Below are positions 1-64,000 of a stretch of DNA of 64,000 bases, piece after piece. This DNA comes from Shinella zoogloeoides (GTDB taxonomy: Bacteria; Pseudomonadota; Alphaproteobacteria; Rhizobiales; Rhizobiaceae). A program made the position numbers and the translations under genes. Under the pieces are notes generated by a model. It was not told the origin of the DNA. It made no database searches and was given only the letters and a program-made list of their open reading frames with translations. The number at the start of each line of letters is the position of its first letter. Position 1 is the stretch's first letter. The DNA lies in contig NZ_CP093531.1 in the NCBI RefSeq assembly GCF_022682305.1, positions 66,188-130,187 on the forward strand, given 5' to 3'.

Positions 1-2
1 TC

Positions 3-495
3 CTCAAGCGCCCGCTTTCGGGCGACTGGCCTTATCTCTGGCTCGACGCGACCTATCTGAAGGTGCGCGAGGGCGGGCGCATCGTCTCGGTGGCGGCGAT
101 AATCGCGGTGGCCGTCAATACGGACGGGAAGAGGGAGATCGTCGGCCTACATATCGGCCCTTCCGAAGCCGAGCCGTTCTGGACGAGCTTCCTGCGCGAT
201 CTGGTGCGCCGGGGTCTCACCGGCGTCAAGCTGGTCATCTCCGACGCTCATGAGGGGCTGAAGGCCGCCATCACCCGCATCCTCAGCGCGACATGGCAGA
301 GGTGCCGCGTTCATGCGATGCGCAACGCGCTTGCCTACGTTCCCAAGGGCCAGCAAACTATGGTCGCCGCCGCGATCCGGCAGGCTTTCATCCAGCCCGA
401 CCACGACAATGCCGTGCAGACATGGCGGCATGTCGCCGACCAACTCCGCGCCAGATGGCCCAAGCTCGGCACCTTCATGGACAATGCCGAGGCAG
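3..495 (+). pseudogene. IS256-family (Mutator-type) transposase, fragment cut at both ends
   Basis: The frame is open from the window edge and encodes the middle of an IS256-family DDE transposase. It starts with the catalytic stretch LDATYLKVRE, continues through a segment ending VISDAHEGLKAA, and includes the WQRCRVHAMRNAL block typical of the family. Family-like sequence stops near base 495 at FMDNAEA; the remaining residues to a stop at 770 match nothing expected, and the C-terminal catalytic glutamate region is missing. The next gene lies on the opposite strand and ends at 524, so the element was probably truncated when that cluster arrived. It cannot encode an active transposase. Confidence 0.8.
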
Positions 496-523
496 CATCC
501 GCCTCTGGCAGCGACGCGCATCG

Positions 524-1870
524 CTATTGGAGCTGTATCCCCGTATCTAACAGTTGGTCGAGAAAGTCCTCACGCGATGCGATTGACGCCGTCTTGGTCG
601 CCTGGATGACGGCAACGATAACCTGCCGAGCAAGAGAGCGAGCGGCAACGCGGTCTCGAAAGGAAATATCGCTCATCGATCGGCCGTGCAGAAAAGAACT
701 TCTGATGTTGAAAAGCCGCTCATATTGGGCCCCGAATGAGCGATCCCCGAACAGTCCGGTAACACGATGACGCATGCGCTTTGATGCACTTTTTTTTGGA
801 TGCCGGTCGGGGGCGACGCGTTGCGACCTGTCGTAGTCCGCGTGCAGGCCTAACGCCGCCTCGATCGCTATCATGTGCGCCAGAAATTCGTCGATTCCGT
901 CAGCAAGGAAGGCACGGACGAAAAAGTGGACGATCGGTGTCTCGAATAAGGCGGAGTTCAGGGCGTGTTGTACAACCTCCCAGTAGGCTTGGTCCCATCT
1001 GGCAAGATCCGTTACCGCTTCGTCATCGAGTCTCCGACGCAGCGGCACGTCCTCTTCGACAGTCCCTCCGTAGCCGTCGTCGTAAATATTGACTGTCCAG
1101 TTCAAGGTTTGCGGAGACGGCGGAGCAGAGCGCCGCACAAAGATGTCATGATCGACGGTATAGACCCAGGGAACCCCGAAACCGCGCCAGTCCAGCCCAG
1201 GCATTGTCGACCAGTCCTCCCATGGTGCGAGAAGCAGGAAAAACAATGCGGACTCGACAATCCTCGGAACCTGGCCCTGGTGCGGCTCGATGCGACCAAA
1301 ATCCTGGCCGAAATCCATCAGCAGATCGGGAAGAGTCCGCGCGCCGTCCGTTCTCTCAAGTTCTGAGATCTCCTCGACCACGAGCCACTGAAATTCAGCG
1401 AACTGCTCAGCCTGAAACTCCATCGCGTGGTGAGTGCGGTTCAGTCCCTGCTCGTCGAACAGGCCACGGAGCTCTGCCGCGGTGACGCTTTTAAGATGAG
1501 CGGTGCCAAATCTGAGAGATGGCAAGTCGTCGGCCAAATCCAGCGGAACCAGATGCGTTCGTTTCGAATGGGTCGATCCGAAGGCTTGGTGAAGAGCCCG
1601 CGCGGCGTCCTCGGCTTGCGCGAATGTACCCGTCGAATTCCTGGGTGCTCTGCAGGGCAGGCCGAGCGTGACGAGAGCTGTCATCAGCGTAGATTGAAAT
1701 CCGAGCGCCCGCGTGTGGGGATGAAGCTTGCCGCAAGCATCGCGGAGGCGAAGAAATGCAGGATTGGCGAAAAGATTTTCGGGTCCGGGCGGCTCGAGCT
1801 TCCATAGCGCGCGCATGGCGTCAACCATTTCCTGGCTCGGCCCGGAAGGATCAGCTTGTAGGCCTGACAT
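524..1870 (-). CDS. HEPN-domain (Apea-like) protein of unknown function
   Basis: The product is about 448 residues. The C-terminal quarter (about residues 330-440) contains LFNIRSSFLHG, an R-x4-H arrangement that is the signature of HEPN domains, many of which are RNases in toxin-antitoxin, abortive-infection and CRISPR systems. The context around it (GLFGDRSFGAQYERL before the motif) resembles Apea-like HEPN. The larger N-terminal part matches no family I know. ATG at 1870 is preferred over a TTG one codon earlier because GAGGTGAGG lies at ribosome-binding distance. The start overlaps the end of the upstream nuclease-like gene by about 20 bp, so the two are probably translated together. RNase activity is an inference from the motif. 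Confidence 0.65.
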   Translation of the reverse strand: MSGLQADPSGPSQEMVDAMRALWKLEPPGPENLFANPAFLRLRDACGKLHPHTRALGFQSTLMTALVTLGLPCRAPRNSTGTFAQAEDAARALHQAFGSTHSKRTHLVPLDLADDLPSLRFGTAHLKSVTAAELRGLFDEQGLNRTHHAMEFQAEQFAEFQWLVVEEISELERTDGARTLPDLLMDFGQDFGRIEPHQGQVPRIVESALFFLLLAPWEDWSTMPGLDWRGFGVPWVYTVDHDIFVRRSAPPSPQTLNWTVNIYDDGYGGTVEEDVPLRRRLDDEAVTDLARWDQAYWEVVQHALNSALFETPIVHFFVRAFLADGIDEFLAHMIAIEAALGLHADYDRSQRVAPDRHPKKSASKRMRHRVTGLFGDRSFGAQYERLFNIRSSFLHGRSMSDISFRDRVAARSLARQVIVAVIQATKTASIASREDFLDQLLDTGIQLQ

Positions 1871-2510
1871 CAATTACCTCACCTCGGCTCCCCACGAGCG
1901 CTATCTCGATTCCAGCGAGTGCACACCGCGGCGCGAGCCGTTCGGCGAGCCTCATGGTGCGATTGGTCAGCGGGACGCAGGCGACTTGCCGGCCGGCGGC
2001 CGGCGTTGCCATCAACATCCCTACCGTTTCGCAGAGCCCTTTATAGAGACGGGAGACGTGGCCAGGGTGTCGAGTATTGATGATGCCACCCTTGCACTCG
2101 GCCGATATCAAGCCGCTCGGCGTTTCGGCCACGACGTCGCCTACACCGGATTTTGGATTGACGACGATGCTTTGCCCCAAGGCGTTCCCATAGGCGCCTC
2201 CGTAGGAAGTGCTGCCAAGACTGGAGACCTTGCGAAATCCTCGTTTTCCCAACCAACCCGAGAAGTCGAACTGCTTGCCATGCTCTCCATCGGGATGGAT
2301 GCGCACAGTCATCGCATTCTCGGTCCGCAGAAGATGTATCGCGTAGGCGACCATGACGGCGCCTTCGAAAAGATGATGCTCTCGCGGCCCGTCCGTCTTG
2401 GTCACACGGTTGGGCGGCGGCTCCAGCGCCGCAACAAGATCGTCGAAGTCCAAGATTTCCTCCCCGCTCACCCTTAGCCGACGAAGATCGGACTGCACCT
2501 TGAACGTCAA
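1851..2510 (-). CDS. PD-(D/E)XK nuclease-like protein
   Basis: The product is about 219 residues. Around residues 122-140 the sequence GVGDVVAETPSGLISAECKG shows the spacing of a PD-(D/E)XK nuclease core: an aspartate after a beta strand, then E-x-K in the next strand. The following ARG/HIS-rich helix (NTRHPGHVSRLYKGLCE) also suits this fold. The best start I see is TTG at 2510 without a clear ribosome-binding site, so the N-terminus is uncertain; an internal ATG exists near 2354. It lies between the RES toxin gene (55-bp gap) and the HEPN gene (overlap), on the same strand. It could be a restriction-like or defence nuclease. The substrate is unknown. Confidence 0.55.
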   Translation of the reverse strand: MTFKVQSDLRRLRVSGEEILDFDDLVAALEPPPNRVTKTDGPREHHLFEGAVMVAYAIHLLRTENAMTVRIHPDGEHGKQFDFSGWLGKRGFRKVSSLGSTSYGGAYGNALGQSIVVNPKSGVGDVVAETPSGLISAECKGGIINTRHPGHVSRLYKGLCETVGMLMATPAAGRQVACVPLTNRTMRLAERLAPRCALAGIEIALVGSRGEVIDVRPTS

Positions 2511-2565
2511 GGCGTAGCAAGGACGCTACACTGCGCCGACGCTCGGGCGCACAGTAGCCCTTGGA

Positions 2566-3183
2566 TCAGCTGATCGGAAGGCTCGTATCGAAAACCGCAC
2601 CATGTAGGCGCATCAACTGGTCCGTTCTCGTCGGGTCATCCTCAAAACGTTGGCCGGGCAATGTCACAAGGTCGCTCGAGAGGACACGATCGAACAGGGC
2701 GTAGCAAACCTCGCCGTTATTGTGTCGGGATCGATAAGCCAACCCGTCCAGATCCGGGTAGTCCTGGTGCAAAGCCAGCGCCAGTGCGCGAGACGGCGCG
2801 TAGTCTGCCCCGGCGCTGATGGATGCGTCTACGCCGTGAAAGAGCAGCCCCTCGTCCATTAACTTCGCCAGGACCATCTGCCGCTGCAAGCGAAGCGGTG
2901 TCCACATGCGCTCCTCCACGAACGCTCGCCGAACGATGCGGTTTGCAGGCCTACGAAGAACCGTTTCCACAAACGCCCCTTCCAGACGTTGTGCGGCATA
3001 GAGGAGCTGGTACTGACCAGCAGGCGCATCGAACCGACCTTGCGGCATAACGCCAGGCGCCGGGCCGAAGAAGATCGGACCGTGAATCTTCTGATGAACG
3101 CGGACGACAACGTCGCCCGCGTCCAAGACAGTAATTCTCAATCCCGAGGGAAAGCGGGCGGTCGGCGCAGTATAAGTTGGCAA
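2566..3183 (-). CDS. RES-domain toxin (NAD+-degrading family)
   Basis: The product is about 205 residues and is almost entirely a RES domain: a GRFDAPAGQYQLLYAAQ segment near residue 50, the following conserved arginine/glutamate block (EGAFVETVLRR), and a C-terminal DGLAYRSRHNNGEVCYALF block with the Arg, Ser and Asn typical of the family. Characterised RES toxins deplete NAD+ by phosphorolysis and are neutralised by Xre/MbcA-type antitoxins. The start is TTG at 3183, four bases after the stop of the upstream gene, which implies translational coupling. The upstream partner is much larger than ordinary antitoxins. Family assignment is firm; the biochemical activity is inferred. Confidence 0.8.
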   Translation of the reverse strand: MPTYTAPTARFPSGLRITVLDAGDVVVRVHQKIHGPIFFGPAPGVMPQGRFDAPAGQYQLLYAAQRLEGAFVETVLRRPANRIVRRAFVEERMWTPLRLQRQMVLAKLMDEGLLFHGVDASISAGADYAPSRALALALHQDYPDLDGLAYRSRHNNGEVCYALFDRVLSSDLVTLPGQRFEDDPTRTDQLMRLHGAVFDTSLPIS

Positions 3184-3186
3184 TTC

Positions 3187-4290
3187 TCAGCCCTCATCCA
3201 TGCCGAGATAGGCTTTGGCCGCCCTTACGACGTCGTCAACGCGGCCTTCGGCAAGGATTCGCTGTGGTGTGTCTGCCAAATTGGGATCGGTGTCTATCAG
3301 GAACTGCAGCATCGACCAACGGCCTGCGCCGCTGTCATCAAAGAGTTTGGTCACCTTGGCCAATCCATCTATCAGGCGGATCTCGCTGCCTACGGTAACG
3401 AACTGGAACTTCGGAAGGACGATTTCCGATCCGTGCATGAAACCGAATGCCGAACCCAACTTGACCCGCTTATGGAGGGCCTGGCGGGTCGTGCCGAGCA
3501 TCTTCGCGCCTTCAGTGAGAGATACCCCACCCCCGGAACGATCAAGAAGCGCAGTGCTGATGTTGGCGAACCTTTGATCGTCGCTCAATTCAATCGCACC
3601 CGATCCTCCCTCAACCTCCGCCAATAGCTCAGCCGAGAGCTGAAATTGATCGGCGGCAAGATCGATGTGCTTTGCAAGCTCCGAGAATGCCCGCGGCCTG
3701 TCATACTGGCACAACCGCAGCAACTCGGTGCGAGCTGGTGTCAACTCAGTCAGCAGAACGAAAGCATCAATAGCCAGCTGCTCGGCGCGTGGAGTGGGGG
3801 TCCATCTGTGCAACAGAGCCTGTCGAACCTCCTTCGAACGCGCGAGACAGTCATCCACGATATGCGAGTACCAATTGCGCCCTTTCCGGACACGATGAAC
3901 CGATGAACGCTGATGCCGGGGCAGTTCGAAGTCCGATACTGACGCCTCGTGAAACGCAGCCCCCATAAGAAGTGCTGCAGAGTGGAGCCGCGAATTGAAG
4001 ACGAACACAAGTTTCAAGGTTGGGCTCGCCGAAACGTCAGGGAGAAGCGTCTCCCGAACGCGCATGTTCCAGTGGTGGAACTCCTCGTTGTCTGCCCAAC
4101 GGTGGTTCAATCGCCATTGATGGCCCGCCCACGTCTCGAACCCTCGATCTATGTCTCCTGCAGCCGCCTGGTTGAACACGAGGCCAGCAAGGTACTGGGA
4201 GAGTGTCTGCCCTGCTTCTCGGGCATGCAGTTCCGCAGCAGCGCGTACGACCGGATCAATGTCGGCCGCAGATATCGTTTGTTCACTCAT
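3187..4290 (-). CDS. Large putative antitoxin/regulator paired with the RES toxin
   Basis: The product is about 367 residues, two to three times the usual RES antitoxin length. Residues 1-45 look like an RHH-type or coiled regulatory start. The middle is helical and of unknown family. Around residue 255 SLTEGAKMLGTTRQALHKRV is a helix-turn-helix-like segment (LG-TTRQAL-KR). The C-terminus ends WSMLQFLIDTDPNL followed by TPQRILAEGRVDDVVRAAK, which resembles the toxin-binding domain of Xre/MbcA/ParS antitoxins (L.....P-x-LL..G....V...A). The gene directly precedes the RES gene with a 3-bp gap, the usual antitoxin-then-toxin order. Three GGTTGATA repeats lie just upstream of its ATG and may be its operator. 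Confidence 0.6.
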   Translation of the reverse strand: MSEQTISAADIDPVVRAAAELHAREAGQTLSQYLAGLVFNQAAAGDIDRGFETWAGHQWRLNHRWADNEEFHHWNMRVRETLLPDVSASPTLKLVFVFNSRLHSAALLMGAAFHEASVSDFELPRHQRSSVHRVRKGRNWYSHIVDDCLARSKEVRQALLHRWTPTPRAEQLAIDAFVLLTELTPARTELLRLCQYDRPRAFSELAKHIDLAADQFQLSAELLAEVEGGSGAIELSDDQRFANISTALLDRSGGGVSLTEGAKMLGTTRQALHKRVKLGSAFGFMHGSEIVLPKFQFVTVGSEIRLIDGLAKVTKLFDDSGAGRWSMLQFLIDTDPNLADTPQRILAEGRVDDVVRAAKAYLGMDEG

Positions 4291-4329
4291 GGCCTACTCG
4301 CGGCTCGCGCCGTCGCGGGAGCAGTGCGT

Positions 4330-4379
4330 GGTTGATAGTCAGGGTTGATATATACGGCAATCAGCGATTACTATCAACC
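4330..4379. promoter_or_regulatory. Operator-like repeats upstream of the RES module
   Basis: GGTTGATA occurs at 4330-4337 and 4343-4350 and, inverted as TATCAACC, at 4372-4379. The outer pair extends to a 10-bp inverted repeat, GGTTGATAGT with ACTATCAACC (4330-4339 and 4370-4379). The block fills the space between the antitoxin-like gene start (4290, minus strand) and the end of the hydrolase-like gene (4374). Such repeated sites upstream of toxin-antitoxin genes are usually autoregulatory operators; binding by the downstream product is inferred. Confidence 0.5.
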
Positions 4380-5009
4380 CCGAGGCCTCGCGGCATCAAC
4401 TGCCCCTTCCCCTCCGGTTTCCATTCCAAGCAGGACAGCGTTGGCGAAACGCGCCAGCTTCTCGTCATTCCCGGCGAGCTGATCACGTAGCGATCGAGGG
4501 ATCTCCAACTGCACCCCGGCTCGAGTCCTTCCGCGATTGCAGATGTTGTTTTGTGCGCCGCCGGCGAGGGATTGGCCCGGTCGCCTGATCTCCGAAGAGA
4601 AACCCGCCTTGACGAGTGCGGAGACAATTCTGTCACGTCGCTGAAAATCGAGACCGCCGACCCAAGTGGTTTCACCGTCACCATTGTCTGCCCGACCATG
4701 GACGCCGAGGACAACCTCCGCCGCAGCTACTATCGCCGCCGCTGAGGGCTCATCGAATTTCTCCGAAGTAATATGAAGTTCGCAATGGTCGCGATGGAGC
4801 CTCAGCCCCTCGAAGAGATAGAGAGAATGCGTCTCCCCTGCAATCGCCCTTGCTATGATCGAGGTATGAGGTTCGATTTCACCGCCATGAGGGGCGACAA
4901 CCGCGATCTCGGACATGCGCTCGACCGCTAGCCGGCGGAAATCGATTCCCTCTCGTTCCGTCTGCTCCAGCTCACTGAAGCACTCATACGAATCCTTCTT
5001 CAACCTCAT
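4374..5009 (-). CDS. Poly-gamma-glutamate hydrolase-like (PghP/DUF867) protein
   Basis: The product is about 211 residues from ATG at 5009 (an in-frame start at 5072 is possible). VVAPHGGEIEPHTSIIARAI near residue 37 and the later YLFEGLR, LHITS, FDEP and VLGVHGR blocks are the conserved zinc-site pattern of the phage-type poly-gamma-glutamate hydrolase family. Known members cleave poly-gamma-glutamate capsules. Here there is no signal peptide and the gene lies on a plasmid beside a RES toxin module, so a capsule role is unproven. The last residues (after position 190) are poorly conserved. It precedes the RES/nuclease/HEPN genes on the same strand, with an operator-like block between. Confidence 0.65.
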   Translation of the reverse strand: MRLKKDSYECFSELEQTEREGIDFRRLAVERMSEIAVVAPHGGEIEPHTSIIARAIAGETHSLYLFEGLRLHRDHCELHITSEKFDEPSAAAIVAAAEVVLGVHGRADNGDGETTWVGGLDFQRRDRIVSALVKAGFSSEIRRPGQSLAGGAQNNICNRGRTRAGVQLEIPRSLRDQLAGNDEKLARFANAVLLGMETGGEGAVDAARPRG

Positions 5010-5617
5010 CCCCTCTCGACCGTTTCCCGCCATGTTCGGCGATGCTTGATAATCGACAGCCGTAGGAACCATTACCTATCACTCTTGCGACGCTCCTGAT
5101 TTCTGTGGCCGCCCTAAGATCGATTGTTCAAGATCACCGACGAAAAGGTCCGGTTCACATCGTACAGCTGTTCACCCGCACACTGAGATGTGTGCGAAAG
5201 CGAGCTGTCAAAACATATATTCAAGAAGTTCTCGACACCGGCAAGGAAGTGCGAGGATAACTATTCTGATCACGTCGACATCACCTCTACAAGGCTGCGA
5301 TCCCTGGCCGCCTTTCCTTATTGTCGAAAGGATCTTCCCGAGACAATCCTCACGAAGACCTAGAACCGAGCGATCGATGAATTCAACCTCGGAATATGTC
5401 CAATCATATCTCCAGGGTCAAAAACATCGCTGCCCGGACTCAGATGGTCTATGCGCTGAGTACGATCACCAACATAAAACTAGGCGCAAAACGCGAGGAC
5501 ATGGCCAGCCAGAACACACAAAAAAATGTTGTTCAAGCCAAAATTGGACGTTGTCTCTTGACTACGATGCAACCAGTGCTGCGTATTGCAATACGACATA
5601 ATCCCTGGGGCTGTGCC
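5010..5617. other. 608-bp region without a supported gene
   Basis: Between the hydrolase-like gene and the DUF3800 gene I see no convincing gene. A plus-strand open stretch ending at 5269 (through HRRKGPVHIVQLF) has plausible composition but no good start and may be a gene remnant. CGCACAC-TGAGAT-GTGTGCG forms a short hairpin near 5176-5195, a motif echoed upstream of the last gene of the window. Confidence 0.4.
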
Positions 5618-6748
5618 ATGTACTATTACATCGATGAGAGCGGGAATACCGGTCTTAACCTGTTCGACATAAACCAGCCCACGCTGTTCTATGGTGTGCT
5701 TGGCTGCCCGGCCAATCTTGATGTGATTGCAGAGCCGCTGCTGATAGAGGTGAGGAAGGAACTAGGCGTAAAGCGCATCCACGCCGCGGAACTCGGCGTG
5801 GGCCGCCTCATCCCGATAGCAAAGCGGCTTGCAGACTTCAGCAAGAAACACGACCTTCGGTTCTCCCTGCTCAAGGTTACAAAAGAGGATCATGCGGTTA
5901 TCAGCTTCTACGATCAGGTGTTCGACTCCGGAATTAACAAGGCCGTGTCGTGGCACCATTACTTCACTCCCCTTCGTTACCCGATGCTGATGAAGGTCGC
6001 ATTCCTATTCGATGACCAACTGAGGAAAGACGCTTGGGCCGCGCGGAAGGAAACTAATTCGGCCAAGAGCGCGTCCGCGCTGGTCACAATCTGCAATACT
6101 CTGCTTTCTCGTGTCGATTGGCTTCCGGACGCACGCTCCCGAGAACTTGTGTCAGGCGCATTGAAATGGGCGGCGGCCAACCCGTTCGAGATCGACTATG
6201 GTGTCGGCAACAAAGACACAGCCCTCCAGATTTCGCCGAACCTAGTCGGCTTTCAGCAGGTCATGCAGGTCATGGCCGTGCAGTCGAATAAGAAAGGGCG
6301 CTCCATCCGCAAGATCACGGTTGATCGCCAGACTGAGTTCAACAAGGCGCAAGGCGAACTTGCGAGTTGGTATGAGACTCTCCGGTCCGTCAAGCACAAC
6401 ACCAATCTCGGTCCGGGTATGCCCAAATTCGATTATTCGATGATGCCAGAAGTCCCGCCAACATTTACTCCCGGCGATGAAAGCGCCGGATTGGAATTAG
6501 TGGACGTGACCCTATGGATCACAAAACGCCTGGAGGAAAAAAAGGATGTTCCAAATCAGCTCCGGCACCTGTTTGCCATTCAGACCAAGCGCGGACTGGT
6601 CGATGAAGTTTCACTTGATGCGATAGATAAGCGCTGGCGGCACCTGGTGGCGCTGCCAGTTCCTGAAAAGCCCCTTCCTGCCAATCTCGAAAGACACTTC
6701 CAGGAAGTGGAAGATGCAAGGAAGGCAACGGTTGCTTCGCTGGGATGA
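5618..6748 (+). CDS. DUF3800-domain protein
   Basis: The product is about 376 residues and starts MYYYIDESGNTGLNLF. The Y-I-D-E-S-G-N-T-G motif at the extreme N-terminus is diagnostic of DUF3800 and explains the choice of ATG at 5618 instead of an upstream start: 74 further upstream residues would precede a motif that normally begins the protein. Family members have conserved acidic residues in an RNase-H-like arrangement and often lie near defence or mobile genes, but no activity is established. It is a single gene between convergent or divergent neighbours; scpB ends 78 bp downstream on the other strand. Function here is unknown. Confidence 0.75.
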   Translation: MYYYIDESGNTGLNLFDINQPTLFYGVLGCPANLDVIAEPLLIEVRKELGVKRIHAAELGVGRLIPIAKRLADFSKKHDLRFSLLKVTKEDHAVISFYDQVFDSGINKAVSWHHYFTPLRYPMLMKVAFLFDDQLRKDAWAARKETNSAKSASALVTICNTLLSRVDWLPDARSRELVSGALKWAAANPFEIDYGVGNKDTALQISPNLVGFQQVMQVMAVQSNKKGRSIRKITVDRQTEFNKAQGELASWYETLRSVKHNTNLGPGMPKFDYSMMPEVPPTFTPGDESAGLELVDVTLWITKRLEEKKDVPNQLRHLFAIQTKRGLVDEVSLDAIDKRWRHLVALPVPEKPLPANLERHFQEVEDARKATVASLG

Positions 6749-6825
6749 CCGCTATCTTCATCCTGCGTGCGGACCGCGCGCTAGACGATAGCCGGCGATG
6801 GCGGGCGGCGAGCGAACCCCAACTG

Positions 6826-7512
6826 CTAAGGTTCGCTGTCATCGGCCGCCGGAAAGTCACGTTCTGAAGCAGTCGCGGTTCGGCTGAGCAATCCGGCATC
6901 CTCCAACGCCTCGATGTCGGGCAGGTCGCGCAGCGTCTGCATGCCGAACGCGGTGAGGAAATGTTTCGTCGTGACATAGGTATAGGGCGCGCCCGGAGTC
7001 GGGCTGCGCGGGCCGGAAGCGAGCAAGTTGCCGCCTCGCAGGCTGGCGATCGTGTCGCGACTGACCTCCTTGCCGAAGATTTTCGACAGGTCGCCGCGGG
7101 TGATCGGCTGGAAATAGGCGATCGCCATCAGCACCATGGCCTCGAAGTCGGACAGGGCCGGCGCCGCACTCCGCGTTGACGCCTGCGACGCCCTAATTGG
7201 AACGGCGAAACGCGAACGCGTTCGGTGCTGCCAGCCACCGGCGACGAAGACGATCTCATAGGGCCGTTCACGGAGTTCTTCCTGCAGGTCGTCGATTATC
7301 AGGTCGATGCTGCAGTCCTTGCCGATGACACGGGCTAGCGTCTCGCGGCCGACCGGTTCTGCCGCGGCAAAGATCACCGCTTCGACGCGCAACATCCATT
7401 CTCTCCAGCGCAATTCCAGCGGCAGGTCGGCCAACTCCCGATCCAGGAGGACTTCGTCCTCCGATGTCGATCTGCGGGCTCGCCGCGTACTGGCCACCTC
7501 CGGTTCGCTCAT
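6826..7512 (-). CDS. scpB: Plasmid-borne ScpB-like segregation protein
   Basis: The product is about 228 residues. ScpB is the kleisin-associated winged-helix subunit of SMC-ScpAB. The sequence LRVEAVIFAAAEPVGRETLA (about residues 38-57) is the typical ScpB start of the first winged helix, and ALSDFEAMVLMAIAYFQPIT with GDLSKIFGKEVSRDTIASLR is the second. No scpA or smc is present, so it probably acts alone or with chromosomal partners. The ATG at 7512 nearly abuts the DUF1403 stop at 7514, so the two genes form an operon. An scpB/DUF1403 pair next to a tyrosine recombinase is a recurrent arrangement on rhizobial plasmids as I recall it. Confidence 0.8.
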   Translation of the reverse strand: MSEPEVASTRRARRSTSEDEVLLDRELADLPLELRWREWMLRVEAVIFAAAEPVGRETLARVIGKDCSIDLIIDDLQEELRERPYEIVFVAGGWQHRTRSRFAVPIRASQASTRSAAPALSDFEAMVLMAIAYFQPITRGDLSKIFGKEVSRDTIASLRGGNLLASGPRSPTPGAPYTYVTTKHFLTAFGMQTLRDLPDIEALEDAGLLSRTATASERDFPAADDSEP

Positions 7513-7513
7513 G

Positions 7514-8476
7514 TCACAACCCATAGATCCGGAACGAACTGCGGCCTGACAATTCGCGCACAGCGCCAAAGCCTTCCAGCCGGTCGAACAGCCGGGTCGC
7601 CGCCCAGCGCGAGAGAAAAGTGCCGGGGGCCGAGGCTGCCACGGCGTCCTCGTCAAGCAGCGCTTGGATAACGGCGCCAGCGCCTTTCGTCCGGACCTTT
7701 GGCACCGCGGCCCGCAGCGTCTCGGCACGGCGGGCGATATCACCGGCGGTGCGCAGGGCCGCGCCCGTTCCTTCGACGAGGGCAAGGCAGACGGCACGGG
7801 CAAAGGCCGGATCGCCCGGCCGAACGCGGCCCCGCCCCCCGAGCGTCTTGAAGGCCGGCCCGTAGCGTTCCGCCATCAGCAGCGGCACGGCACAATCCCA
7901 TTTCAGCTGCGCGGCGATCAGCAGATCAGCCAGCATCCACGCGAGCGGTTCAGCATCCGGTCGCGCAGCAAAGATGGCGCTCACCAGATCCGCCGCAGCC
8001 AGCGGCGCCGGGCGGCCCGATTGCAGCGCCTCGTCGGCGTGGTCGACCGCCGCGGCCATCCGATCGTCCCAGGCCAGCCCCAACAGATCGGCAAACTCAG
8101 CCACGACTTTCGAGGAAAAGGTGGGTTTTCGGGTGGAAAGCCTTTTGGTGGCCAAAAACACCTTTCCGGCCGGACCGGGATCGCCACCGGTAGCCGTCAG
8201 CAGAACGGCATCGCGCAACGCGGCCTCGTCCTCGTTCCGCCCCATCAGCCGGACCGCGACGGCGGCGCATTTGAGGGCCTGGCGGGCGCGCCAGCAGCCG
8301 GCCCAGACGGGGGCGGAGCGGACAAGATCGTCGAGCGATTTCAGGGCGATGCCGGCGGCGAAGGCGGCGGCAAGATCGTCCGGCTCGCGGCCACGCGGCA
8401 GGGTCCAGCCGGGCAAGGCGGTCGGGAGTACCGGCGAGGCGACGAGAGGGGTGATGGGCGAATCCATGACCTCCAT
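7514..8476 (-). CDS. DUF1403 family protein
   Basis: The product is about 320 residues, mostly alpha-helical and alanine-rich. The stretch [20 protein letters not shown] near residue 30, the segment [18 protein letters not shown], and the [19 protein letters not shown] block near residue 215 are typical of DUF1403, a family found mainly on plasmids of Rhizobiales. No catalytic motif is visible. It is the first gene of an operon with scpB. ATG at 8467, nine bases in, is an alternative start because GGAGG lies just before it. A 9-bp inverted repeat lies 18 bp upstream of the start and may control the operon. Confidence 0.7.
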
Positions 8477-8493
8477 CCTAGTTAATTTGTGCG

Positions 8494-8520
8494 GTTTATG
8501 CCATAATTATCGGCATAAAC
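8494..8520. promoter_or_regulatory. Inverted repeat upstream of DUF1403-scpB
   Basis: GTTTATGCC at 8494-8502 and GGCATAAAC at 8512-8520 are perfect inverted 9-mers. The spacer contains the AT-only palindrome ATAATTAT at 8503-8510. The position just upstream of DUF1403 fits an operator, or a recombination site for the nearby tyrosine recombinase, whose gene would have faced this site before the transposons entered. Both readings are inferences. Confidence 0.45.
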
Positions 8521-8941
8521 AGCACGGCTTGTCTTTCCTTTATAATGATGGATAAGTTTGCATTATCGTTCGTTTTGTTCATTATAGAGAAATGACGCAA
8601 TGTCGCTCGCATTTGACCGCCGGACGGCCCGTTTTTGGCGTCCCTCGGCGTCGAAATTCGCGTTCATTGGGCGGATTGGTTGTGCGCTTGATCAGTGGAC
8701 AGCAGCGATCCGGTACCTCGCACGCTATCCCGACCGGCATCGACGGCGGTCGCCGCAACTGACCGGGCGCTCGCAGGCGCCCTCTTCCGAAAAATCGCCG
8801 ATTTCGGCCAGAGAAGCCCGTGCAGCGGCTTTTTGCGTCGGACGATCAACAACTCATACTGGTCATCGAAACGCGCTCCATGGCCCTCTGTGTGACCTGA
8901 ATTTTTCGTGCTTTCTGTCCGTCTCTGGCGGCGACCGCAGG
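8521..8941. other. Left flank and left end region of the tniABQ element
   Basis: No gene is supported here. The stretch holds repeats likely to be transposase-binding sites: CTTGATCAGTGGACAG at 8687-8702 matches, in inverted orientation with 12 of 16 bases, a sequence at 12756-12771 on the other side of the element, and further CTGTCCG-type motifs occur near 8918. The exact end and target duplication could not be identified. Confidence 0.4.
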
Positions 8942-10066
8942 TCACCCCTTCCTGGAAAGCGCTGCATCGATTAGCCTTGCACGAGTCCCGTCGCGTTTGC
9001 GCTGCGGTAGGCGTTGTGCGGCGGTCCACCTTGGGTCCGCCAGGATCTGATTGGCTAAACGCTCATATTCAGCCGAACTGCGCGGCAATGGACCGGTGGC
9101 CATTCCATGGGGCGGCGGTGGCGTGGCGCGCATCCGCCGCGATGCTGCGCGACGCGTCAGACGAATGGCGACTTGCGAGTTTGTAGCGACCCCATCCGGG
9201 TTGGCACCGAATACATCATTCAGAGCAAGCAGAGTAACGAAGCGCCAGCCTACCGGCAACTGGCCGAGCGGCGCCGCCGCGCCGACGGCATGGCGAACCT
9301 CGTAGGGGCATCGCCAGCCTGCTTCGTTTAACCAGAGCGCCAAAGCCGGCCGCGCCGCCGCCGGCTGATCGAGTGGTGCCCAGAGCGTCGCCAGCGCCTG
9401 CCCGAGCCGTTCACGCCCGCGACTGTCGCCGTCCACGCTTTGTGCAACCAGCTGCTGGATCGATAGCGCCGTTTCGATCAGAGCCACATCCCGCGGCGGG
9501 CCACCCTCCCCTCCCCTATCGATAAGAAGCGCTTCGCACCGGCTGCAGACCGCGCGTGCATGCCCTTCTCGCAGGCGGAACGCAACGGAGAGACGGTGAC
9601 CACATCCGAGGCAGCGATCGCGAAGAAGATGGCCATGCTTGGGGCAGATGCAGTGCTCGGCGAGCACCCAGTCAGCCCGTAGCCACGAATCGCGATCGGC
9701 TGTGTAATCGGCCGCTAAACAGGCAAGGCAGACGGCTGGGGACCCGATCGTTGCTGAAGGCGCCCATTCCGGCCCTCTGCTCACGTACCAGGAATTTGGG
9801 CGTTGCGGATGCCGCCGGCTCAAGGATAATCGGAGCAGCCGCCCTGGGTCGACACCGCAGCTCCGGGCCCATTGTCGAACTTGTTCGGAGGCCGGCAGCC
9901 GATCATCGACGGACTGAATTGGCGAAAGACTCTCCCCACCATCGGTCATCCAGCCGGCGAGTGCTTGATGCGTAAGACCGTAGCGACAGGCTACTCGTGC
10001 AAGCCACGACGATAGCAGTTCGCCACGATAGGGTCGCGGTGCCACGGGTAGACGGCGGGCCGTCAT
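8942..10066 (-). CDS. tniQ: TniQ transposition protein
   Basis: The product is about 374 residues. It opens with PRPYRGELLSSWLARVACRYG, the N-terminal block of the TniQ/TnsD family (P...ESL.SWL.R.A...G). Paired zinc-finger cysteines follow: CLACLAAD, CPKHGHLLRDRCLGCGH and CSRCEA between about residues 110 and 200. TniQ is thought to guide target choice together with the ATPase TniB. The ATG at 10066 overlaps the tniB stop as ATGA, which shows coupling and fixes the start; longer upstream reading in the same frame is only the shadow of tniB. Confidence 0.85.
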   Translation of the reverse strand: MTARRLPVAPRPYRGELLSSWLARVACRYGLTHQALAGWMTDGGESLSPIQSVDDRLPASEQVRQWARSCGVDPGRLLRLSLSRRHPQRPNSWYVSRGPEWAPSATIGSPAVCLACLAADYTADRDSWLRADWVLAEHCICPKHGHLLRDRCLGCGHRLSVAFRLREGHARAVCSRCEALLIDRGGEGGPPRDVALIETALSIQQLVAQSVDGDSRGRERLGQALATLWAPLDQPAAARPALALWLNEAGWRCPYEVRHAVGAAAPLGQLPVGWRFVTLLALNDVFGANPDGVATNSQVAIRLTRRAASRRMRATPPPPHGMATGPLPRSSAEYERLANQILADPRWTAAQRLPQRKRDGTRARLIDAALSRKG

Positions 10067-11001
10067 GCACCCACCTGTTGCGGCCTGCGAGACGCGCGTC
10101 GTTCGACGGACTGCGTCATCGAAACGAGGGGCAGAACCAGATTGTCGCCGAAGCTCGTCAGGTCGAGCCGCTCCTTCCCCGAACGGATAGCTTCCTCGGC
10201 TGCCGTTTCGATCAGCCGGAGAATCCGCGCGGTGACACCACTGGTAAGCACATGGATTCGCTCGCGTACCGCGTCGCTTTCGAGATCGGAGGAAGCGCGC
10301 AATGGCAGGATGCGAGTCAGGCTCTTCAACAGAGCCGCAAAGACGTGATCGTTCTTCCATGGCTTGAGATGAAACGCTTCGAAGCGCTCGGCAAGCTGTG
10401 CGTCGGTCAGCAATGCCTGCCGCGCCAGATCGGTCCCGGCGCAGACAAGCGGCACCTTTAGGTCGTTGGCGAGAAACCGCAGTGCGTTCAGAAAAATCCG
10501 CTGCTGCCGATAGGTGCCAGCCAGCATGCCGTTGACCTCATCGAGCACAATCATCCTGGCGCCGACGGTGCGCAGCAACGAGCGGCAGATATCTTTCTCG
10601 CGCGCAAGGGTGCCGCCAATGAGCGCGGGAGCCTCAAGGCTTGCCAGTAATTCCCGATAAAGATCCCGCTCGACCGGCTCCGAGGGCACCTGCGCTACGA
10701 CGACAGGCCTCTTGGTTACGCCGGTTGCCTGGCAGAACGTGGCCGGATGCGAACGCTGGAATTTGCGAATGATCTTGGTCTTGCCCATGCCAGTGTCGCC
10801 ATAGACCAGAAGGCAAGGCATGCGGTCCCGCGGCGGATAGGCGAGCAACGCGTTCAGACGGGCAATTGCGGCTTCAGCCTGATCGAAGCCGATCCAGCGG
10901 TCTGCCTTGATCCAGGCAATGCGCTCATCGTCGGACAGCGCGGCGTAGCGGCGGTAGCGGTCGTCAAGATGTTCGTAGGTCCCCTCCTCTCTCACGACCA
11001 C
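10063..11001 (-). CDS. tniB: TniB transposition ATPase (AAA+)
   Basis: The product is about 312 residues, close to the family norm. VYGDTGMGKTKIIRKF (about residue 66) is the Walker A motif and ARMIVLDEVNGML (about residue 150) is Walker B. The following FLNALRFLANDLKVPLVCAG block is typical of TniB/TnsC. TniB binds ATP, forms filaments on target DNA and recruits the transposase. It overlaps the end of tniA by 10 bp and the start of tniQ by 4 bp, so the three genes are one transcription unit. Confidence 0.88.
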   Translation of the reverse strand: MVVREEGTYEHLDDRYRRYAALSDDERIAWIKADRWIGFDQAEAAIARLNALLAYPPRDRMPCLLVYGDTGMGKTKIIRKFQRSHPATFCQATGVTKRPVVVAQVPSEPVERDLYRELLASLEAPALIGGTLAREKDICRSLLRTVGARMIVLDEVNGMLAGTYRQQRIFLNALRFLANDLKVPLVCAGTDLARQALLTDAQLAERFEAFHLKPWKNDHVFAALLKSLTRILPLRASSDLESDAVRERIHVLTSGVTARILRLIETAAEEAIRSGKERLDLTSFGDNLVLPLVSMTQSVERRASRRPQQVGA

Positions 11002-12647
11002 TCCTCGACGGGAAAGATCGGCACCTTACTCCAATCGATCGGCCGGTCGTCATCAGCTTGCAGCGGCTCGGCGGCAGCAGGCGATCTGTTTGGCGTGGCA
11101 GCATCAAGCGCGCGGCTGCGTTTCTCCGCCAGCTGACGCGCTGCTTTAGTGCGCCGGACCGCGTCATCAACCAACGCGCGCTGCGCCTCGATCGTCTCGA
11201 AGATCAGTTGCTCGTCGACAAGCGCCAGGCCGCGCTCACGCAAAGCTGCCCGGGCACGCCGGTGCTCGCCGAGCGTGATCGGCGGGCGCCGCAAATCGGC
11301 AAAGCGGATCGGCCATTGCGCACCGTTGGGACCCCGCACGAAAATCGTCGAGAGGTCTCGCGGATCGTAGGAAACACGCAGCGACCGATCAAGCCGGCCA
11401 GCCCAGATGCTCAGCACGTCATCCCAATAACGGAAACCGAACAGGTGAATGCCGTCTCGTCGCACCAGCCGGTCGACGCTCGGCAGGAAATCGATCATGA
11501 AGCCAGCAAGATCCTGGGGCTGCCGGACAGGCCGGACACGCCTCGCCACAGCTTCACACCACGCCGAAAGCGGCGGAATCCCCAAGGCCCCATGCCGATC
11601 GGCGTGATAACGGGTAATCTCGAGTGCTAACCAGCGCTCCAGTTCATCCAGCGTCATCGCCGCCCTCGCGGCTGAATCGTAGTCGCCCCGCTCGTCGATG
11701 TCGCTGAAGGTCGTGCCCGGCAGAAGATGAATGGCGCCCATCATGGTGCCGATCAGCCGTTCGATATGGCCGCCATAGTGCGGTGTGGCGGCCGGGCGGT
11801 GGATGAGCTCTATGCCATACTCTTGGGCGCCGCGCTTCAGCGTGCGGGAACGGAATTCCTTGGCGTTGTCGAGATGGATCGCATCGGGAAACCCGGAGAC
11901 CGGCCACTCGGCGCTGATGCCCAGCCCGGCAAGCCATGCCTCTTTTGGCTGCACGCAATGCTGGATCGCGAGCGCGACGGAAATCGTCGACGGTGCCTCG
12001 AGCGTCAGGTAGAAACCCGCGATCATGCGGCTTGCGACGTCGATGGCGAGCGTCAGCCACGGCCTCTGGAGCGGCTTTCTATATTGACGATCGACGACGA
12101 TGATATCAGCCAGCGTATGGTCGATCTGGACAACGCCGAAAACGCACTCGGCCTCGTATTGCCCGGGAACAGGCCGGAAGCGGTCACGGGCTGCTTTCGG
12201 GCCATGCCTCGCCCCGGTAAGTTCGGCTGGCTCCAGGGCAGCAACGCGCGCCTTCACGGCGTGCCAGGACGGCGCCCGCACGCCACGCACGCGGCAAAGC
12301 CTGCGAATCTCCTTGAGCAACTGGTTGATGCTCGGCTTCTGACGCGTCTCGTAGAAATCCCGTACCGCCTCGGCAATCACGGCTTCGGTCTCGTCCGGAA
12401 GCCGCCGACTGCCGCGTCGCGTTCCTGCCGGCTGCGGCAGCAGTGAACTCGTAACCGGATCCTCGCGATACGCCCTGAGCAGTTCATACAGCCGGGTGCG
12501 CCGAAGTCCGAGCTCACGGCATGCGCGGAGGAAATCAGAACGGCTGGGGTGCGCGAGAGACACCAGCCTTCGGATCACAGTCTCTCTTGCAACTGCCTCG
12601 CTCCAGACAGCGTCATCGACAATATTCCTGTCAGGCACATGAACCAC
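10992..12647 (-). CDS. tniA: TniA transposase (Mu-type DDE)
   Basis: The product is about 551 residues. The DDE triad can be placed: D in GVVQIDHTLADI (about residue 194), D in DAIHLDNAKEF (about 270), and E in YGGHIERLIGTMMG (about 308). The N-terminal LRRTRLYELLRAYRED block is the DNA-binding helix-turn-helix, and a Mu C-terminal beta-barrel follows the catalytic core. TniA cuts the transposon ends and joins them to target DNA. The start appears to be GTG at 12647; no in-frame ATG lies near, and a GTG three codons later is equally possible. Confidence 0.88.
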   Translation of the reverse strand: MVHVPDRNIVDDAVWSEAVARETVIRRLVSLAHPSRSDFLRACRELGLRRTRLYELLRAYREDPVTSSLLPQPAGTRRGSRRLPDETEAVIAEAVRDFYETRQKPSINQLLKEIRRLCRVRGVRAPSWHAVKARVAALEPAELTGARHGPKAARDRFRPVPGQYEAECVFGVVQIDHTLADIIVVDRQYRKPLQRPWLTLAIDVASRMIAGFYLTLEAPSTISVALAIQHCVQPKEAWLAGLGISAEWPVSGFPDAIHLDNAKEFRSRTLKRGAQEYGIELIHRPAATPHYGGHIERLIGTMMGAIHLLPGTTFSDIDERGDYDSAARAAMTLDELERWLALEITRYHADRHGALGIPPLSAWCEAVARRVRPVRQPQDLAGFMIDFLPSVDRLVRRDGIHLFGFRYWDDVLSIWAGRLDRSLRVSYDPRDLSTIFVRGPNGAQWPIRFADLRRPPITLGEHRRARAALRERGLALVDEQLIFETIEAQRALVDDAVRRTKAARQLAEKRSRALDAATPNRSPAAAEPLQADDDRPIDWSKVPIFPVEEWS

Positions 12648-12844
12648 AGCTACCTCGCTGCAAAGTTCGTCCGGCTGAATACTACGAAAATTCCGCTGAT
12701 TCGGCTAGAATCCGTCCATAAACCTCGGGCCTGATTCGGACATATCAGTCAGTTACTGTCCGTTGATTAAATGCGGAGGACAGCCCGAATCGTCGACGAA
12801 AACAGCAAAATTCATGCTTCGGACAGCTCTGCGCCGCCGTACAG

Positions 12845-12882
12845 CGGGTAGGTGCAGGATACGTGTAAAAACCGGTCACAAG
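12845..12882 (+). repeat. Left inverted repeat of Tn3 transposon A
   Basis: This copy begins CGGGTAGGTGCAGG and ends ACCGGTCACAAG. It matches the reverse complement of 17986-18023 except for the first base and one C/T change. TACAG lies directly outside at 12840-12844. Confidence 0.93.
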
Positions 12883-12892
12883 CGTTTTCACG

Positions 12893-14254
12893 CTATCGTC
12901 TGAGGTCTTCGATTTTGAGTTCTTTCCATATCCACCCGAAATCATAGGTGGCCATCGGGTCTTTCGGGTCCGGTCCGGACGATGATCGCATTTCCAGGTA
13001 TTTGAGCCATTCGGCAACCTTTTCGCGCCCGGCCTTGGTACGGGCGGCGGCGCGCGGCGAGATGTCACCGAGCATGCCGACAGGCTCATCGAGAGTGGCG
13101 CGATATTGTTTGTCGAGCATGGCATGGACGAGCGGGGTCGCCACTTCGGGCGGGATATCGTCGGCTGATGACCTTCTTCCCTGATGCGCGGCTTTCAGTT
13201 GTTCTATGGTCTGGATGCTGGTGAGCGGCGCACGAACCATTTTGCCGAGGATGTCTTGCAAGAGTTTTGTGCCTCTTTGCGCGCGCTCGGCCGAGTTGAC
13301 CATGAGGACGAGAAAACGGCCCTTGACTTCGAGGTTGCCGAGGACGGGCGTGCCGTCCTCCATGGTGACGCCGGCAACCAGAGCGTCCGGGTGGACCGGT
13401 TTGGTGGCGTCCTTGGCCGGCGGCTGGCCGAGCCAGTTCCAGAATGTCGGGTTCTCCTGGCGCAGGTCGGCGATCCCGGCGAAACGTTCGGCGATGTCTT
13501 TTTCCGTGATGCCGGTTTCCATGGGAAAGCGCACCTCATGGAACACGATGTCGTCGCCATCGCTGTTGCAGACGAGCGGCTGGGTATCGCCGAGCATCCT
13601 GGGCAAGGTGTCGAACAGCCAGGCATGGGTGAACAGCGGCGCTGCCAGACGCAGGGTGTCGTCATCGAGGATCAGCTTTTTGCGCGATCTCTTCTTGCCG
13701 GACATTTCCTTCAGCCCTTCAAGCAGGGCTTCGGATGCTTCCGGCGAATAGGGCAACAGGCCACCGGTTATGACGTTGACGCCGCCGACATGGACGATAC
13801 GGGCGGCGATCTTTTCCCATTGCCGTAAGGTCTGGGTCGCCGTTCCTTCGCTGACGGTCACGGGGTCGCCACTGCGCAGAAGATCGCGCGCCAGAAAAGA
13901 TTTACCGGGCACGATCTCGCTGATCTCGTAGAGGCTGATGACGGAGGTGCTGATTGCTTTGAGATAGGCCTTGCTGCGGGCGGTTTCCTTGAACCCCCGG
14001 CTCTTGAGATAGATATCGACGAAGGTCCGGTTGTCCGGTTCGAAGGCCTGGGTGAGGAAATCCTCGAAGGCGCATCCCCAGAGGGTCATGGCCCAATGGG
14101 AGCCAACCACCTCACTGATCTCGTCGTGATCAAGGTCGAATGCGTCCATGACGGGCCAAAAATGATCGCCCATCACTTCGTCGAACTCAATCGCCCAGTC
14201 GTCACGACCCAGGAATTTGACGAGGGCGCTCATGTTGAAGTGGTTTGCGTTCAT
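12893..14254 (-). CDS. Tn3 passenger protein of unknown function, coupled to tnpR
   Basis: The product is about 453 residues, with an alternative ATG seven codons in. I recognise homologous-looking passengers of Tn3 elements but no assigned function. The N-terminal half is acidic and helical (GRDDWAIEFDEVMGD, HDEISEVVGSHWAM). The C-terminus contains ATLDEPVGMLGDISPRAA followed by GREKVAEWLKYLE, the L-x-P-x-x-x-L-G-x-x-[ST]-P-R-x-A block also seen in SEC-C proteins and resembling an Xre/MbcA toxin-binding end. Its ATG overlaps the tnpR stop as ATGA (14251-14254), so it is co-expressed with the resolvase. A role in transposon maintenance or regulation is only a guess. Confidence 0.7.
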   Translation of the reverse strand: MNANHFNMSALVKFLGRDDWAIEFDEVMGDHFWPVMDAFDLDHDEISEVVGSHWAMTLWGCAFEDFLTQAFEPDNRTFVDIYLKSRGFKETARSKAYLKAISTSVISLYEISEIVPGKSFLARDLLRSGDPVTVSEGTATQTLRQWEKIAARIVHVGGVNVITGGLLPYSPEASEALLEGLKEMSGKKRSRKKLILDDDTLRLAAPLFTHAWLFDTLPRMLGDTQPLVCNSDGDDIVFHEVRFPMETGITEKDIAERFAGIADLRQENPTFWNWLGQPPAKDATKPVHPDALVAGVTMEDGTPVLGNLEVKGRFLVLMVNSAERAQRGTKLLQDILGKMVRAPLTSIQTIEQLKAAHQGRRSSADDIPPEVATPLVHAMLDKQYRATLDEPVGMLGDISPRAAARTKAGREKVAEWLKYLEMRSSSGPDPKDPMATYDFGWIWKELKIEDLRR

Positions 14255-14970
14255 GGATGATCCCCCAGCGCCAAAGCGGGTATGCTGCCTTTATTACGTG
14301 ATCTTGCCTGCCTGACGATCTCACCAATGCGTCCCCGGCTGGCCCGGCCTTCGACAGCCGCCTGTATCTTGCGGATGCTGAGATCCGTGGATGTCGCGAG
14401 CGTTTCGATTTCCTTGACCACACGAGCGGACAACTTTGGCCGGCCAAGGGATTTGCCTCGCGCGCGAGCGGCCTGCATACCGGCGGTGACGCGCTCGCTG
14501 ATCAGGGAGGATTCCAGTTCGGCCATGGCGCCGATGATGGTGAACATCGCTCGTCCCATGGGACTTGCGGTGTCGATCTGGTCCTGCAGGCTGATGAAGC
14601 GCACGCCGAGATGGTCGAATTCCTCAAGCGCCGTCAGGAGATGGCGGGTCGAGCGGGCGAAGCGGTCGAACTTCCAGACCAGGACACAATCGAGTTCGCG
14701 GTTGCGAGCGCGGGTCATCAGGGCGTTGAGCCTGGGGCGCCCTTCGCGGCGGCCGGAAACGGCAATGTCGCAATATTCGCCGACGATGGTGAGACCGGCG
14801 CGCTCGGCGTAAGCACGCAGGCCGTCATATTGCAGGTCGGGCTTCTGGTCGGGGGTGGAGACCCGCAGATAGAGCGCCGCATGGTTCTGCTGCGGCGTGG
14901 GTGCCGTGCTGCGCTGTCCTTTAATGTATTCCTTTCTGGACGGCGGATCGCTATGTCCCGAAGCCTTCAT
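14251..14970 (-). CDS. tnpR: Serine resolvase of Tn3 transposon A
   Basis: The product is about 239 residues from ATG at 14970. The resolvase domain starts AALYLRVSTPDQ with the catalytic serine in RVST; FDRFARSTRHLL and ERVTAGMQAARARGKSLGRP are the other family signatures. The C-terminal helix-turn-helix is degenerate (TDLSIRKIQAAVEGRASRG). It resolves cointegrates at a res site, expected in the short divergent interval before tnpA. The first 40 residues are not conserved in the family, so translation may start later at a non-ATG codon. Confidence 0.85.
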   Translation of the reverse strand: MKASGHSDPPSRKEYIKGQRSTAPTPQQNHAALYLRVSTPDQKPDLQYDGLRAYAERAGLTIVGEYCDIAVSGRREGRPRLNALMTRARNRELDCVLVWKFDRFARSTRHLLTALEEFDHLGVRFISLQDQIDTASPMGRAMFTIIGAMAELESSLISERVTAGMQAARARGKSLGRPKLSARVVKEIETLATSTDLSIRKIQAAVEGRASRGRIGEIVRQARSRNKGSIPALALGDHP

Positions 14971-15019
14971 TTTGCGCACTTTTTTCCACCCCTTCGGCGA
15001 ACCCTTTTCTGGACATCTT
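14884..15019. promoter_or_regulatory. Candidate res site between tnpR and tnpA (transposon A)
   Basis: The divergent start region carries TGTCC at 14918 and GGAC at 14940, facing each other as in a resolvase subsite, and a further CTGGACATCTT just before the tnpA start. Divergent Tn3 elements place res here. The subsite limits are not resolved. Confidence 0.35.
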
Positions 15020-17992
15020 ATGACAGCGATCGACCGCACCGCCTACCCTCATTCCGGGGAGCGCCTCACCCGGCAGGAGCTGGAACACCGGTACAGTCTG
15101 AGCGAGGCCGATCTCGTCTTCATCAGCAGCAAGGCGCGCGGTGCTTCCGGCCGTCTGACATTGGCTGCTTTGCTGAAGGCACGACAGGATCTCGGATTCT
15201 TTCCGGCCCCGGCTGATCTCCACGGCGAAACGATCGCCTATCTTGCATCGCAGCTGGGCTTGGCCGATCCGCAGGCAGGCCTTGTTGAAGCCGCCGGCGA
15301 CAAGACGCTTTACCGGTATCGAACGGCGGTCTGGGCCTTTCTCGATGTCGTGACTTATAACGAGAGGGGCGAGGAACTGCTGACGGCCGCGATCACGGAA
15401 GCGGCGGCGACGATGAGCGATCCGGCTGACCTGATCAATCTGGCGATCGAGGTTCTGGGCAAGGCGTCGATCGATCTGCCGGCGTTCAGCACGCTCGATC
15501 GGCTGGCCAATCACCTGCGCACGAAGGTTCATACGACGATCTATGCCCGGATCGCGGAGCGTCTGGTCGAGGAAGATGCCGCCTTTCTGGATGGGTTGCT
15601 GGTCGTGGCACCCGGTGCGGTGACAACCAGCTTCAATCGCCTCAAGCATGCGCCGGGTCCCGCCCGCCCGGAAACGATCAAGCTCTGGACGGAACGGCTT
15701 GGATGGCTGACTGACATGCTTGATCCCGACCCTCTCCTTCAGGAGATCGCCCATACCAAGCGACGGCAGTTTGCCGCCGAGGCTCGCGGCCTGGAGGTGA
15801 GCGATCTTCTCGATATCAGCCGGCCGGGCAAGCGCCATACGCTCATTCTGTGTCTGATCCAGCAGGCCCGCGCGCAGTGTCGCGATGAATTGATCGAGAT
15901 GCTGCTGCGCCGGGTGCGCAAAACCCAGAACGCCGCCAGGGAAAAGCTGAAATCCCTGCAGGACGAGCACCGGGAGATCGAGGAGAAACTGATCACGGTA
16001 TTGGGGCAGGTGCTGGAGAGCACCAGGCAGAGCGAAACCGACATGGAGGTTGGCCGTCGCATCAGGGCCGTATTGGCGGAACGCGGCGGGCTCGATCTTC
16101 TGTCGGAGCAATGCGAGACCGTCTCGGCCTTTCACCACAACAATGATCTGCCGCTCCTGTGGCCGATCCATGCCAGGGTTCGTGCGCTGCTGTTCAGGTT
16201 GCTCGACCTGATGGATATCAGGTCGACGACGCAGGACCTCAGCCTGCTGGAAGCGCTTGCCATCGTCATCGACAACAGGAGCGCCCGCCGGGACGAACTG
16301 GCCTATGATATCGACCTGTCGTTCGCCTCGCAGCGGTGGCAAAGCTTTGTGGTCAAGCGCCGCAAGGCGGGCGTCATGCTGGACCGGCGTGCCTTTGAAG
16401 TCTGTGTGTTCATCCATCTGGCCGATGCGCTGCAAGCAGGCGATCTTTTTATCGTCGGGGCCGAGACCTTCGATGATTACCGCACCCAGCTCCTGACCTG
16501 GTCGGACTGCGAGGCAAGACTGGCCGACTATTGCGCTGACCTTGGACTGCCGCGCTCCGGAGAGGAATTTGCCGCATGGATGAAGGAACAGCTGATGGCG
16601 GCCACCGCCGCCGTTGACGCAGGCTTTCCGGAAAATACCGAACTGAGCATCGATGCCGACGGCGTACCGCACCTCAAGCAGCAGAAGGCATCCAGCCGGC
16701 CAGAGGGGCTGGTAACCTTCGAAGCCGAAGTCCATGCCCGCATGCGCGAGCGACATCTGCTCGATATTCTGAAGGACAGTACCAGCTGGACCGCATTTAC
16801 CCGCCACTTCGGGCCGCCTTCGGGTGCCGATCCGAAGGTGGCAAGGGCGCTGCAGCGCTATATCCTCACCGTGTTCGGTTATGGCTGCAATCTCGGTCCC
16901 GTCCAGACCGCCCGTCATGCTGTCGGCATCGCCAGCGCCGATACCCTGCGCCGGCTCAATGCCCAGCATATCGACACGGCCAAGCTCGAAGCCGCGATGA
17001 CCGACCTGATCAATGCCTATGATCGTTTCGAGTTGCCGAAGCTGTGGGGCGCCGGTCAGGCAGCGATCGCAGATGGCACTCACATTCCGCTGCGCGAAAA
17101 CAATCTGCTGGGCTCTCAGCATATCCGCTATGGCGCCTACGGCGGCATCGCCTACCACCATATCGCCGACAATTACGTCGCGCTGTTCACCACCTTCATT
17201 CCCTGCGGTGTCTGGGAAGCCATCCATATCCTCGACGGCCTCCTGAAAAACCGTTCGACTGTTCAGCCGGACACCCTGCATGCCGACACGCAGGGCCAGA
17301 GTGAACCTGTCTTCGGGCTGGCGCGTCTGCTTGGGATCAAGTTGATGCCGCGCATGCGCAACTGGGCGGATGTGACTTTCTATCGTGCCGACAGGTCGGC
17401 CTCCTACCAGCACATCGACGCGCTCTTCGGCCGCGAGATCGACTGGCGGCTGATCGAGACGCACTGGCAGGACATGATGCAAGTGATCCTCTCCATTCAG
17501 GCGGGTCTGGTGCTGCCCTCGATGTTGCTGCGAAAACTCAGCTCGCACAACCGCAAAAACCGGCTCTATCAGGCCTTCCGGGAACTCGGCCGGGTCGAAA
17601 GGACGTTATTCCTGTTGCGCTACATCTCCGATCCCCAGGTCCGGCGCTCCATTCGCGCCGAGACGACCAAAATTGAATCCTTCAATGACTTTCTCGACTG
17701 GATCACCTTCGGTGGCCCCGTCATCAAGAGCGGAGATCCGGTCGAGCAGGAAAAGCAGGTCAAATATGCAAGCCTCGTCGCCAATGCCATCATGCTATCC
17801 AACGTCGCCGACCTAACCGACGTCATCAACTCCATGGCTGCCGACGGTCTGACTGTCACGCCAGAGCTCGCAGCCGCCCTAAGCCCCTACGCGCGAGCGA
17901 AAATCCGGCGCTTCGGGAAATACTCAATCAACATGGAGGATCTCCCTCAACCACTCAATCAGGCCCCTCTGCCGTTTGAAATTCCCTTGTGA
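15020..17992 (+). CDS. tnpA: Tn3-family transposase A
   Basis: The product is 990 residues, full length for the family. The N-terminal YSLSEADLVFIS block recognises the ends. The catalytic core has AIADGTHIPLRENN (first D), LHADTQGQSEPVF (second D) and the C-terminal LSSHNRKNRLYQAFRELGRV with the glutamate in RELGRVERTLFLLRY. The start ATG at 15020 directly precedes conserved sequence. The stop lies inside the right inverted repeat, which is common in compact Tn3 elements. No frameshift is visible. Confidence 0.92.
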   Translation: MTAIDRTAYPHSGERLTRQELEHRYSLSEADLVFISSKARGASGRLTLAALLKARQDLGFFPAPADLHGETIAYLASQLGLADPQAGLVEAAGDKTLYRYRTAVWAFLDVVTYNERGEELLTAAITEAAATMSDPADLINLAIEVLGKASIDLPAFSTLDRLANHLRTKVHTTIYARIAERLVEEDAAFLDGLLVVAPGAVTTSFNRLKHAPGPARPETIKLWTERLGWLTDMLDPDPLLQEIAHTKRRQFAAEARGLEVSDLLDISRPGKRHTLILCLIQQARAQCRDELIEMLLRRVRKTQNAAREKLKSLQDEHREIEEKLITVLGQVLESTRQSETDMEVGRRIRAVLAERGGLDLLSEQCETVSAFHHNNDLPLLWPIHARVRALLFRLLDLMDIRSTTQDLSLLEALAIVIDNRSARRDELAYDIDLSFASQRWQSFVVKRRKAGVMLDRRAFEVCVFIHLADALQAGDLFIVGAETFDDYRTQLLTWSDCEARLADYCADLGLPRSGEEFAAWMKEQLMAATAAVDAGFPENTELSIDADGVPHLKQQKASSRPEGLVTFEAEVHARMRERHLLDILKDSTSWTAFTRHFGPPSGADPKVARALQRYILTVFGYGCNLGPVQTARHAVGIASADTLRRLNAQHIDTAKLEAAMTDLINAYDRFELPKLWGAGQAAIADGTHIPLRENNLLGSQHIRYGAYGGIAYHHIADNYVALFTTFIPCGVWEAIHILDGLLKNRSTVQPDTLHADTQGQSEPVFGLARLLGIKLMPRMRNWADVTFYRADRSASYQHIDALFGREIDWRLIETHWQDMMQVILSIQAGLVLPSMLLRKLSSHNRKNRLYQAFRELGRVERTLFLLRYISDPQVRRSIRAETTKIESFNDFLDWITFGGPVIKSGDPVEQEKQVKYASLVANAIMLSNVADLTDVINSMAADGLTVTPELAAALSPYARAKIRRFGKYSINMEDLPQPLNQAPLPFEIPL

Positions 17993-18023
17993 CCGGTTTT
18001 TACACGTATCCTGCGCCTACCCC
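17986..18023 (-). repeat. Right inverted repeat of Tn3 transposon A
   Basis: Read on the minus strand it begins GGGGTAGGCGCAGG and ends ACCGGTCACAAG. It overlaps the last codons of tnpA. TACAG follows at 18024-18028. Confidence 0.93.
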
Positions 18024-18047
18024 TACAGCACGCCGGCGGCCGAGGGC

Positions 18048-18147
18048 ATGTCCGTCGCCGTCACCGCAGTCTCCGAGACCCCTCCCCTACCGGCCCAGCT
18101 GCAAGACCTCGCCGAGCGCGCCCGCGGCTATGTCGAGGCCGCCAGTT
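18048..18147 (+). pseudogene. Tyrosine recombinase, 5' fragment split by Tn3 transposon B
   Basis: From ATG at 18048 the frame reads MSVAVTAVSETPPLPAQLQD followed by LAERARGYVEAAS and runs into the transposon at 18148. Joining 18147 to base 22991 after removal of one CAGTT copy continues EAAS-SANTRKAYASDWKHF, the normal N-terminal core-binding sequence of this recombinase family. The real start may lie further upstream: the frame is also open across the TACAG junction to ATG at 12771 if transposon A is removed. The interruption separates the promoter and start from the catalytic part. Confidence 0.85.
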
Positions 18148-18181
18148 GAGGGGATCGCGTTGATTTCCCGCTAAACAACGG
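18148..18181 (+). repeat. Left inverted repeat of Tn3 transposon B
   Basis: It begins GAGGGGATCGCGTTG and ends AACAACGG. CAGTT lies directly outside at 18143-18147. Confidence 0.92.
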
Positions 18182-18237
18182 CAGAGTTGAACATTCGTGG
18201 GCGAAGGCTTGGAGATGTCAGGCCTCCGCCATTGTGT

Positions 18238-18873
18238 CTAAAGGGGTCCACCCGTCGCCAGGGGCTTCCACGATTGCTCTCGATCCGCCTCGTCGGATAG
18301 ATCGATAGTGATCACCGTGCCGGTCTTAATATGCCGCCGCATTGCATTGGCGCGGTCAGATGTTGCCTGGAGAAAACCGTCTTCGTTCAACTTCTGAAGC
18401 CGCGAGCGCGAAATCCTCAACTCCGACGAAAGCAAACGATCAAGGCGTGTGCTGGTCGGGATAGGAGTTACCAAGACGATCACCAATTTCGTCCAGTCCT
18501 CAGCTTCAAGCATCGTGGCCTTTTCGATGGCGTAATCATCAAACTCATCAACCCTTTGCGCCTTCCGCTTCAGAGGTTCCAGGTTAAACGCCTCGGCCCG
18601 GACCCACTGAGGATCGTTGGACTGCAACGCTGCAAGGGTGTCGGGATTGATGTCGCGAACATTCTGCCGCTCGAAAATCGGCCGGTTCCAAGTCTTTTCG
18701 CATGCCAGGCATTTGTAGATGAGCCATGCGTCGAGCTTGCGGCCGTTGGCGTTGAGCCGAATTTTGCCACTGGATTGAAATGCTCTCATGCCACCACATC
18801 CGCTGCATGCGATCCACGGCTGGGGAGGTGTTGTGGGTATAATGGTCCATTGGACCTGAAGTGTATTGCACAT
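18238..18873 (-). CDS. DUF1062 passenger protein
   Basis: The product is about 211 residues from ATG at 18873, which begins MCNTLQVQWTIIPTTPPQPW, the usual DUF1062 N-terminus. CSGCGGMRAF and YKCLACEKTWNRP form a paired-cysteine zinc ribbon (about residues 23-60). The C-terminal half contains LDRLLSSELRISRSRLQKLN, similar to an S4-like RNA-binding segment, followed by KTGTVITIDL. The function of DUF1062 is unknown; zinc ribbon plus S4-like architecture suggests nucleic-acid binding. It is the sole passenger of transposon B. Confidence 0.75.
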   Translation of the reverse strand: MCNTLQVQWTIIPTTPPQPWIACSGCGGMRAFQSSGKIRLNANGRKLDAWLIYKCLACEKTWNRPIFERQNVRDINPDTLAALQSNDPQWVRAEAFNLEPLKRKAQRVDEFDDYAIEKATMLEAEDWTKLVIVLVTPIPTSTRLDRLLSSELRISRSRLQKLNEDGFLQATSDRANAMRRHIKTGTVITIDLSDEADREQSWKPLATGGPL

Positions 18874-19251
18874 ACCGTCTTGGTCTTCCGTTCGGAAGTC
18901 CACCAAGATGGTGCATGAGAAACCCCTGAAGGGCACGGTGTGGCGATGCTATTGGGCGGCTGAAGAGCTGAGACAGCGGAGCTGCACTGGCACATTGTAA
19001 CAATGCCAAACCGGTCTCTTGCCGCCACCCGATGAACAGAATTATACGCCGACAGCAGATCGCTATCCGGCAGTAAGGGTGAAACTGGATTGAGACCGGT
19101 ATTTACTTAGGCAAAGTCTACCTCGATGCGCCAACGCTCTTCAACCAAAGCGATAACAAATGACCGGTTTGATTTGGAGTCCTTAACGGCAGTGGAAAGC
19201 TGAAACCTGAGGTGTTGCGGCTTTTTTGCAACTTCCGATGATGCGATTTGA
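18874..19251. other. Non-coding spacer inside Tn3 transposon B
   Basis: I see no supportable gene. A minus-strand open stretch ending near 19107 (VIALVEERWRIEVDFA) has coding-like composition but lacks a start and family match, so it may be a decayed passenger. Confidence 0.35.
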
Positions 19252-19821
19252 TCAGGCCGGTCGTTGGATACCCAGACGACGCATCTCACGATAGACAGTA
19301 GAGCGCCCAAGCCCAAGCTGCCGGGCTGCTTCCGTCGGAGATGTTTTTGCTTCGATAAGTTTGATTGCCGCTTCGACCCTTTTCATGTCCAGCGGTTGCC
19401 GGCCTGGCAACTTCCCTTTCGTCCTTGCGGCGGCGATACCGTCCTTGGTACGTTCCGATATCAACCTACGTTCAAAATGAGCGATGGCGCCGAAGACATG
19501 AAAGATGAGTTCGCCGGCGGCCGACGACGTATCGATCTTCTCTTCAAGGCTCAGTAGGTCGATCTGGCGCTCGCGCAGCATCTTCACGGTCTCAAGCAGT
19601 TCGGCCAACGACCGGCCGAGGCGGTCGAGCCGAACGATCGCCAGTGTGTCGCCGGCACGAGCATAGGCAATAAGATCCCCCAGACCGGGCCGATCCATGC
19701 TCTTGCCGGACTTCACATCAGTGAACACCTTGATCGCTCCGGCTTGTTCGAGACGCAGCGTCTGACCCGCTACATCCTGATCGCCGGTCGAGACGCGCGC
19801 ATATCCAAGAATTGCCCCCAT
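19252..19821 (-). CDS. tnpR: Serine resolvase of Tn3 transposon B
   Basis: The product is 189 residues from ATG at 19821, a standard Tn3 resolvase size. ILGYARVSTGDQ holds the catalytic serine, VRLDRLGRSLAELLE and ERRLISERTKDGIAAARTKG the other resolvase signatures, and SPTEAARQLGLGRSTVYREM is a clear C-terminal helix-turn-helix. It resolves cointegrates at the res region directly upstream, divergent from tnpA. Reading further upstream in frame has no conserved sequence, so the ATG is secure. Confidence 0.92.
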   Translation of the reverse strand: MGAILGYARVSTGDQDVAGQTLRLEQAGAIKVFTDVKSGKSMDRPGLGDLIAYARAGDTLAIVRLDRLGRSLAELLETVKMLRERQIDLLSLEEKIDTSSAAGELIFHVFGAIAHFERRLISERTKDGIAAARTKGKLPGRQPLDMKRVEAAIKLIEAKTSPTEAARQLGLGRSTVYREMRRLGIQRPA

Positions 19822-19835
19822 GATGGCGTCTCCCA

Positions 19836-19955
19836 AACGGCCGTTCTGTGGACGGTGACAACCGACCTCATTCCGACAATGAAAAATCGTCCATAGAATA
19901 CGTCTCTTTATTCCGCGCTGTCCATAGAATATCACGCCCTTTTGTGGACGAGTTG
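19836..19955. promoter_or_regulatory. res region of Tn3 transposon B
   Basis: The divergent tnpR/tnpA interval holds repeated half-sites: TGTGGACGGTGACAA near 19848, CGTCCATAGAATA near 19890, TGTCCATAGAATA near 19919 and TTTGTGGACGA near 19940. The opposed TGTCCA and TGGACG half-sites match resolvase-binding subsites. The CCATAGAATA pair is a direct repeat about 30 bp apart. Confidence 0.6.
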
Positions 19956-19966
19956 GCGGGGTAGAG

Positions 19967-22927
19967 ATGCGCAAACATGAACTTCTGACAGAGCACGAAC
20001 GGCGACAGCTCTTATCTCTCCCTGACGATCGCGATGGCCTGGCCCGCCTCTACACCTTTGAGCCGGATGATCTCGACCTGATCCGGGATCGGCGCGAAGA
20101 TCATAACAAGCTCGGTTTTGCTCTGCAGCTTTGCACCCTTCGTCATCCGGGTGTGCCTATGGCTCGAATCCTCGGCTCGATCCCGGCTTCGATGGTTTCC
20201 TTCGTGGCAGAGCAGATCGACGTTCGACCTGATGATCTTGCCAGCTATGGGCTTAGAAGCCAGACGATGACGGATCATGCGCGTGAAATAGCCCAGATGA
20301 TGGGCATGCGGGCGGCCGAACGTGGCGATATCCCTATGATGATCGAAGCGGGAGAAGTCGCCGCGACGGCGACAGACAAGGGAATGCCGATCGCCATGCA
20401 CATCATCACGACATTGCGGCAGGCCGGGATCGTGCTTCCCACGCTCTCAACAATCGAGAGGGCCGGAATTGCCGGAAGGGCGCGAGCGCGCAAACATGCA
20501 TGCCAGGCTCTCATCGGTGGTCTGACTGCTCGCCAGTTTAGCGTTCTCGATTCTCTCGCTCAGAGCGACCCGAAAACCGGCTTGTCATCTCTGGCGTGGC
20601 TGAAGGCCATGCCGGTCGCAGCGAAAGCCGACAACGTTCGCGATATTCTGGAACGGTTGACCTTTGTCAGGGCGGTTGGCATTCCTGTTGCCAACAGTGT
20701 GGCCCTGCATCCCGACCGGTATCGCCAGTTCGTCCGTGAAGGGCGTATGTCGCCATCGTATATGATCGAGCGCTACACCGCTTCACGACGGCGAGCGACA
20801 TTGGTCGCATTCCTGATCGACGCCGAGGAACGCCTGACAGATGCCGCGATCGATATGGCGGACAAGCTGATTGGTTCGATGTTCACTCGGGCCAAGAATT
20901 CCAAGGCCCGCAAATATGAGGCGACCGCGAAGGATGTGTCGCGGTTAATGCGTCTGTTTCGAGGCACAATCGATGCGTTGGCGGACGCCATCGAGACCGA
21001 CAGCGATCCGATCGACGCCATCAATGCATCGGTCGGCTGGGCAAATCTGCTACGAGCGCGTCACGAGGTGGCAGAAATTGCGGACACTGCGGATCAGGAT
21101 CCTCTGATTGTTGCCGCTGATCGCTATGCGACACTGCGGAAATTTGCGCCGGCGCTGATCGAGGCGCTTGAGTTCAAGGCCAGTAGAGGCAGCGCGCGGA
21201 CCGTTTCGGCTGTGAAGGTGCTCCGAGAGGCTCATCGAACTGGAAAACGAGATTTGCCGACTGACGCGCCAATGCCGTTCAAAAAGGACTGGCAGAAAAT
21301 TGTGGTTGGCCCGGACGGCAAGATCAATCGTAAGCTCTACGAGGTCGCGACACTCGCGCATCTACGCAATAAGCTGCGGTCGGGCGACGTCTGGGTAGAG
21401 CGCTCATCGTCATATCGCCGCTTCGACAGTTATCTCCTGCCTCCGCAAATGGCGGCGCCAGTCGTCAAAGATTTAGGGCTGCCCGCATCTGCTGACGATT
21501 GGCTGGAGCAGCGGGGCCGGGAATTGGACTGGCGGCTGAAGCGGTTCTCAAAACGTCTCCAGAAAAATCAGGTTGGAGGCGTCAACTTCGATGGAAGCCG
21601 CCTGAGCATCACACCCTTGAAATCCGTGGTTTCCGCCGACGCGGAAACCCTCGTCAGCCGGATCGAGGGTATGATGCCGCGCATACGGATCACCGAGTTG
21701 CTGCACGAGGTCGCTAGCCAGACCGGCTTCCTTGGAGCGTTCACGAACCTGAGGACGGGTCAGACATGCCCGAACGACAGTGCAATGCTGGCCGCGATCC
21801 TCGCCGACGCCACCAATCTCGGCCTTTCCCGCATGGCCCGCGCCAGCGAAGGCATCACCCGAGATCAATTGATATGGACCAAGGACGCCTACATTCGGGA
21901 CGATACCTATGCCGCCGCCCTTGCAACGATCATCGATGCGCACCACCGTTTGCCAATCGCGTCGGTCTGGGGCGACGGCACGACGTCAAGCTCAGACGGT
22001 CAATTCTTCCGCGCCGGAAAGCGGGCGAAGACCGGCGGTGATGTAAATGCCCGATACGGCGTCGATCCGGGGTTCGGATTTTATACCCACGTATCCGACC
22101 AGCATGGCCCTTATCATGTGAAGGTCATCTCGGCCGCCACCCATGAAGCGCCCTATGTCCTCGATGGTTTGCTGCAGCATGGCACGGGTCTCAATATCTC
22201 CGAGCATTACACCGATACTGGTGGCGCAACTGATCACGTCTTCGCGCTCTGCGCCGCTCTTGGATTCCGGTTTTGCCCGCGGTTGCGCGACTTCCCGGAT
22301 CGGCGTCTTATCCCGATCGAGCCGACCGGCAGCTATCCGGATCTGGCGCCTCTTCTCGGAAAGAGGGTCCGCGCGGACATCATCCGTGAGCATTGGGACG
22401 ATGTGCTGCGGCTCGTCGCCTCCCTGAAGTCGGGCCAGGTCGCGCCTTCAACCATGCTGCGAAAGCTCGCTGCTTACGAGCGTCAGAACCAGCTCGATGT
22501 CGCCCTTCAGGAAATCGGCAAGGTTGAGCGAACCCTGTTCATGCTGGATTGGCTGGAGAATCCGACACTGCGCCAGCGTTGCCAAGCCGGCCTGAATAAG
22601 AGTGAACAGCGTCATGCCCTTACGCAGGCAATCTGCACGTTCAGGCAGGGCCGTATCATCGATCGCAGCCATGAGGGCCAGCAATACCGCGCCTCCGGCC
22701 TCAACCTCGTCATCGCCGCGATCGTGTACTGGAATTCGACCTATATGGCCGACGCACTTGCGCATCTACGTTCGACCGGTAAGGTCGTGGAAGACGCAAT
22801 GATGGCACATACCTCACCGGTCGGATGGGAGCATATCGCATTCTCCGGCGATTTCCTCTGGGAGCAGGCCGCTAGACGCAGGTCGCGAAAAACACTTGTC
22901 ATCTCTGACGGAGCGTGGGCAGCCTGA
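19967..22927 (+). CDS. tnpA: Tn3-family transposase B
   Basis: The product is 986 residues, the classical Tn3 length. The N-terminus (LTEHERRQLLSLPDD, LYTFEPDDLDLI) is the end-recognition region. Catalytic residues lie in VWGDGTTSSSDGQFF (first D), EHYTDTGGATDHVF (second D) and the terminal block VALQEIGKVERTLFML (E). The gene starts at ATG 19967 just after the res region and stops 24 bp before the right inverted repeat. It is intact. Confidence 0.94.
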   Translation: MRKHELLTEHERRQLLSLPDDRDGLARLYTFEPDDLDLIRDRREDHNKLGFALQLCTLRHPGVPMARILGSIPASMVSFVAEQIDVRPDDLASYGLRSQTMTDHAREIAQMMGMRAAERGDIPMMIEAGEVAATATDKGMPIAMHIITTLRQAGIVLPTLSTIERAGIAGRARARKHACQALIGGLTARQFSVLDSLAQSDPKTGLSSLAWLKAMPVAAKADNVRDILERLTFVRAVGIPVANSVALHPDRYRQFVREGRMSPSYMIERYTASRRRATLVAFLIDAEERLTDAAIDMADKLIGSMFTRAKNSKARKYEATAKDVSRLMRLFRGTIDALADAIETDSDPIDAINASVGWANLLRARHEVAEIADTADQDPLIVAADRYATLRKFAPALIEALEFKASRGSARTVSAVKVLREAHRTGKRDLPTDAPMPFKKDWQKIVVGPDGKINRKLYEVATLAHLRNKLRSGDVWVERSSSYRRFDSYLLPPQMAAPVVKDLGLPASADDWLEQRGRELDWRLKRFSKRLQKNQVGGVNFDGSRLSITPLKSVVSADAETLVSRIEGMMPRIRITELLHEVASQTGFLGAFTNLRTGQTCPNDSAMLAAILADATNLGLSRMARASEGITRDQLIWTKDAYIRDDTYAAALATIIDAHHRLPIASVWGDGTTSSSDGQFFRAGKRAKTGGDVNARYGVDPGFGFYTHVSDQHGPYHVKVISAATHEAPYVLDGLLQHGTGLNISEHYTDTGGATDHVFALCAALGFRFCPRLRDFPDRRLIPIEPTGSYPDLAPLLGKRVRADIIREHWDDVLRLVASLKSGQVAPSTMLRKLAAYERQNQLDVALQEIGKVERTLFMLDWLENPTLRQRCQAGLNKSEQRHALTQAICTFRQGRIIDRSHEGQQYRASGLNLVIAAIVYWNSTYMADALAHLRSTGKVVEDAMMAHTSPVGWEHIAFSGDFLWEQAARRRSRKTLVISDGAWAA

Positions 22928-22951
22928 GTGTTCTGTCCCTGTTCACGCCAA

Positions 22952-22985
22952 CCGTTGTTCAGCGGGAAACCAACGCGATGCCCTC
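22952..22985 (-). repeat. Right inverted repeat of Tn3 transposon B
   Basis: Read on the minus strand it begins GAGGGCATCGCGTTG and ends AACAACGG. CAGTT follows at 22986-22990. Confidence 0.92.
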
Positions 22986-23919
22986 CAGTTCGGCCAACAC
23001 GCGGAAAGCCTATGCCTCCGACTGGAAACACTTTGCCGCCTGGTGCCGGCGGCAGAACCTCTCCCCCCTCCCCCCGGATCCGCAGGTCGTCGGTCTCTAC
23101 ATCACCGCCTGCGCCGCCGGGACAGCGGAGCGCGGCGACCGACCGAACAGCGTCTCGACCATCGAGCGGCGCCTGGCCGCCATCGGCTGGAACTGCGCGC
23201 AGCGCGGCATGCCGCTCGATCGCAAGGATCGCGCGATCGCCACCGTGATGGCCGGCATCCGCAACCGGCACGCGGCGCCGCCGCGGCAGAAGGAAGCGAT
23301 CCTGCCCGAGGACCTCATCGCCATGCTGGAGACGCTCGACAGGGGGAGCCTGCGCGGCATCAGGGACCGGGCCATGCTGCTCATCGGCTTTGCCGGCGGC
23401 CTGCGCCGTTCGGAGATCACCGGCCTCGACCTCGGCCGCGAGCAAACAGAAAACGGCCGCGGCTGGATCGAGATTTTGGACAAGGGCATGCTGGTGACCC
23501 TGCGCGGCAAGACCGGCTGGCGTGAGGTCGAGATCGGCCGTGGCTCGTCCGACGCCACCTGCCCCGTCACCGCGATGGAGACCTGGATCCGCTTCGCGAA
23601 GATCGCCCGGGGTCCGCTGTTTCGCCGTGTCACCGGTCAGGGCAAGGATATCGGCCCAGACCGGCTGAACGACCAGGAGGTGGCGCGCTTGGTCAAGAAG
23701 ACGGCGCTTGCCGCCGGTGTGCGCGGCGAGCTATCCGAGGCCGAGCGCGGGGAGAAGTTTGCAGGCCATTCGCTGCGCGCCGGTCTCGCGTCCTCCGCTG
23801 AGGTCGACGAGCGACATGTTCAAAAGCAGCTCGGCCATGCCTCGGCGGAGATGACGCGGCGCTATCAGCGCCGACGCGACAGGTTCAGGGTCAATCTCAC
23901 CAAAGCGGCAGGGCTATAG
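22986..23919 (+). pseudogene. Tyrosine recombinase, 3' part cut off from its start by Tn3 transposon B
   Basis: About 310 residues continue the split recombinase. The core-binding part starts SANTRKAYASDWKHFAAWCR. The catalytic domain keeps the first arginine in FAGGLRRSEITGLDL, the HxxR box in FAGHSLRAGLAS, and QLGHASAEMTRRYQRR with the second histidine and the nucleophilic tyrosine. All catalytic residues are therefore present. A downstream in-frame start inside the transposon end could give a protein with nearly complete sequence, lacking only about 33 N-terminal residues, so residual activity cannot be excluded. Confidence 0.85.
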
Positions 23920-24063
23920 ACTCCCCTCCCCTGTCAGTGAACCTGCTCAGACCTTGGAACCATGTCGGGAACGCTCTGCGATGCGGGAAAGATCAACCTT
24001 CTTGCCCGCGACGTCCGCCACGATCTTCAAGACAGCCTGGGGGGAAGGAGAAAGCCGGTTCGG

Positions 24064-24495
24064 TCATTCACTGCGCGCCGTGGCCCGATGCCGTTGCGCA
24101 CGGGCCAGCTCGACAAACCGTCGCTTGACCTCGGCAAACAATGCCGGCGGCAGCGGCCCGAAATATCCTGTATCGCTGTCGACCGGCCGCATGTCCGGAC
24201 CCGGCCAGACGAACCGGTTGCTTTCGGTCAACACAATCCAGGAACGCTCGTCGTCGAGCCCGAAGCGTCGCTTGGTCGCCGGCGGGATCTCGATCGCGTC
24301 TTCAGCATCGGATGGTGGGCTGTGGGTGATCGGCAGCACCCTCACCGCCGGTCTGCCATCCTCAAGATGCGCGACGATCGCCAGCACCAGTGCCGGGCGA
24401 TCCTTGTCCCCCTCCTCGCGGCCTTCGAGGAGTTGCCAGTGCCAAAGATAGGAATAGCGAAAGACCCAGCCGACCTTCGGTTCAGTCGGCAGCAT
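24064..24495 (-). CDS. PemK/MazF-like toxin
   Basis: The product is about 143 residues. PKVGWVFRYSYLWHWQLLEG followed by GDKDRPALVLAIV matches the start of plasmid growth-inhibitor (PemK/CcdB-fold) proteins, where G-x-V and the KxRP-x-L-VL strand form the mRNA-cleavage site. The C-terminus (SWIVLTESNRFVWPGPDMRP) is specific to a rhizobial subgroup. It starts inside the end of the Phd-type antitoxin gene (14-bp overlap), the usual antitoxin-first order. The endoribonuclease activity is inferred from the family. Confidence 0.7.
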   Translation of the reverse strand: MLPTEPKVGWVFRYSYLWHWQLLEGREEGDKDRPALVLAIVAHLEDGRPAVRVLPITHSPPSDAEDAIEIPPATKRRFGLDDERSWIVLTESNRFVWPGPDMRPVDSDTGYFGPLPPALFAEVKRRFVELARAQRHRATARSE

Positions 24496-24760
24496 GTTTT
24501 CCCGTCAGAAGCTCGGCGTTGAGATGATCGAAATCTCCCTCCATTGCGGAGGCTTCGATGGCGGCGAGATCGTCATCCCCGAGTGTAGCGGTCAGCTCGA
24601 CGCGCCGGTCGCGTTTCGTCAGTCGCAGGTAATCCTCATAGGCGATTAGCACCGTGCGCGGCCGACCGTTCTTGGTGATGATCACCGGATCACGGACGGC
24701 GGCATCCTGATAGGCGCCAAAATTCTTCGAGACCGCAGCGGCCGTAACAGTGGAGGTCAT
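24482..24760 (-). CDS. Phd/YefM-type antitoxin
   Basis: The product is 92 residues. VTAAAVSKNFGAYQDAAVRD with PVIITKNGRPRTVLIAYEDY is the complete Phd/YefM dimerisation and DNA-binding fold (SKNF...V.ITKNGRP..VL). The acidic C-terminus (LGDDDLAAIEASAMEGDFDH) is the expected toxin-binding tail. The start at 24760 has TCC/GGAG sequence just upstream on the minus strand and lies 15 bp from three 9-bp-spaced operator repeats. Confidence 0.85.
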   Translation of the reverse strand: MTSTVTAAAVSKNFGAYQDAAVRDPVIITKNGRPRTVLIAYEDYLRLTKRDRRVELTATLGDDDLAAIEASAMEGDFDHLNAELLTGKHAAD

Positions 24761-24774
24761 AGCAAACTCCTTTT

Positions 24775-24798
24775 TACGGAATATACGGATTTTACGGA
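24775..24798. promoter_or_regulatory. Operator repeats upstream of the Phd/PemK pair
   Basis: TACGGA occurs at 24775, 24784 and 24793, spaced exactly nine bases. The repeats lie immediately upstream of the antitoxin start and are probably bound by the antitoxin for autoregulation. Confidence 0.55.
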
Positions 24799-24934
24799 AG
24801 ACTTGCAAGATTGCTGTGCCGCCGGCCGGCGTGCCGACTGTCGGACGGCGCAGGATGCCAAGGCCATCATCGCTGTTGGGCGGAGATAGCGGGATCGACG
24901 GTTGCCGACGCTGCTCGGTGAAAAGCATGTCCTT

Positions 24935-25369
24935 CTACAGTTTCCGCTGCCGGTCGAAGAACTCCGCAAGCAGCTGCGCACTGGCGTCTCCAAGATTTCG
25001 TATCATTCCAACGTCACCTGGTGACGCCATGAAACCCGATACGTCAACAGCTTTAAAGTGATGTATCAGATTTACATAGAGGATGCGCTCCGCGGCCCCC
25101 GTCAGAGCTCTGTCGCCATCACGGAATTCTACCGCCCAGATCGGCCGCCAAGGGCGATGTCGGTTTGTCCATAAGCCATCGGGAATAGCCCTGGCACGAT
25201 GTGTTTTGAAGCGACCGGCAAGATCTCCCTTGCCGTTCACACCAGAGGCACCAATACGGAAAACCGTTCCATCCTTCATTGACTGTAGGACGTACAGACC
25301 GTACCGGGCCTTCACGGTGTTGAATCTTTCATGATGAACGATAACGCCGGACATATCGAACCTTGCCAC
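24935..25369 (-). CDS. GIY-YIG-like nuclease-fold protein
   Basis: The product is about 144 residues from GTG at 25369. RYGLYVLQSMKDG followed by FRIGASG and LAGRFKTHRAR reproduces the GIY-YIG order (G-[IL]-Y, then [YR]-[IV]-G, then R...H). The catalytic arginine could be R in GRFKTHR, while the metal-binding glutamate may be in ALTGAAERILY. The first tyrosine motif is GLY and the second RIG, so it is a divergent member. It follows the toxin-antitoxin pair on the same strand with a 175-bp gap. Function is unknown. Confidence 0.5.
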   Translation of the reverse strand: MARFDMSGVIVHHERFNTVKARYGLYVLQSMKDGTVFRIGASGVNGKGDLAGRFKTHRARAIPDGLWTNRHRPWRPIWAVEFRDGDRALTGAAERILYVNLIHHFKAVDVSGFMASPGDVGMIRNLGDASAQLLAEFFDRQRKL

Positions 25370-26109
25370 GAGTGAAGTTTCTCAAGCCGACATAGCGATC
25401 AAGTATGAATGGATCATTCTCGTCGGGCTCAGAGTGTGTTGTCAGGTTCGTTTTTGGACAGCATACCTCTCCGTCGATTCGAGATGGCACTTCACCTTTC
25501 CTGGTGATCGATCCGGAGCATCATGGCGGTGCCTCCGCCTCAAGACCACTGAAACGGATAACCACCAGTCTGATCCCTGACCTGATCCAGAAGGTCGCTA
25601 GCGATAGCCAAAAGGCGACACCACTCCGACGACCGCTGATTGTGCGTCTCTATCATCAGACGGCAAGCTGGTAGCTCTCGCCGGACCATGCCGAGAAGGC
25701 AGCGGCAAGCGTCTTCAGATCATCGACCCTAATGCCGAACTCCGCGGCAAACCCGGTCTTCTGATCGAGCCACACCTCGCCAAAGAAGGAACTGACCTGA
25801 CCGGAGAATACCTTGGCGAGCTCAAGATCCGAAAGGCAATGAGCCAGCGACGCCATCCAGCTGCGTGCTGTCGGGCGCATTCACGGTCGTCAGGAATGGC
25901 ACAACATTCTTGCTCATAGTACTTCAACATAGGGAATCCCGGGCCGTTCTCCCATTTATCCGCGATCGGTTGTCCGCGCATGCGACATCAGGAAATCGGA
26001 GCTGCGTGTTCCGCGGCAGGCCGGTCCTTCCCGACCCCTATTCACATCGCCGCCAGGATTGCCCATTAATGTCATTCAAGCAGCCGGCCGTTTGTGGCCG
26101 CCTCCCCTT
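25370..26109. other. 740-bp region with no secure gene
   Basis: Only short open stretches occur. On the minus strand one ends at 25656 (SSFFGEVWLDQKTGFAAEFG); a second in another frame begins MSKNVVPFLTTVNAPD near 25917 and stops after about 30 codons. Together they look like the two halves of one small gene broken by a frameshift, about 85 residues in total. This is a weak proposal. Confidence 0.35.
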
Positions 26110-26163
26110 TGTCAAGCGACACGAGGAATTGACCCCTTTGCCGACATCAGGAATTGACCCCCT

Positions 26164-26967
26164 TCACTGGCTCGACGTTTCGTTGGGTTCAAGCGCCGCT
26201 CCGGCCTTCTGCAGAAGGCCGGAGCGGCGCTTTTCGCGAAGCCGGTAGCTATCGCCCCGGATGGTGATGACCGCGGAATGATGAAGCAGGCGGTCCAGGA
26301 TCGCCGTGGCGACGACGGGGTCTCCAAAGACACCTCCCCATTCTCCGACGGATCGGTTTGAGGTGATCAGGATCGAGCCCTTCTCATAGCGGCGGGACAC
26401 CAACTGGAAGAACAGGTGGGCGGCATTGGCCTCGAAGGGCAGATAACCCAGCTCGTCGATGATCAGTAGTTTCGGCCGCGACAGAAGCGTCAACTGCTTG
26501 TCGAGCAAACCGTCACAATGGGCCTTGGCCAGCGTCGCCACCAACGTCGCCGCGGTGATGAACTGCACATTGTAATTCTGGCGGATCGCCTCGCGGCCGA
26601 GGCTGACGGCAAGATGCGTCTTGCCCGTTCCGGGAGGGCCAAGGAGCAGGAGCGTATCGCCATGGGCAATCCACCGGCAGGTCGCAAGCTCCCGGATCTG
26701 CCCCTGATCCAGGGACGGCTGGGCATCGAAGTCGAAGCCGTCCAGCTCGCGCACGAAGGGGAACTGGGCGATCTTGCTCGACATGGAGATCCGCCGCTCG
26801 TCACGCCGGGCGATCTCGCGCGACACCAGGAAGCCCAGGGCCTCGCGCAGGTTCATCTTCGAACGGGCCGCCTCGTCGAGCAGCGTGTCGAGCTGGTCGC
26901 GGATCGCCGTCAGCTTCAGCCGGTCGAGCGTTGCGATAAGCAGGTCATGGTCCACGTTCGTCATCAC
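26164..26967 (-). CDS. istB: IstB-type helper ATPase of IS21
   Basis: The product is 267 residues. LLLGPPGTGKTHLAVSLGRE is the Walker A motif (about residue 110) and KLLIIDELGYLPFE is Walker B (about residue 168); ILITSNRSVGEW is the sensor segment. IstB proteins are DnaC-like AAA+ ATPases that assemble on target DNA and stimulate the IstA transposase. The start overlaps the istA stop as ATGA (26964-26967). Confidence 0.93.
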   Translation of the reverse strand: MMTNVDHDLLIATLDRLKLTAIRDQLDTLLDEAARSKMNLREALGFLVSREIARRDERRISMSSKIAQFPFVRELDGFDFDAQPSLDQGQIRELATCRWIAHGDTLLLLGPPGTGKTHLAVSLGREAIRQNYNVQFITAATLVATLAKAHCDGLLDKQLTLLSRPKLLIIDELGYLPFEANAAHLFFQLVSRRYEKGSILITSNRSVGEWGGVFGDPVVATAILDRLLHHSAVITIRGDSYRLREKRRSGLLQKAGAALEPNETSSQ

Positions 26968-28193
26968 CAGCCCCCTCCGGCAACCGCTTCATATTCCGCA
27001 AGCGGCCGCAGCAGTGCGGCGGGTGCGATCTCGATCGGCGTCAGGCGCACCGGGCCTTCGACACCCGCAATGCCGACAAAATGGGATCGATCGACGATCC
27101 GTTGCCGTCGCCCCCCGTTCAAGGCATGGTCGGCCACCACCTGGCCCGCATGGCGGATGATCACGCGACCGGCCAGCACCACAACCTGAACACTCTCGCC
27201 GATCAGGCGCCAGGGCACCGAATAGCTGTTCGTGTCGAGATCGATGGCGCAGTCGGCCTGCACCTTGCGGACCAGATCCCGCAACTGCCCGAATGCTACC
27301 CTGCCGGAAAGCGGGCGCAGCGCCCCGGCCTCCGCGGCAAAGCGCTCCGCCGGCGCAACGCCGGTGGTGCCGTGCTCCCGCTGGTCGGCAACCTCGCGAG
27401 TCCACCGATCCAGATGCGCCTCGAACGCCGCCCAGGTCTCGAAGCGGCGGCCGGCGATTGCGTTCTTTTTGACATAGCCGACGCCGCGCTCGTCCTTGCC
27501 CTTCGTGCGCGCCCGATACGGAGCGCAGGCGCGCGGCCTGAAGTCCCAGTAACGGGCAAAGGCGTGGAGCCGGGCATTGAACCTGACCTCGCGCGTCACC
27601 GCATCGTGGTGCTCGACCAACGCCTTCGCATTGTCGATCAGCACCTCCGCCGGAACGCCGCCAAAGCGAAGGAAAGCGCCTTCCATCCCCTCGAACCAGT
27701 CCGTCTGGCGCTGGCGCTGCGAAGCCCGGATATGCAGCCGGCGCGAATAGCCGAGCGTGGCGACAAACACATGAATCCGTACCCGCTCGCCGCCGATCCA
27801 GACCCGCGTATCGCCAAAATCAATCTGCATCTGATGACCGGGCGCGGTCTCGTAGCGCACCGTCGCCCGCTTCTGCGCCGTCAGCTCCCGCCGCCAGACC
27901 CTAACCCGGCGCTCCACCTGCCGTAGGCTGATGACGATCCCGTGCTCACTCTCCAGTTCCTGGCGGATAACGTCCGCGTTGCCCTCGTGGCGGAAGAAGC
28001 GCTCGCGCAGCCAGGCATCCAGGCCGTCCAGCGCCGAAACGCGCGGGCGGCCCCTGTAAGCAACGGTTCCGCCTTCCCGAAGATAACGGCGAACCGTATT
28101 ACGGGCGCACTGGAATTCCTTCGCTATCCGTTTGGCTCCCCAGCCGCTCTTATGCAGACGCACCATCGACATCACTTCGTCAGGCTCAAGCAT
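26964..28193 (-). CDS. istA: IstA-type transposase of IS21
   Basis: The product is about 409 residues from ATG at 28193 (MLEPDEVMSMVRLHKSGWGA, the usual IstA beginning); a start at 28250 would add 19 residues. GAKRIAKEFQCARNTVRRYL is the N-terminal helix-turn-helix. The DDE residues sit in HQMQIDFGDTRVW, EVLIDNAKALV and TKGKDERGVGYVKKN. It cuts and joins the element ends with help from IstB. Confidence 0.92.
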   Translation of the reverse strand: MLEPDEVMSMVRLHKSGWGAKRIAKEFQCARNTVRRYLREGGTVAYRGRPRVSALDGLDAWLRERFFRHEGNADVIRQELESEHGIVISLRQVERRVRVWRRELTAQKRATVRYETAPGHQMQIDFGDTRVWIGGERVRIHVFVATLGYSRRLHIRASQRQRQTDWFEGMEGAFLRFGGVPAEVLIDNAKALVEHHDAVTREVRFNARLHAFARYWDFRPRACAPYRARTKGKDERGVGYVKKNAIAGRRFETWAAFEAHLDRWTREVADQREHGTTGVAPAERFAAEAGALRPLSGRVAFGQLRDLVRKVQADCAIDLDTNSYSVPWRLIGESVQVVVLAGRVIIRHAGQVVADHALNGGRRQRIVDRSHFVGIAGVEGPVRLTPIEIAPAALLRPLAEYEAVAGGGW

Positions 28194-28549
28194 CGCATCT
28201 CCCCGCACCCCTCTCGGCAATGCAGGATTCATCGAATTCTCAACTGACATCTATTCCTCCTCTCTAACGAAAGGGGTCAGTTCTCTATGTCGCTAGGGGG
28301 TCAATTGTGCATGTCGCCCGACACCCTTCTGGGGCTTACCAGCGAAATCCCGTCTCAAGGTCAGAAAACACCTGCAGGTACTGGATGGAAAAGCCCTGTG
28401 CAGGAAGACGACGATCCTGGCTGACAGAATCTATGTTGCACGCAATCGAAAATTCGATACGGCTTGAAGCTCGTCCAGCGAGCGGTATGCGCGGACGCAA
28501 TACAAACCGCGCGCCACGACTTTGCCGCCAATCCTGAAAGAATTCGTAA

Positions 28550-28768
28550 ATGACCGATCAGACCGAAACGATGACGATCTCAAGCCGCAACGACTTCGCC
28601 CAATGGGCGATCGAGCGGGCGAAAGCCATCGTCGCTGAGCAAGGCGGTAACCAGGCACTCGCCGCCCGCGACATGAAGGACGACCAGATAGCCATAACCG
28701 GCAATGCGCTCGGACAGGCGATCGTCGATGCCTTGCTCGAAGTGTTTGACGGGCTGACGGAGGAATAG
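28550..28768 (+). CDS. Small acidic protein of unknown function
   Basis: The product is 72 residues (begins MTDQTETMTISSRNDF), acidic and helical, with NALGQAIVDALLEVFDGLTE at the end. No family is recognised. It starts about 225 bp after the IS21 element and ends just before a perfect 10-bp stem hairpin that can terminate transcription from this side too. The start has a GAAAG-type ribosome-binding sequence a few bases upstream. It may belong to the repABC maintenance region. Confidence 0.55.
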   Translation: MTDQTETMTISSRNDFAQWAIERAKAIVAEQGGNQALAARDMKDDQIAITGNALGQAIVDALLEVFDGLTEE

Positions 28769-28780
28769 GATCACCACCAG

Positions 28781-28903
28781 AAACAGAAAACCCGGCGCGG
28801 GAGGAGGTGCACCGGGTTTTCCAAAAATTGACCGTTGGCTCGGAAGAGGAAAGCCTTCGGTCGACCGAAACCGATTGGGAGGAGGAGTATCGGTTTCGAC
28901 AGA
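28781..28903 (-). ncRNA. Alpha-r14-like small RNA with anti-Shine-Dalgarno loops
   Basis: On the minus strand two hairpins each expose CCTCCTCCC in the loop: stem CGAAACCGAT with ATCGGTTTCG (28866-28875 and 28889-28898), and stem GAAAACCCGG with CCGGGTTTTC (28786-28795 and 28812-28821). The second is followed by TGTTTCT and can act as a Rho-independent terminator. This two-hairpin anti-SD plan is what I know of the alpha-r14 (NfeR1/Smr14C) sRNA family of Rhizobiales, which represses mRNAs by pairing with ribosome-binding sites. No promoter was identified with confidence, so the 5' end is approximate. Confidence 0.7.
28786..28821. terminator. Bidirectional-looking terminator hairpin
   Basis: A perfect 10-bp stem (GAAAACCCGG with CCGGGTTTTC) with a 16-nt loop. 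It ends the sRNA on the minus strand and lies 18 bp after the small gene on the plus strand. Confidence 0.65.
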
Positions 28904-29430
28904 GAGAAGTTAATGCTGCCATGCGCCCAAGACTGCTCTCGCTGTCTATATGCTCCGTGATTGTAGCGGAAATTCAGCCGGCCGACCTTGCACGAATATG
29001 GCATCCGGAACGACGCCCTGCCGGAGCCAATAGGCAATGAAGGCCGGCTTGTGGCTTGTCGATCACCCGATGCGAGGCTTTGGTCGGGAGTAGGCTGCCA
29101 GCAGCGCTTCCATGCTGAACTTCAGAAGCCCGACGACCGCCACATGAAATCTCAGCAGGCCCGTTGAAGGAAAGTCTTCCCTTGATGCCGTCAAGGCTGA
29201 AGCGCGGGGCAATCGCCCGCGCGTTAAACCTCAGCTATTGCCAGGCGCTTGATCAGATCGCGCAACGCCGCGGATATGCGCAACCTCCGCCTTGGTGGTG
29301 ATGAATGATGGCCAGAGCTCTCGACGGGGATTTGCGGTTACGCGTCTTGAAGGCTGCGGATGATGGGATACCCCCTGCATCTCCTTTTCGCATTCCCCGC
29401 TTTGAAATTCCTGCCGGGCAAGGTTTACCG
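28904..29430. other. Region downstream of repC without a supported gene
   Basis: No open frame here has family support or a credible start in good context. The left edge should contain the sRNA promoter (minus strand). Confidence 0.4.
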
Positions 29431-30660
29431 CTACGCCAATTTGCGCGCCTCCCCTGCATTTGCCCGCATCAATGCCATCAACATCGGACCGAGGCCGAAT
29501 TCGTCCCGGGCTGCACGGCGCGTCAAATCCCGCAGATACCCGCCAGCCGACTTGATATGCCCTGCCCGCTCCAGAATGCAGGCGATCGCGATCGCCGCAT
29601 TTTCCGGCCCCATCACCTCGCAAGCCTCCTGATAGGCCGAGGGACTAACACCGAGCATCGATCGAACTACGACGGCCGCGCCCATCAGATCGCGCCAGTG
29701 CGAAATCGCCCCGCCCGGCCCAAAATCGGCGATTTGCGGGCAGGCGCGCAGAACCATGCCGAGGGGGAAGGATTTTTTTCGGTCCGTAACGGGCTCCGGC
29801 TTCGTCGGTTGCGGTTCTTGCGCCAGCCTTTCGCCCTGCTCTTTTTCAGAGCGAGGTTCAAGTTCATGGATGGATTCGGGTTTTGAATTCTGTATGTGGC
29901 AACCATTTTGAACATCATTGCCATCTGTTTTTTGTGAATTTATTTGCATTTCCAGGATGTTGACGATCTCATCCCGCAGCATCGTCATTTCCTCGAGCAC
30001 AGCCTCCGTTTCAACCCGGTTCGGAGCGCGGGGAAGGCGAGCGCGAAGGGCGACATACATCGCTTCAATGGCTTCCCAGTCCCCATCAGCCCCCTCATCG
30101 ATCGCCGCTGTGATCAGCTTGCGGACGTCACGGCGACAAATCGAGAGGGCTTCCTTAGCGCGCTTGAACACACGCCGCTCCTCGGCAACCTGCTGCGCCA
30201 ACTGAGCGAACTCTTCTACACGCGCCAAAAGTGGCGCCAGGCTGAAGCCAAACGCTTTCTCGATCTCGCCGGACTTGGTTCTGTGTGCGTAGCGTTTCCC
30301 GTTCGGGCTGTCATGGCGATGGATCAGGCCGGCATCCACAAGCGCCGCCAAATGACGACGAAGCGTCGTGCCGGCGATCCCATGCGCGCGGACTGACAGC
30401 TGAGCATTTGAAGGGAAAACCACGAGGCTCTGCCCTTCCGCCAATTCGATATGGGGGTAGAACGTGAGAAGCGCATCCAGGACCGTGATAGCGCGGTCCC
30501 CAAGGCCGAGCACACTCTTGGCTTCGCTGACGTCCCGGAAGATTTTCCATTTATCGGCGGTCTTGCCGCTCTTGATTTCGGCCGCCTTCACCTGCCCCTT
30601 CACAAGGGCAAGCGACATCGGCCGCCGCCCGAAGGGCGTCGTCACATTTCCGATCTGCAT
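29431..30660 (-). CDS. repC: RepC replication initiator of the repABC replicon
   Basis: The product is 409 residues and starts MQIGNVTTPFGRRPMSLALV, the standard RepC N-terminus. RepC binds the origin, which in repABC plasmids lies inside repC, and starts replication. GIAGTTLRRHLAALVDAGLI is the winged-helix recognition region (about residue 80). The C-terminal domain (PSAYQEACEVMGPENAAIAI, with ARDEFGLGPMLMALMRANAG near the end) is also typical. It is separated from repB by 214 bp that contain an antisense RNA locus and a parS-like site. The length and both domains are complete. Confidence 0.95.
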   Translation of the reverse strand: MQIGNVTTPFGRRPMSLALVKGQVKAAEIKSGKTADKWKIFRDVSEAKSVLGLGDRAITVLDALLTFYPHIELAEGQSLVVFPSNAQLSVRAHGIAGTTLRRHLAALVDAGLIHRHDSPNGKRYAHRTKSGEIEKAFGFSLAPLLARVEEFAQLAQQVAEERRVFKRAKEALSICRRDVRKLITAAIDEGADGDWEAIEAMYVALRARLPRAPNRVETEAVLEEMTMLRDEIVNILEMQINSQKTDGNDVQNGCHIQNSKPESIHELEPRSEKEQGERLAQEPQPTKPEPVTDRKKSFPLGMVLRACPQIADFGPGGAISHWRDLMGAAVVVRSMLGVSPSAYQEACEVMGPENAAIAIACILERAGHIKSAGGYLRDLTRRAARDEFGLGPMLMALMRANAGEARKLA

Positions 30661-30754
30661 TTTCCTTCACCTTTCAGAAGGCAAAAGAAATCCGCTCACC
30701 AAAACGGTGCCAAAAACTCTTGACTGCGATTCGTGAAAATGCGATTCTTTGTTT

Positions 30755-30812
30755 GCTACAACATAAGAAGGGGCTTCCACGACGGCGACGTTTTGGGGGC
30801 CTTTTTCTTTTG
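30755..30812 (+). ncRNA. Antisense counter-transcribed RNA in the repB-repC gap
   Basis: repABC operons encode a ctRNA antisense to the repC leader that controls copy number and incompatibility. On the plus strand TTGACT at 30720-30725 and GATTCT at 30743-30748 with 17-bp spacing form a promoter, and GGGGGCCTTTTTCTTTT (about 30795-30811) ends the transcript. The expected RNA is about 57 nt, the usual size. The exact 5' end is inferred. Confidence 0.7.
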
Positions 30813-30836
30813 TAGGTTACACTCCAGCTTGCAAGA

Positions 30837-30854
30837 AATTGTCAGCTGACAATT
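30837..30854. promoter_or_regulatory. parS: parS-like centromere site 1
   Basis: AATTGTCAGCTGACAATT is a perfect 18-bp palindrome, 20 bp after the repB stop. The inner 16 bp is identical to the site upstream of repA. In repABC plasmids RepB binds 16-bp palindromes in these positions for partition. Confidence 0.8.
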
Positions 30855-30874
30855 CTCTCAGTTGATTGAATTCT

Positions 30875-31852
30875 CTAAATTTTTTCTCTCTCAAACGCAG
30901 CAACAAGATCGGCCAATTTATCAGAAAGGAAGGCTGCGAATGGTTCTGAGGTTACCGTGATTTTTGTCCCTCTCGTGCCTCGCTCGATGGATGCAAGCGG
31001 AAGCCCTTTTTGACCACGCAGAACTTGGACGGCATTGGTCTTCTTTTCACTGCGGCCAGCGAGTGCCTTCCACAAGCGTTCAAACCGTGCGTTCGAATCT
31101 GCTTTAGCAAACTCAGCGGAGGTGAGCTCTTTATCGACACGCTTTGCCGCATCGGTATCTTTCAGGCCATCCGCGAAAGCCAGCCACCGAGGTCTACCGA
31201 CCTTAAAGGCGGGGCCAACAGCCAAGATCAGCTCGGGCTTAACGGCATCCGCAACCTGAAGAAGTCGAGATATTTCCGGCTTATCGACGGATAGTGCTTT
31301 TGCGATAGTGTCACGATCAAATCCATGCTCGTGCATTCGCCTGGCGAACAACGCCCGCTCAATGAAGCTCAAGTCAACACGGGGGCCATTCTCCTGCCCC
31401 TGTGCAAGGATGACCTCTTCATCTGTCATTTCACGAACGATGGCTTTGACCCGGCGGCCGAGCAGCTTTGCGACCCGCCTGCGCCGATGGCCGAACACCG
31501 ACTGATAGCAATTGACCTTAGTTGGATGAGGGCGCACCAATATAGGGACTTGCTGACCAGACTCCTCAATGGCGGTCTTCAGCTTCTCTAGCTCTGGGTC
31601 AAGTTCCACCGGTATTCGATCTTGGATAAATGAGTTTTCGATCAAGTCCGGATCGAGTTCGACAACTTTATCCCCCGACGCGAGCGCGTCGCGCAAAACT
31701 TTAGCGGCAGCCGCCTCGTCATTCAGTCGATTGAGCGACAGGTTCATCGCACGAACGGCACCTGCCGGCTTTTGCGATACTGAAACAGCCGGCGCTTCTC
31801 CAGCAGCTTGCCCCGCTGATACCATGCTCTTGAGGATGTCGCGGCCCTTCAT
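30875..31852 (-). CDS. repB: RepB partition protein (ParB-like)
   Basis: The product is about 325 residues from ATG at 31852 (MKGRDILKSMVSAGQAAGEA). The ParB-type N-terminal domain includes VPILVRPHPTKVNCYQSVFG followed by GHRRRRVAKLLG, the nucleotide-binding box II region. FDRDTIAKALSVDKPEISRL is the helix-turn-helix that binds parS (about residue 185). It works with RepA to segregate the plasmid. Its ATG overlaps the repA stop as ATGA. A GTG start 12 bases upstream is possible. Confidence 0.93.
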   Translation of the reverse strand: MKGRDILKSMVSAGQAAGEAPAVSVSQKPAGAVRAMNLSLNRLNDEAAAAKVLRDALASGDKVVELDPDLIENSFIQDRIPVELDPELEKLKTAIEESGQQVPILVRPHPTKVNCYQSVFGHRRRRVAKLLGRRVKAIVREMTDEEVILAQGQENGPRVDLSFIERALFARRMHEHGFDRDTIAKALSVDKPEISRLLQVADAVKPELILAVGPAFKVGRPRWLAFADGLKDTDAAKRVDKELTSAEFAKADSNARFERLWKALAGRSEKKTNAVQVLRGQKGLPLASIERGTRGTKITVTSEPFAAFLSDKLADLVAAFEREKI

Positions 31853-33066
31853 GTCCTGCCCCACGATTTTTGAATTAAAGCTTCCACTTCACCATTCACA
31901 CCATCCATCGCCTCCACTGCACGATCATAGGTCTGACGGTGAATTGTCTCTCGTCCGGCTTCATAGATTGTCTGCTTCGAAAGGCCCGCATCGGACACCG
32001 CAGTCGACTTAACCATCATTGAAGTCAACACTCGCTCGTCGAAGAGGCTGCGCAGAAACGCCACGATTTGAGCCTGCGGGCCGTCATTTGGTTCGTATCG
32101 CGTAATTAGATACCGCATCCAATCGTACTCAAGACTTCCCCCAGCTTCCCTTACCACGGAAAGCAGATTGGAGGTCATCGCGAGAAACTGGTTCATTGAC
32201 GCGATGTCGAGCATCTGCGGATGAACCGTGATCAAGACCGAAGTTGCCGCACAAAGCGCTGAAAGCGTGAGGAAGCCTAGAGTGGGCGGGCAGTCGATGA
32301 CAACGACGTCATAGTGCTCCTGCAATCCGGTCAACGCATTTCCCACGCGCATGAAGAACATGTCGGTATCGGCCACGGAACGCGTCGCGAGAGCGTGGGG
32401 AGTATCATGCTCGAACTCGTGGAGTTCAAGATTACCCGGAATGAGATCCAATCCCGGAAAATAGGTCTGCCTTACGACTTCCCTAACCGCCCGTCGTTCA
32501 CCATCATAGCGAATTGCGCCATAGAGCGTTTCATTGTCACCCACGTCAAATTCCGGCTGATATCCGAGCATCGCAGACATCGATGCCTGTGGGTCAAGGT
32601 CAACGGCCAGAACACGATAGCCTCGCAATGCAAGGTACTGGGCGAGATGGATAGCTGTCGTCGTCTTGCCTGACCCTCCCTTGAAATTCGTTACCGCTAT
32701 TATCTGGAGGTGATCGCCTTCGCGACGACCAGGAAGATAAGTGGGCTTCGTACGACCTCGAATTTGCCGAATGGTATTTATCTCTTCCAGCGAGAACGTC
32801 AGCCGCCCACCTAGCGTTCGTTCCGAGGTAACCGCGTCTTCTTGTGAAGCGATATGCCGCACATAGCTATCAGTGATACCCAGCAGCTTCGCAGCCTCCT
32901 TACTGCTGAAGCGACGAAGTACTTTCTTCGCGTCTGGGGAAAAGAGCTTCTCGAAAAGAATCTGAAGCTGGCCACTGAGCGTCGCAGAGTCACGCTCAAT
33001 CGCCTTGTCGATCGAGAAAGCCCCTTCTTTGCTTTGTTGATCCTTCGTCGCGGCTTTCGTCGCCAT
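31849..33066 (-). CDS. repA: RepA partition ATPase (ParA-like)
   Basis: The product is 405 residues from ATG at 33066. The N-terminal RRFSSKEAAKLLGITDSYVR is a DNA-binding helix-turn-helix used in autorepression. TNFKGGSGKTTTAIHLAQYL is the deviant Walker A motif (about residue 130), and VLAVDLDPQASMSAM and YDVVVIDCPPTLGF are the other ParA signatures. RepA segregates the plasmid and represses repABC. A parS-like palindrome lies 139 bp upstream of the start. The frame stays open further upstream without conserved sequence, so the internal ATG is chosen. Confidence 0.93.
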   Translation of the reverse strand: MATKAATKDQQSKEGAFSIDKAIERDSATLSGQLQILFEKLFSPDAKKVLRRFSSKEAAKLLGITDSYVRHIASQEDAVTSERTLGGRLTFSLEEINTIRQIRGRTKPTYLPGRREGDHLQIIAVTNFKGGSGKTTTAIHLAQYLALRGYRVLAVDLDPQASMSAMLGYQPEFDVGDNETLYGAIRYDGERRAVREVVRQTYFPGLDLIPGNLELHEFEHDTPHALATRSVADTDMFFMRVGNALTGLQEHYDVVVIDCPPTLGFLTLSALCAATSVLITVHPQMLDIASMNQFLAMTSNLLSVVREAGGSLEYDWMRYLITRYEPNDGPQAQIVAFLRSLFDERVLTSMMVKSTAVSDAGLSKQTIYEAGRETIHRQTYDRAVEAMDGVNGEVEALIQKSWGRT

Positions 33067-33203
33067 TCGCGGAAATTCCAATAATTTGTTGAAGTTTCCG
33101 CAAATGATCCCGGAAAGCGCGTTGTGGTCAAGGTTTTTTTGGTTAACGCAAAACAACGATTGTGGTCGAGGAAATTTCCTATTTATTTTCCTATGCTTAT
33201 GAA

Positions 33204-33221
33204 GATTGTCAGCTGACAATC
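33204..33221. promoter_or_regulatory. parS: parS-like centromere site 2 upstream of repA
   Basis: GATTGTCAGCTGACAATC, a perfect 18-bp palindrome, shares its inner 16 bp with the site after repB. It lies in the presumed repA promoter region, where RepB binding could also affect transcription. Confidence 0.8.
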
Positions 33222-33860
33222 CTCCACTCAATCAAAGGGGTCAAAGCGGGTGGAAAACGAATCTGGAGAGAATCGGTCCTCGAACTAGGAACTGTAAAAC
33301 CTAACTTACCGCCGGCCGAACACCCAAAGCAGACACGTCTGCGGGTTTCAATTCTGTACGCGTGGCTCCCGATTCCCGTCGGCCTTACGCGACAACACAC
33401 AAGCTCAATCTGTAACACCGGCGCAATCGCAAACGTCTGGTATATGTCACAAAGTCCTGATCTTTCCGGCCGCCTCACCGCCTGGAGCCATCCACACCTC
33501 CAAGCCTCAGGGAGAAGAGCGCGAGACAAAAAAGGGGCCGTCGGAAACCCGCGGCCCATCAAGTGTGGAGATCTGTAACCTCCAGAGGGGAACAGCTGCG
33601 GCGGCGGGTACTGGGAGGATAAACCGCAATGAGCATTAGCTGCCTGTAGGATGCTCTCATTTTCATCGGATGGCGAGCATTTCTTGTGCAATGTAGTAAC
33701 TATGCGGTTGCCACAGTGCTCCACGATGACTCTATTGCGGGGTGCGGCCTTCGTGACGGGGCCGATATCCACGGCTCGCGAACAGGATGTATCACTGAAA
33801 TGAATCGATCGGACCGGACCGATTCATATCTCTCGTTGGACGAGCGCCCGGGGATTGGCG
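33222..33860. other. Upstream region of the repABC operon, no gene
   Basis: About 640 bp with no supportable gene. Near its end ATGAATCG (33800-33807) and CGATTCAT (33820-33827) form an inverted repeat with CGGACCGGACC between the arms, about 34 bp before the WGR gene, and may be an operator for it. Confidence 0.4.
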
Positions 33861-34157
33861 ATGCTCACGTCCATGCTCGCACAACCCTACCAGCTCTATG
33901 TCGAACGCACCGATCCGGCCAGGAATGTCGCCCGTTTCTACGCGATGTCGATCGATGCAACGCTGTATGGCGATACATGCCTGACGCGGCGCTGGGGGCG
34001 CATCGGCACAGGCGGCCAGATGAAGGCGCACCTGTTCGAGAGCGAGGATGAGGCGGTGCAACTGTTTCTCGAACTTCTGCGACAAAAACATGGACGCGGC
34101 TACCGGCCGAAAGGACGCGTCGCTGACGACAGGCGGCCTTCAAACAAGATGCCATGA
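33861..34157 (+). CDS. WGR-domain protein
   Basis: The product is about 98 residues. YQLYVERTDPARNVARFYAM, then LTRRWGRIGTGGQ and EDEAVQLFLELLRQKHGRGY form a complete WGR domain, named after the Trp-Gly-Arg seen here. WGR domains bind nucleic acids and occur with PARP or MolR proteins, but single-domain copies are common on rhizobial plasmids and have no assigned role. ATG at 33861 or 33873 are both possible starts. It is a single gene. Confidence 0.8.
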   Translation: MLTSMLAQPYQLYVERTDPARNVARFYAMSIDATLYGDTCLTRRWGRIGTGGQMKAHLFESEDEAVQLFLELLRQKHGRGYRPKGRVADDRRPSNKMP

Positions 34158-34247
34158 CCAGCGGCGAAGAGAGGGTAGGGGAGGAGCCGTCCCACTCCCA
34201 ACTTTACAAACCCGGCGAACAGAAAGCACTGTCAGGCAGGGTTCTTC

Positions 34248-34735
34248 TTACTGCTCGGCATGCCGGGCAACAAAGCGCCAGAACGACCTGTACCCGTCCC
34301 CTGAGAAGCCGAACGGCGACACTTCGTGTTTCGGACTGAGGAAGAGTTCATAGTCCCATCCAGCACTATAGGTTATCATCGCAGCCATGGAGTTGCGAGC
34401 TTTGAAAGCCTCGACTGCCTGTAGAACGCCCGGAAAGCCTAGCCGGGGCTTTATCAAAAGCCGCAGATGGTCGCGACATCTGTTGGCCCCTGTGGCGACG
34501 GGCTGTGACCAACCTCCTCCGCTGCGAGGCCGACGGCGAGTACTTGACGTCGAGAAATGCTCCGTCTTCACGGAGCGCGGGTAAATACTCGCTCATCGAA
34601 TTCACTTCACACCCCTCCGCTGTGCAGCGCATGGTGCTGTTGCCCGCGCGACGGACGCCCCTGTGCTCCGGCAAACTTTCCAGGATGGCGTTGAACTTTT
34701 CGCCGATGTTCTCCCAGATCGCCTGATGACCTCAG
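34248..34735 (-). pseudogene. Frameshifted remnant of an unknown gene
   Basis: Coding-like protein segments lie in different minus-strand frames. WENIGEKFNAILESLPEHRG followed by a cysteine-containing stretch and EYLPALREDGAFLDVKYSPS runs from about 34730 to 34510; RLGFPGVLQAVEAFKARNSM and AGWDYELFLSPKHEVSPFGF continue in another frame from about 34450 to the stop at 34248. The sequence reads as one gene broken by at least one indel, directly downstream of and overlapping the next gene, or as its shifted C-terminal continuation. The family is not recognised. Confidence 0.4.
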
Positions 34736-35308
34736 CCGCGCAACGATACCGGCCAGTTTGTCCAGCACTGTCACTGTGACCTCATGCGCACAGGCATCAA
34801 GTTTGTCGGCGAGGGACGCGATTTCCTTCAGCCATGCGTCGTCGCCATCGTCTCTGGAAATGAACCGTCCACAGTTATCGATCCGTCGCAGAATCTCGGC
34901 AGTCGCAAACGGCCCGTCATAGGCTTGCGCCCCGATGACGAAGCGCACGCAGCGATTACCCGATATGCCGTCGAGCCTCGCGTGCCGGATCTCGATAACA
35001 TCCGCGAGCTTGAAAACCCTGAAATCGCGACGCGTATAGTTATAGCCGGTTCCGGAAAGCGCCTGCTCGACGTCATCGGAGAACGCCGGCCCGGAGATAT
35101 CGAGGCCGTATTTCCGACAGTCCGCGAGGATTCCATCCCACGCGGCATCCACCGCGGCACGGACCTTGTCTCCTCCCTGGTCCGCATGGGCAACGACACG
35201 GATATTTGCAATGGCAACGAGCCAATCCGCCCGGATCTGGCTGGCGCAAGAAGCGGAGTAACGCGGGTCTCTCACCTTAATGCTCCTCGATAAAAAATTG
35301 AATTTCAT
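34607..35308 (-). CDS. Unknown protein, C-terminus possibly frameshifted
   Basis: The product is about 233 residues as read. Residues 1-190 look coherent (DWLVAIANIRVVAHADQGGD, DDVEQALSGTGYNYTRRDFR, SGNRCVRFVIGAQAYDGPFA), while the last 40 (EHRRKVQRHPGKFAGAQGRP) look like an out-of-frame tail. A better continuation, WENIGEKFNAILESLPEHRG, exists in another frame from about 34730. A one-base indel near 34730 would join them. No family is recognised; there is no signal peptide or membrane segment. Confidence 0.5.
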   Translation of the reverse strand: MKFNFLSRSIKVRDPRYSASCASQIRADWLVAIANIRVVAHADQGGDKVRAAVDAAWDGILADCRKYGLDISGPAFSDDVEQALSGTGYNYTRRDFRVFKLADVIEIRHARLDGISGNRCVRFVIGAQAYDGPFATAEILRRIDNCGRFISRDDGDDAWLKEIASLADKLDACAHEVTVTVLDKLAGIVARLRSSGDLGEHRRKVQRHPGKFAGAQGRPSRGQQHHALHSGGV

Positions 35309-35688
35309 GTTTCAAAGCCCTGAATTTTCGTCATTCCTCGGCAAAGAAGTAGCTTCCTTTGGCGACAATATGGAAAGTATGTCGCGCATGCCATGAACAT
35401 TCAAGAAATAATTTTAATATTACAGAAGTTAATTCCAAAACACAAAGGTACATTCTGTCTGTAATGTCGAATGTTATACGAGGATTCAAGATAACTTTAG
35501 CGCGACATTCAGATTTATTGACCGTGGAAGGGCAGTCAATAAAGCATATCGTGGATTACTGGCAGAATTTATCGACCTTCTCACCGTGCAACCCTCCATG
35601 ATTGTCGCAATATTTCTTTCTGACAAGACGTTGACGTCCATTTCACCTCGGGCAACGCTTTACCTACAACGAGCGATGAAAGCCCCCA
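35309..35688. other. AT-rich intergenic region
   Basis: A 380-bp stretch, visibly richer in A and T than its surroundings, divergent between the unknown gene and the methyltransferase gene. An open stretch in it has no coding character. It probably holds both promoters. Confidence 0.45.
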
Positions 35689-36603
35689 ATGAACGACTGC
35701 ATTCTTGAACGCCAGCCGGCGCAGACCGATCTCTTCACCACTCTCTGGAGCACACTTCATTCCGACGGGACCGATCGCATTGTCGCCGGCACGGCGCCCT
35801 CTATCGAACGCCCGCGAGCTGATACTTGCCCGATCCGTGTCGGCGCATGCGAACTCCATCATGGTGATGCTGCGGACATTCTGCCAAATCTGCCGGCCGG
35901 GAGCGTCGATCTCATCGTGACGAGCCCTCCCTACAATATCGGGAAGTCCTACGAGACCCGCACGCCCCTGATCCACTATGTCGCGTTCATCGAGGAGATC
36001 ATTGGCGAATGCCATCGTCTTCTCGGTCCGCAGGGAGCCATGTCCTGGCAGGTCGGGAACCATGTCCACAAAGGAGAGGTCATCCCGATCGACAGCCTGA
36101 TCATTCCGCTCTTCCGCAGTCTCGGCATGAAGGTCCGCAATCGCGTGGTCTGGACGTTCGGCCACGGCCTGCACTGCTCGAAGCGCCTGTCGGGACGGCA
36201 CGAGACGATCGTTTGGGCCACGAAATCCGACGACTACACCTTCGATCTCGACGCGATCCGCGTTCCGCAGAAATATCCGGGCAAGCGCTACTACAAGGGG
36301 CCGAGGAAGGGTGAGTTGAGCGGAAACCCGAAGGGGAAGAACCCGGGGGACGTGTGGGACATCTCGAACGTCAAGCACAACCACCCGGAAAAGCTCGATC
36401 ATCCGTGCCAGTTTCCCGAGGAGCTGATCGATCGGCTCGTCCTGTCCCTGACCGCCCCCGGCGACGTCGTGCTCGATCCGTTCGCCGGCTCCGGCACGGT
36501 CGGAGCGGTGTGCAATCGCCTTGGCCGCAAGTCAATTCTCGTGGAACGCGAGGAAAGCTACGTCCGGATGGCCGCACAGCGGCTGGCCGGTCACGCGGTG
36601 TAA
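35689..36603 (+). CDS. Beta-class DNA adenine/cytosine-N4 methyltransferase
   Basis: The product is 304 residues. DLIVTSPPYNIGKSYETR (about residue 80) is catalytic motif IV (here SPPY) and VLDPFAGSGTVGAVCNRLGR (about residue 265) is the AdoMet-binding motif I. Motif IV before motif I defines the beta class. LGRKSILVEREESYVRMA is motif II. No restriction enzyme gene is adjacent, so it is an orphan enzyme, either regulatory, like the CcrM group, or protective against a host system. The recognition sequence cannot be predicted. Two unknown genes follow in the same direction. Confidence 0.85.
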   Translation: MNDCILERQPAQTDLFTTLWSTLHSDGTDRIVAGTAPSIERPRADTCPIRVGACELHHGDAADILPNLPAGSVDLIVTSPPYNIGKSYETRTPLIHYVAFIEEIIGECHRLLGPQGAMSWQVGNHVHKGEVIPIDSLIIPLFRSLGMKVRNRVVWTFGHGLHCSKRLSGRHETIVWATKSDDYTFDLDAIRVPQKYPGKRYYKGPRKGELSGNPKGKNPGDVWDISNVKHNHPEKLDHPCQFPEELIDRLVLSLTAPGDVVLDPFAGSGTVGAVCNRLGRKSILVEREESYVRMAAQRLAGHAV

Positions 36604-36655
36604 TCACGACCAGCGGAACGGTCGGTCGCAAACAATTCTGGAAACGGAAGCATCC

Positions 36656-37504
36656 ATGAACCATCACAAATTCCTCTTGTCCGCGCCCTATGACGACGTG
36701 GACGTCGAAACCGAGGGCCCGACCTTTGCCATCGCAATCGGGCAGGCGCTCCCGAACCTGTCCCGGCGTCTCGGCAACAGCCGCACGATCCTCGGCGTAC
36801 GTCCGTTTCAGGACGGCCGTAAGGACTTTTACGGCTTCGAGCTGGATATTGATCCCGACGAGGTCACCCCCGATCTCCTGATCAATCGCTACGGCGCACG
36901 GCAACCGGTCCCGGCACCCTCGGACCCGGATCACCTCGAAATCGAAGCGTATGATGTCTACGAGACGATGGGCAGCATCGAAGGTCTACTCAGATATGCG
37001 GCGCAAGACCTGATCGACGATGAGCGCTGGCACGGTCTCATCCGCGAGCGGGCGCTGGAATACCGGCAGGCCGTCAGCGATGTCCTGGTATACGATCCGA
37101 AGGCAAAGATCGACATGCTTGGGAATCTGGACGAACTGTTCGCGGGCCGGGACTGGAGCCCGTTCTTCTCACCGGCACTGCTCGTCCACCCGGTCGTTCA
37201 AATCGGACAGGTAGACATCGTCGAAAAGACAGATGACGAGATTCTGCTCCGGTTCGAGTACTGGAACGGTGACGATCACGGCCGCGAGCTGGAATTCGCC
37301 GACACCAAGAACGGGCGCCATCACGTTCGCCGTTCACGCTACAGCGCTCTGCGAGCGTTCGATCCTGCTTTCAGTGGCTGGCAGCTTCCGGCTGTCCACG
37401 ATGCCTTGCAGGAGGCGCTCGATACCGGCCGCCACACCGACCTCAGCGACACGAATTGGGCAGTTGGTCTTTCTGCATCCGAGGCCGAGCTCGAGCCGGC
37501 ATGA
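36656..37504 (+). CDS. Unknown protein downstream of the methyltransferase
   Basis: The product is about 282 residues, acidic (many Asp and Glu), without signal peptide or membrane segments. Readable blocks include FAIAIGQALPNLSRRLGNSR, YDVYETMGSIEGLLRYAAQD and ILLRFEYWNGDDHGRELEFA. No family is recognised. ATG at 36656 follows the methyltransferase stop by 52 bp, and both probably share a transcript. Smooth codon use and the same strand as neighbours support that it is real. Confidence 0.65.
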   Translation: MNHHKFLLSAPYDDVDVETEGPTFAIAIGQALPNLSRRLGNSRTILGVRPFQDGRKDFYGFELDIDPDEVTPDLLINRYGARQPVPAPSDPDHLEIEAYDVYETMGSIEGLLRYAAQDLIDDERWHGLIRERALEYRQAVSDVLVYDPKAKIDMLGNLDELFAGRDWSPFFSPALLVHPVVQIGQVDIVEKTDDEILLRFEYWNGDDHGRELEFADTKNGRHHVRRSRYSALRAFDPAFSGWQLPAVHDALQEALDTGRHTDLSDTNWAVGLSASEAELEPA

Positions 37505-37676
37505 ATCCGCAGAGCTTTCTGAATGCCGGGGGAGGGAGGGGCGTAGGCCGGCCGGCCCAACTCTCGACGCCGAAACCCGATGGCCCGCTTTCACGACCTG
37601 GACAGGCACCAGAATTCTCCGGCTCCCATCGCCCGGGACCACTAACCATATCAATCCAGAACACCGAAGGACACCC

Positions 37677-38153
37677 ATGCTAATCGCCCTCGAAGCAAGC
37701 AAGATCAAGCCATCAGATATCGACCCCATCCGCCTGCGTGAACTCGCGCTCGACATCGAACGCCGGGCCGAATTCGTCAGCGCCTGTCAGGCATGGATTA
37801 CCGCCGGCCGCGAGGTTTCCGGGATCACTGCGGCCATTCGCGAAACCCCGTGGCGTTTCATCCTGACCAACTCCGGGCAGGCGATAGAAGTGGAACACGT
37901 CGATGAACTCGAGGCTGCCTACTGGGAGGCCGTGGACGAAATGAACGTCGGCCGAAGCTGCATTGGTAACGAGGGACACGAAGAGTACGTTCTTGAAGGT
38001 ATTCGGAACTGTCTCAAAGTCCACAGGAGAGCAAGTCAGTTCATGACCTTTGAAGACGATTTTGCGCGTGTCGAGGACGCAATATCCAACCTCTTCGAAG
38101 GCACCGGCTATATCTACAATGGCGAGAATAGCTTCATCCCTGATGACGAATGA
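37677..38153 (+). CDS. Unknown small acidic protein
   Basis: The product is about 158 residues (MLIALEASKIKPSDIDPIRL). It is helical and acidic with the block GITAAIRETPWRFILTNSGQ in the middle and a C-terminus rich in Asp, Glu and aromatic residues. No family is recognised. The 172-bp gap before it has no clear terminator, so it may belong to the methyltransferase transcript. Confidence 0.6.
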   Translation: MLIALEASKIKPSDIDPIRLRELALDIERRAEFVSACQAWITAGREVSGITAAIRETPWRFILTNSGQAIEVEHVDELEAAYWEAVDEMNVGRSCIGNEGHEEYVLEGIRNCLKVHRRASQFMTFEDDFARVEDAISNLFEGTGYIYNGENSFIPDDE

Positions 38154-38314
38154 TACGGCCGCCGGGCCATCCGGCTTCGCTCTGTTTTCAGGAGCGCGCC
38201 CCTTGGCCCGATGATTTCTGGCTCCGCGGATTCGACAGCAAGACCGATGGTATGCGGTCTTGCTGTCCGCCGGAGACGTGATCGTGATCGCCGAGGTGCG
38301 AGGCGGCGGAAACC

Positions 38315-39112
38315 TCACCCGATGACGATCGTCTTGGTCGGTTCGAACGCCATATTCTCGACATCGCTCCGATTGAACCCGTCCCTCACATAGCCCCGGG
38401 GATTGCAGACGACCCGGGTCTTCGTCCCCGGCACCACATAGTCGAAATTGCTATGGGTGTGCCCATGAATCCAGACGTCAGGTTCATGGCGCTGGATCAT
38501 ATCCGAGAGATCCGACACGAACGCCGGTGTCAGCCGGTCTCCCTTATACTCATCGGCGACCGACAGATCGTGCGGGCATGTATGCGTCACGACGACCGTC
38601 GGCCCGTCGAAGGGCAGGGCAAGCGTCTCATCAAGCCATTCCCGGCTCGTGCGATGAATATCGACGGTGATTGCCGGCAGGAATCTTCGCGGGGTCCCTT
38701 CCGGCCAGCGCGACGCGATGGTGCGATAGTCGTTCATGAACAGCGCCGCAGCACCCATTGCCTGGATCGGATTGCCATAGAGCTCGAAATCCGTCCACAG
38801 GCAGCAGCCGAGGAAGCGGACTCCGTCGATGACGACATCGCGGTTCTCCAGCATGAAGACATTTTCCAGCTCGGGGATATCGCCGATGCTGTCCTCATAG
38901 ACCTGACCGTAATGTTCGTGGTTGCCCGGCACCATCACGACGCGCTTTCCGCGGCTGCCATACATCCGGTACGCCCAGCGGGCACTTTTGGCTACCGGTG
39001 CGGTGACGTCGCCCGCGATCACGATGACGTCGACATCGTCGGCGACCTCGATCGCGAAATCAGGCTCCCGGCTGTAGTCGAGGTGGAGGTCGGAAAATAC
39101 GGCGGCTTTCAT
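38315..39112 (-). CDS. Calcineurin-like metallophosphoesterase
   Basis: The product is about 265 residues from ATG at 39112. The five metal-site blocks are present: FSDLHLDY (D-x-H), IVIAGDVTAPV (GD), VPGNHEHYG (GNHE), VVVTHTCPHDL (H), and VWIHGHTHSNFDY (GHTH). Such enzymes hydrolyse phosphodiesters or phosphoproteins with two metal ions. The substrate is unknown. No signal peptide is visible, so it acts in the cytoplasm. It is transcribed towards the 37-38 kb genes and is apparently a single gene. The long in-frame upstream extension lacks conserved sequence. Confidence 0.85.
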   Translation of the reverse strand: MKAAVFSDLHLDYSREPDFAIEVADDVDVIVIAGDVTAPVAKSARWAYRMYGSRGKRVVMVPGNHEHYGQVYEDSIGDIPELENVFMLENRDVVIDGVRFLGCCLWTDFELYGNPIQAMGAAALFMNDYRTIASRWPEGTPRRFLPAITVDIHRTSREWLDETLALPFDGPTVVVTHTCPHDLSVADEYKGDRLTPAFVSDLSDMIQRHEPDVWIHGHTHSNFDYVVPGTKTRVVCNPRGYVRDGFNRSDVENMAFEPTKTIVIG

Positions 39113-39501
39113 TCTGGCACCTGTCTTGTGGTCTGCGACAAGGCTTATTCCGGGCTCGACGGCCTCCGGCAAGCCGGCCGGCGAAATTTTCTGGACAGGG
39201 GAGGGCAGGGGAATTTCCTCCTGGTCCGAGGACGAGGACCGATGGAGGTTCCCACGTTGTTGATGTATAGCCTCCCTTGCCGGGCCGAGAGCTTCCGTAT
39301 TGGCCGGATGTATCCTGTAACGACCGTGGCGGACCTGCAGGATGGATGGCGGGGCGGAATTGAAGCGGCTCCGCTCCGACGATGTGCGTGCGCGGATCAC
39401 CGCGGCATGATGACATAGACAACCGTCCCGGCATCGCTCTCAGAGGTCATATCCAGCCGCTTCCGATACCTGAACTCAGGTCGGCGAACGGCCCGACCCG
39501 T

Positions 39502-39819
39502 TCACGCCCGGGTCTTCTTTGCGATTGCAACGATGACGTCGTCGCTTTCGATAGGCTGTCCTGCCGTGCGCCGGCCCCAGACGCTGAGGCCGGCGAAATC
39601 GGTATCGACAATTTCGTCGCTTTCGATGAGCTTTTCCGCAAGCCAGCCCGACACGATCCAATGCTCCATAACCTCCGGGCCATCAGGCTCACCATCGCCG
39701 TGCAAGGAACGCGCCGCCTTCGTCAGCGACGTCTCGGGTGAGGCTTCGGCAAGTGTTGCAATCAGCGTTGATGCGCAGCACAGGACCTCTGTGTTCGCGA
39801 TGTAGGCTGCTGTTTTCAT
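39502..39819 (-). CDS. Unknown small protein
   Basis: The product is 105 residues, beginning MKTAAYIANTEVLCCASTLI and containing VMEHWIVSGWLAEKLIESDE and AGLSVWGRRTAGQPIESDDV. No family is recognised. The sequence around WGRRTAGQPI suggests a compact beta-rich end. It follows the 39883-40290 gene on the same strand by 63 bp and is probably in the same operon. Confidence 0.6.
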   Translation of the reverse strand: MKTAAYIANTEVLCCASTLIATLAEASPETSLTKAARSLHGDGEPDGPEVMEHWIVSGWLAEKLIESDEIVDTDFAGLSVWGRRTAGQPIESDDVIVAIAKKTRA

Positions 39820-39882
39820 TTTCCATGTTCCTTCTCGATGCGAGATTGATGAATAAGGTCGGGGTGGCGGCCGCGAGGACCG

Positions 39883-40290
39883 TCATGCTTCATCGTCATC
39901 GAAGTTGAAAAACAGCTCGGCAAAGTCCTGCCAGACGGTCTCACCGTCCCGCCTCCAGCAACCAGCATTGATCGCCCGGTTTTCGAAAGCCGCGTCGATC
40001 GCCGCTTCCGCAGCCAGATCCCTGCCAGCGAGAATTTCGTAGTCGGCGGCGGCCAGCTTCATCATGCGCATCGCGAGACAGACAGTGCCGATCGCACGCT
40101 CGTCCTCGTTGCCAAGGGCTGTGTGCAGTTGCTCTCGGGATCCGAAGAACCACAGGAGAGCTTCGGACGGCGAGATCGTCCAGGTCCATCTCTTCGCCAG
40201 TGACACCGTAACCGTGTGATCGTCAAAGCGTGGATTGTCGGCGGGATTCGATGCAGCAGCAGGTGAATACGAGTTCGTTAACTGAGCCAT
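39883..40290 (-). CDS. Unknown protein
   Basis: The product is 135 residues. VSLAKRWTWTISPSEALLWF near residue 30 and VCLAMRMMKLAAADYEILAG near residue 75 are the most structured stretches; the C-terminus is acidic (FAELFFNFDDDEA). No family is recognised and no signal peptide is present. It is the first gene of a probable two-gene operon. Confidence 0.6.
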   Translation of the reverse strand: MAQLTNSYSPAAASNPADNPRFDDHTVTVSLAKRWTWTISPSEALLWFFGSREQLHTALGNEDERAIGTVCLAMRMMKLAAADYEILAGRDLAAEAAIDAAFENRAINAGCWRRDGETVWQDFAELFFNFDDDEA

Positions 40291-40647
40291 TTCAATGTTC
40301 CGTGTTCATGGTGACGCCGGACTTCAACCGGCGGCGAGACAACACCTTTGTTTCTCATGTAAAAATGATGGTTCATTCCAAATGATCGCGCAATACTTCT
40401 TCGGAAGAAATTTGATTACCTTCTGAATAAGGGCAAAGAACATGCTGCGTTTCTACAATATAAAACGGCGAACTATAGAGAAATCGCATTTTTATATTAA
40501 GGGTAATGCTCGATTTATCCGGGCGATGCTCGTTTGAATTCCGATGGCATGCAGAGACCGGGAATAGAGCCCGCATTCACATAGCCGGCTGACCTGTCAC
40601 AGCAGAAGAAACCCCGGTTCGCCCCTTGACTCCTTTCCGGAAAAATA
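40291..40647. other. AT-rich intergenic region between divergent operons
   Basis: About 357 bp without a gene, AT-rich around 40370-40520. It separates the minus-strand pair (39502-40290) from the SOS-boxed plus-strand pair, so promoters in both directions are expected. Confidence 0.45.
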
Positions 40648-40662
40648 GAACATAAAGGGAAC
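40626..40662 (+). promoter_or_regulatory. Promoter with LexA/SOS box
   Basis: GAAC at 40648-40651 and GAAC at 40659-40662, separated by exactly seven bases, make the direct-repeat SOS box of Alphaproteobacteria (GTTC-N7-GTTC on the other strand). A -35-like TTGACT lies at 40626-40631. The box overlaps the expected -10 region and lies 15 bp before the start codon, an ideal place for repression by LexA. Confidence 0.65.
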
Positions 40663-40676
40663 ATAGGAGGTTGCCA

Positions 40677-40847
40677 ATGCAAACCGACAGCATCGAAAGA
40701 GCCCTTGCCGAAGTCGCCGCCTGCCGCGCGCTCCGGGAAAAGCAGCTCGCCGTTCGCGCCGAGAACCGGCGCAAGCTGGAGGCGGCGACCGCAAAGCCGC
40801 TTTACGTGCTGAAGCACAAAAAGCAGCTTGAACTGCGCCTTCAATGA
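40677..40847 (+). CDS. Small basic protein, first gene of SOS-boxed pair
   Basis: The product is 56 residues (MQTDSIERALAEVAACRALR at the start), basic and almost wholly helical, perhaps a coiled coil (EKQLAVRAENRRKLEAATAK). AGGAGG lies seven bases before the ATG, an unusually strong ribosome-binding site for this window. Its stop overlaps the next start as ATGA. No family is recognised. The LexA-type box just upstream predicts DNA-damage induction. Small size and helical character would suit an inhibitor or regulator, but that is a guess. Confidence 0.6.
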   Translation: MQTDSIERALAEVAACRALREKQLAVRAENRRKLEAATAKPLYVLKHKKQLELRLQ

Positions 40848-41032
40848 GCGAGATATGCCAACAAAAAGAACGCGCCGTGCAAGACGAGGCGATCGAGGTG
40901 CTGCGCCTTCACAACGGCAATGCGCTCGAGGCATTGAGAACGCTGATCGCCGAGCGTGACACGGTCGAGGAAAGACTTAAGATTGCGATAATCGCAATGG
41001 GCCGAGGATTCACGCGAGGCTGGCGGCCGTGA
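40844..41032 (+). CDS. Small protein, second gene of SOS-boxed pair
   Basis: The product is 62 residues with the helical segment DEAIEVLRLHNGNALEALRT followed by LIAERDTVEERLKIA. The first part resembles a UBA-like or NAC-like three-helix motif (A...L....GN..EA...L), though I cannot assign a family. It is translationally coupled to the 56-residue protein by an ATGA overlap and must share its SOS-type control. Confidence 0.6.
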   Translation: MSEICQQKERAVQDEAIEVLRLHNGNALEALRTLIAERDTVEERLKIAIIAMGRGFTRGWRP

Positions 41033-41108
41033 GCTTCGGGACGCGCTATCTCCGCCCGATTCTGGAATTCAATAACCGACCCCGCTCATACCACCGGGGC
41101 CTTGAGTG

Positions 41109-41372
41109 TCATCGAATGACGGCGGGATGGCAGGTCGCGTCGGCGACATCCAGCCGCCATTGCTCCTCCCACCGTCTGATCCATGCGGATTCCGGCCCAT
41201 AAACCCCTATCACCCTCTGCAGACCGCGTCCGTCGAGGGCGGGGACAAAGCGCACCGTCTCCAGGTCAAGCCGCAACCTGTCGTCTTCCTGCTCATCTCC
41301 GGCTATCGCGAGATCGTCGGCGATGTCGTCCCAGGTCAGGATGGGGTCGTCATAAACGGGGAGTTCAGCCAT
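41109..41372 (-). CDS. Small acidic unknown protein
   Basis: The product is 87 residues (MAELPVYDDPILTWDDIADD), acidic with a conserved-looking middle (VRFVPALDGRGLQRVIGVYG) and an aromatic end (WIRRWEEQWRLDVA). ATG at 41372 overlaps the stop of the preceding 44-codon gene. No family is recognised. It is probably the last gene of the AbiEii-PcfJ operon. Confidence 0.5.
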   Translation of the reverse strand: MAELPVYDDPILTWDDIADDLAIAGDEQEDDRLRLDLETVRFVPALDGRGLQRVIGVYGPESAWIRRWEEQWRLDVADATCHPAVIR

Positions 41373-41499
41373 GGTCGCGAACCTCCCGCTCGAATGCATC
41401 GATCTCGGCCTGCCGGGCCTCCGCGACCGGACGCTCGGCCGGGTCATGATACGGCAAGCGCCTCACGGTTGCTTCCATGATGTCCATGGTCATCCCCAT
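41365..41499 (-). CDS. 44-residue protein overlapping the next gene
   Basis: From ATG at 41499 a 44-residue frame encodes TMDIMEATVRRLPYHDPAER and a charged C-terminus ending REVRDHG. Its stop lies inside the first codons of the 87-residue gene, the tight overlap used elsewhere in this operon, which supports it being real. Function is unknown. Confidence 0.45.
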   Translation of the reverse strand: MGMTMDIMEATVRRLPYHDPAERPVAEARQAEIDAFEREVRDHG

Positions 41500-41574
41500 T
41501 TCATTCCGCCCTTGATGGGCCGTTTCTCAAGTGTGCTGCGCCGGTTCCGTCGGCGCAATCCGTCGCCGGCACGA

Positions 41575-42591
41575 TCATCGTTGCTGGCGGCGGGTGGGCA
41601 GCGCGCCGTTGTTGGCGCGGACCATTTCCGCCAGTTCCTCGTCCGTGACGGGGCGGGCACCTTCAACACCGTCGAGGGCACGAAGAACATCGTCGCCGAG
41701 GAAGCGGTGCCATTCGTCCCAATCCCGCAGAAACCTGCCAACGGATGCTTCCTCGTATCCCCGCCACTGGTTTTCCGCCGCATGTCGAGACATAAGATCG
41801 ACGACCGCCTCCGATGGCCGGGCATCCCTCGGCCCACGGAATTGCCGCACCACATCGCCCGCGAGTTCCAGGGTCGCGATCGGCAGGCCGTCGGGGCCGC
41901 GCACCGAGTAGTACCTGAAGCGTGAATCCCGGAGCCGGATGTCATAGCCGCCGTGGCTCAGACAGTGGCGCATGCGGGCGCCTTCGATGCGAAGCGCGAG
42001 TGGCGTCAGGAGCTGGACAAGCATATGGCCGGCACCGAGGTCGGCGATTTCGGATTCGTCATCGGGACCCGGCTCGGGAATGGCGACGGCCGGCAGATTG
42101 CCGTCGTGGAGCCTGTCTTCCGGCCGGAACCGGAAGCCCTTGTTCGCTTCACGAACGAGCTGCTCCAGGCTCCCGCACTTCGCCAGCTTTTTCGGCTCGC
42201 CGTGAGGATCGTGAATGTGAAGCCACGGCGCATTGGTCGCCACCGCATAGATCAGCCAGTCGGCGACGTACCAGATATCCGGCGCGTTCCAGCGGAAATA
42301 GAGCGCCGCCCGCCGCTCCCACTTGCGTCGGAGAATCTCGTCCTCTAAGCCGCCGCGGATGGGCCATCCGTCGCTCTGGTGCCAGCGCGGGTCATCGCTG
42401 CGATCGGTGGGATCGATCACGATCTCGGGATCGATACGGTCCTGCGCGATCCAGAATTTCATGTAAACGCGGCCGAGGCTGGGGGCGATCAGGTTGTCGA
42501 TCAGCATGTGCTGGCGGTTGGGAATGTCCAGTTCGCGGCAGAAGGCTTCCACCGCCGGCCGCCATTCAGGATGTTTGCGAGGCGACTTCAT
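41575..42591 (-). CDS. PcfJ-like protein
   Basis: The product is about 338 residues from ATG at 42591. The PcfJ region is near residues 215-285: MRHCLSHGGYDIRLRDSRFR, YYSVRGPDGLPIATLEL and VVRQFRGPRDARPSEAVVDL, the Cys-containing MRHC..YA.. block followed by beta strands. PcfJ proteins were named from conjugative plasmids of Gram-positive bacteria and are found on many plasmids and phages; their role is unknown. Its ATG overlaps the stop of the AbiEii gene (ATGA), so the pair is one unit. Confidence 0.7.
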   Translation of the reverse strand: MKSPRKHPEWRPAVEAFCRELDIPNRQHMLIDNLIAPSLGRVYMKFWIAQDRIDPEIVIDPTDRSDDPRWHQSDGWPIRGGLEDEILRRKWERRAALYFRWNAPDIWYVADWLIYAVATNAPWLHIHDPHGEPKKLAKCGSLEQLVREANKGFRFRPEDRLHDGNLPAVAIPEPGPDDESEIADLGAGHMLVQLLTPLALRIEGARMRHCLSHGGYDIRLRDSRFRYYSVRGPDGLPIATLELAGDVVRQFRGPRDARPSEAVVDLMSRHAAENQWRGYEEASVGRFLRDWDEWHRFLGDDVLRALDGVEGARPVTDEELAEMVRANNGALPTRRQQR

Positions 42592-43487
42592 GCGAACATC
42601 CTCGCTACGCTTGAACCCGGGCGCTGGACCACGAACGGCTTGTGTCTGAGGCCGAGTTCGGCCTTCACCTCGGACCAGAGGTAGGCTGCGTCGATCCACG
42701 CCGAGAAGATGGAAAGCGTGGTCTTTCCCGCCGCCCGGTGCCTTTCCCACGATGGTTCAAGGCGTTGGATCGCGGGCCAATCGAGCGTCGCCGGCAGATC
42801 GCGGACATCGATGCCCCGATAGCGGCAGACGCCGATCATCTCTCGGGCGACGTCCCGGCAATCCACGTCCGCCCAGAGACGCTCGTCGATAACATCCGCG
42901 AGGTGCCGGATACGGAAATCCGATTCCGGCTGAAACATCACCGCGAGCAGCGTCTCGGCGGCGACGACTTCCAGCGGCTGGCAGGCGATGGCGAGCGGCG
43001 GGATGCCCGAGACCAGCGACGGAATTTCGGAAAGCTCGATCGCCTCGATGACAGCGCCGGCCCCGCGCCGCGGGTCCATATTGAGGCTGGCGCTGGCGGC
43101 GACACCGCCGACCTTGCCCTCAATGATCCATCGCTCCACGGAGTTGCCGCATCCAGTGTCGGCCTGCGGCACAGGGGCGGTGAAATCCAGCCGCATACCT
43201 TCGCGCTCGAGGAGCCGGGCAATAGTCTCCATGCCGCGCACGATGTCGTCGCACCGGTAGCGGCGGGATATCGCGATATCGGCATCGCGCGTTTCACGAA
43301 CGGTTTGGTCGAACAGCAGTCCGCCTGTCAGCAGGACCGGGGCCGGTCCCATTCCCTGCGCCCAGTACCTCAGAATGCCCTCGACGAGCGTCCTCCCGGC
43401 CAGCTTTTCCAGATCGAGGCCATGTGTTGTCGCGGCGATCTTGAGGCGCGCATCCAGGCTCTGCGCAATTTCCGATAGCTTCTCCAT
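42588..43487 (-). CDS. AbiEii-type nucleotidyltransferase toxin
   Basis: The product is about 299 residues. VLLTGGLLFDQTVRETRDAD (about residue 51) is the nucleotidyltransferase signature GG...[RT]-[DT]-x-D of AbiEii/MenT toxins. The later PPLAIACQPLEVVAAETLLA and FRIRHLADVIDERL blocks also match. MenT-type members add pyrimidines to tRNA ends and stop translation. The normal partner, an AbiEi antitoxin upstream, is absent; instead a PcfJ-like gene follows with an ATGA overlap. GGAG six bases before ATG at 43487 fixes the start. Confidence 0.75.
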   Translation of the reverse strand: MEKLSEIAQSLDARLKIAATTHGLDLEKLAGRTLVEGILRYWAQGMGPAPVLLTGGLLFDQTVRETRDADIAISRRYRCDDIVRGMETIARLLEREGMRLDFTAPVPQADTGCGNSVERWIIEGKVGGVAASASLNMDPRRGAGAVIEAIELSEIPSLVSGIPPLAIACQPLEVVAAETLLAVMFQPESDFRIRHLADVIDERLWADVDCRDVAREMIGVCRYRGIDVRDLPATLDWPAIQRLEPSWERHRAAGKTTLSIFSAWIDAAYLWSEVKAELGLRHKPFVVQRPGSSVARMFA

Positions 43488-43635
43488 TGTCGATCTCCTC
43501 AAATTTATCGGCTGCGGAGATCATCCGACGTCGGCTTGCAAGGAACGACGTCACTACGTGCTTTTACGAAAGCCGGATTCAGAACCATGAAGTAACGGGG
43601 GGAGGTCGGAGAAAAAGCACGGTTCGAAAACAAGG

Positions 43636-43989
43636 TCATGTTGCCGGCGGAAACCCTCCCGGATTTGCCACCCTGTCGGCCGGTCCGTTCACCAGAGGAA
43701 CAAGCATCTCGGCATCCATGCGCCGAACCCGACGACGGACCTGGCGGGTGGCGTGCTCGACGGCATAACCCTTCGAGACCAGGAAGTTTATGGCCATCAG
43801 TTCCATGCCCGATGCACGCGTTACGTCACGCTTCGAGCGGCGCGCCTCCGCGACGTGCCGGTACACGGTGACCGCGGCCGCCAGGGCCGTGTCGACGGCA
43901 TCGGTCTCGGGCCGGCGTTCCCTCTTGACCTTCTTGCGCCATTGCCGGGTCGCTTCCTGTCCCCGGCTCCCGCTCTCCGCTCTCGGCAT
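43636..43989 (-). CDS. Small basic unknown protein upstream of AbiEii
   Basis: The product is about 117 residues and strongly basic (TRQWRKKVKRERRPETDAVD near the start, ATRQVRRRVRRMDAEM near the end). The middle (TALAAAVTVYRHVAEARRSK) is helical. No family is recognised. It lies 148 bp upstream of the AbiEii gene on the same strand, in the position where an antitoxin would be expected, but it does not resemble AbiEi. Confidence 0.5.
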   Translation of the reverse strand: MPRAESGSRGQEATRQWRKKVKRERRPETDAVDTALAAAVTVYRHVAEARRSKRDVTRASGMELMAINFLVSKGYAVEHATRQVRRRVRRMDAEMLVPLVNGPADRVANPGGFPPAT

Positions 43990-44551
43990 TTTCGTCGTTC
44001 CTCTTGTCACTACGTATGATCACTACGTGAGATTGGGTGGAGCGCTTGCAAGGAACCAGGCCGGCGTGGTCGTTGCTTTTCCGCGGAGAGGTCGCAATCG
44101 TTCCGGAAAGCCTGGGGAATGTCAGATATCTGAGACGCAAGAGCGTCTTGTGTCGCATCTGCGCGACATAAGCGGGGTAGGAGTGTCGATCACGACCATC
44201 CCGTGTTGCCGGTAAACGCGCCAGGCGCTTCCAATCATGCGGTGCACTGCATCTTGCCTTTCTCCGATTTGAGCGCACGCCGATTCAATTTGAGGATGGG
44301 ACATCCGTGTCCCATTCGTAAATTGAAAAACGTTGGATCAAGTTTCTTTGCGCTCCAGCAACGCCGACAGGCCCGGTTCGACCAATCGCACGCTGGAAAC
44401 TGTCTGCAACAGGTTGCCGGCCGCGCCTCGCGTTGAGGATTGCGATTATGACGGGCAGAGAGGAGAGGATCGGCGCGCGGGACAGGGCCGCGATGTGACA
44501 CGGGGAGACGCTGGCCGGCCAGCAGGTCGCGTGCAATTGAGGGGCTGCACC
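43990..44551. other. Intergenic region up to the IS66 element
   Basis: No secure gene. A 60-codon minus-strand frame (MIGSAWRVYRQHGMVVIDTP) exists near 44122-44304 without family support. A strong hairpin lies at 44285-44326. Confidence 0.4.
44285..44326. repeat. Two-step hairpin
   Basis: ATGGGACA (44296-44303) pairs with TGTCCCAT (44308-44315) around a TCCG loop, and outside them TCAATTT (44285-44291) pairs with AAATTGA (44320-44326). No T run follows, so a terminator is unlikely; an operator or a DNA/RNA structure is possible. Confidence 0.4.
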
Positions 44552-44609
44552 GTAAGCATCCGACGGCGGCCGCCTTGAGGGCGTGATGTGAATCTGTCGT
44601 TTTGTCCTT

Positions 44610-45014
44610 ATGGACAGGCATAAGGACAGTTTTGGGACACCGGTGAGCCGGTTGGCGATCGTCGATACGGGGCGGCGGCGGCGCTTCACCGACGAGGCGA
44701 AGCTCCAAATTCTTGAAGAAGGCTTTTCTGGCGATGGTCGCCAGGTCTCCGCGACGGCGGTGAAGCATGGGGTTTCCCGCTCGCAACTGTACCGCTGGCG
44801 TCAGTTGGCACAGGCCGGCAATCTTGGCAGCATTCGGATCGAGGGCTTCGTACCGGCGTTGATCACGCCGGACGTGCCGGGTCCATCGAATCCGGTAGTG
44901 GGTAGCGGCCGCATGGAGGTACTGAGCGCAAACGGCCGGCGCGTCATTGTCGAGCGCGACGTTGATGTCGATGCGCTGCTGCGAATCCTGCGCGGGCTGG
45001 AGACGCTGCGATGA
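44610..45014 (+). CDS. tnpA: IS66 TnpA accessory protein
   Basis: The product is 134 residues. RRRRFTDEAKLQILEEGFSG followed by VSATAVKHGVSRSQLYRWRQ is a transposase-type helix-turn-helix (HTH_8/IS3-IS66 type). TnpA is required with TnpB for IS66 transposition. The stop overlaps the tnpB start as ATGA. Confidence 0.9.
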   Translation: MDRHKDSFGTPVSRLAIVDTGRRRRFTDEAKLQILEEGFSGDGRQVSATAVKHGVSRSQLYRWRQLAQAGNLGSIRIEGFVPALITPDVPGPSNPVVGSGRMEVLSANGRRVIVERDVDVDALLRILRGLETLR

Positions 45015-45355
45015 TCTCGATCCCGACAGGCGTTCGGGTGTGGTTGGCGACGGGCCATACGGACATGCGGTGCGGGTTCCCGTCGCTGGCGCTGCGGGTG
45101 CAGGAGGTGCTGAAGCATGACCCGCTGGGCGGCCATCTGTTCTGCTTCAGGGGCAAGCGCGGCGATCTGATCAAGGTCGTTTGGCACGATGGCCAGGGGG
45201 CCTGCCTGTTCACGAAAAAATTGGAACGAGGAAGGTTTATCTGGCCTTCCGCCGAGGGTGGCGCGGTGGCAATCTCGTCGGCGCAGCTTTCCTATCTACT
45301 GTCCGGAATTGACTGGCGCGCGCCGCAGGAAACCTGGCGTCCCAGCCGGGTCTGA
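45011..45355 (+). CDS. tnpB: IS66 TnpB (Orf2) accessory protein
   Basis: The product is 114 residues. VRVWLATGHTDMRCGFPSLA and FCFRGKRGDLIKVVWHDGQG are the hallmark of the IS66 Orf2 family, as are LFTKKLERGRFIWP and the final LLSGIDWRAP. It is needed for transposition; its biochemical role is unknown. It is translationally coupled to tnpA. Confidence 0.93.
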   Translation: MISIPTGVRVWLATGHTDMRCGFPSLALRVQEVLKHDPLGGHLFCFRGKRGDLIKVVWHDGQGACLFTKKLERGRFIWPSAEGGAVAISSAQLSYLLSGIDWRAPQETWRPSRV

Positions 45356-45402
45356 CTGCATTTATGCATTGATATTGCTGTGAAATCTGATTCAATGTCG
45401 TC

Positions 45403-47055
45403 GTGACATTGCCGCCGCTTTCCTTGCCATCGGACCTTGCCAGCGCTCATGCGGCGCTGCTGTTCGAACGCGCCGCGCGGCTCCAGGCTGAAGCGGAAGC
45501 TGCCAACGCGAAGGCGCGGCTGTCCAGCATCGAGGCGTTGAACACGCATTTGCAGTTGCTGATCGGCAAGCTGGAGCGCGAGAAGTACGGGCCGCGCCGC
45601 GAACGCACGCAGCGGCTGATAGACCAGTTGGAACTGCAGCTCGAGGAGCTCGTGGCGTCGGCCGCCGAGGACGAACTGGCGGCGCAAGAGGCCGCCGCTA
45701 AAACGCAGTCCGTACGTGCCCTCGTCCGCAAGCGTCCGGTGCGCAAGCCGTGGCCCGAAGACGTCGAGCGCGAACGCATCGTCATCGAAGCGCCGTCGGC
45801 ATGTGCCTGCTGCGGTGGCTCGCGGCTGTCGAAGCTGGGCGAAGACGTGACGGAAACGCTGGAGGAGATCCCGCGCCGCTTCAAGGTGATCGAGACGGTG
45901 CGCGAGAAGTTTACCTGCCGCGATTGCGAGGCGATCAGCCAGGCTCCCGCACCGTTCCATGCCACGCCGCGTGGCTTCATCGGGCCTCAACTGCTGGCAA
46001 CGATCATGTTCGACAAGTTCGGTCAGCACATCCCGCTGAACCGCCAGAGCACGCGCTTCAAATGCGAGGGCATCGACCTATCGACCCAGACGCTGGCCGA
46101 TCAGGTCGGCCACGTCACTTTCGCCGTCAAGCCGCTCTTCGACCTGATCGAGGCCCATGTGTTCGAGGCCGACCGGCTTCATGGCGATGATACGACGATC
46201 CCGATCCTGGCCAAGGGCAAATGCACAACCGGGCGTATCTGGGTTTACGTGCGCGATGATCAGCCCTTCGCAGGACCTGCGCCGCCGGCTGCAGTGTTCT
46301 ACGCCTCCAGTGACCGGCGTGGTGAGCACCCGCAAAGGCATCTGGCCGAGTTCAGCGGCATCCTTCAGGCCGACTGCTACAACGGCTTCAATCCGCTGTT
46401 CGACCGGACGAAGAAACAGATGCCGGCGACGCCTGCATTCTGCTTCGCCCATGCGCGCCGGAAGTTCTTCGAGCTAGCCGATGTGGCTCGCAACGCCCGG
46501 CGCGGAAAAGGAGCCAAACCGATCTCGCCGGTGGCCCTTGAAGCCGTCAAGCGCATCGATGCCTTGTTCGCCATCGAGCGCGAGATCAACGGCCTGAGCG
46601 CGGCCGAGCGGTTCGCCGTCCGGCAGGAAAAGAGCAAGCCGCTGCTGGGTGATATGGAGGAATGGTTGCGCGCCGAGCGGGCCAGCCTGTCGCGCTCATC
46701 GCCGGTGAGCGGACCGATCGACTACATGCTGTCGCGCTGGGCCGACTTTGCCCGCTATGCGGACGACGGCAGAACCTGCATGACGAACAATGCCGCGGAA
46801 AGAGCGCTGCGCGGCGTAGCTTGCGGCAGAAAGGCATGGCTCTTCGCCGGTTCCGAGCGCGGCGCAGACCGTGCCGCCGTCATGCTCACCCTCATCATGA
46901 CCGCACGGCTGAATGACGTGGACCCTAAGGCCTGGCTCGCCGATGTCCTTGCCCACATCGCAGATCTCCCTGCCTCGCGTCTCCATGAAATGCTCCCTTG
47001 GGAGTGGAAGAGGCTGCGCCAGGCCGAAATCCAGGCTCGTCAGCAGGCCGCCTGA
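45403..47055 (+). CDS. tnpC: IS66 TnpC transposase
   Basis: The product is 550 residues from GTG at 45403. The leading coiled-coil region (ARLQAEAEAANAKARLSSIE) and LIGKLEREKYGPRRERTQRL precede a zinc-finger-like region (CACCGGSRLSKLGEDV, FTCRDCEAISQAP). The DDE core has LHGDDTTIPILAKGK, GILQADCYNGFNPLF and the C-terminal MTNNAAERALRGVACGRKAW with the glutamate. It is complete. Confidence 0.93.
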   Translation: MTLPPLSLPSDLASAHAALLFERAARLQAEAEAANAKARLSSIEALNTHLQLLIGKLEREKYGPRRERTQRLIDQLELQLEELVASAAEDELAAQEAAAKTQSVRALVRKRPVRKPWPEDVERERIVIEAPSACACCGGSRLSKLGEDVTETLEEIPRRFKVIETVREKFTCRDCEAISQAPAPFHATPRGFIGPQLLATIMFDKFGQHIPLNRQSTRFKCEGIDLSTQTLADQVGHVTFAVKPLFDLIEAHVFEADRLHGDDTTIPILAKGKCTTGRIWVYVRDDQPFAGPAPPAAVFYASSDRRGEHPQRHLAEFSGILQADCYNGFNPLFDRTKKQMPATPAFCFAHARRKFFELADVARNARRGKGAKPISPVALEAVKRIDALFAIEREINGLSAAERFAVRQEKSKPLLGDMEEWLRAERASLSRSSPVSGPIDYMLSRWADFARYADDGRTCMTNNAAERALRGVACGRKAWLFAGSERGADRAAVMLTLIMTARLNDVDPKAWLADVLAHIADLPASRLHEMLPWEWKRLRQAEIQARQQAA

Positions 47056-47251
47056 ACCCGCTCCCCCTTCATCATAGGGACGTTCAACATCGCGCGCGCG
47101 TCTCTCGCCCGCGTGACTGCTCGGATGCTTACGCTGCACCTACGTGCCGATAAGGTCGGCCCTCAATGGGATGCCTGCCGCCCCCGAACGCCGAGGGAGC
47201 GTTGGCAACTGCGGTTTTATGGATCGCACGGACAGCAGGCCCCGTCGTCCA

Positions 47252-47611
47252 TCACGCTGGCCTGAACAGTCTCGGCCTGATCTTTCCAGCCCTGATTTTA
47301 TCGGCGATCGTGGCCGGTGCGTCAGGATCATGGGCGAAGACGGTGGCGAGCGCCTGGCGGATGATATCGGCCCCATCACCTCCGCTCGAAAGGATGTGCA
47401 TGGCTGCATCGCCGAGAACGTCCCGAACATGCCGGCGGTTGACCGGTACGATGCCGCCGGCAAGCGCTGCGGCCACCCTCTGGCGGCTCCTGGCCGTAGC
47501 TTTGGCCTGATACCGACGTCTCCTCTCCCGAGGGAGTTTGCGGATAGGAGTTGAACGAACGGCTTCATCGATCAGTTCGGCGAGGAGATGAAGGTCGTAG
47601 GGAATGGCCAT
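47252..47611 (-). CDS. Unknown basic protein
   Basis: The product is about 119 residues (MAIPYDLHLLAELIDEAVRS). A basic segment KLPRERRRRYQAKATARSRQ follows, then HVRDVLGDAAMHILSSGGDG and a proline-containing C-terminus. No family is recognised. It sits between the IS66 duplication and the long direct repeats. An in-frame start at 47617 is an alternative. Confidence 0.5.
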   Translation of the reverse strand: MAIPYDLHLLAELIDEAVRSTPIRKLPRERRRRYQAKATARSRQRVAAALAGGIVPVNRRHVRDVLGDAAMHILSSGGDGADIIRQALATVFAHDPDAPATIADKIRAGKIRPRLFRPA

Positions 47612-47627
47612 GGCACGGTCTCGGTCG

Positions 47628-48036
47628 GGGATACGACGATGATGGCCACCGGCGGGGGCCGGCGCAACGGGGAGAAGCGCCACGGCCCGATGGCCGGATC
47701 AGCGGCGGCGGCCCAGCACTACGGGTTTCCGCGATCTCGACCCGGGAGGCAAAAAAAAGCGAAGCGCCCCGTCTGAATCGAAATCCAGCCCGGCGTTGCC
47801 GCATCGTCCCCTCGCGTGCACGCATACACGCGCGCCCACGCACTCCCATTTAGAATTAGCGGCCGGAATCCCGATTTCGGGAAGAAAAAATCCCGGTTTC
47901 CCTTGGATTTGTCAGCAATTTAAAATCCCATAAACCCCGGATTTCCCTCGCGTCAACGGATTTTGACATCCCGCAAACCCCAGGTTTCGGCCTTAACATC
48001 CCATGCTTCTGAAGCAGCGGATGTTACTTAAAATGC
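47628..48036 (+). repeat. Long direct repeat, copy 1 (with iteron-like motifs)
   Basis: About 400 bp closely matches 49088-49442 plus 50375-50417. Shared landmarks are GCGCAACGGGGAGAA, the GCGAAGCGCCCCGTCTGAAT stretch, CTCCCATTTAGAATTAG, and the paired ATCCC-type motifs. No gene is supported inside. Confidence 0.85.
47925..47987 (+). repeat. Iteron-like pair in copy 1
   Basis: ATCCCATAAACCCCGGATTT starts at 47925 and the related ATCCCGCAAACCCCAGGTTT at 47968, 43 bp apart, the same spacing as the pair at 49372 and 49415. Confidence 0.55.
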
Positions 48037-48224
48037 CGCCGCCTACACGGACAGATGAGCGGTCTCCGATCGATGTCGCCTATCAGCGCGAAGCATGGCC
48101 CTGGGCAGACAGGCCGATTGCAGAGGGGACCTAACACATCCAAACCGGTGACCCGATGCAAGGGTGAGTGGGACCGTGATGACGATGCCCGAGGTCGTCG
48201 TGTCTGAGAATGCCATTGCAAATA

Positions 48225-48252
48225 TTGACATCCAATAAGATGTCCATAAATT
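48225..48252 (+). promoter_or_regulatory. Promoter/operator of the PIN-RHH toxin-antitoxin pair
   Basis: TTGACA at 48225-48230 and TAAATT at 48247-48252 are spaced 16 bp. GACATC (48227-48232) and GATGTC (48239-48244) form an inverted repeat that overlaps the promoter, as expected for an autorepressor. Confidence 0.55.
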
Positions 48253-48259
48253 ATCTCCC

Positions 48260-48679
48260 ATGAGGCTTGTTCTGGACACCAACGTGATCGTGGCTGCTTT
48301 CCGCAGCCGTTACGGAGTAAGCAATCTGCTGCTGCGGGCCGTTGACCAGGGAGTGCTGACACCACTTTGCTCGACTGCGCTGTTTCTGGAATACGAGGCT
48401 GTTCTGAGCCGTGAGGAAACCCGGAATGTGACGGGACACAGCCTGGACGATGTTGCGGCGGTGATGAGTGCGCTCGCGGCAGGTGCCGAGGGTATCGATA
48501 TCTCGTTTCGGACACGGCCCATGTTGTCTGATGTTGCCGACGAGATGGTGCTGGAGGCGGCGCTGAATGGGCAGGCCGAGGCCATCGTGACGCATAACGT
48601 CAAGGACTTCCGCCCGGCCCTCGCACTGGGTGTCGCCATCGCAACACCGGGAGAGATTGTCAGGAGACTGAGCACATGA
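48260..48679 (+). CDS. PIN-domain toxin
   Basis: The product is 139 residues. MRLVLDTNVIVAAFRSRYGV opens the PIN fold with the first catalytic Asp at residue 6; ALFLEYEAVLSREETR supplies the Glu, and AIVTHNVKDFRPAL the later Asp. It belongs to the group annotated as putative toxin component, PIN family. PIN toxins cut RNA with a metal-dependent site. The stop overlaps the antitoxin start as ATGA, with the toxin first, the reverse of the common order. Confidence 0.85.
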   Translation: MRLVLDTNVIVAAFRSRYGVSNLLLRAVDQGVLTPLCSTALFLEYEAVLSREETRNVTGHSLDDVAAVMSALAAGAEGIDISFRTRPMLSDVADEMVLEAALNGQAEAIVTHNVKDFRPALALGVAIATPGEIVRRLST

Positions 48680-48936
48680 CGCAGACCCAACGCTACAAGT
48701 ATCCGCTGCAGCTGCCGCAATCCCTGAAGGAAACGGCGACGCGCCTTGCCATGGAAGACGGCGTTTCGCTCAACCAGTGGATCGTCTCGGCCGTCGCACA
48801 GAAGATCGGCGCGGTGGAGACGGCGACCGATTTCCTCAAGGCGCGCGCAGGCACGGCAAAGCGTGGCGACCTCACGCGGCTTCTGGACCGGGCACCTGAC
48901 GTGCCGCCGATGCCGCAGGATGCCATCAAGGACTGA
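48676..48936 (+). CDS. Ribbon-helix-helix antitoxin (HicB-like type)
   Basis: The product is 86 residues. YPLQLPQSLKETATRLAMED followed by GVSLNQWIVSAVAQKIGAVE is a ribbon-helix-helix DNA-binding domain (LPQSL...A...A...G.S.NQ.I..A.). The C-terminal tail (TRLLDRAPDVPPMPQDAIKD) would bind the PIN toxin. It presumably represses the promoter at 48225-48252. Confidence 0.85.
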   Translation: MTQTQRYKYPLQLPQSLKETATRLAMEDGVSLNQWIVSAVAQKIGAVETATDFLKARAGTAKRGDLTRLLDRAPDVPPMPQDAIKD

Positions 48937-48954
48937 CCGAACGAAGATCACTCT

Positions 48955-49095
48955 ATGACCCGCGCTGCTCTTTACGCCGGCTATTCCGACAACAAGTAGA
49001 CGAGACCGCTATCGAGAACCGGTTCCGGCTCTGCCAGGGACATGCGGCGCGGAAGCACTGGCAGATTGTCGACTCCCACGAGGATGCGGCGATGA
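48955..49095 (+). pseudogene. Serine recombinase N-terminal remnant
   Basis: ATG at 48955 reads MTRAALYAGYSDNK before a stop; in a shifted frame the sequence goes on DETAIENRFRLCQGHAARKH and WQIVDSHEDAA. Together this is the start of a large serine recombinase (MTRAALYARYSSDNQ... type), with a frameshift near 48996 and loss of the rest where the second long repeat begins. The catalytic serine position survives (GYSDN). Confidence 0.65.
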
Positions 49096-49371
49096 TGGCC
49101 GTTGGCCGGGACCGGCGCAACGGGGAGAAACGCCACGGCCCGGCGATAGGATCAGCGGCGGCGGGCTTGCACCACGGTTTTCCAGGCCTCGACCCAGAAG
49201 CAAAAAAGCGAAGCGCCCCGTCTGAATCGAAATCCAGCCCGGCGTTGCCGCATCGTCCCCTCGCGTGCACGCATACGCGCGCCCGCGCACTCCCATTTAG
49301 AATTAGGGGCCGGAATCCTAGTTTCGGGGAGAAAAAATCACCGTCTCGCCTGAGTTGGTCAACACTTTAAA

Positions 49372-49434
49372 ATCCCATAAACCCCGGATTTTCCTCGCGT
49401 CAACGGATTTTGAAATCCCGTAAACCCCGGATTT
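49372..49434 (+). repeat. Iteron-like pair in copy 2
   Basis: ATCCCATAAACCCCGGATTT at 49372-49391 and ATCCCGTAAACCCCGGATTT at 49415-49434 are nearly identical and 43 bp apart. They could be initiator-binding sites for the replication protein encoded at 50598. Confidence 0.5.
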
Positions 49435-49442
49435 CGGCCTTA

Positions 49443-50374
49443 GTGTCCGTTCCAAAAAGGAGCGAGTGATTTCAGCAGGTTATGATTCAGTCGGATTTCT
49501 GAGATTCGACGGAGATCACGATGGCCTGGACCGAAACCACTCGCCGGCACTATGAGCGCCGCAGTGCCCGTTACGCAAGCGATTTGACCGACGCGGAGTG
49601 GGCGCTGATCGAACCGCTGATGCCGTCGCCGAACCGCATCGGTCGGCCGCGCAAGACGGCCCTGCGCGAGGTGGTGAACGCGCTTTTGTATATGGCGTCG
49701 GCGGGCGGCGCGTGGCGGCTCTTGCCGAAGGATTTTCCGCCGTTCTCGACGGTGCAGAAATATTTCTACCGCTGGCGTGACGAGGGTCGGCTTCGCGCCA
49801 TCAACAATGAACTGGTGATGGTGGCACGCGAGCGCGAAGGCAAAGAGGCCAGCCCCAGTGCCGGCGTCATCGACAGCCAGTCGGTCAAGACCACCGAAAG
49901 CGGCGGAATACGTGGCTTTGACGCGGGCAAGAAGGTCATGGGCCGCAAGCGGCATATCGTCGTCGATACGCTCGGCCTCATGGTCGGGCTGGTCATCCAT
50001 GCCGCCGACATTCAGGACCGCGACGGAGCGCCCGCCGTCCTGAAATCGATCCTCAAGCGCTGGCCGTGGCTGCGCCATGTCTTCGCCGATGGCGGCTATG
50101 CCGGGCCGAAGCTGAGGGGAGCCTTGCAGAAGGTCGGCAAGTTCACGCTCGAAATCATCAAGCGTTCCGACAGCGCCAAAGGCTTCGAGGTCCTGCCGCG
50201 CCGTTGGGTGGTCGAGAGGACATTCGCCTGGCTCGGACGATGCCGCAGGCTCGCAAAGGACTTCGAACGAACCATTGCTTCCGCCGAGGCATGGGTCTTC
50301 ATCGCAAATATCCGCATGCTCACCCGCAGGCTCGCAAGGCCTTGAAAACATGGCGGTCGTTACGATTCAGACTC
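49443..50374. mobile_element. IS5-family (IS427-like) insertion sequence, 932 bp, TTA duplication
   Basis: Comparison with the uninterrupted copy of the repeat gives the borders: copy 1 reads CGGCCTTAACATCCC, while here CGGCCTTA is followed by GTGTCCG and the far side ends GACTC-TTAACATCCC. The 3-bp duplication TTA is the T-N-A type of IS427-group elements. The terminal repeats are poor (GTGTCCG against GAGTCTG). Confidence 0.85.
49521..50345 (+). CDS. IS5-family transposase
   Basis: The product is 274 residues, one intact frame. SDLTDAEWALIEPLMPSPNR and GRPRKTALREVVNALLYMAS are the N-terminal DUF4096 region. The catalytic residues lie in AGVIDSQSVKTTESGG (first D), LRHVFADGGYAGPKLR (second D) and WVVERTFAWLGRCRRLAKDF (E with Y-2-like spacing). 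It should be active. Confidence 0.92.
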   Translation: MAWTETTRRHYERRSARYASDLTDAEWALIEPLMPSPNRIGRPRKTALREVVNALLYMASAGGAWRLLPKDFPPFSTVQKYFYRWRDEGRLRAINNELVMVAREREGKEASPSAGVIDSQSVKTTESGGIRGFDAGKKVMGRKRHIVVDTLGLMVGLVIHAADIQDRDGAPAVLKSILKRWPWLRHVFADGGYAGPKLRGALQKVGKFTLEIIKRSDSAKGFEVLPRRWVVERTFAWLGRCRRLAKDFERTIASAEAWVFIANIRMLTRRLARP

Positions 50375-50417
50375 TTAACATCCCATGCTTCTGAAGCAAC
50401 GGATCTTATTTTAAATG

Positions 50418-50597
50418 CCGATTGTCTGCACAGCTCGGCCGATCCAGATATTTCTCTGAAAGAAAATTAAGTAATCTCTGAATTGATAATGAAAAACTCG
50501 ATATTAAACTCTAGAAATCTACAGAAATACAATTTTGCACTTGATTTTATTCTTGTGACCGGAAACCTTAACTACAGGACACGCACATGAGGAAGCC
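50418..50597. promoter_or_regulatory. AT-rich leader of the second replication initiator, possible origin part
   Basis: The 180 bp before the initiator gene is AT-rich (long runs of A and T between 50455 and 50560), like the unwinding region of an iteron origin. The iteron-like repeats lie on the other side of the IS5-type element, about 1 kb away. Confidence 0.45.
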
Positions 50598-52199
50598 ATG
50601 CCGGCGCAGAGAAAACAGTTTCAGCCATCCAGCCGGGGAGACCTGTCGACGGCGCTGAAGAACCGGAAATCGCTTGCGATCGTCGCCCCGCAGTCGCCGA
50701 GACCGCCGGAGATGCTGGCAGGCATTTCCGTCGTCAAAGGCGCCGAGCAGCTGACGTCGTCGGACCTTGCCCTGCACGAGCTGCTGATCTCCAAAGCCTA
50801 CGAAACCGATATCTCGATGTCGCGCAGCTCCTACGAAATCCCGCTGGCCGAATGCCTGCGGTTTCTGTGGTCGGATGCCAGGGAAGCGGATGTGAGGGCC
50901 TCGCTGACTCGGATGGAACAGGTGAGGTTATCATTCGCGGGCGAAGAAGGCCGGTCGTTCAGCAACGTCCAGATGCTGACCGCATGGTCGGCGGAAAAAG
51001 GTGCGAGGATCGATATCGGGTACCAGTTCCCCGACCCCATCAAATGGCTGATGCGGACGATGCCTTCCTACGGCTATGTCGAGCTGGCCGCCATCGGACA
51101 CGGCGCGATGCGCTCCAGATATTCGGCGCTGCTCTACAAGAGGCTCGTGCACGAGGTCAGCCTGCGCAGGTGGCGAGAAGGTTCCGACAATTCCTTCGTA
51201 CTCGAGTTCACTCCCGCCGAACTGGCCGAGCTGGTGGGATTTCAAACGCCGGGTACGTCCTTCTTCTCGAAGCTTCAGGAACGGGTCATCTCAAGGTTCG
51301 CGCAGGATTTCCTCGGTGTGCGCAAGTTCAGCCTCAGGATCACCTACGACGGCCTGCCTTCGCCGGCGCGCGGCCAGGGAAAGAAGACGTCGCTGATTCA
51401 ACTGCACGTCAAGGTCCACCCCGACACGCACCACACGGTCCGTACCGACGACAGGGCGCTACGGGTCCGCGGTGAACAGGCCGGTAAGGCCGATGTTCCC
51501 AAATTCAGGATCAACAGCGTCTTCTGGCTGCAGGTCGCGCAAAAATTCAGGTCGCTCAGGCTAACCCATCATTCCGCTTACTGGACATGGAGCGTGGCGC
51601 TCGACGAGGCGCTGGAGGGCGTTCCGCTGACGGCCGGATACGGCCAGCGCCGCTATCGCGGGAAGAACCTCCTGGCGGCGATCGACGCAAACGGCGTCGA
51701 GGCGGCCGCCTGGTGCTTTTTCGCGGAAGAAGTGGAGATCGGGGCCGACCTCTGCAATTCGCCGCATGTCATACAGAAACTCGGGCAAGCCGACAAAAGC
51801 CGCCTGGAGCGGATCGCCGAGAAGAAGCGGAAACCAAAGTCCCGGCCTGCGGTCGAGGGGAGGGGGGCAACTGCCGCCGCGCCGAGCATCCTCGAACGTC
51901 CGGTGGAACCGTCCTTCGAGACCTGCACGCATATCGACCTGGAAATCGACCACGCCGCTTCTGCCACCGACCTGGATGGCTTTGTCTACGAACCGCTCAG
52001 CCAGGTGATCTGGAACGGAGACCACGAGCGCCGGCTACGCGTTCATTTCCGGGCGCCTGGCACGACCGCCCGCCAGCATTTCGGCTTCACGATCTCGCCC
52101 GGCGACGAGGGCGAGCTGCTCGCGGCTCTCAGGAAGCTCGACACCTGGCTGACCGGCCCGCCCATCTACCGCATCGAACACGAGGACGCACGTTCATGA
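50598..52199 (+). CDS. Second plasmid replication initiator (Rep_3-like winged-helix)
   Basis: The product is 533 residues. Residues 55-255 show the two-winged-helix plan of initiators of the Rep_3 type: LTSSDLALHELLISKAYETD, ISMSRSSYEIPLAECLRFLW, VRASLTRMEQVRLSFAGEEG, then SRYSALLYKRLVHEVSLRRW and FTPAELAELVGFQTPGTSFF. The C-terminal 280 residues are an unusual extension (TWSVALDEALEGVPLTAGYG, KLDTWLTGPPIYRIEHEDAR). Iteron-like motifs and AT-rich DNA upstream support an origin role. GAGGAA lies just before the ATG. Its stop overlaps the next gene as ATGA. Confidence 0.68.
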   Translation: MPAQRKQFQPSSRGDLSTALKNRKSLAIVAPQSPRPPEMLAGISVVKGAEQLTSSDLALHELLISKAYETDISMSRSSYEIPLAECLRFLWSDAREADVRASLTRMEQVRLSFAGEEGRSFSNVQMLTAWSAEKGARIDIGYQFPDPIKWLMRTMPSYGYVELAAIGHGAMRSRYSALLYKRLVHEVSLRRWREGSDNSFVLEFTPAELAELVGFQTPGTSFFSKLQERVISRFAQDFLGVRKFSLRITYDGLPSPARGQGKKTSLIQLHVKVHPDTHHTVRTDDRALRVRGEQAGKADVPKFRINSVFWLQVAQKFRSLRLTHHSAYWTWSVALDEALEGVPLTAGYGQRRYRGKNLLAAIDANGVEAAAWCFFAEEVEIGADLCNSPHVIQKLGQADKSRLERIAEKKRKPKSRPAVEGRGATAAAPSILERPVEPSFETCTHIDLEIDHAASATDLDGFVYEPLSQVIWNGDHERRLRVHFRAPGTTARQHFGFTISPGDEGELLAALRKLDTWLTGPPIYRIEHEDARS

Positions 52200-53212
52200 C
52201 GACGAAGCTGCCCGACGATGACGACAGCAAGCTCTATACCGTGCCGCATGCCGCCATCCTCCTGACCGCGGAACAGCCGCTCTCGCGGGAAGCCGGCATT
52301 GCGGCGATGCAGGCGGTCACCGCCTGTCTCGAGGCCGCCGACGATACTGGCGACATGCGCCCGATGTGGATCAAGTTTGAATCCATCGACACGGTTCACA
52401 TTTACCACCTGCTGGCAGTCCGCGTGCCTGCCAGCCGATCGTTCCTCGGCGAACTGGTCAAGGCGGTGCCTTCCATTGATCGCTTCAATCTCGTGGCCTC
52501 GTTCGACTACCGAGCCCGCCAGTATCCGAAGCCGAGGAAAAGGGTGTCGGTGAGCGGGAAGATGCCGGTTAAACAAGCGCCCCGGTCCGTTGAGGATTAT
52601 GTGAGCGAATGGCCGCTGAAGCTGCGGTTTCTCGCTACCGATGAAGCCAGGCGCGAGGCCCGGGAGCTTGGAAGCATTTATGAGAGATGGCCCTTCTTCA
52701 ATTTCTCCGACGAGGACCTGCGAGAGACCTCCGATCGCCTGATGCGAGATTTCGGTGAGCGGTATCCGCTGCTCGCGGAGGCCGACCGGATCATGGGCGG
52801 CAAGATCACGAAGGTGATCGCCGAGCTCGGCCGACACCCGCATGCACCGGTCTGGGAGCGCAAACGCTTCTGGGCCACGCTGAAAAACTGCGCCGTGATG
52901 AGCTGGGAAGCCTTCGCCGACGACCTTCTCGCGGAGATCGCCGCCGGCCGCACGGACAGGTTCCGCTTCCATGAGGAGCGGCTCGGTACTGCTGCCGAAC
53001 GGCATTTGCACCGGGATATCGCGCAGAAGGGCAAGCCGGTCGTCACGGTGAGCGAGCCGCGCTGCCCTCCCTCGGTTTCGCAGGCGCTTTGGCTACGGGT
53101 TCCCGAGGAACACCGGCAGGAGGCGATCGAGTTCGCGGCGAGAGGGTTGCGCAGGGGCATTCATCCCGAGGATGCCTTCGAGGATTTCGTGTCGTCGATC
53201 GCATCTCGTTAA
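52196..53212 (+). CDS. Unknown protein coupled to the initiator gene
   Basis: The product is 338 residues from ATG at 52196 (ATGA overlap with the initiator stop). N-terminal blocks are YTVPHAAILLTAEQPLSREA and SIDTVHIYHLLAVRVPASRS; the middle is charged and aromatic (ERWPFFNFSDEDLRETSDRL), and the C-terminus has EHRQEAIEFAARGLRRGIHP. No family is recognised. Tight coupling to a replication gene suggests a role in plasmid maintenance or copy control. The longer open frame upstream of this ATG only shadows the initiator gene. Confidence 0.65.
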   Translation: MTTKLPDDDDSKLYTVPHAAILLTAEQPLSREAGIAAMQAVTACLEAADDTGDMRPMWIKFESIDTVHIYHLLAVRVPASRSFLGELVKAVPSIDRFNLVASFDYRARQYPKPRKRVSVSGKMPVKQAPRSVEDYVSEWPLKLRFLATDEARREARELGSIYERWPFFNFSDEDLRETSDRLMRDFGERYPLLAEADRIMGGKITKVIAELGRHPHAPVWERKRFWATLKNCAVMSWEAFADDLLAEIAAGRTDRFRFHEERLGTAAERHLHRDIAQKGKPVVTVSEPRCPPSVSQALWLRVPEEHRQEAIEFAARGLRRGIHPEDAFEDFVSSIASR

Positions 53213-53240
53213 CCGGATCGCACACCACTCGGATGCCGCG

Positions 53241-53269
53241 TTGACTTTCAAATTTGCACGCGGCATAGT
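53241..53269 (+). promoter_or_regulatory. Promoter upstream of the AAA+/M41 operon
   Basis: TTGACT (53241-53246) and CATAGT (53264-53269) are separated by 17 bp in the 175-bp gap before the AAA+/M41 gene. This would drive the operon through the zinc-ribbon genes. Confidence 0.45.
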
Positions 53270-53387
53270 TGCATCAAGTTGGAGACCAGACGTCATGACG
53301 AAGACCCTGCGAATAGCCTGATGCGTTCCATCGCCCGCCATACCGGCCGGGCGGCGTTGTCAGTATGTTTGCAAGGAGCGGCCCGTC

Positions 53388-55379
53388 ATGGCGAGCAAGA
53401 CGCAAGAAAATTCGTTCGAGTGGGAGATCGCCCGTCTCCACATCCACAAAATCTTCCACGATCTCGGACCTGCTCCGAAGGGCACGCATCTCGTCCTCAT
53501 CCCGTCGACGGCGAGCGTTTCGCATTGGCATCGCGGCATGCAGGCTCGCATCCGCGCGATCAGGGGCAGCCTGGGCGAAGCCCCGAAGTCCAACACTCTC
53601 GCGGACGAACTCCGCATTCCCGACGAATGGGATGACATCGCAGCGAACACGGAACCGTCGGAATACGACGTCACGGTTCACATCCTGAGTTCGCTCGGCG
53701 TCGATGATCGCCTCGACAGCGAGGGATGCGTCATCCTGCTCGCCACGCCCGAAAACGAGAACCTCAATCATCCGTCGCTGCTGCTGCTCGATGGCCGCAT
53801 CAAGGTGCGCTACGACCTTGCTATGATCGTCGAGGCAGCGGCGGCCTGCGGCCGCGCGATCGACATGAAGGACGCCTATCTCCTGGCGCGCATGCCGCAT
53901 CGCCGCCGCGGCATCGCCTTCCATTCCCACCGTCCGATCCGCGAGAGCCACACCCTGCACGCCCAGGCCGTGAAACTCGAGGCCGAGCGTGAGGAAGCGG
54001 AACGCAAGGAGCAGGAAAAGGAGCAGAACAAGCGTAATCCCAAGGGCGACCGCGTCGTTCCCGACGATGTGGCCCCGCTTGAAGACATGCACGGCTTCGG
54101 CGCGGCGGCGGACTGGGGGCATGAACTGGCCGAGGATATCGAAGACTGGCGGCGCTGCGACATTCCCTGGAGCGACGTCGACAACGGCATCCTGCTGTCC
54201 GGTCCTCCCGGCTGCGGCAAGACGACGTTTGCCAAGGCCCTGGCGCGGTCGCTGGATGCCCACCTCGTTGTCGGCAGCTATTCCGCCTGGCTCGGCAGCG
54301 GTGGCGGTCATCAGGGCGATCTTCTGTGTTCGATGCGCTCGGCTTTCGCCGAAGCCATGAAGCACGCGCCGTCCGTCCTGCTGATCGACGAGATCGACAA
54401 TTTCGTGCAACGCGGCAGCATCGGCGATGGCCGCGCGGACGAATGGATGCGCGGTGTCGTCAACGGACTGCTCGAATGCATGGACGGCGCCATCGAGCGT
54501 GAAGGTGTCATCGTCGTCGGTGCGACCAACGACCCTTCCGGCATCGATGCCGCCCTTCGTCGTCCCGGCCGTCTCGACCGGCATATCGAGATTCCGCTTC
54601 CGGATGCGACGGCGCGGGCCGCGATCCTGCGCCAGCACCTTGGAGCCGGGGAGCTCGATCTGCTGTCGCTGACGCGACAGACGGATGGGATGTCGGGCGC
54701 CGATCTCGAACGCATCGCCCGCGATGCCCGTCGCCGTGCCCGCCGTGAGCGCGCCGATATCGAGCTTCGCCATGTCGTCGACTCGCTTCCGGTTCGCCAG
54801 CGCCGGACGGCCGCGACCCTGCGTCACATCGCGGTCCATGAATGCGGTCACGCCGTTGTCGCCGCTGCGATCGGCTGCACGGTCGGCGAGATCATGATCG
54901 AGCCTGACTTTATTCCCGGCCAGGCAAAGTACATCGGCGGCTTCGCGGCAATCGGCATGCCCGAGGGTCTCCATGATTTCCAGTGGTATATCGACCGTAT
55001 TACGCACAACATGGGCGGGCTGGTCGCCGAGGAGATGGTTTACGGCAGCCATAGCGACAGCGTCGCCATCGATCTCTACAACGCGACGGAAACGGCGCGC
55101 CACGCCCTTGCGGGCTTCGGCATGGGCGAGAGCCTGTATTCTCACGGCGTCCCCGGCCTGACCGACCTGACGCATGCCGCCGATCTCGATCCCGTGCTCC
55201 GCCGGGATATCGACGACCTGCTCCATAGCCAGGTTTTGCGCGCCCGCGCCGTTCTCGAAGAACACCGCGCAGCGTTCGACGAACTGGTCGAGCTGCTGCT
55301 CACGCACGAGCGTCTCGACGGGGCCGTGGTGCATGAGCTCGTCCGCCGTCCGCGCCGCCAGCTGGCTCTGGCGAACTAG
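53388..55379 (+). CDS. Soluble AAA+ ATPase with M41 (FtsH-like) metallopeptidase domain
   Basis: The product is 663 residues. A 200-residue N-terminal region of unknown fold and a highly charged segment (EREEAERKEQEKEQNKRN, about 205) precede the AAA+ module: Walker A LLSGPPGCGKTTFAKALARS (about 268), Walker B SVLLIDEIDNFVQR (about 327), and VVGATNDPSGIDAALRRPGR with the arginine finger. The peptidase has HIAVHECGHAVVAAAIG (HE-x-x-H zinc site, about 485) and IDLYNATETARH with the third ligand Asp. FtsH membrane helices are absent, so it is cytoplasmic. It heads an operon with a phosphoesterase and zinc-ribbon genes. Substrate unknown. Confidence 0.85.
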   Translation: MASKTQENSFEWEIARLHIHKIFHDLGPAPKGTHLVLIPSTASVSHWHRGMQARIRAIRGSLGEAPKSNTLADELRIPDEWDDIAANTEPSEYDVTVHILSSLGVDDRLDSEGCVILLATPENENLNHPSLLLLDGRIKVRYDLAMIVEAAAACGRAIDMKDAYLLARMPHRRRGIAFHSHRPIRESHTLHAQAVKLEAEREEAERKEQEKEQNKRNPKGDRVVPDDVAPLEDMHGFGAAADWGHELAEDIEDWRRCDIPWSDVDNGILLSGPPGCGKTTFAKALARSLDAHLVVGSYSAWLGSGGGHQGDLLCSMRSAFAEAMKHAPSVLLIDEIDNFVQRGSIGDGRADEWMRGVVNGLLECMDGAIEREGVIVVGATNDPSGIDAALRRPGRLDRHIEIPLPDATARAAILRQHLGAGELDLLSLTRQTDGMSGADLERIARDARRRARRERADIELRHVVDSLPVRQRRTAATLRHIAVHECGHAVVAAAIGCTVGEIMIEPDFIPGQAKYIGGFAAIGMPEGLHDFQWYIDRITHNMGGLVAEEMVYGSHSDSVAIDLYNATETARHALAGFGMGESLYSHGVPGLTDLTHAADLDPVLRRDIDDLLHSQVLRARAVLEEHRAAFDELVELLLTHERLDGAVVHELVRRPRRQLALAN

Positions 55380-55388
55380 GAAGGGCGG

Positions 55389-55928
55389 ATGTTCGTGCAG
55401 AAATTCTACATTGCGGACACGCATTTTCGCCATGAGCGCATTCTCACGCTCCAGCCGCGCCCGTTTCCGTCTATCGACGCGCATGACAATGCCATCGTCG
55501 AACGCTGGAACGCGGTCGTACGCGACCACGACATCGTCTATCACCTTGGCGATTTCGCGTTCCGCCTCGGCGAGCGGTTCGACAAGCTCTCCTGGCTGTT
55601 TTCCCGGCTGAAGGGGCGCAAGCACCTCGTCCTCGGAAACCACGATGTGACGAGCAAGGGCGAGATTCACCCGCATCTTGCCGCGCTCGCCTGGGCCGCG
55701 CCTCCGGCGCATGCGTTGCGCACCAGGGATGGCGGCCGCGAAATCTACCTGTCGCACTATGCCTGCCGGACCTGGCCCTGCCAGCACTACGGCGCGGTGC
55801 ATTTTTACGGCCATTCACACGGGCATCTGCCCGGCACCGGCCTGTCGCGCGACGTCGGTGTCGATCTTCCCGATGTCGATTTCACGCCACGCACTTTCGA
55901 TGAACTGACGAAGGAGATGTTTCGATGA
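55389..55928 (+). CDS. Small calcineurin-like metallophosphoesterase
   Basis: The product is 179 residues. YIADTHFRHERI (D-x-H), VYHLGDFAFRL (GD), LVLGNHDVTSKG (GNHD), YLSHYACRTWP (H) and HFYGHSHGHLPG (GHSH) give a complete two-metal site. This compact type is frequent on phages and plasmids and may act on nucleotides or nucleic acids. It starts 9 bp after the AAA+/M41 stop and its own stop overlaps the next start (ATGA). Confidence 0.85.
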   Translation: MFVQKFYIADTHFRHERILTLQPRPFPSIDAHDNAIVERWNAVVRDHDIVYHLGDFAFRLGERFDKLSWLFSRLKGRKHLVLGNHDVTSKGEIHPHLAALAWAAPPAHALRTRDGGREIYLSHYACRTWPCQHYGAVHFYGHSHGHLPGTGLSRDVGVDLPDVDFTPRTFDELTKEMFR

Positions 55929-56212
55929 CCGGTGCAGAACTGAATGAACTGTACGGGGCGGTGATTTCGCCAGACGCTCGGGTTGCCGTTCCGCAGGCAT
56001 GGATGCCCGCGGTGCATGAAGCGATGCGCGCCTTCGAGGTGCTACCGACGCGTGTCCGCGCTTTCATGATCGTCACTGGCATCGCGGAGGCCGCTGGCGC
56101 AATCGAGTTCCAGCTCGCAGCCGCGCCGACATATATCGATGAGGATGGCTGGGAGATGATCTCCGGCATCCTCGCGAATGCCAACGCCGCTATTCATCGG
56201 AGCGTTCACTGA
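55925..56212 (+). CDS. Unknown small protein in the AAA+/M41 operon
   Basis: The product is 95 residues (MTGAELNELYGAVISPDARV). ATRVRAFMIV-like and AAGAIEFQLAAAPTYIDEDG segments suggest a mixed alpha/beta domain. No family is recognised. It is coupled on both sides: ATGA with the phosphoesterase and TGATG with the next gene. Confidence 0.65.
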   Translation: MTGAELNELYGAVISPDARVAVPQAWMPAVHEAMRAFEVLPTRVRAFMIVTGIAEAAGAIEFQLAAAPTYIDEDGWEMISGILANANAAIHRSVH

Positions 56213-56823
56213 TGGATCTCCGATACGATCTGGAAATCCGTGCTGCGGCCGGCGGCATCCTGCCGGATGGTGCCGGGATCGATGCCGGAAACGGTTGGCG
56301 AAGCCTCATTTCGACCGCCATCGCCGGGATCGCGCAGGCCGCCGGAGATCGCGTTACGATCCGAAAGGTCGGCGAAAAGATGGGATACCTGGACCTCCGT
56401 CTTGCGGTCAAGGAACTCCCTCGCGAAACGATCAATGCCGTCTATGGGATCGCAGGGCAGGCGAGGGCACAATCGGGCGATATCTGCGAGCTTTGCGGCC
56501 GGCCCGGAGAAATCCGCAGGACCGGCTGGCATCGGGTGCGTTGCGACGGATGCGAGGACGAGCACCCGCGCCGTCGCCGGTTCATGGACTTGCACCGGAA
56601 CGATATCGACGAAGCCGCTGCCCACTATATCGGGGTCTGCCTGGAACATGGCCGGCTCTTTCCTGTCGCCAACATCGCGCTCCAGGCGTGGCCGGACGAC
56701 GTCGACCGCCGTCACTTCATCGATGCCGTGAACGACGCGGTGAGTTGGTGGCGAGCGGGCTCATGGATCGAACGGGTCGGCGACGAGCCGCGCGAGGCGT
56801 TTCGGGGACTTCGATTTCCGTGA
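56212..56823 (+). CDS. Zinc-ribbon protein, paralogue 1
   Basis: The product is 203 residues. GNGWRSLISTAIAGIAQAAG and VRTIRKVGEKMGYLDLRLAV-like blocks precede a four-cysteine zinc ribbon, CELCGRPGEIRRTGWHRVRC with DGCEDE (about residues 92-118). The C-terminal half is helical and aromatic (FIDAVNDAVSWWRAGSWIER). The plan G-W-R, K-x-G-x-L-D, C-x-x-C-G-x-P, C-D-x-C is shared with the gene at 56877, so the two are paralogues. No known family. It might be a nucleic-acid-binding or adaptor protein for the upstream protease. Confidence 0.65.
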   Translation: MDLRYDLEIRAAAGGILPDGAGIDAGNGWRSLISTAIAGIAQAAGDRVTIRKVGEKMGYLDLRLAVKELPRETINAVYGIAGQARAQSGDICELCGRPGEIRRTGWHRVRCDGCEDEHPRRRRFMDLHRNDIDEAAAHYIGVCLEHGRLFPVANIALQAWPDDVDRRHFIDAVNDAVSWWRAGSWIERVGDEPREAFRGLRFP

Positions 56824-56829
56824 TTGCAG

Positions 56830-56864
56830 GCGTTGTTGCTGTTTCCAGGAAACAGCAACAACGC
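56830..56864. promoter_or_regulatory. Perfect 35-bp palindrome between the zinc-ribbon paralogues
   Basis: GCGTTGTTGCTGTTTCC (56830-56846) and its exact inverse GGAAACAGCAACAACGC (56848-56864) flank a single A. No T run follows, so it is not a typical terminator. It lies six bases after the stop of paralogue 1 and just before the GAGGAGGG ribosome-binding site of paralogue 2. It could be an operator, an RNA hairpin that adjusts translation of the second paralogue, or a processing site. Confidence 0.7.
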
Positions 56865-56876
56865 GAGGAGGGACTG

Positions 56877-57692
56877 ATGGAAGACTGGCTGGAAACCCTG
56901 CGCCGCCGCTACCGGATCAATGCCGACGCCGAATTCGCCATCGGCCGCGGTTGGCGCGGTATCGTCGAACGCTTCTATGCGTCAGCAGAGGCGATCCTCG
57001 TCGATCCCGGACGGATGCGCACGGGGCAGATCAAGGAGAAACTCGGCCGTCTGGATATCCACGTCGATGTCGATGAAACCTATCGGTCGCTGATCGGCTG
57101 GCACGTCAGGTGGGCCGAGGAGCAGGCCTCTTTTACATGCGAGCATTGCGGATCGCCTTACGCGTCACTCACGCCGACGAGACACATCGTCGAGTGCGAC
57201 GACTGCCGCTATCTCGGCCTCGCACTCGACCAGAGAACCCGCCGGGCATCAGAGATCGCATCCGCTACCCGGCGCTATGTCCGGGACTGCGCGCGTGCCG
57301 GAAAAGTCCTCGACATCGAGGCGTGGGCGGAACGGCGGTGGCGAAAGAACAGCGAGCTGAAGCGCAAGGCGATGCTCGACGCCGTGCGTGACGAAATTCG
57401 CCAGGGCGTCGCCGTGGTCGATGTCTGGCGGCGTTTCGAGGTCCCCGGAAAGATCGCCCGCGAGCTCGTCGGCGCACATTCCTATGCCGATCTGTACTGC
57501 ATTCTTCGCGACAATGCGATGGAACCGGGGTTTCGGCCGGGGGAGGTCGCACGCTGGGTTGCCGACGGGAAGATGGAAAAATCGCAGGTCGTCGAGATTT
57601 TTGGGATCGCCGACGATGATGTGGAGGCTTTTCTGTCGGCATGGCTGGCCGAGGAGGCCAGCAAAAAGCAGGAACCGGATGCCGGCGACTGA
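56877..57692 (+). CDS. Zinc-ribbon protein, paralogue 2
   Basis: The product is 271 residues from ATG at 56877 with GAGGAGGG eight bases upstream. GRGWRGIVERFYASAEAILV and IKEKLGRLDIHVDVDETYRS match the corresponding blocks of paralogue 1. FTCEHCGSPYASLTPTRHIV with ECDDCRYLG is the zinc ribbon (about residues 83-108). The longer C-terminus has a helix-turn-helix-like stretch (VVDVWRRFEVPGKIARELVG) and a second helical repeat (KMEKSQVVEIFGIADDDVEA). DNA binding is plausible but unproven. Confidence 0.65.
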   Translation: MEDWLETLRRRYRINADAEFAIGRGWRGIVERFYASAEAILVDPGRMRTGQIKEKLGRLDIHVDVDETYRSLIGWHVRWAEEQASFTCEHCGSPYASLTPTRHIVECDDCRYLGLALDQRTRRASEIASATRRYVRDCARAGKVLDIEAWAERRWRKNSELKRKAMLDAVRDEIRQGVAVVDVWRRFEVPGKIARELVGAHSYADLYCILRDNAMEPGFRPGEVARWVADGKMEKSQVVEIFGIADDDVEAFLSAWLAEEASKKQEPDAGD

Positions 57693-57735
57693 TGCCGGCG
57701 TAAATCTCCTGCATGTCGGCGTTCGTACTTTGCCT

Positions 57736-58323
57736 TCAGCCAAGGCGGACCGGTTCGCGTGCCGGCTCCCGTTTGAAGTCCAGGCCGTCATAGATGTCGC
57801 TGAGCGCCAGCGTCGCTCCGAGTTCAGGGAAATCGATGACGTCGCCGAATCTCTCGTACAGGGTCTCACACCAGCCTTCGCCCTCGCGGGCATGCAAAAG
57901 GGCGCATGCGTCGTTCGTGTCGACCAGCAGGACGTATCTGATCCCGGGCTTCGACTTGTACTCAAAAACCTTTCGGTGGGAATCGAAGTCACGCGTCGCT
58001 GGAGAGACGACCTCAACCATTAGCACGGGTTCCGTCGCCAGCATTGCCTGGTCTTCCATCCTGCCGCAATCGACGACGATTGCCGGATATCTCACCGTAC
58101 CGAAGATGGTCGAAACACCTGAATTTGCGGCTGTCGGACGGCATCCTTTTCCTCGCAGCTGGTTGTGAAGTGCAGCCAGGGTATTGGCCACGATAGCCTG
58201 GTGCCGCTGATTGCTACCGGCCACCATGACGGCTTCGCCATTGACCAGCTCCCACTTCTCATCCCGTGTCTGGATAAATTCCAGGAAGGCATCCTCGGAC
58301 ATTTCGGATGTTGCCGGCTGCAT
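57736..58323 (-). CDS. Uma2-family PD-(D/E)XK nuclease-fold protein
   Basis: The product is about 195 residues from ATG at 58323 (MQPATSEMSEDAFLEFIQTR). The Uma2 core is clear: ELVNGEAVMVAGSNQRHQAI, IVVDCGRMEDQAMLATEPVL, MVEVVSPATRDFDSHRKVFE and YKSKPGIRYVLLVDTNDACA. Asp in VVDCG, Glu in VEVVSP and Lys in EYKS fit the nuclease-fold site. Uma2 proteins are very common in cyanobacteria and some proteobacteria and have no settled role. It stands alone, convergent with the zinc-ribbon operon. Confidence 0.85.
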   Translation of the reverse strand: MQPATSEMSEDAFLEFIQTRDEKWELVNGEAVMVAGSNQRHQAIVANTLAALHNQLRGKGCRPTAANSGVSTIFGTVRYPAIVVDCGRMEDQAMLATEPVLMVEVVSPATRDFDSHRKVFEYKSKPGIRYVLLVDTNDACALLHAREGEGWCETLYERFGDVIDFPELGATLALSDIYDGLDFKREPAREPVRLG

Positions 58324-58482
58324 CGTGAAAACCTCCCTGACCATTTGCGTGATCGTAATGAAGTAGTTTGTAAGCCTCAAGTAAATGCGCCTCAAAAACC
58401 TCGTTTGAAAAAATAACAAGTTTTAATATACAAATTGAAAATTGCAGCCGAAAATAAAATAAAGAAAATTTCGATACTACTG
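58324..58482. other. AT-rich spacer upstream of the RNA locus
   Basis: Strongly AT-rich (for example 58405-58475). It should contain the promoter of the Uma2 gene on the minus strand. No gene is seen. Confidence 0.4.
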
Positions 58483-58511
58483 TTGACGCGAGATGTATAG
58501 AGAATTACATT
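58483..58511 (+). promoter_or_regulatory. Promoter of the candidate structured RNA
   Basis: TTGACG (58483-58488), a 17-bp spacer and TACATT (58506-58511). No gene with family support follows for more than 650 bp, so the transcript is mainly non-coding. Confidence 0.5.
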
Positions 58512-58517
58512 GGAATG

Positions 58518-58886
58518 GTCGGAACGAAAGATGTGGATATGACCTCCGTCTATATCTGATAATACCGATCCGGTTAGGTTGCCCCTTGAGGGCTTGGAAG
58601 AACCGTAACGGCAAGAAATTGCCTTTGCATGTTATGTTTCCCTTCGGGGGATCAGGAAATGACCGGCCGAAAGGCTTGACGTTTCCAGTTATGTTGCCCC
58701 TTGAGGGCTTGCCCTGCAGACGCAGGGATGTCCTCCCTTCCCGGGAGGGTTTGACACAGCCCCGCCTCGCTAGCTTCAGCGGAGCAGGGGTCAAACACTT
58801 CACCGCCATGCAGGCGGCTCTGAACAGACAGCTCCCGTTCGCGTGGAGTCACAAGAGGGTGGCAGCGATGCCACCCTTTTCTTTGG
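58518..58886 (+). ncRNA. Candidate structured RNA with tandem hairpin repeats and terminator
   Basis: Downstream of a good promoter come three units about 57-58 nt apart, each starting GTTAGGTT or GTTATGTT (58573, 58631, 58688) followed by a hairpin: GCCC-CTTGA-GGGC (58581-58593 and 58696-58708) or CCC-TTCG-GGG (58640-58649). Each is followed by a second hairpin: GGCAA-GAAA-TTGCC (58610), GCC-GAAA-GGC (58667), CCCTG-CAGACG-CAGGG (58711). Then come CCTCCC-TTCC-GGGAGG, a long GTTTGAC...GTCAAAC stem (58748-58796), CCGCC-ATGCA-GGCGG, and the terminator GGGTGGCA-GCGA-TGCCACCC-TTTTCTTT. The long open frame across it has no protein-like character. An interspersed palindromic element is the alternative. 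Confidence 0.5.
58857..58884 (+). terminator. Rho-independent terminator of the RNA locus
   Basis: GGGTGGCA and TGCCACCC form an 8-bp GC-rich stem around GCGA, followed by TTTTCTTT. Confidence 0.75.
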
Positions 58887-58946
58887 ATGCCGACATAACT
58901 GGCTGGCAGGGGCAAAGCTACAGCCCGGCGAAAGCCCCGGGCATCC
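58885..58946 (+). other. Further nested hairpin after the terminator
   Basis: GGATGCC (58885-58891) pairs with GGCATCC (58940-58946), and inside it GGGGC (58909-58913) pairs with GCCCC (58934-58938). The internal GCAAAGCTACAG and GGCGAAAGCC sequences look riboswitch-like, but I cannot assign a class. From here to 59171 no other feature is seen. Confidence 0.35.
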
Positions 58947-59171
58947 GGGTGCTTCATAGATATTCTCCGCACGCCACCAGCGTAGCATCGCCACGCGCCA
59001 TTGTCGTTACTTTCACGGAGGCCAACATATATCGGCGCTCGTTTCAGGTAACAGACGCGCGAGATTTGGTTTTACGTTCCGTAAATGTGATTTTCTTCAT
59101 ATTTCCCCTTGAACTATATTTGGCGACAGGGCAGAATTAGTAAACACAAACAAATATTGGACACGAAAGCC

Positions 59172-59405
59172 ATGAGACATTTTCATTTTTGCATCGGAGA
59201 CCGGGAATTCGCGGTCACGGAAGTCAGCCATGTCAACTACGGCGGCCGCAAGACGGAGGTCGAGATCAGGGAAGATCACGGAAACTACTATCAGCAGTTC
59301 CGCAACGGCTACATCCCGCGCAACGCAAGCGAGGAAGCCGTCCGCAGATGGGTCCGGGAAAATTACGTCGAGGACGAGGACTGGGACGGCATGCCGGATC
59401 GATAA
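59172..59405 (+). CDS. Small acidic protein of unknown function
   Basis: The product is 77 residues (MRHFHFCIGDREFAVTEVSH), with NYGGRKTEVEIREDHGNYYQ and an acidic end (ENYVEDEDWDGMPDR). No family is recognised; it resembles small phage or plasmid proteins that precede phage-type Dam genes. It lies 25 bp upstream of the damaged methyltransferase gene on the same strand. Confidence 0.6.
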   Translation: MRHFHFCIGDREFAVTEVSHVNYGGRKTEVEIREDHGNYYQQFRNGYIPRNASEEAVRRWVRENYVEDEDWDGMPDR

Positions 59406-59430
59406 GATCGAACCCGGCGAGGCATGCTGA

Positions 59431-59960
59431 ATGGCTTATTGGGACACGCCCGGCAAATCGGACGAATGGTACACCCCCAGGCACGTCTTTGACGCGCTTG
59501 GCTGCGCGTTCGATCTGGATGTCGCTCACCCGAAGGATACTGAGACCTTCGTTCCTGCCCGGCGGAGTGATCACCGCCAGCAGCCTGTCCGAACCCTGGT
59601 CCGGCTTCGCCTGGATGAACCCGCCGTTCGGGGACGAAACGGCCTCGACCCCTGGCTGGACCGGTTCTTCGAACATGGCTGCGGGATCGCGCTCGTTCCC
59701 GATCGGACGAGCGCCCCGTGGTTTCGGGAGGCCTGGGCGAAGGCCGACCTGGTCCTCTTCACGCCGAAACTGCGCTTTCACCGGCCGGATGGATCGGTCG
59801 GCAAGTCTCCCTCCAATGGCACCGCGCTGCTCGGCGTTGGAGAACGTGCGCAAGCCGCACCCACAAGGGCCGCGGCGAGGGGGCTTGGCATTCTGGGCCG
59901 GCCGATCCGCGAGGCAACCGATGGATCAGACGGCATTCCCGACGTTCCCGGGGATGGCTT
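59431..59960 (+). pseudogene. Phage-type Dam N6-adenine methyltransferase with two compensating frameshifts
   Basis: The start MAYWDTPGKSDEWYTPRHVF and the later DRFFEHGCGIALVPDRTSAP, WFREAWAKADLVLFTPKLRF and VGKSPSNGTALL match phage Dam enzymes. Between about 59555 and 59635 the frame is wrong: the expected SLSEPWSGFAWMNPPFG, with the catalytic NPPF, lies in the next frame. One indel near 59557 and one missing G near 59633 (GTTCGGGGACG) restore it. As read, the motif is lost and the frame then runs on into the next gene. Sequencing error in G/C runs is an alternative to decay. Confidence 0.65.
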
Positions 59961-60096
59961 TCGCGCTTGTCCGGCTGTGCCGCTCCTCCAAACAGGCGAC
60001 CTTCATCCGCGCATCCTGGCCGGCGATTTGCGGCCGGCGAAGAACTGTCGCACAATTTCCATGACCGGGTTTGGGGAACCGGAAAAGAGGACCTTT

Positions 60097-60381
60097 ATGC
60101 AGGACGACATCGTCGAGATCATACATGGCGCGCTCGAGGCGCACCTCGGGAACATTCGCGATGAAGATCGCCGGCAGGCGGCGCTGACATATCTTCGCGG
60201 TCTCGACGTCATTCTCGCGACGCGCGCGCATGCCGGGAACGATCCGGTCAGGCAAACACGCCCGTCGATCAGCCCGCGGGCGGACCGGATGATATCGAGG
60301 CACCGGCGGATGGTGCTTGCCGACGCTCGATCGCTTCATCAGCGCATTTCCAGCGGGCTCCAAGGTTCAGCGGCATCTTGA
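60097..60381 (+). CDS. Small unknown protein
   Basis: The product is 94 residues from ATG at 60097, preceded by AAAAGAGG. DDIVEIIHGALEAHLGNIRD and QAALTYLRGLDVILATRAHA are helical; the C-terminus is basic (RMISRHRRMVLADARSLHQR). It happens to be in frame with the tail of the damaged Dam gene, but the ribosome-binding site indicates a separate start. No family is recognised. Confidence 0.55.
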   Translation: MQDDIVEIIHGALEAHLGNIRDEDRRQAALTYLRGLDVILATRAHAGNDPVRQTRPSISPRADRMISRHRRMVLADARSLHQRISSGLQGSAAS

Positions 60382-60474
60382 CAAGCGGGCTGTTCCTGCC
60401 GGCCGCCTGTGCGGCATTCTCGATGCGAGGGCGCCGGCATGGCATCGTACCGAATGCACATGCTGTCGCCCCGA

Positions 60475-60936
60475 TTACCCCGTTTTTCGGTAGGTGAAGG
60501 GCCATACCGGAGCAGCATCCTCCGACGGCAATTCACCCATGGCCGCGGGAACACACGCACCGATGGATGTCAGCGCCCGGTCGACGCTCTTTTGGAAAGG
60601 ATGCACCGAGACACCGAGGTCTATACGATAGAGTTCGTTCTGTTCCGCGTGACGGGCCGTGAAGACGTTTGTCTCCGTTTGCTGCGCGTCCAGCTTGCCG
60701 GTGTAGGTAATAAACCGGTCGCCGCCCTCCGCATGTTCCTGCAACTCTCCCGTCCTGGTATCGATCCAGAAAAGGATCGGATTGCCAAGTTCCTTGTCGG
60801 CGGCGGAGATCGTCAGAGGTCCGGGTTCACCTATTGTTTCCGCAACGGCGACCGGCGCGCAAACCAGTGTCTCGGCGTGGGCGGAGAAAACGGGGAGGAA
60901 GGCGATCGTAACGAGCAGCCGAAGAACACGCGACAT
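60475..60936 (-). CDS. Secreted/periplasmic protein of unknown function
   Basis: The product is 153 residues. MSRVLRLLVTIAFLPVFSAH-A is a classical signal peptide (basic n-region, hydrophobic core, cleavage after SAHA), so the mature protein is periplasmic. The mature part has a single conserved-looking region (NPILFWIDTRTGELQEHAEG, VFTARHAEQNELYRIDLGVS). No family is recognised. It is one of very few exported proteins in the window. Confidence 0.7.
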   Translation of the reverse strand: MSRVLRLLVTIAFLPVFSAHAETLVCAPVAVAETIGEPGPLTISAADKELGNPILFWIDTRTGELQEHAEGGDRFITYTGKLDAQQTETNVFTARHAEQNELYRIDLGVSVHPFQKSVDRALTSIGACVPAAMGELPSEDAAPVWPFTYRKTG

Positions 60937-61115
60937 ATTGGACCTCCATCCGACATCCCAGTCGGCCAGTCTATCAGGCGACGATCCGGCAGCAATAGCC
61001 AGGCGGCGCTGGCTGTCGGTGACATTCTCGCGGGGTCCGAAGACCGGTCAAAACGTCAAACAGGCCACTCCTATCGACCGGACACGATCCGCCCGCTCCG
61101 AAATGACATGGAGCT

Positions 61116-61529
61116 TCAGAACTCCCACGGCGAAATGAGATCGAGGCCTGTCGTCTCGAAATCCTTGAGATTGCGGGTAGCCAGGCGGGCGCCGTTCACC
61201 CGGGCAATCGCCGCGATCATGCCATCGGGAGCCGACATGCCTCGTCCCTTGCGAGCAGCGTCACCCATGATCTCGCCATAGGCCAGCGCGGCTTCCTCGG
61301 TCAGCCCGAAAATGCGGTCCGCGAAACGATGGCGCCACGCGCGCAGTCCCTGTTCCAGCCGGTCGGCGCGCTGATCCGACCTGATCTTCTGAATCCCGAA
61401 GGCGATCTCCGCTATCGTTACCGTCGGCAGCGCCAGTTCCGCGTCAAACCGCGTCAGCCATGCGATGACCGCCTCCTTCGGCGCCTTTTTCAAGCTCTCG
61501 GAAACGACGTTGGTATCGAGGAAGATCAA
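61116..61529 (-). CDS. VapC/FitB-type PIN toxin
   Basis: The product is 137 residues. MIFLDTNVVSESLKKAPKEA has the first Asp at residue 5, PTVTIAEIAFGIQKIR the Glu at residue 41, and GMSAPDGMIAAIARVNGARL with LATRNLKDFE the remaining acidic residues. FitB/VapC toxins cut tRNA or rRNA. The start overlaps the antitoxin stop as ATGA (61526-61529). Confidence 0.9.
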   Translation of the reverse strand: MIFLDTNVVSESLKKAPKEAVIAWLTRFDAELALPTVTIAEIAFGIQKIRSDQRADRLEQGLRAWRHRFADRIFGLTEEAALAYGEIMGDAARKGRGMSAPDGMIAAIARVNGARLATRNLKDFETTGLDLISPWEF

Positions 61530-61774
61530 AGCTCGATGCCTCGATGCGGATGCCGGCCCTCACGAATGACGGCCTCCAGGTCGATATCGACCCCTTGCTG
61601 CGCACTCAAGCGGGAATAGAAACTCGAAGCCGGCTCACGTCCTGCTTCACGAACCTCATAGGCTTCAAGCGCGCGCTCGACCACTTCGGCAATCGAGCGG
61701 TTTTCCCGGCGGGCAAGCCTGTGCGCCAGATCGCGCGCCTTGGAGCTGCGGACAGAAAGTTGGGGGGCGGCCAT
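61526..61774 (-). CDS. VapB/FitA-type antitoxin
   Basis: The product is 82 residues from ATG at 61774, chosen because AAGGAG lies six bases upstream; ATG at 61780 has no spacing. PQLSVRSSKARDLAHRLARR followed by ENRSIAEVVERALEAYEVRE is a ribbon-helix-helix domain. The C-terminus (ASSFYSRLSAQQGVDIDLEA) would bind the PIN toxin. Confidence 0.88.
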   Translation of the reverse strand: MAAPQLSVRSSKARDLAHRLARRENRSIAEVVERALEAYEVREAGREPASSFYSRLSAQQGVDIDLEAVIREGRHPHRGIEL

Positions 61775-62258
61775 GCTCATCTCCTTCAGACATCAACATA
61801 GGCCCACAGTTGCCTGCCATCAAGATGGCATCTGCTGGTCAGCCACCTTCAGGAGGACGATTGAACAAACCTCTCCGGGTCGAAACAAGATCTGTTTTTT
61901 CCCCGGAAGCGCGAGATCGAGATAGGTGGCCCGGCTCGGCGAGGTGCCGCATGCCGGACGGCGCTCCACCCCACCGGCACGGCAACAGAATGACTGTACG
62001 GATTTTTTTGCACGCTCTTCTCGGCATCGGTTCAACATCGGCGGGTTGAGAGTGCAAAATAGAGAGGAGATGCTTCGGAGGTTTCGCGGAAGCCCTGCCG
62101 AAAGTGATCGGCAAACCATAGCGCCACGACGAAACGGCGCCGCATTGCAATCGGCCGGCTTGAGCACTCTATGCGCTCACCCCGAACATCAAGCAAACGC
62201 TAACAGTTACGTCTTATTCCCCTGCGGCGGGCCAGCAAAAGCCCACGGATTTTCTGCC
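61775..62258. other. Divergent intergenic region, no supported gene
   Basis: About 480 bp between the VapBC pair and the phosphatase. The open frame that extends the phosphatase upstream has no conserved sequence. GAGAGGAGATG occurs near 62062 but opens no real gene. Confidence 0.4.
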
Positions 62259-63026
62259 ATGAAGGAGGCGCATTTGCGCGAACAGCATACATTCGCGATC
62301 GGCGACATACACGGACGCGCCGATCTCCTTGACACGCTCCTTAAGGCCATCGACGAGCAGGCCGTCGACGCAGGTGTCAGCTACAGGATCGTCTTCCTCG
62401 GCGATGTCATCGATCGCGGGCCGCGCAGCCAGGAGGCAATGGACATCGTCGCAGCCACCCTCGACCGGATACCCGGCTCCCGCCTGATCCTCGGAAATCA
62501 CGACTGGTTTCCGATCCGCATTCTCGATGAGCTGACCGGCGACAAGCAGGAGATGGCGCTGGCGTTCTGGATACACAACCTGCGCGGCGGCGCGACGCTC
62601 ATGTCCTATGGGCTCGACCCCGACGATTTCTCGGTAGCCGATCTCGCGACGAAACTACCGGCCCGGCACCTCGACCTGCTGCGCGGCGCGGCAAGCCATG
62701 TCGAGCTTGCGCATCACATCCTCGTTCATGCCGGTCTCGCACCGGGCGTACCCCTGTCGCAGCAATCGGCGTATGATCTGATGTGGATCCGGGGACCCTT
62801 CCTCACGTCGACGGAGAGTTTTGGAAAAATGGTCATCCACGGCCATACCGTCACCGAAAGCGGGCAATGCGAGATCGCGGTGAACCGCATCTGCATCGAC
62901 ACGGGGGCCTATCGCACCGGCCGCCTGTCCGCGGCCTGGATTCATCCGGATGGAGAGGTTTCGTACCTGCAGACGGACCCGCAGAAGCCTGGATATGCGG
63001 GGATCGTGTCACCTCGTTATCTCTGA
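62259..63026 (+). CDS. PPP-type serine/threonine phosphatase (metallophosphoesterase)
   Basis: The product is 255 residues from ATG at 62259. HTFAIGDIHGRADLLDTLLK (GDIHGR), RIVFLGDVIDRGPRSQEAMD (GDVIDRGP) and RLILGNHDWFPIRILDEL (GNHD) are the three signature motifs of bacterial PPP phosphatases, with HHILVHAGLAPGVPLSQQSA and KMVIHGHTVTESG supplying the last metal ligands. It should remove phosphate from proteins or small phosphoesters. No partner kinase is nearby. Confidence 0.88.
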   Translation: MKEAHLREQHTFAIGDIHGRADLLDTLLKAIDEQAVDAGVSYRIVFLGDVIDRGPRSQEAMDIVAATLDRIPGSRLILGNHDWFPIRILDELTGDKQEMALAFWIHNLRGGATLMSYGLDPDDFSVADLATKLPARHLDLLRGAASHVELAHHILVHAGLAPGVPLSQQSAYDLMWIRGPFLTSTESFGKMVIHGHTVTESGQCEIAVNRICIDTGAYRTGRLSAAWIHPDGEVSYLQTDPQKPGYAGIVSPRYL

Positions 63027-63351
63027 TGCGCCATTTGCAATCCCCGCCAAAAACCGGGAGATTGCTCCAATTCGATACAGGTATATAATGCAGTATAGAA
63101 GTTGTTTACAATAAAAGTGGAGTAAAGAGGCGCAACAATGCCCAGTTCCAAAACATTTTTTCTGGTTTTTTTATTGAGGGGGCTCGATTTCTATTTTTGA
63201 ACCGCGTATAGCGGTCGTGTGAATTTTTACGGAGACCTTCCAATGTCGGCGACCTCGACGACCCTGATGCTCATATGCCGCGAACGCTCGCTTCGCGCAT
63301 CGAGCATTGTCGGCGCTCGTCATTGCCGACAGAAAGAAGGAGGTCTCGACC
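63027..63351. other. Intergenic region, no gene seen
   Basis: AT-rich between 63075 and 63200 and probably holds the promoter of the next gene. No conserved element is recognised. Confidence 0.4.
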
Positions 63352-63792
63352 ATGTCGGACAACAAGCAGACTGCTGCTGCCACCACCTCGTCCACCCGCC
63401 GCAAGGCTGACGCCGGCATTCCCGCCGGGCACCGCGCCCTTGCCGCTTCGATCCTGAAGCACATCGAAGACATCCGCCTCCCGGTGGATGACCACGTTCT
63501 GGTCGTGATGACCAAAACGATCGCCTACGGTCCGCGCCCGGCTAACGTCTCGCACGGGGTCATCGTGCCGCTGCTCTCCCCGTTCCCGCCGCACACCCTT
63601 TACGCTGTGCTCTTCGAGGACGGCGGCATCGAGATTCTCGAGGCCATCCAGAAGTCCCTCAAGAAAGTGAAGGCCGGCAAGAACCTCCCCAAGCAGGCCG
63701 AGCGCATCAATGCGCTTGGCGAGGCTTTCCTGTCGCTGCTGAAGCAGCGCGTAGTCGACATCCTCCTCGGACCGGCGATGGGACACTGCTGA
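63352..63792 (+). CDS. Unknown protein
   Basis: The product is about 146 residues from ATG at 63352 (MSDNKQTAAATTSSTRRKAD); an upstream start at 63307 is less likely because the extra residues look random. IRLPVDDHVLVVMTKTIAYG, SHGVIVPLLSPFPPHTLYAV and LFEDGGIEILEAIQKSLKKV form a compact alpha/beta domain. No family is recognised. GAAAGAAGGAGG lies before the start. Confidence 0.6.
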   Translation: MSDNKQTAAATTSSTRRKADAGIPAGHRALAASILKHIEDIRLPVDDHVLVVMTKTIAYGPRPANVSHGVIVPLLSPFPPHTLYAVLFEDGGIEILEAIQKSLKKVKAGKNLPKQAERINALGEAFLSLLKQRVVDILLGPAMGHC

Positions 63793-63809
63793 CAAGCTGA
63801 TGTCCCGAT

Positions 63810-63832
63810 CCCGATGCCTCACCGGCATCGGG
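63810..63832. terminator. Hairpin after the 63352-63792 gene
   Basis: CCCGATGCC and GGCATCGGG form a perfect 9-bp stem with a 5-nt loop. There is no T run, so termination efficiency is uncertain. Confidence 0.4.
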
Positions 63833-63894
63833 GCTCCCCCAAACGTCTGGAAATCTTCAACCGGCACACGGATGTGTGCGGAAAGGACCCCCTT

Positions 63895-64000
63895 ATGCTC
63901 AGCGCGATCATCGACCTTGCTCACACGGATCAGTTGTCCCTTCACATTCCCGACTGGATTCCCCCGACCGATGCGGCTGATATTCTCCTGTCCTATCCGC
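63895..64000 (+). CDS. Partial unknown gene at the window edge
   Basis: ATG at 63895 opens a frame to the end of the window (MLSAIIDLAHTDQLSLHIPD). A GCACAC-GGAT-GTGTGC hairpin lies about 20 bp upstream and GGAAAGGA serves as ribosome-binding site. Too little is present to name it. Confidence 0.5.
   Translation, partial: MLSAIIDLAHTDQLSLHIPDWIPPTDAADILLSYP

Follow-up and report, generated by a model that had tools for sequence, protein, structure and literature searches.

What might be encoded by a hairpin-rich region of a Shinella-type plasmid, where three open reading frames (58493-59140 on the forward strand, 58477-58809 and 58652-58972 on the reverse strand) have no Pfam match at E 0.1? 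The region belongs to the window, that is, the whole 64-kb stretch of DNA analysed, which forms the final part of the 130,187-base contig C4 of a 5.14-Mb genome. An open frame runs from the end of the window into the start of C4, and the plasmid is therefore probably circular. Because the three frames have no match, a protein-coding reading was rejected, in agreement with a preliminary description of the locus, which had seen no believable protein there. The conserved element, with its repeated hairpins, extends over 58483-58886 (Table 1) and is predicted to be a non-coding RNA gene. Its class had not been recognised in the preliminary description. At gathering score, Rfam 15 gives four matches in the window, none of which overlaps the element. 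Apart from a CRISPR family discussed below, the sub-threshold matches (HCV_5BSL1 at the terminator, ctRNA_p42d, P36 and others) were taken as chance. No description of this RNA was found in the literature, as judged by titles and abstract openings.

Table 1. Parts of the element, with positions in the window.
Feature	Position	Strand	Basis
Promoter-like site TTGACG-N17-TACATT (TTGACG 58483-58488, TACATT 58506-58511)	58483-58511	+	sequence scan; 17-nt spacing recurs among members
5′ domain: outer stem P1 (58517-58522 with 58565-58570) around second stem (58529-58538 with 58548-58557)	58517-58570	+	fold
Unit 1, 58 nt, lead GTTAGGTT; hairpins GCCC-CTTGA-GGGC (58581-58593), then GAAA-loop hairpin (58610-58623)	58573-58630	+	sequence, direct repeat, R2 model match
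Unit 2, 57 nt, lead GTTATGTT; TTCG-loop hairpin (58636-58652), then GGCC-GAAA-GGCT (58665-58676)	58631-58687	+	sequence, R1 and R2 model matches, covariation
Unit 3 start, lead GTTATGTT, hairpin GCCC-CTTGA-GGGC (58696-58708)	58688-58711	+	direct repeat
Hairpins CCCTGC-AGAC-GCAGGG (58712-58727) and TCCTCCC-ttccc-GGGAGGG (58731-58749)	58712-58749	+	sequence
Long closing stem TTTGAC...GTCAAA	58750-58795	+	sequence, fold
Module H-b CTTCACCGCC-ATGCA-GGCGGCTCTGAAC, type I-F CRISPR repeat look-alike	58798-58825	+	Rfam below gathering score, identity count
Terminator-like hairpin AAGAGGGTGGCA-gcga-TGCCACCCTTTT (stem 58853-58880), then TTTTCTTT; T-rich tail	58853-58886	+	inverted repeat, fold

Most of the parts previously announced are present. 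The promoter-like site was found, with 9 of 12 letters matching; alone it is not significant (two such sites in a 901-base stretch, versus 0.8 expected from shuffles). In 8 of the 15 member rows, the first stem is preceded by TTGAC, a 17-base spacer and a second hexamer that is only loosely defined. Among the seven other rows, ownB2 is truncated and the excerpts of G388 and G374 are cut off within the first hexamer. The TTCG-loop hairpin, the two GAAA-loop hairpins and the long closing stem all occur in the sequence. Three units of 57-58 nt had been proposed: two such units and the start of a third are indeed observed, with one lead differing from the others by a single base. GTTAkGTT is the lead common to all three starts, their hairpins have a CCC-loop-GGG form, and the start of unit 3 is 93% identical to unit 1 as a 28-nt direct repeat. 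However, the number three is not a defining trait of the family, as 8 of the members examined have two unit hairpins, and G224 and G336 have four. At the 3′ end, a strict terminator scan of the element found none, so that the "strong terminator" of the preliminary description rests on a hairpin and an interrupted T tract. A similar terminator-like hairpin is present in the related stretches L009, L003 and L081, and hairpins like CCCTGC/GCAGGG and TCCTCCC/GGGAGGG recur in several members, as found by a simple hairpin search.

Folding and covariation both argue for a structured RNA. The element folds at -154.2 kcal/mol (z -3.99), a value equalled by none of 100 shuffles. Twelve of the 15 member rows were folded (ownB2, G336 and G385 left out), and ten of these beat all of their 60 shuffles, G374 being matched by one of 60 and G224 by three. 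In a 10-row alignment of two units, the unit hairpins covary, with 94.1% of 119 cells paired and 5 of 12 pairs changed on both sides. On each of the five measures the alignment surpasses all 500 shuffles; in slid controls, pairing is 63% or less. The rows of this alignment are not independent, since they include two overlapping stretches of the window and three paralogues of one type. In four relatives, the first stem is paired in 90.6% of cells, with pairing kept through changed sequence; its covariation score is reached by 0 of 500 shuffles, while two of its five measures are not exceptional (pairs changed on both sides, reached by 68 of 500, and another reached by 439 of 500). Covariation is weak in the H-b module: its stem is nearly invariant, and in the proposed outer stem only 59.5% of cells are paired. 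The existence of the RNA family and of its structure is well supported. Its novelty is supported by the lack of an Rfam family, by homologues with the same layout and by the covariation of the unit hairpins.

These homologues were found by BLASTN and by covariance models. With the element as query, BLASTN gave matches on S. zoogloeoides and S. sumterensis plasmids. In its own genome (5.1 Mb), the matches better than E 1 are the element itself and two weaker paralogues on the same plasmid, B1 (about C4:1486-1900) and the inverted, 5′-truncated B2 (about C4:3190-3480). In S. sumterensis, a B-type copy matches B1 with 82% identity (query coverage 98%); between the two plasmids the B-type stretch is 79% identical over 562 nt and the adjoining 3.1-kb gene block 72%. 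The A-type copy of S. sumterensis is interrupted by an IS5-family transposase gene (end of L010, start of L083), and the 3′ part of this RNA, with H-b, begins at the first bases of record L083.

The covariance models extended the family across Rhizobiaceae and to one other family of the order. The core model R1 found G288 (two copies), G388, G166 and G374, and the two-unit model R2 found G224, G336, G385 and, outside Rhizobiaceae, G726; a scan with the H-b pattern added Rhizobium sp. Leaf262 and a Hoeflea MAG. R1 at E 0.1 had matches in 30 of 394 genomes (6 accepted, G417 rejected as a groEL terminator region, 23 left out at that stage, three of which, G385, G179 and G233, were examined later). 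R2 had matches in 47 of 394 genomes at E 0.05 (9 accepted, 4 rejected, 34 left out) and, in a further search, in 11 of 387 at E 0.01 (2 accepted, 2 rejected, 7 left out). As many weaker matches were left out, the member count is a lower bound. The sequences of all accepted members were examined except that of the second G288 copy. Six candidates (G329, G179, G233, G294, G499 and G533) were dropped because, by eye, they were repeats, coding or terminators. The two G288 copies have identical model scores and lie on two contigs (L078 and L079, 5001-5112 in each) of an assembly with a listed contamination of 9; they may represent a duplicated element or assembly redundancy.

Member size varies from about 140 nt with two unit hairpins (G726) to more than 700 nt (G336), where the simple search gives over a dozen hairpins. 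The G336 RNA (L143, 9396-10056, reverse strand) looks like a string of modules, with short hairpins CCCTGC/GCAGGG, CCTCCC/GGGAGG and CCGCC/GGCGG. A phage origin was considered and rejected: with 58600-58890 as query, two phage records align along 34 nt of a tail fibre gene (E 1), which was taken as chance, and no viral contig matched any of four patterns.

The neighbourhood of the RNA frequently includes transfer genes, a context that the preliminary description does not mention. A MobV-like relaxase or a DotA/TraY gene is found within 9 kb of the RNA in 9 of 13 genomes (6 of 13 for each), the stretches examined being sometimes shorter than 9 kb on one side. All six DotA/TraY proteins are above the NCBIfam cut-off; the two relaxases submitted to this database give MobV matches that stay under the curated cut-off. 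G388, G166 and Hoeflea share one arrangement, in which a relaxase, a small protein, DotA/TraY and the RNA follow each other in this order on one strand. Such a context was not seen at the Shinella and G374 copies, and nothing in the part of the own plasmid that was compared (all but C4:60001-66187) matches the relatives' relaxase and DotA/TraY proteins. One methyltransferase-type family has relatives within about 9 kb in four genomes, and G288 has a type II methyltransferase together with a restriction enzyme. No neighbouring gene is common to all loci, which makes a trans-acting RNA more likely than a leader.

The H-b module, also absent from the preliminary description, has the general form UUCACCGCC-NNNNA-GGCGGCUCUGAA and resembles the type I-F CRISPR repeat. 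Against the Rfam family CRISPR-DR4 (RF01317), the window copy scores 24.1 bits, below the gathering score of 35, with E 0.012 in a 901-base search and 0.82 over the whole window, where no other CRISPR family appears among the sub-threshold matches. By itself this match proves nothing, because the unrelated viral family HCV_5BSL1 obtains a better E value in the same stretch. CRISPR-DR4 matches occur in five RNAs, all below gathering score; the best relative, G388, reaches 30.2 bits (E 4.4e-5), and the E values elsewhere are 1e-4, 2.6e-4 and 0.078 in Hoeflea, 0.085 and 0.12 in G336 and 0.41 in L009. When identity to I-F repeats is counted, the window module has 21 of 28 positions and G388 has 25 of 28, as against 16 of 28 for the next best of 200 hairpin 28-mers from the window; the B-type modules (ownB1 and sumB) have only 15 of 28 and are devoid of CTCTGAA. 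A BLAST search of 72,556 plasmids with the G388 module gave as best match, among the matches listed (30 of 40 records), an I-F array of 23 places (90.6% over 32 nt, E 2e-3), whose repeat gives the 25 of 28 and which adjoins cas1f-cas3f-csy1-3-cas6f. The Hoeflea module matches arrays of 38 and 26 places in cas6f-encoding records, at E 5 and 1; three other matches of that search (H37, H41 and H54) looked coding by eye. The Hoeflea RNA carries five CCGCC hairpins, three of them with the full CTCTGAA, a repetition that fits a decoy.

In total, 21 H-b-like copies (20 listed plus sumA) were collected, of which 15 were aligned and scored; ownB2, G288, Hoeflea 5 and the second copies of G388, G166 and Leaf262 were left out. 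A five-pair stem with a pentaloop ending in A is found in all 15, although the copies were listed with a regular expression fixing the stem and 8 of the 15 are tied to a pattern that fixes the A. Of the six further copies, one has a loop of 4 nt and the other five keep the final A. NYRYA describes the loop of 11 of the 15 aligned copies, of 13 of 21 once the left-out copies are counted, and of 4 of the 5 I-F repeats recovered. These repeats came from five of eight Cas6f-bearing records; Acetobacter persici gave another repeat and two Acetobacter records none. The exact H-b pattern occurs in eight stretches in 84,980 species genomes, four being rhizobial members of the RNA family and four looking coding by eye, and thus it is not a common rhizobial hairpin. 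In the flanks and members considered, the exact pattern with its handle met no CRISPR array in these genomes. Cas6f (PF09618) was found in 0 of 297 Rhizobiaceae genomes, and none of 19 plasmid records with a Cas6f relative (one query) is rhizobial. An anti-CRISPR role would therefore be without a known target. The reading of the unit hairpin as a CRISPR repeat was rejected for lack of support: the plasmid searches gave either no match or Shinella relatives and one 18-nt match.

How do these properties compare with known systems? CsrB and RsmZ are decoy RNAs in which many hairpins of one molecule act as a protein sponge. The element is also a many-hairpin RNA, but its GGA motifs are outside the loops and no Rfam family matches over it. 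ROOL and GOLLD are large structured RNAs of mobile elements, long and of unknown function. The element is likewise long, structured and mobile, but differs from them in its modular layout and, again, in the lack of an Rfam match. With the type I-F repeat, H-b shares a 5-bp GC stem, a 5-nt loop ending in A, and flanking UUCA and GAA. However, its 8-nt "handle" begins with CUCUGAA instead of CUUAGAAA, its score is below gathering, no cas genes were seen near the RNA, and no array of identical repeats with unique spacers is present. The nearest comparison is with RNA anti-CRISPRs (Racr), which are described as solitary repeat units borne by mobile elements, with a hairpin mimicking a CRISPR repeat, type I-F included (Camara-Wilpert et al., 2023, PMC10651486). 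Like the Racr described there, the element is carried by a mobile element, intergenic, preceded by its own promoter-like site and apart from cas genes (PMC10651486). SRUFinder is described as using a database of 17,823 repeats and asking for at least 90% identity, a full match to a known repeat at 90% coverage and a bit score of 41.1 (PMC10651486); on an identity count of that type, made against the five recovered I-F repeats only, H-b stays below this identity, at the values given above. Compared with the Racr described there, the family differs in its size (about 140 to more than 700 nt), its several kinds of hairpins with up to five CCGCC hairpins per RNA, the 21 of 28 identity in the window, and a matching Cas type that, judged by Cas6f only, is not seen in the 297 Rhizobiaceae genomes.

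Three observations lead us to favour a decoy mechanism, with a probability of about one in three: modules are repeated, no neighbouring gene is constant, and H-b looks like an I-F repeat. The element would be a stand-alone RNA gene of a new multi-hairpin family of mobile elements, and its transcript a multivalent decoy. Transcription would start from the TTGAC-N17 promoter and run to the 3′ hairpin, the RNA would act in trans, as the variable neighbourhood suggests, and the repeated hairpins would be repeated binding sites. H-b would compete for a repeat-binding protein, the most specific candidate being a Cas6f-like (Csy4) protein, as for RNA anti-CRISPRs, and the other module (about TCCCC-nnGA-GGGA-UUAGGA) would have a different ligand. 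Anti-CRISPR activity is the most specific form of this reading. It is also conceivable, albeit rather unlikely, that every hairpin imitates the RNA ligand of its own defence or processing enzyme, the I-F repeat being one such ligand, so that the element disarms several systems upon entering a new host. Conjugation would then have its first RNA decoy that is modular and has several targets. Whatever the mechanism, a compact conserved RNA family missing from Rfam is tied to plasmids and transfer genes in Rhizobiaceae and related bacteria. Should the resemblance to I-F repeats be functional, mimicry of CRISPR repeats by RNA would include, besides solitary units, long modular RNAs of mobile elements, and this in a bacterial family whose sampled genomes showed no Cas6f. 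If not, an unknown rhizobial RNA-binding protein may recognise nearly the same hairpin as Cas6f.

Nearly as probable as the decoy, and tentative as well, is a regulatory sRNA that would tune conjugation or copy number by base pairing or with a chaperone, without any link to CRISPR. The element's own promoter-like site and terminator-like hairpin, the transfer genes in 9 of 13 genomes and the fact that no Cas6f was found in the hosts agree with this idea. However, the most conserved letters lie in or next to hairpins and not in an unpaired seed, the transfer context was not seen at the Shinella and G374 copies, and the I-F-like module would be left unexplained. An improbable alternative is that the RNA is the partner of a nearby protein, especially PcfJ-like, in an RNP or a toxin-antitoxin-like pair. 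A PcfJ-like gene (PF14284) is indeed near the RNA in the Shinella plasmids and in G374: it lies between copies B1 and B2 on the own plasmid, adjoins the RNA in S. sumterensis, is degraded in S. zoogloeoides and is about 600 nt upstream in G374. Yet at the other 9 of the 13 genomes the compared stretch shows no PcfJ relative, for which reason PcfJ was rejected as an obligate partner at most loci, and a convincing RNA lies within about 4 kb in only three (own, G002 and G374) of 12 pcfJ-bearing genomes. A scan of genome contigs with pcfJ found nothing.

Two further explanations would make the element a remnant or a mere repeat. The period of an I-F array is 60 nt, to which the units of 58 and 57 nt are close, and H-b resembles the I-F repeat; a relic or domesticated array, with spacers turned into structures, may thus be thought of. 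This is very improbable, since the units carry the other module and not H-b, the stretch between the unit hairpins is conserved and covarying, unlike spacers, and the two long linkers of Hoeflea are alike by eye. Least probable is an interspersed palindrome of the RIME or MITE kind that has no role as an RNA; an interspersed palindromic element was also among the possibilities named in the preliminary description. The region is hairpin-rich, intergenic and plasmid-borne, but the three copies in the genome are confined to one plasmid, promoter spacing and 3′ hairpin are kept at low sequence identity, and the unit hairpins show compensatory changes.

Several other features of the own plasmid were noted. 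A gene for a putative endonuclease of the Uma2 family (57736-58419, reverse) lies immediately upstream of the RNA on the opposite strand; it also matches the PADLOC candidate-defence model PDC-S03. An AbiEii-like gene adjoins a PcfJ-like gene at two places of the plasmid, as inverted copies whose scores are identical, in the window at 41578-43520 (reverse) and at C4:29476-31418 (forward). As an AbiEii relative also accompanies pcfJ in L010, L064, L065, L067 and L069, the pair may be a functional unit. Rfam matches identify the known alphaproteobacterial sRNAs ar14 and ar15, together with the S-element and ctRNA of a repABC-type replicon, at 28783-28904 (reverse), 33529-33641 (reverse) and 30658-30813 of the window. 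Finally, a PIN-domain gene (61116-61780, reverse) is preceded by a PSK_trans_fac antitoxin-like gene, forming a VapBC-type pair.
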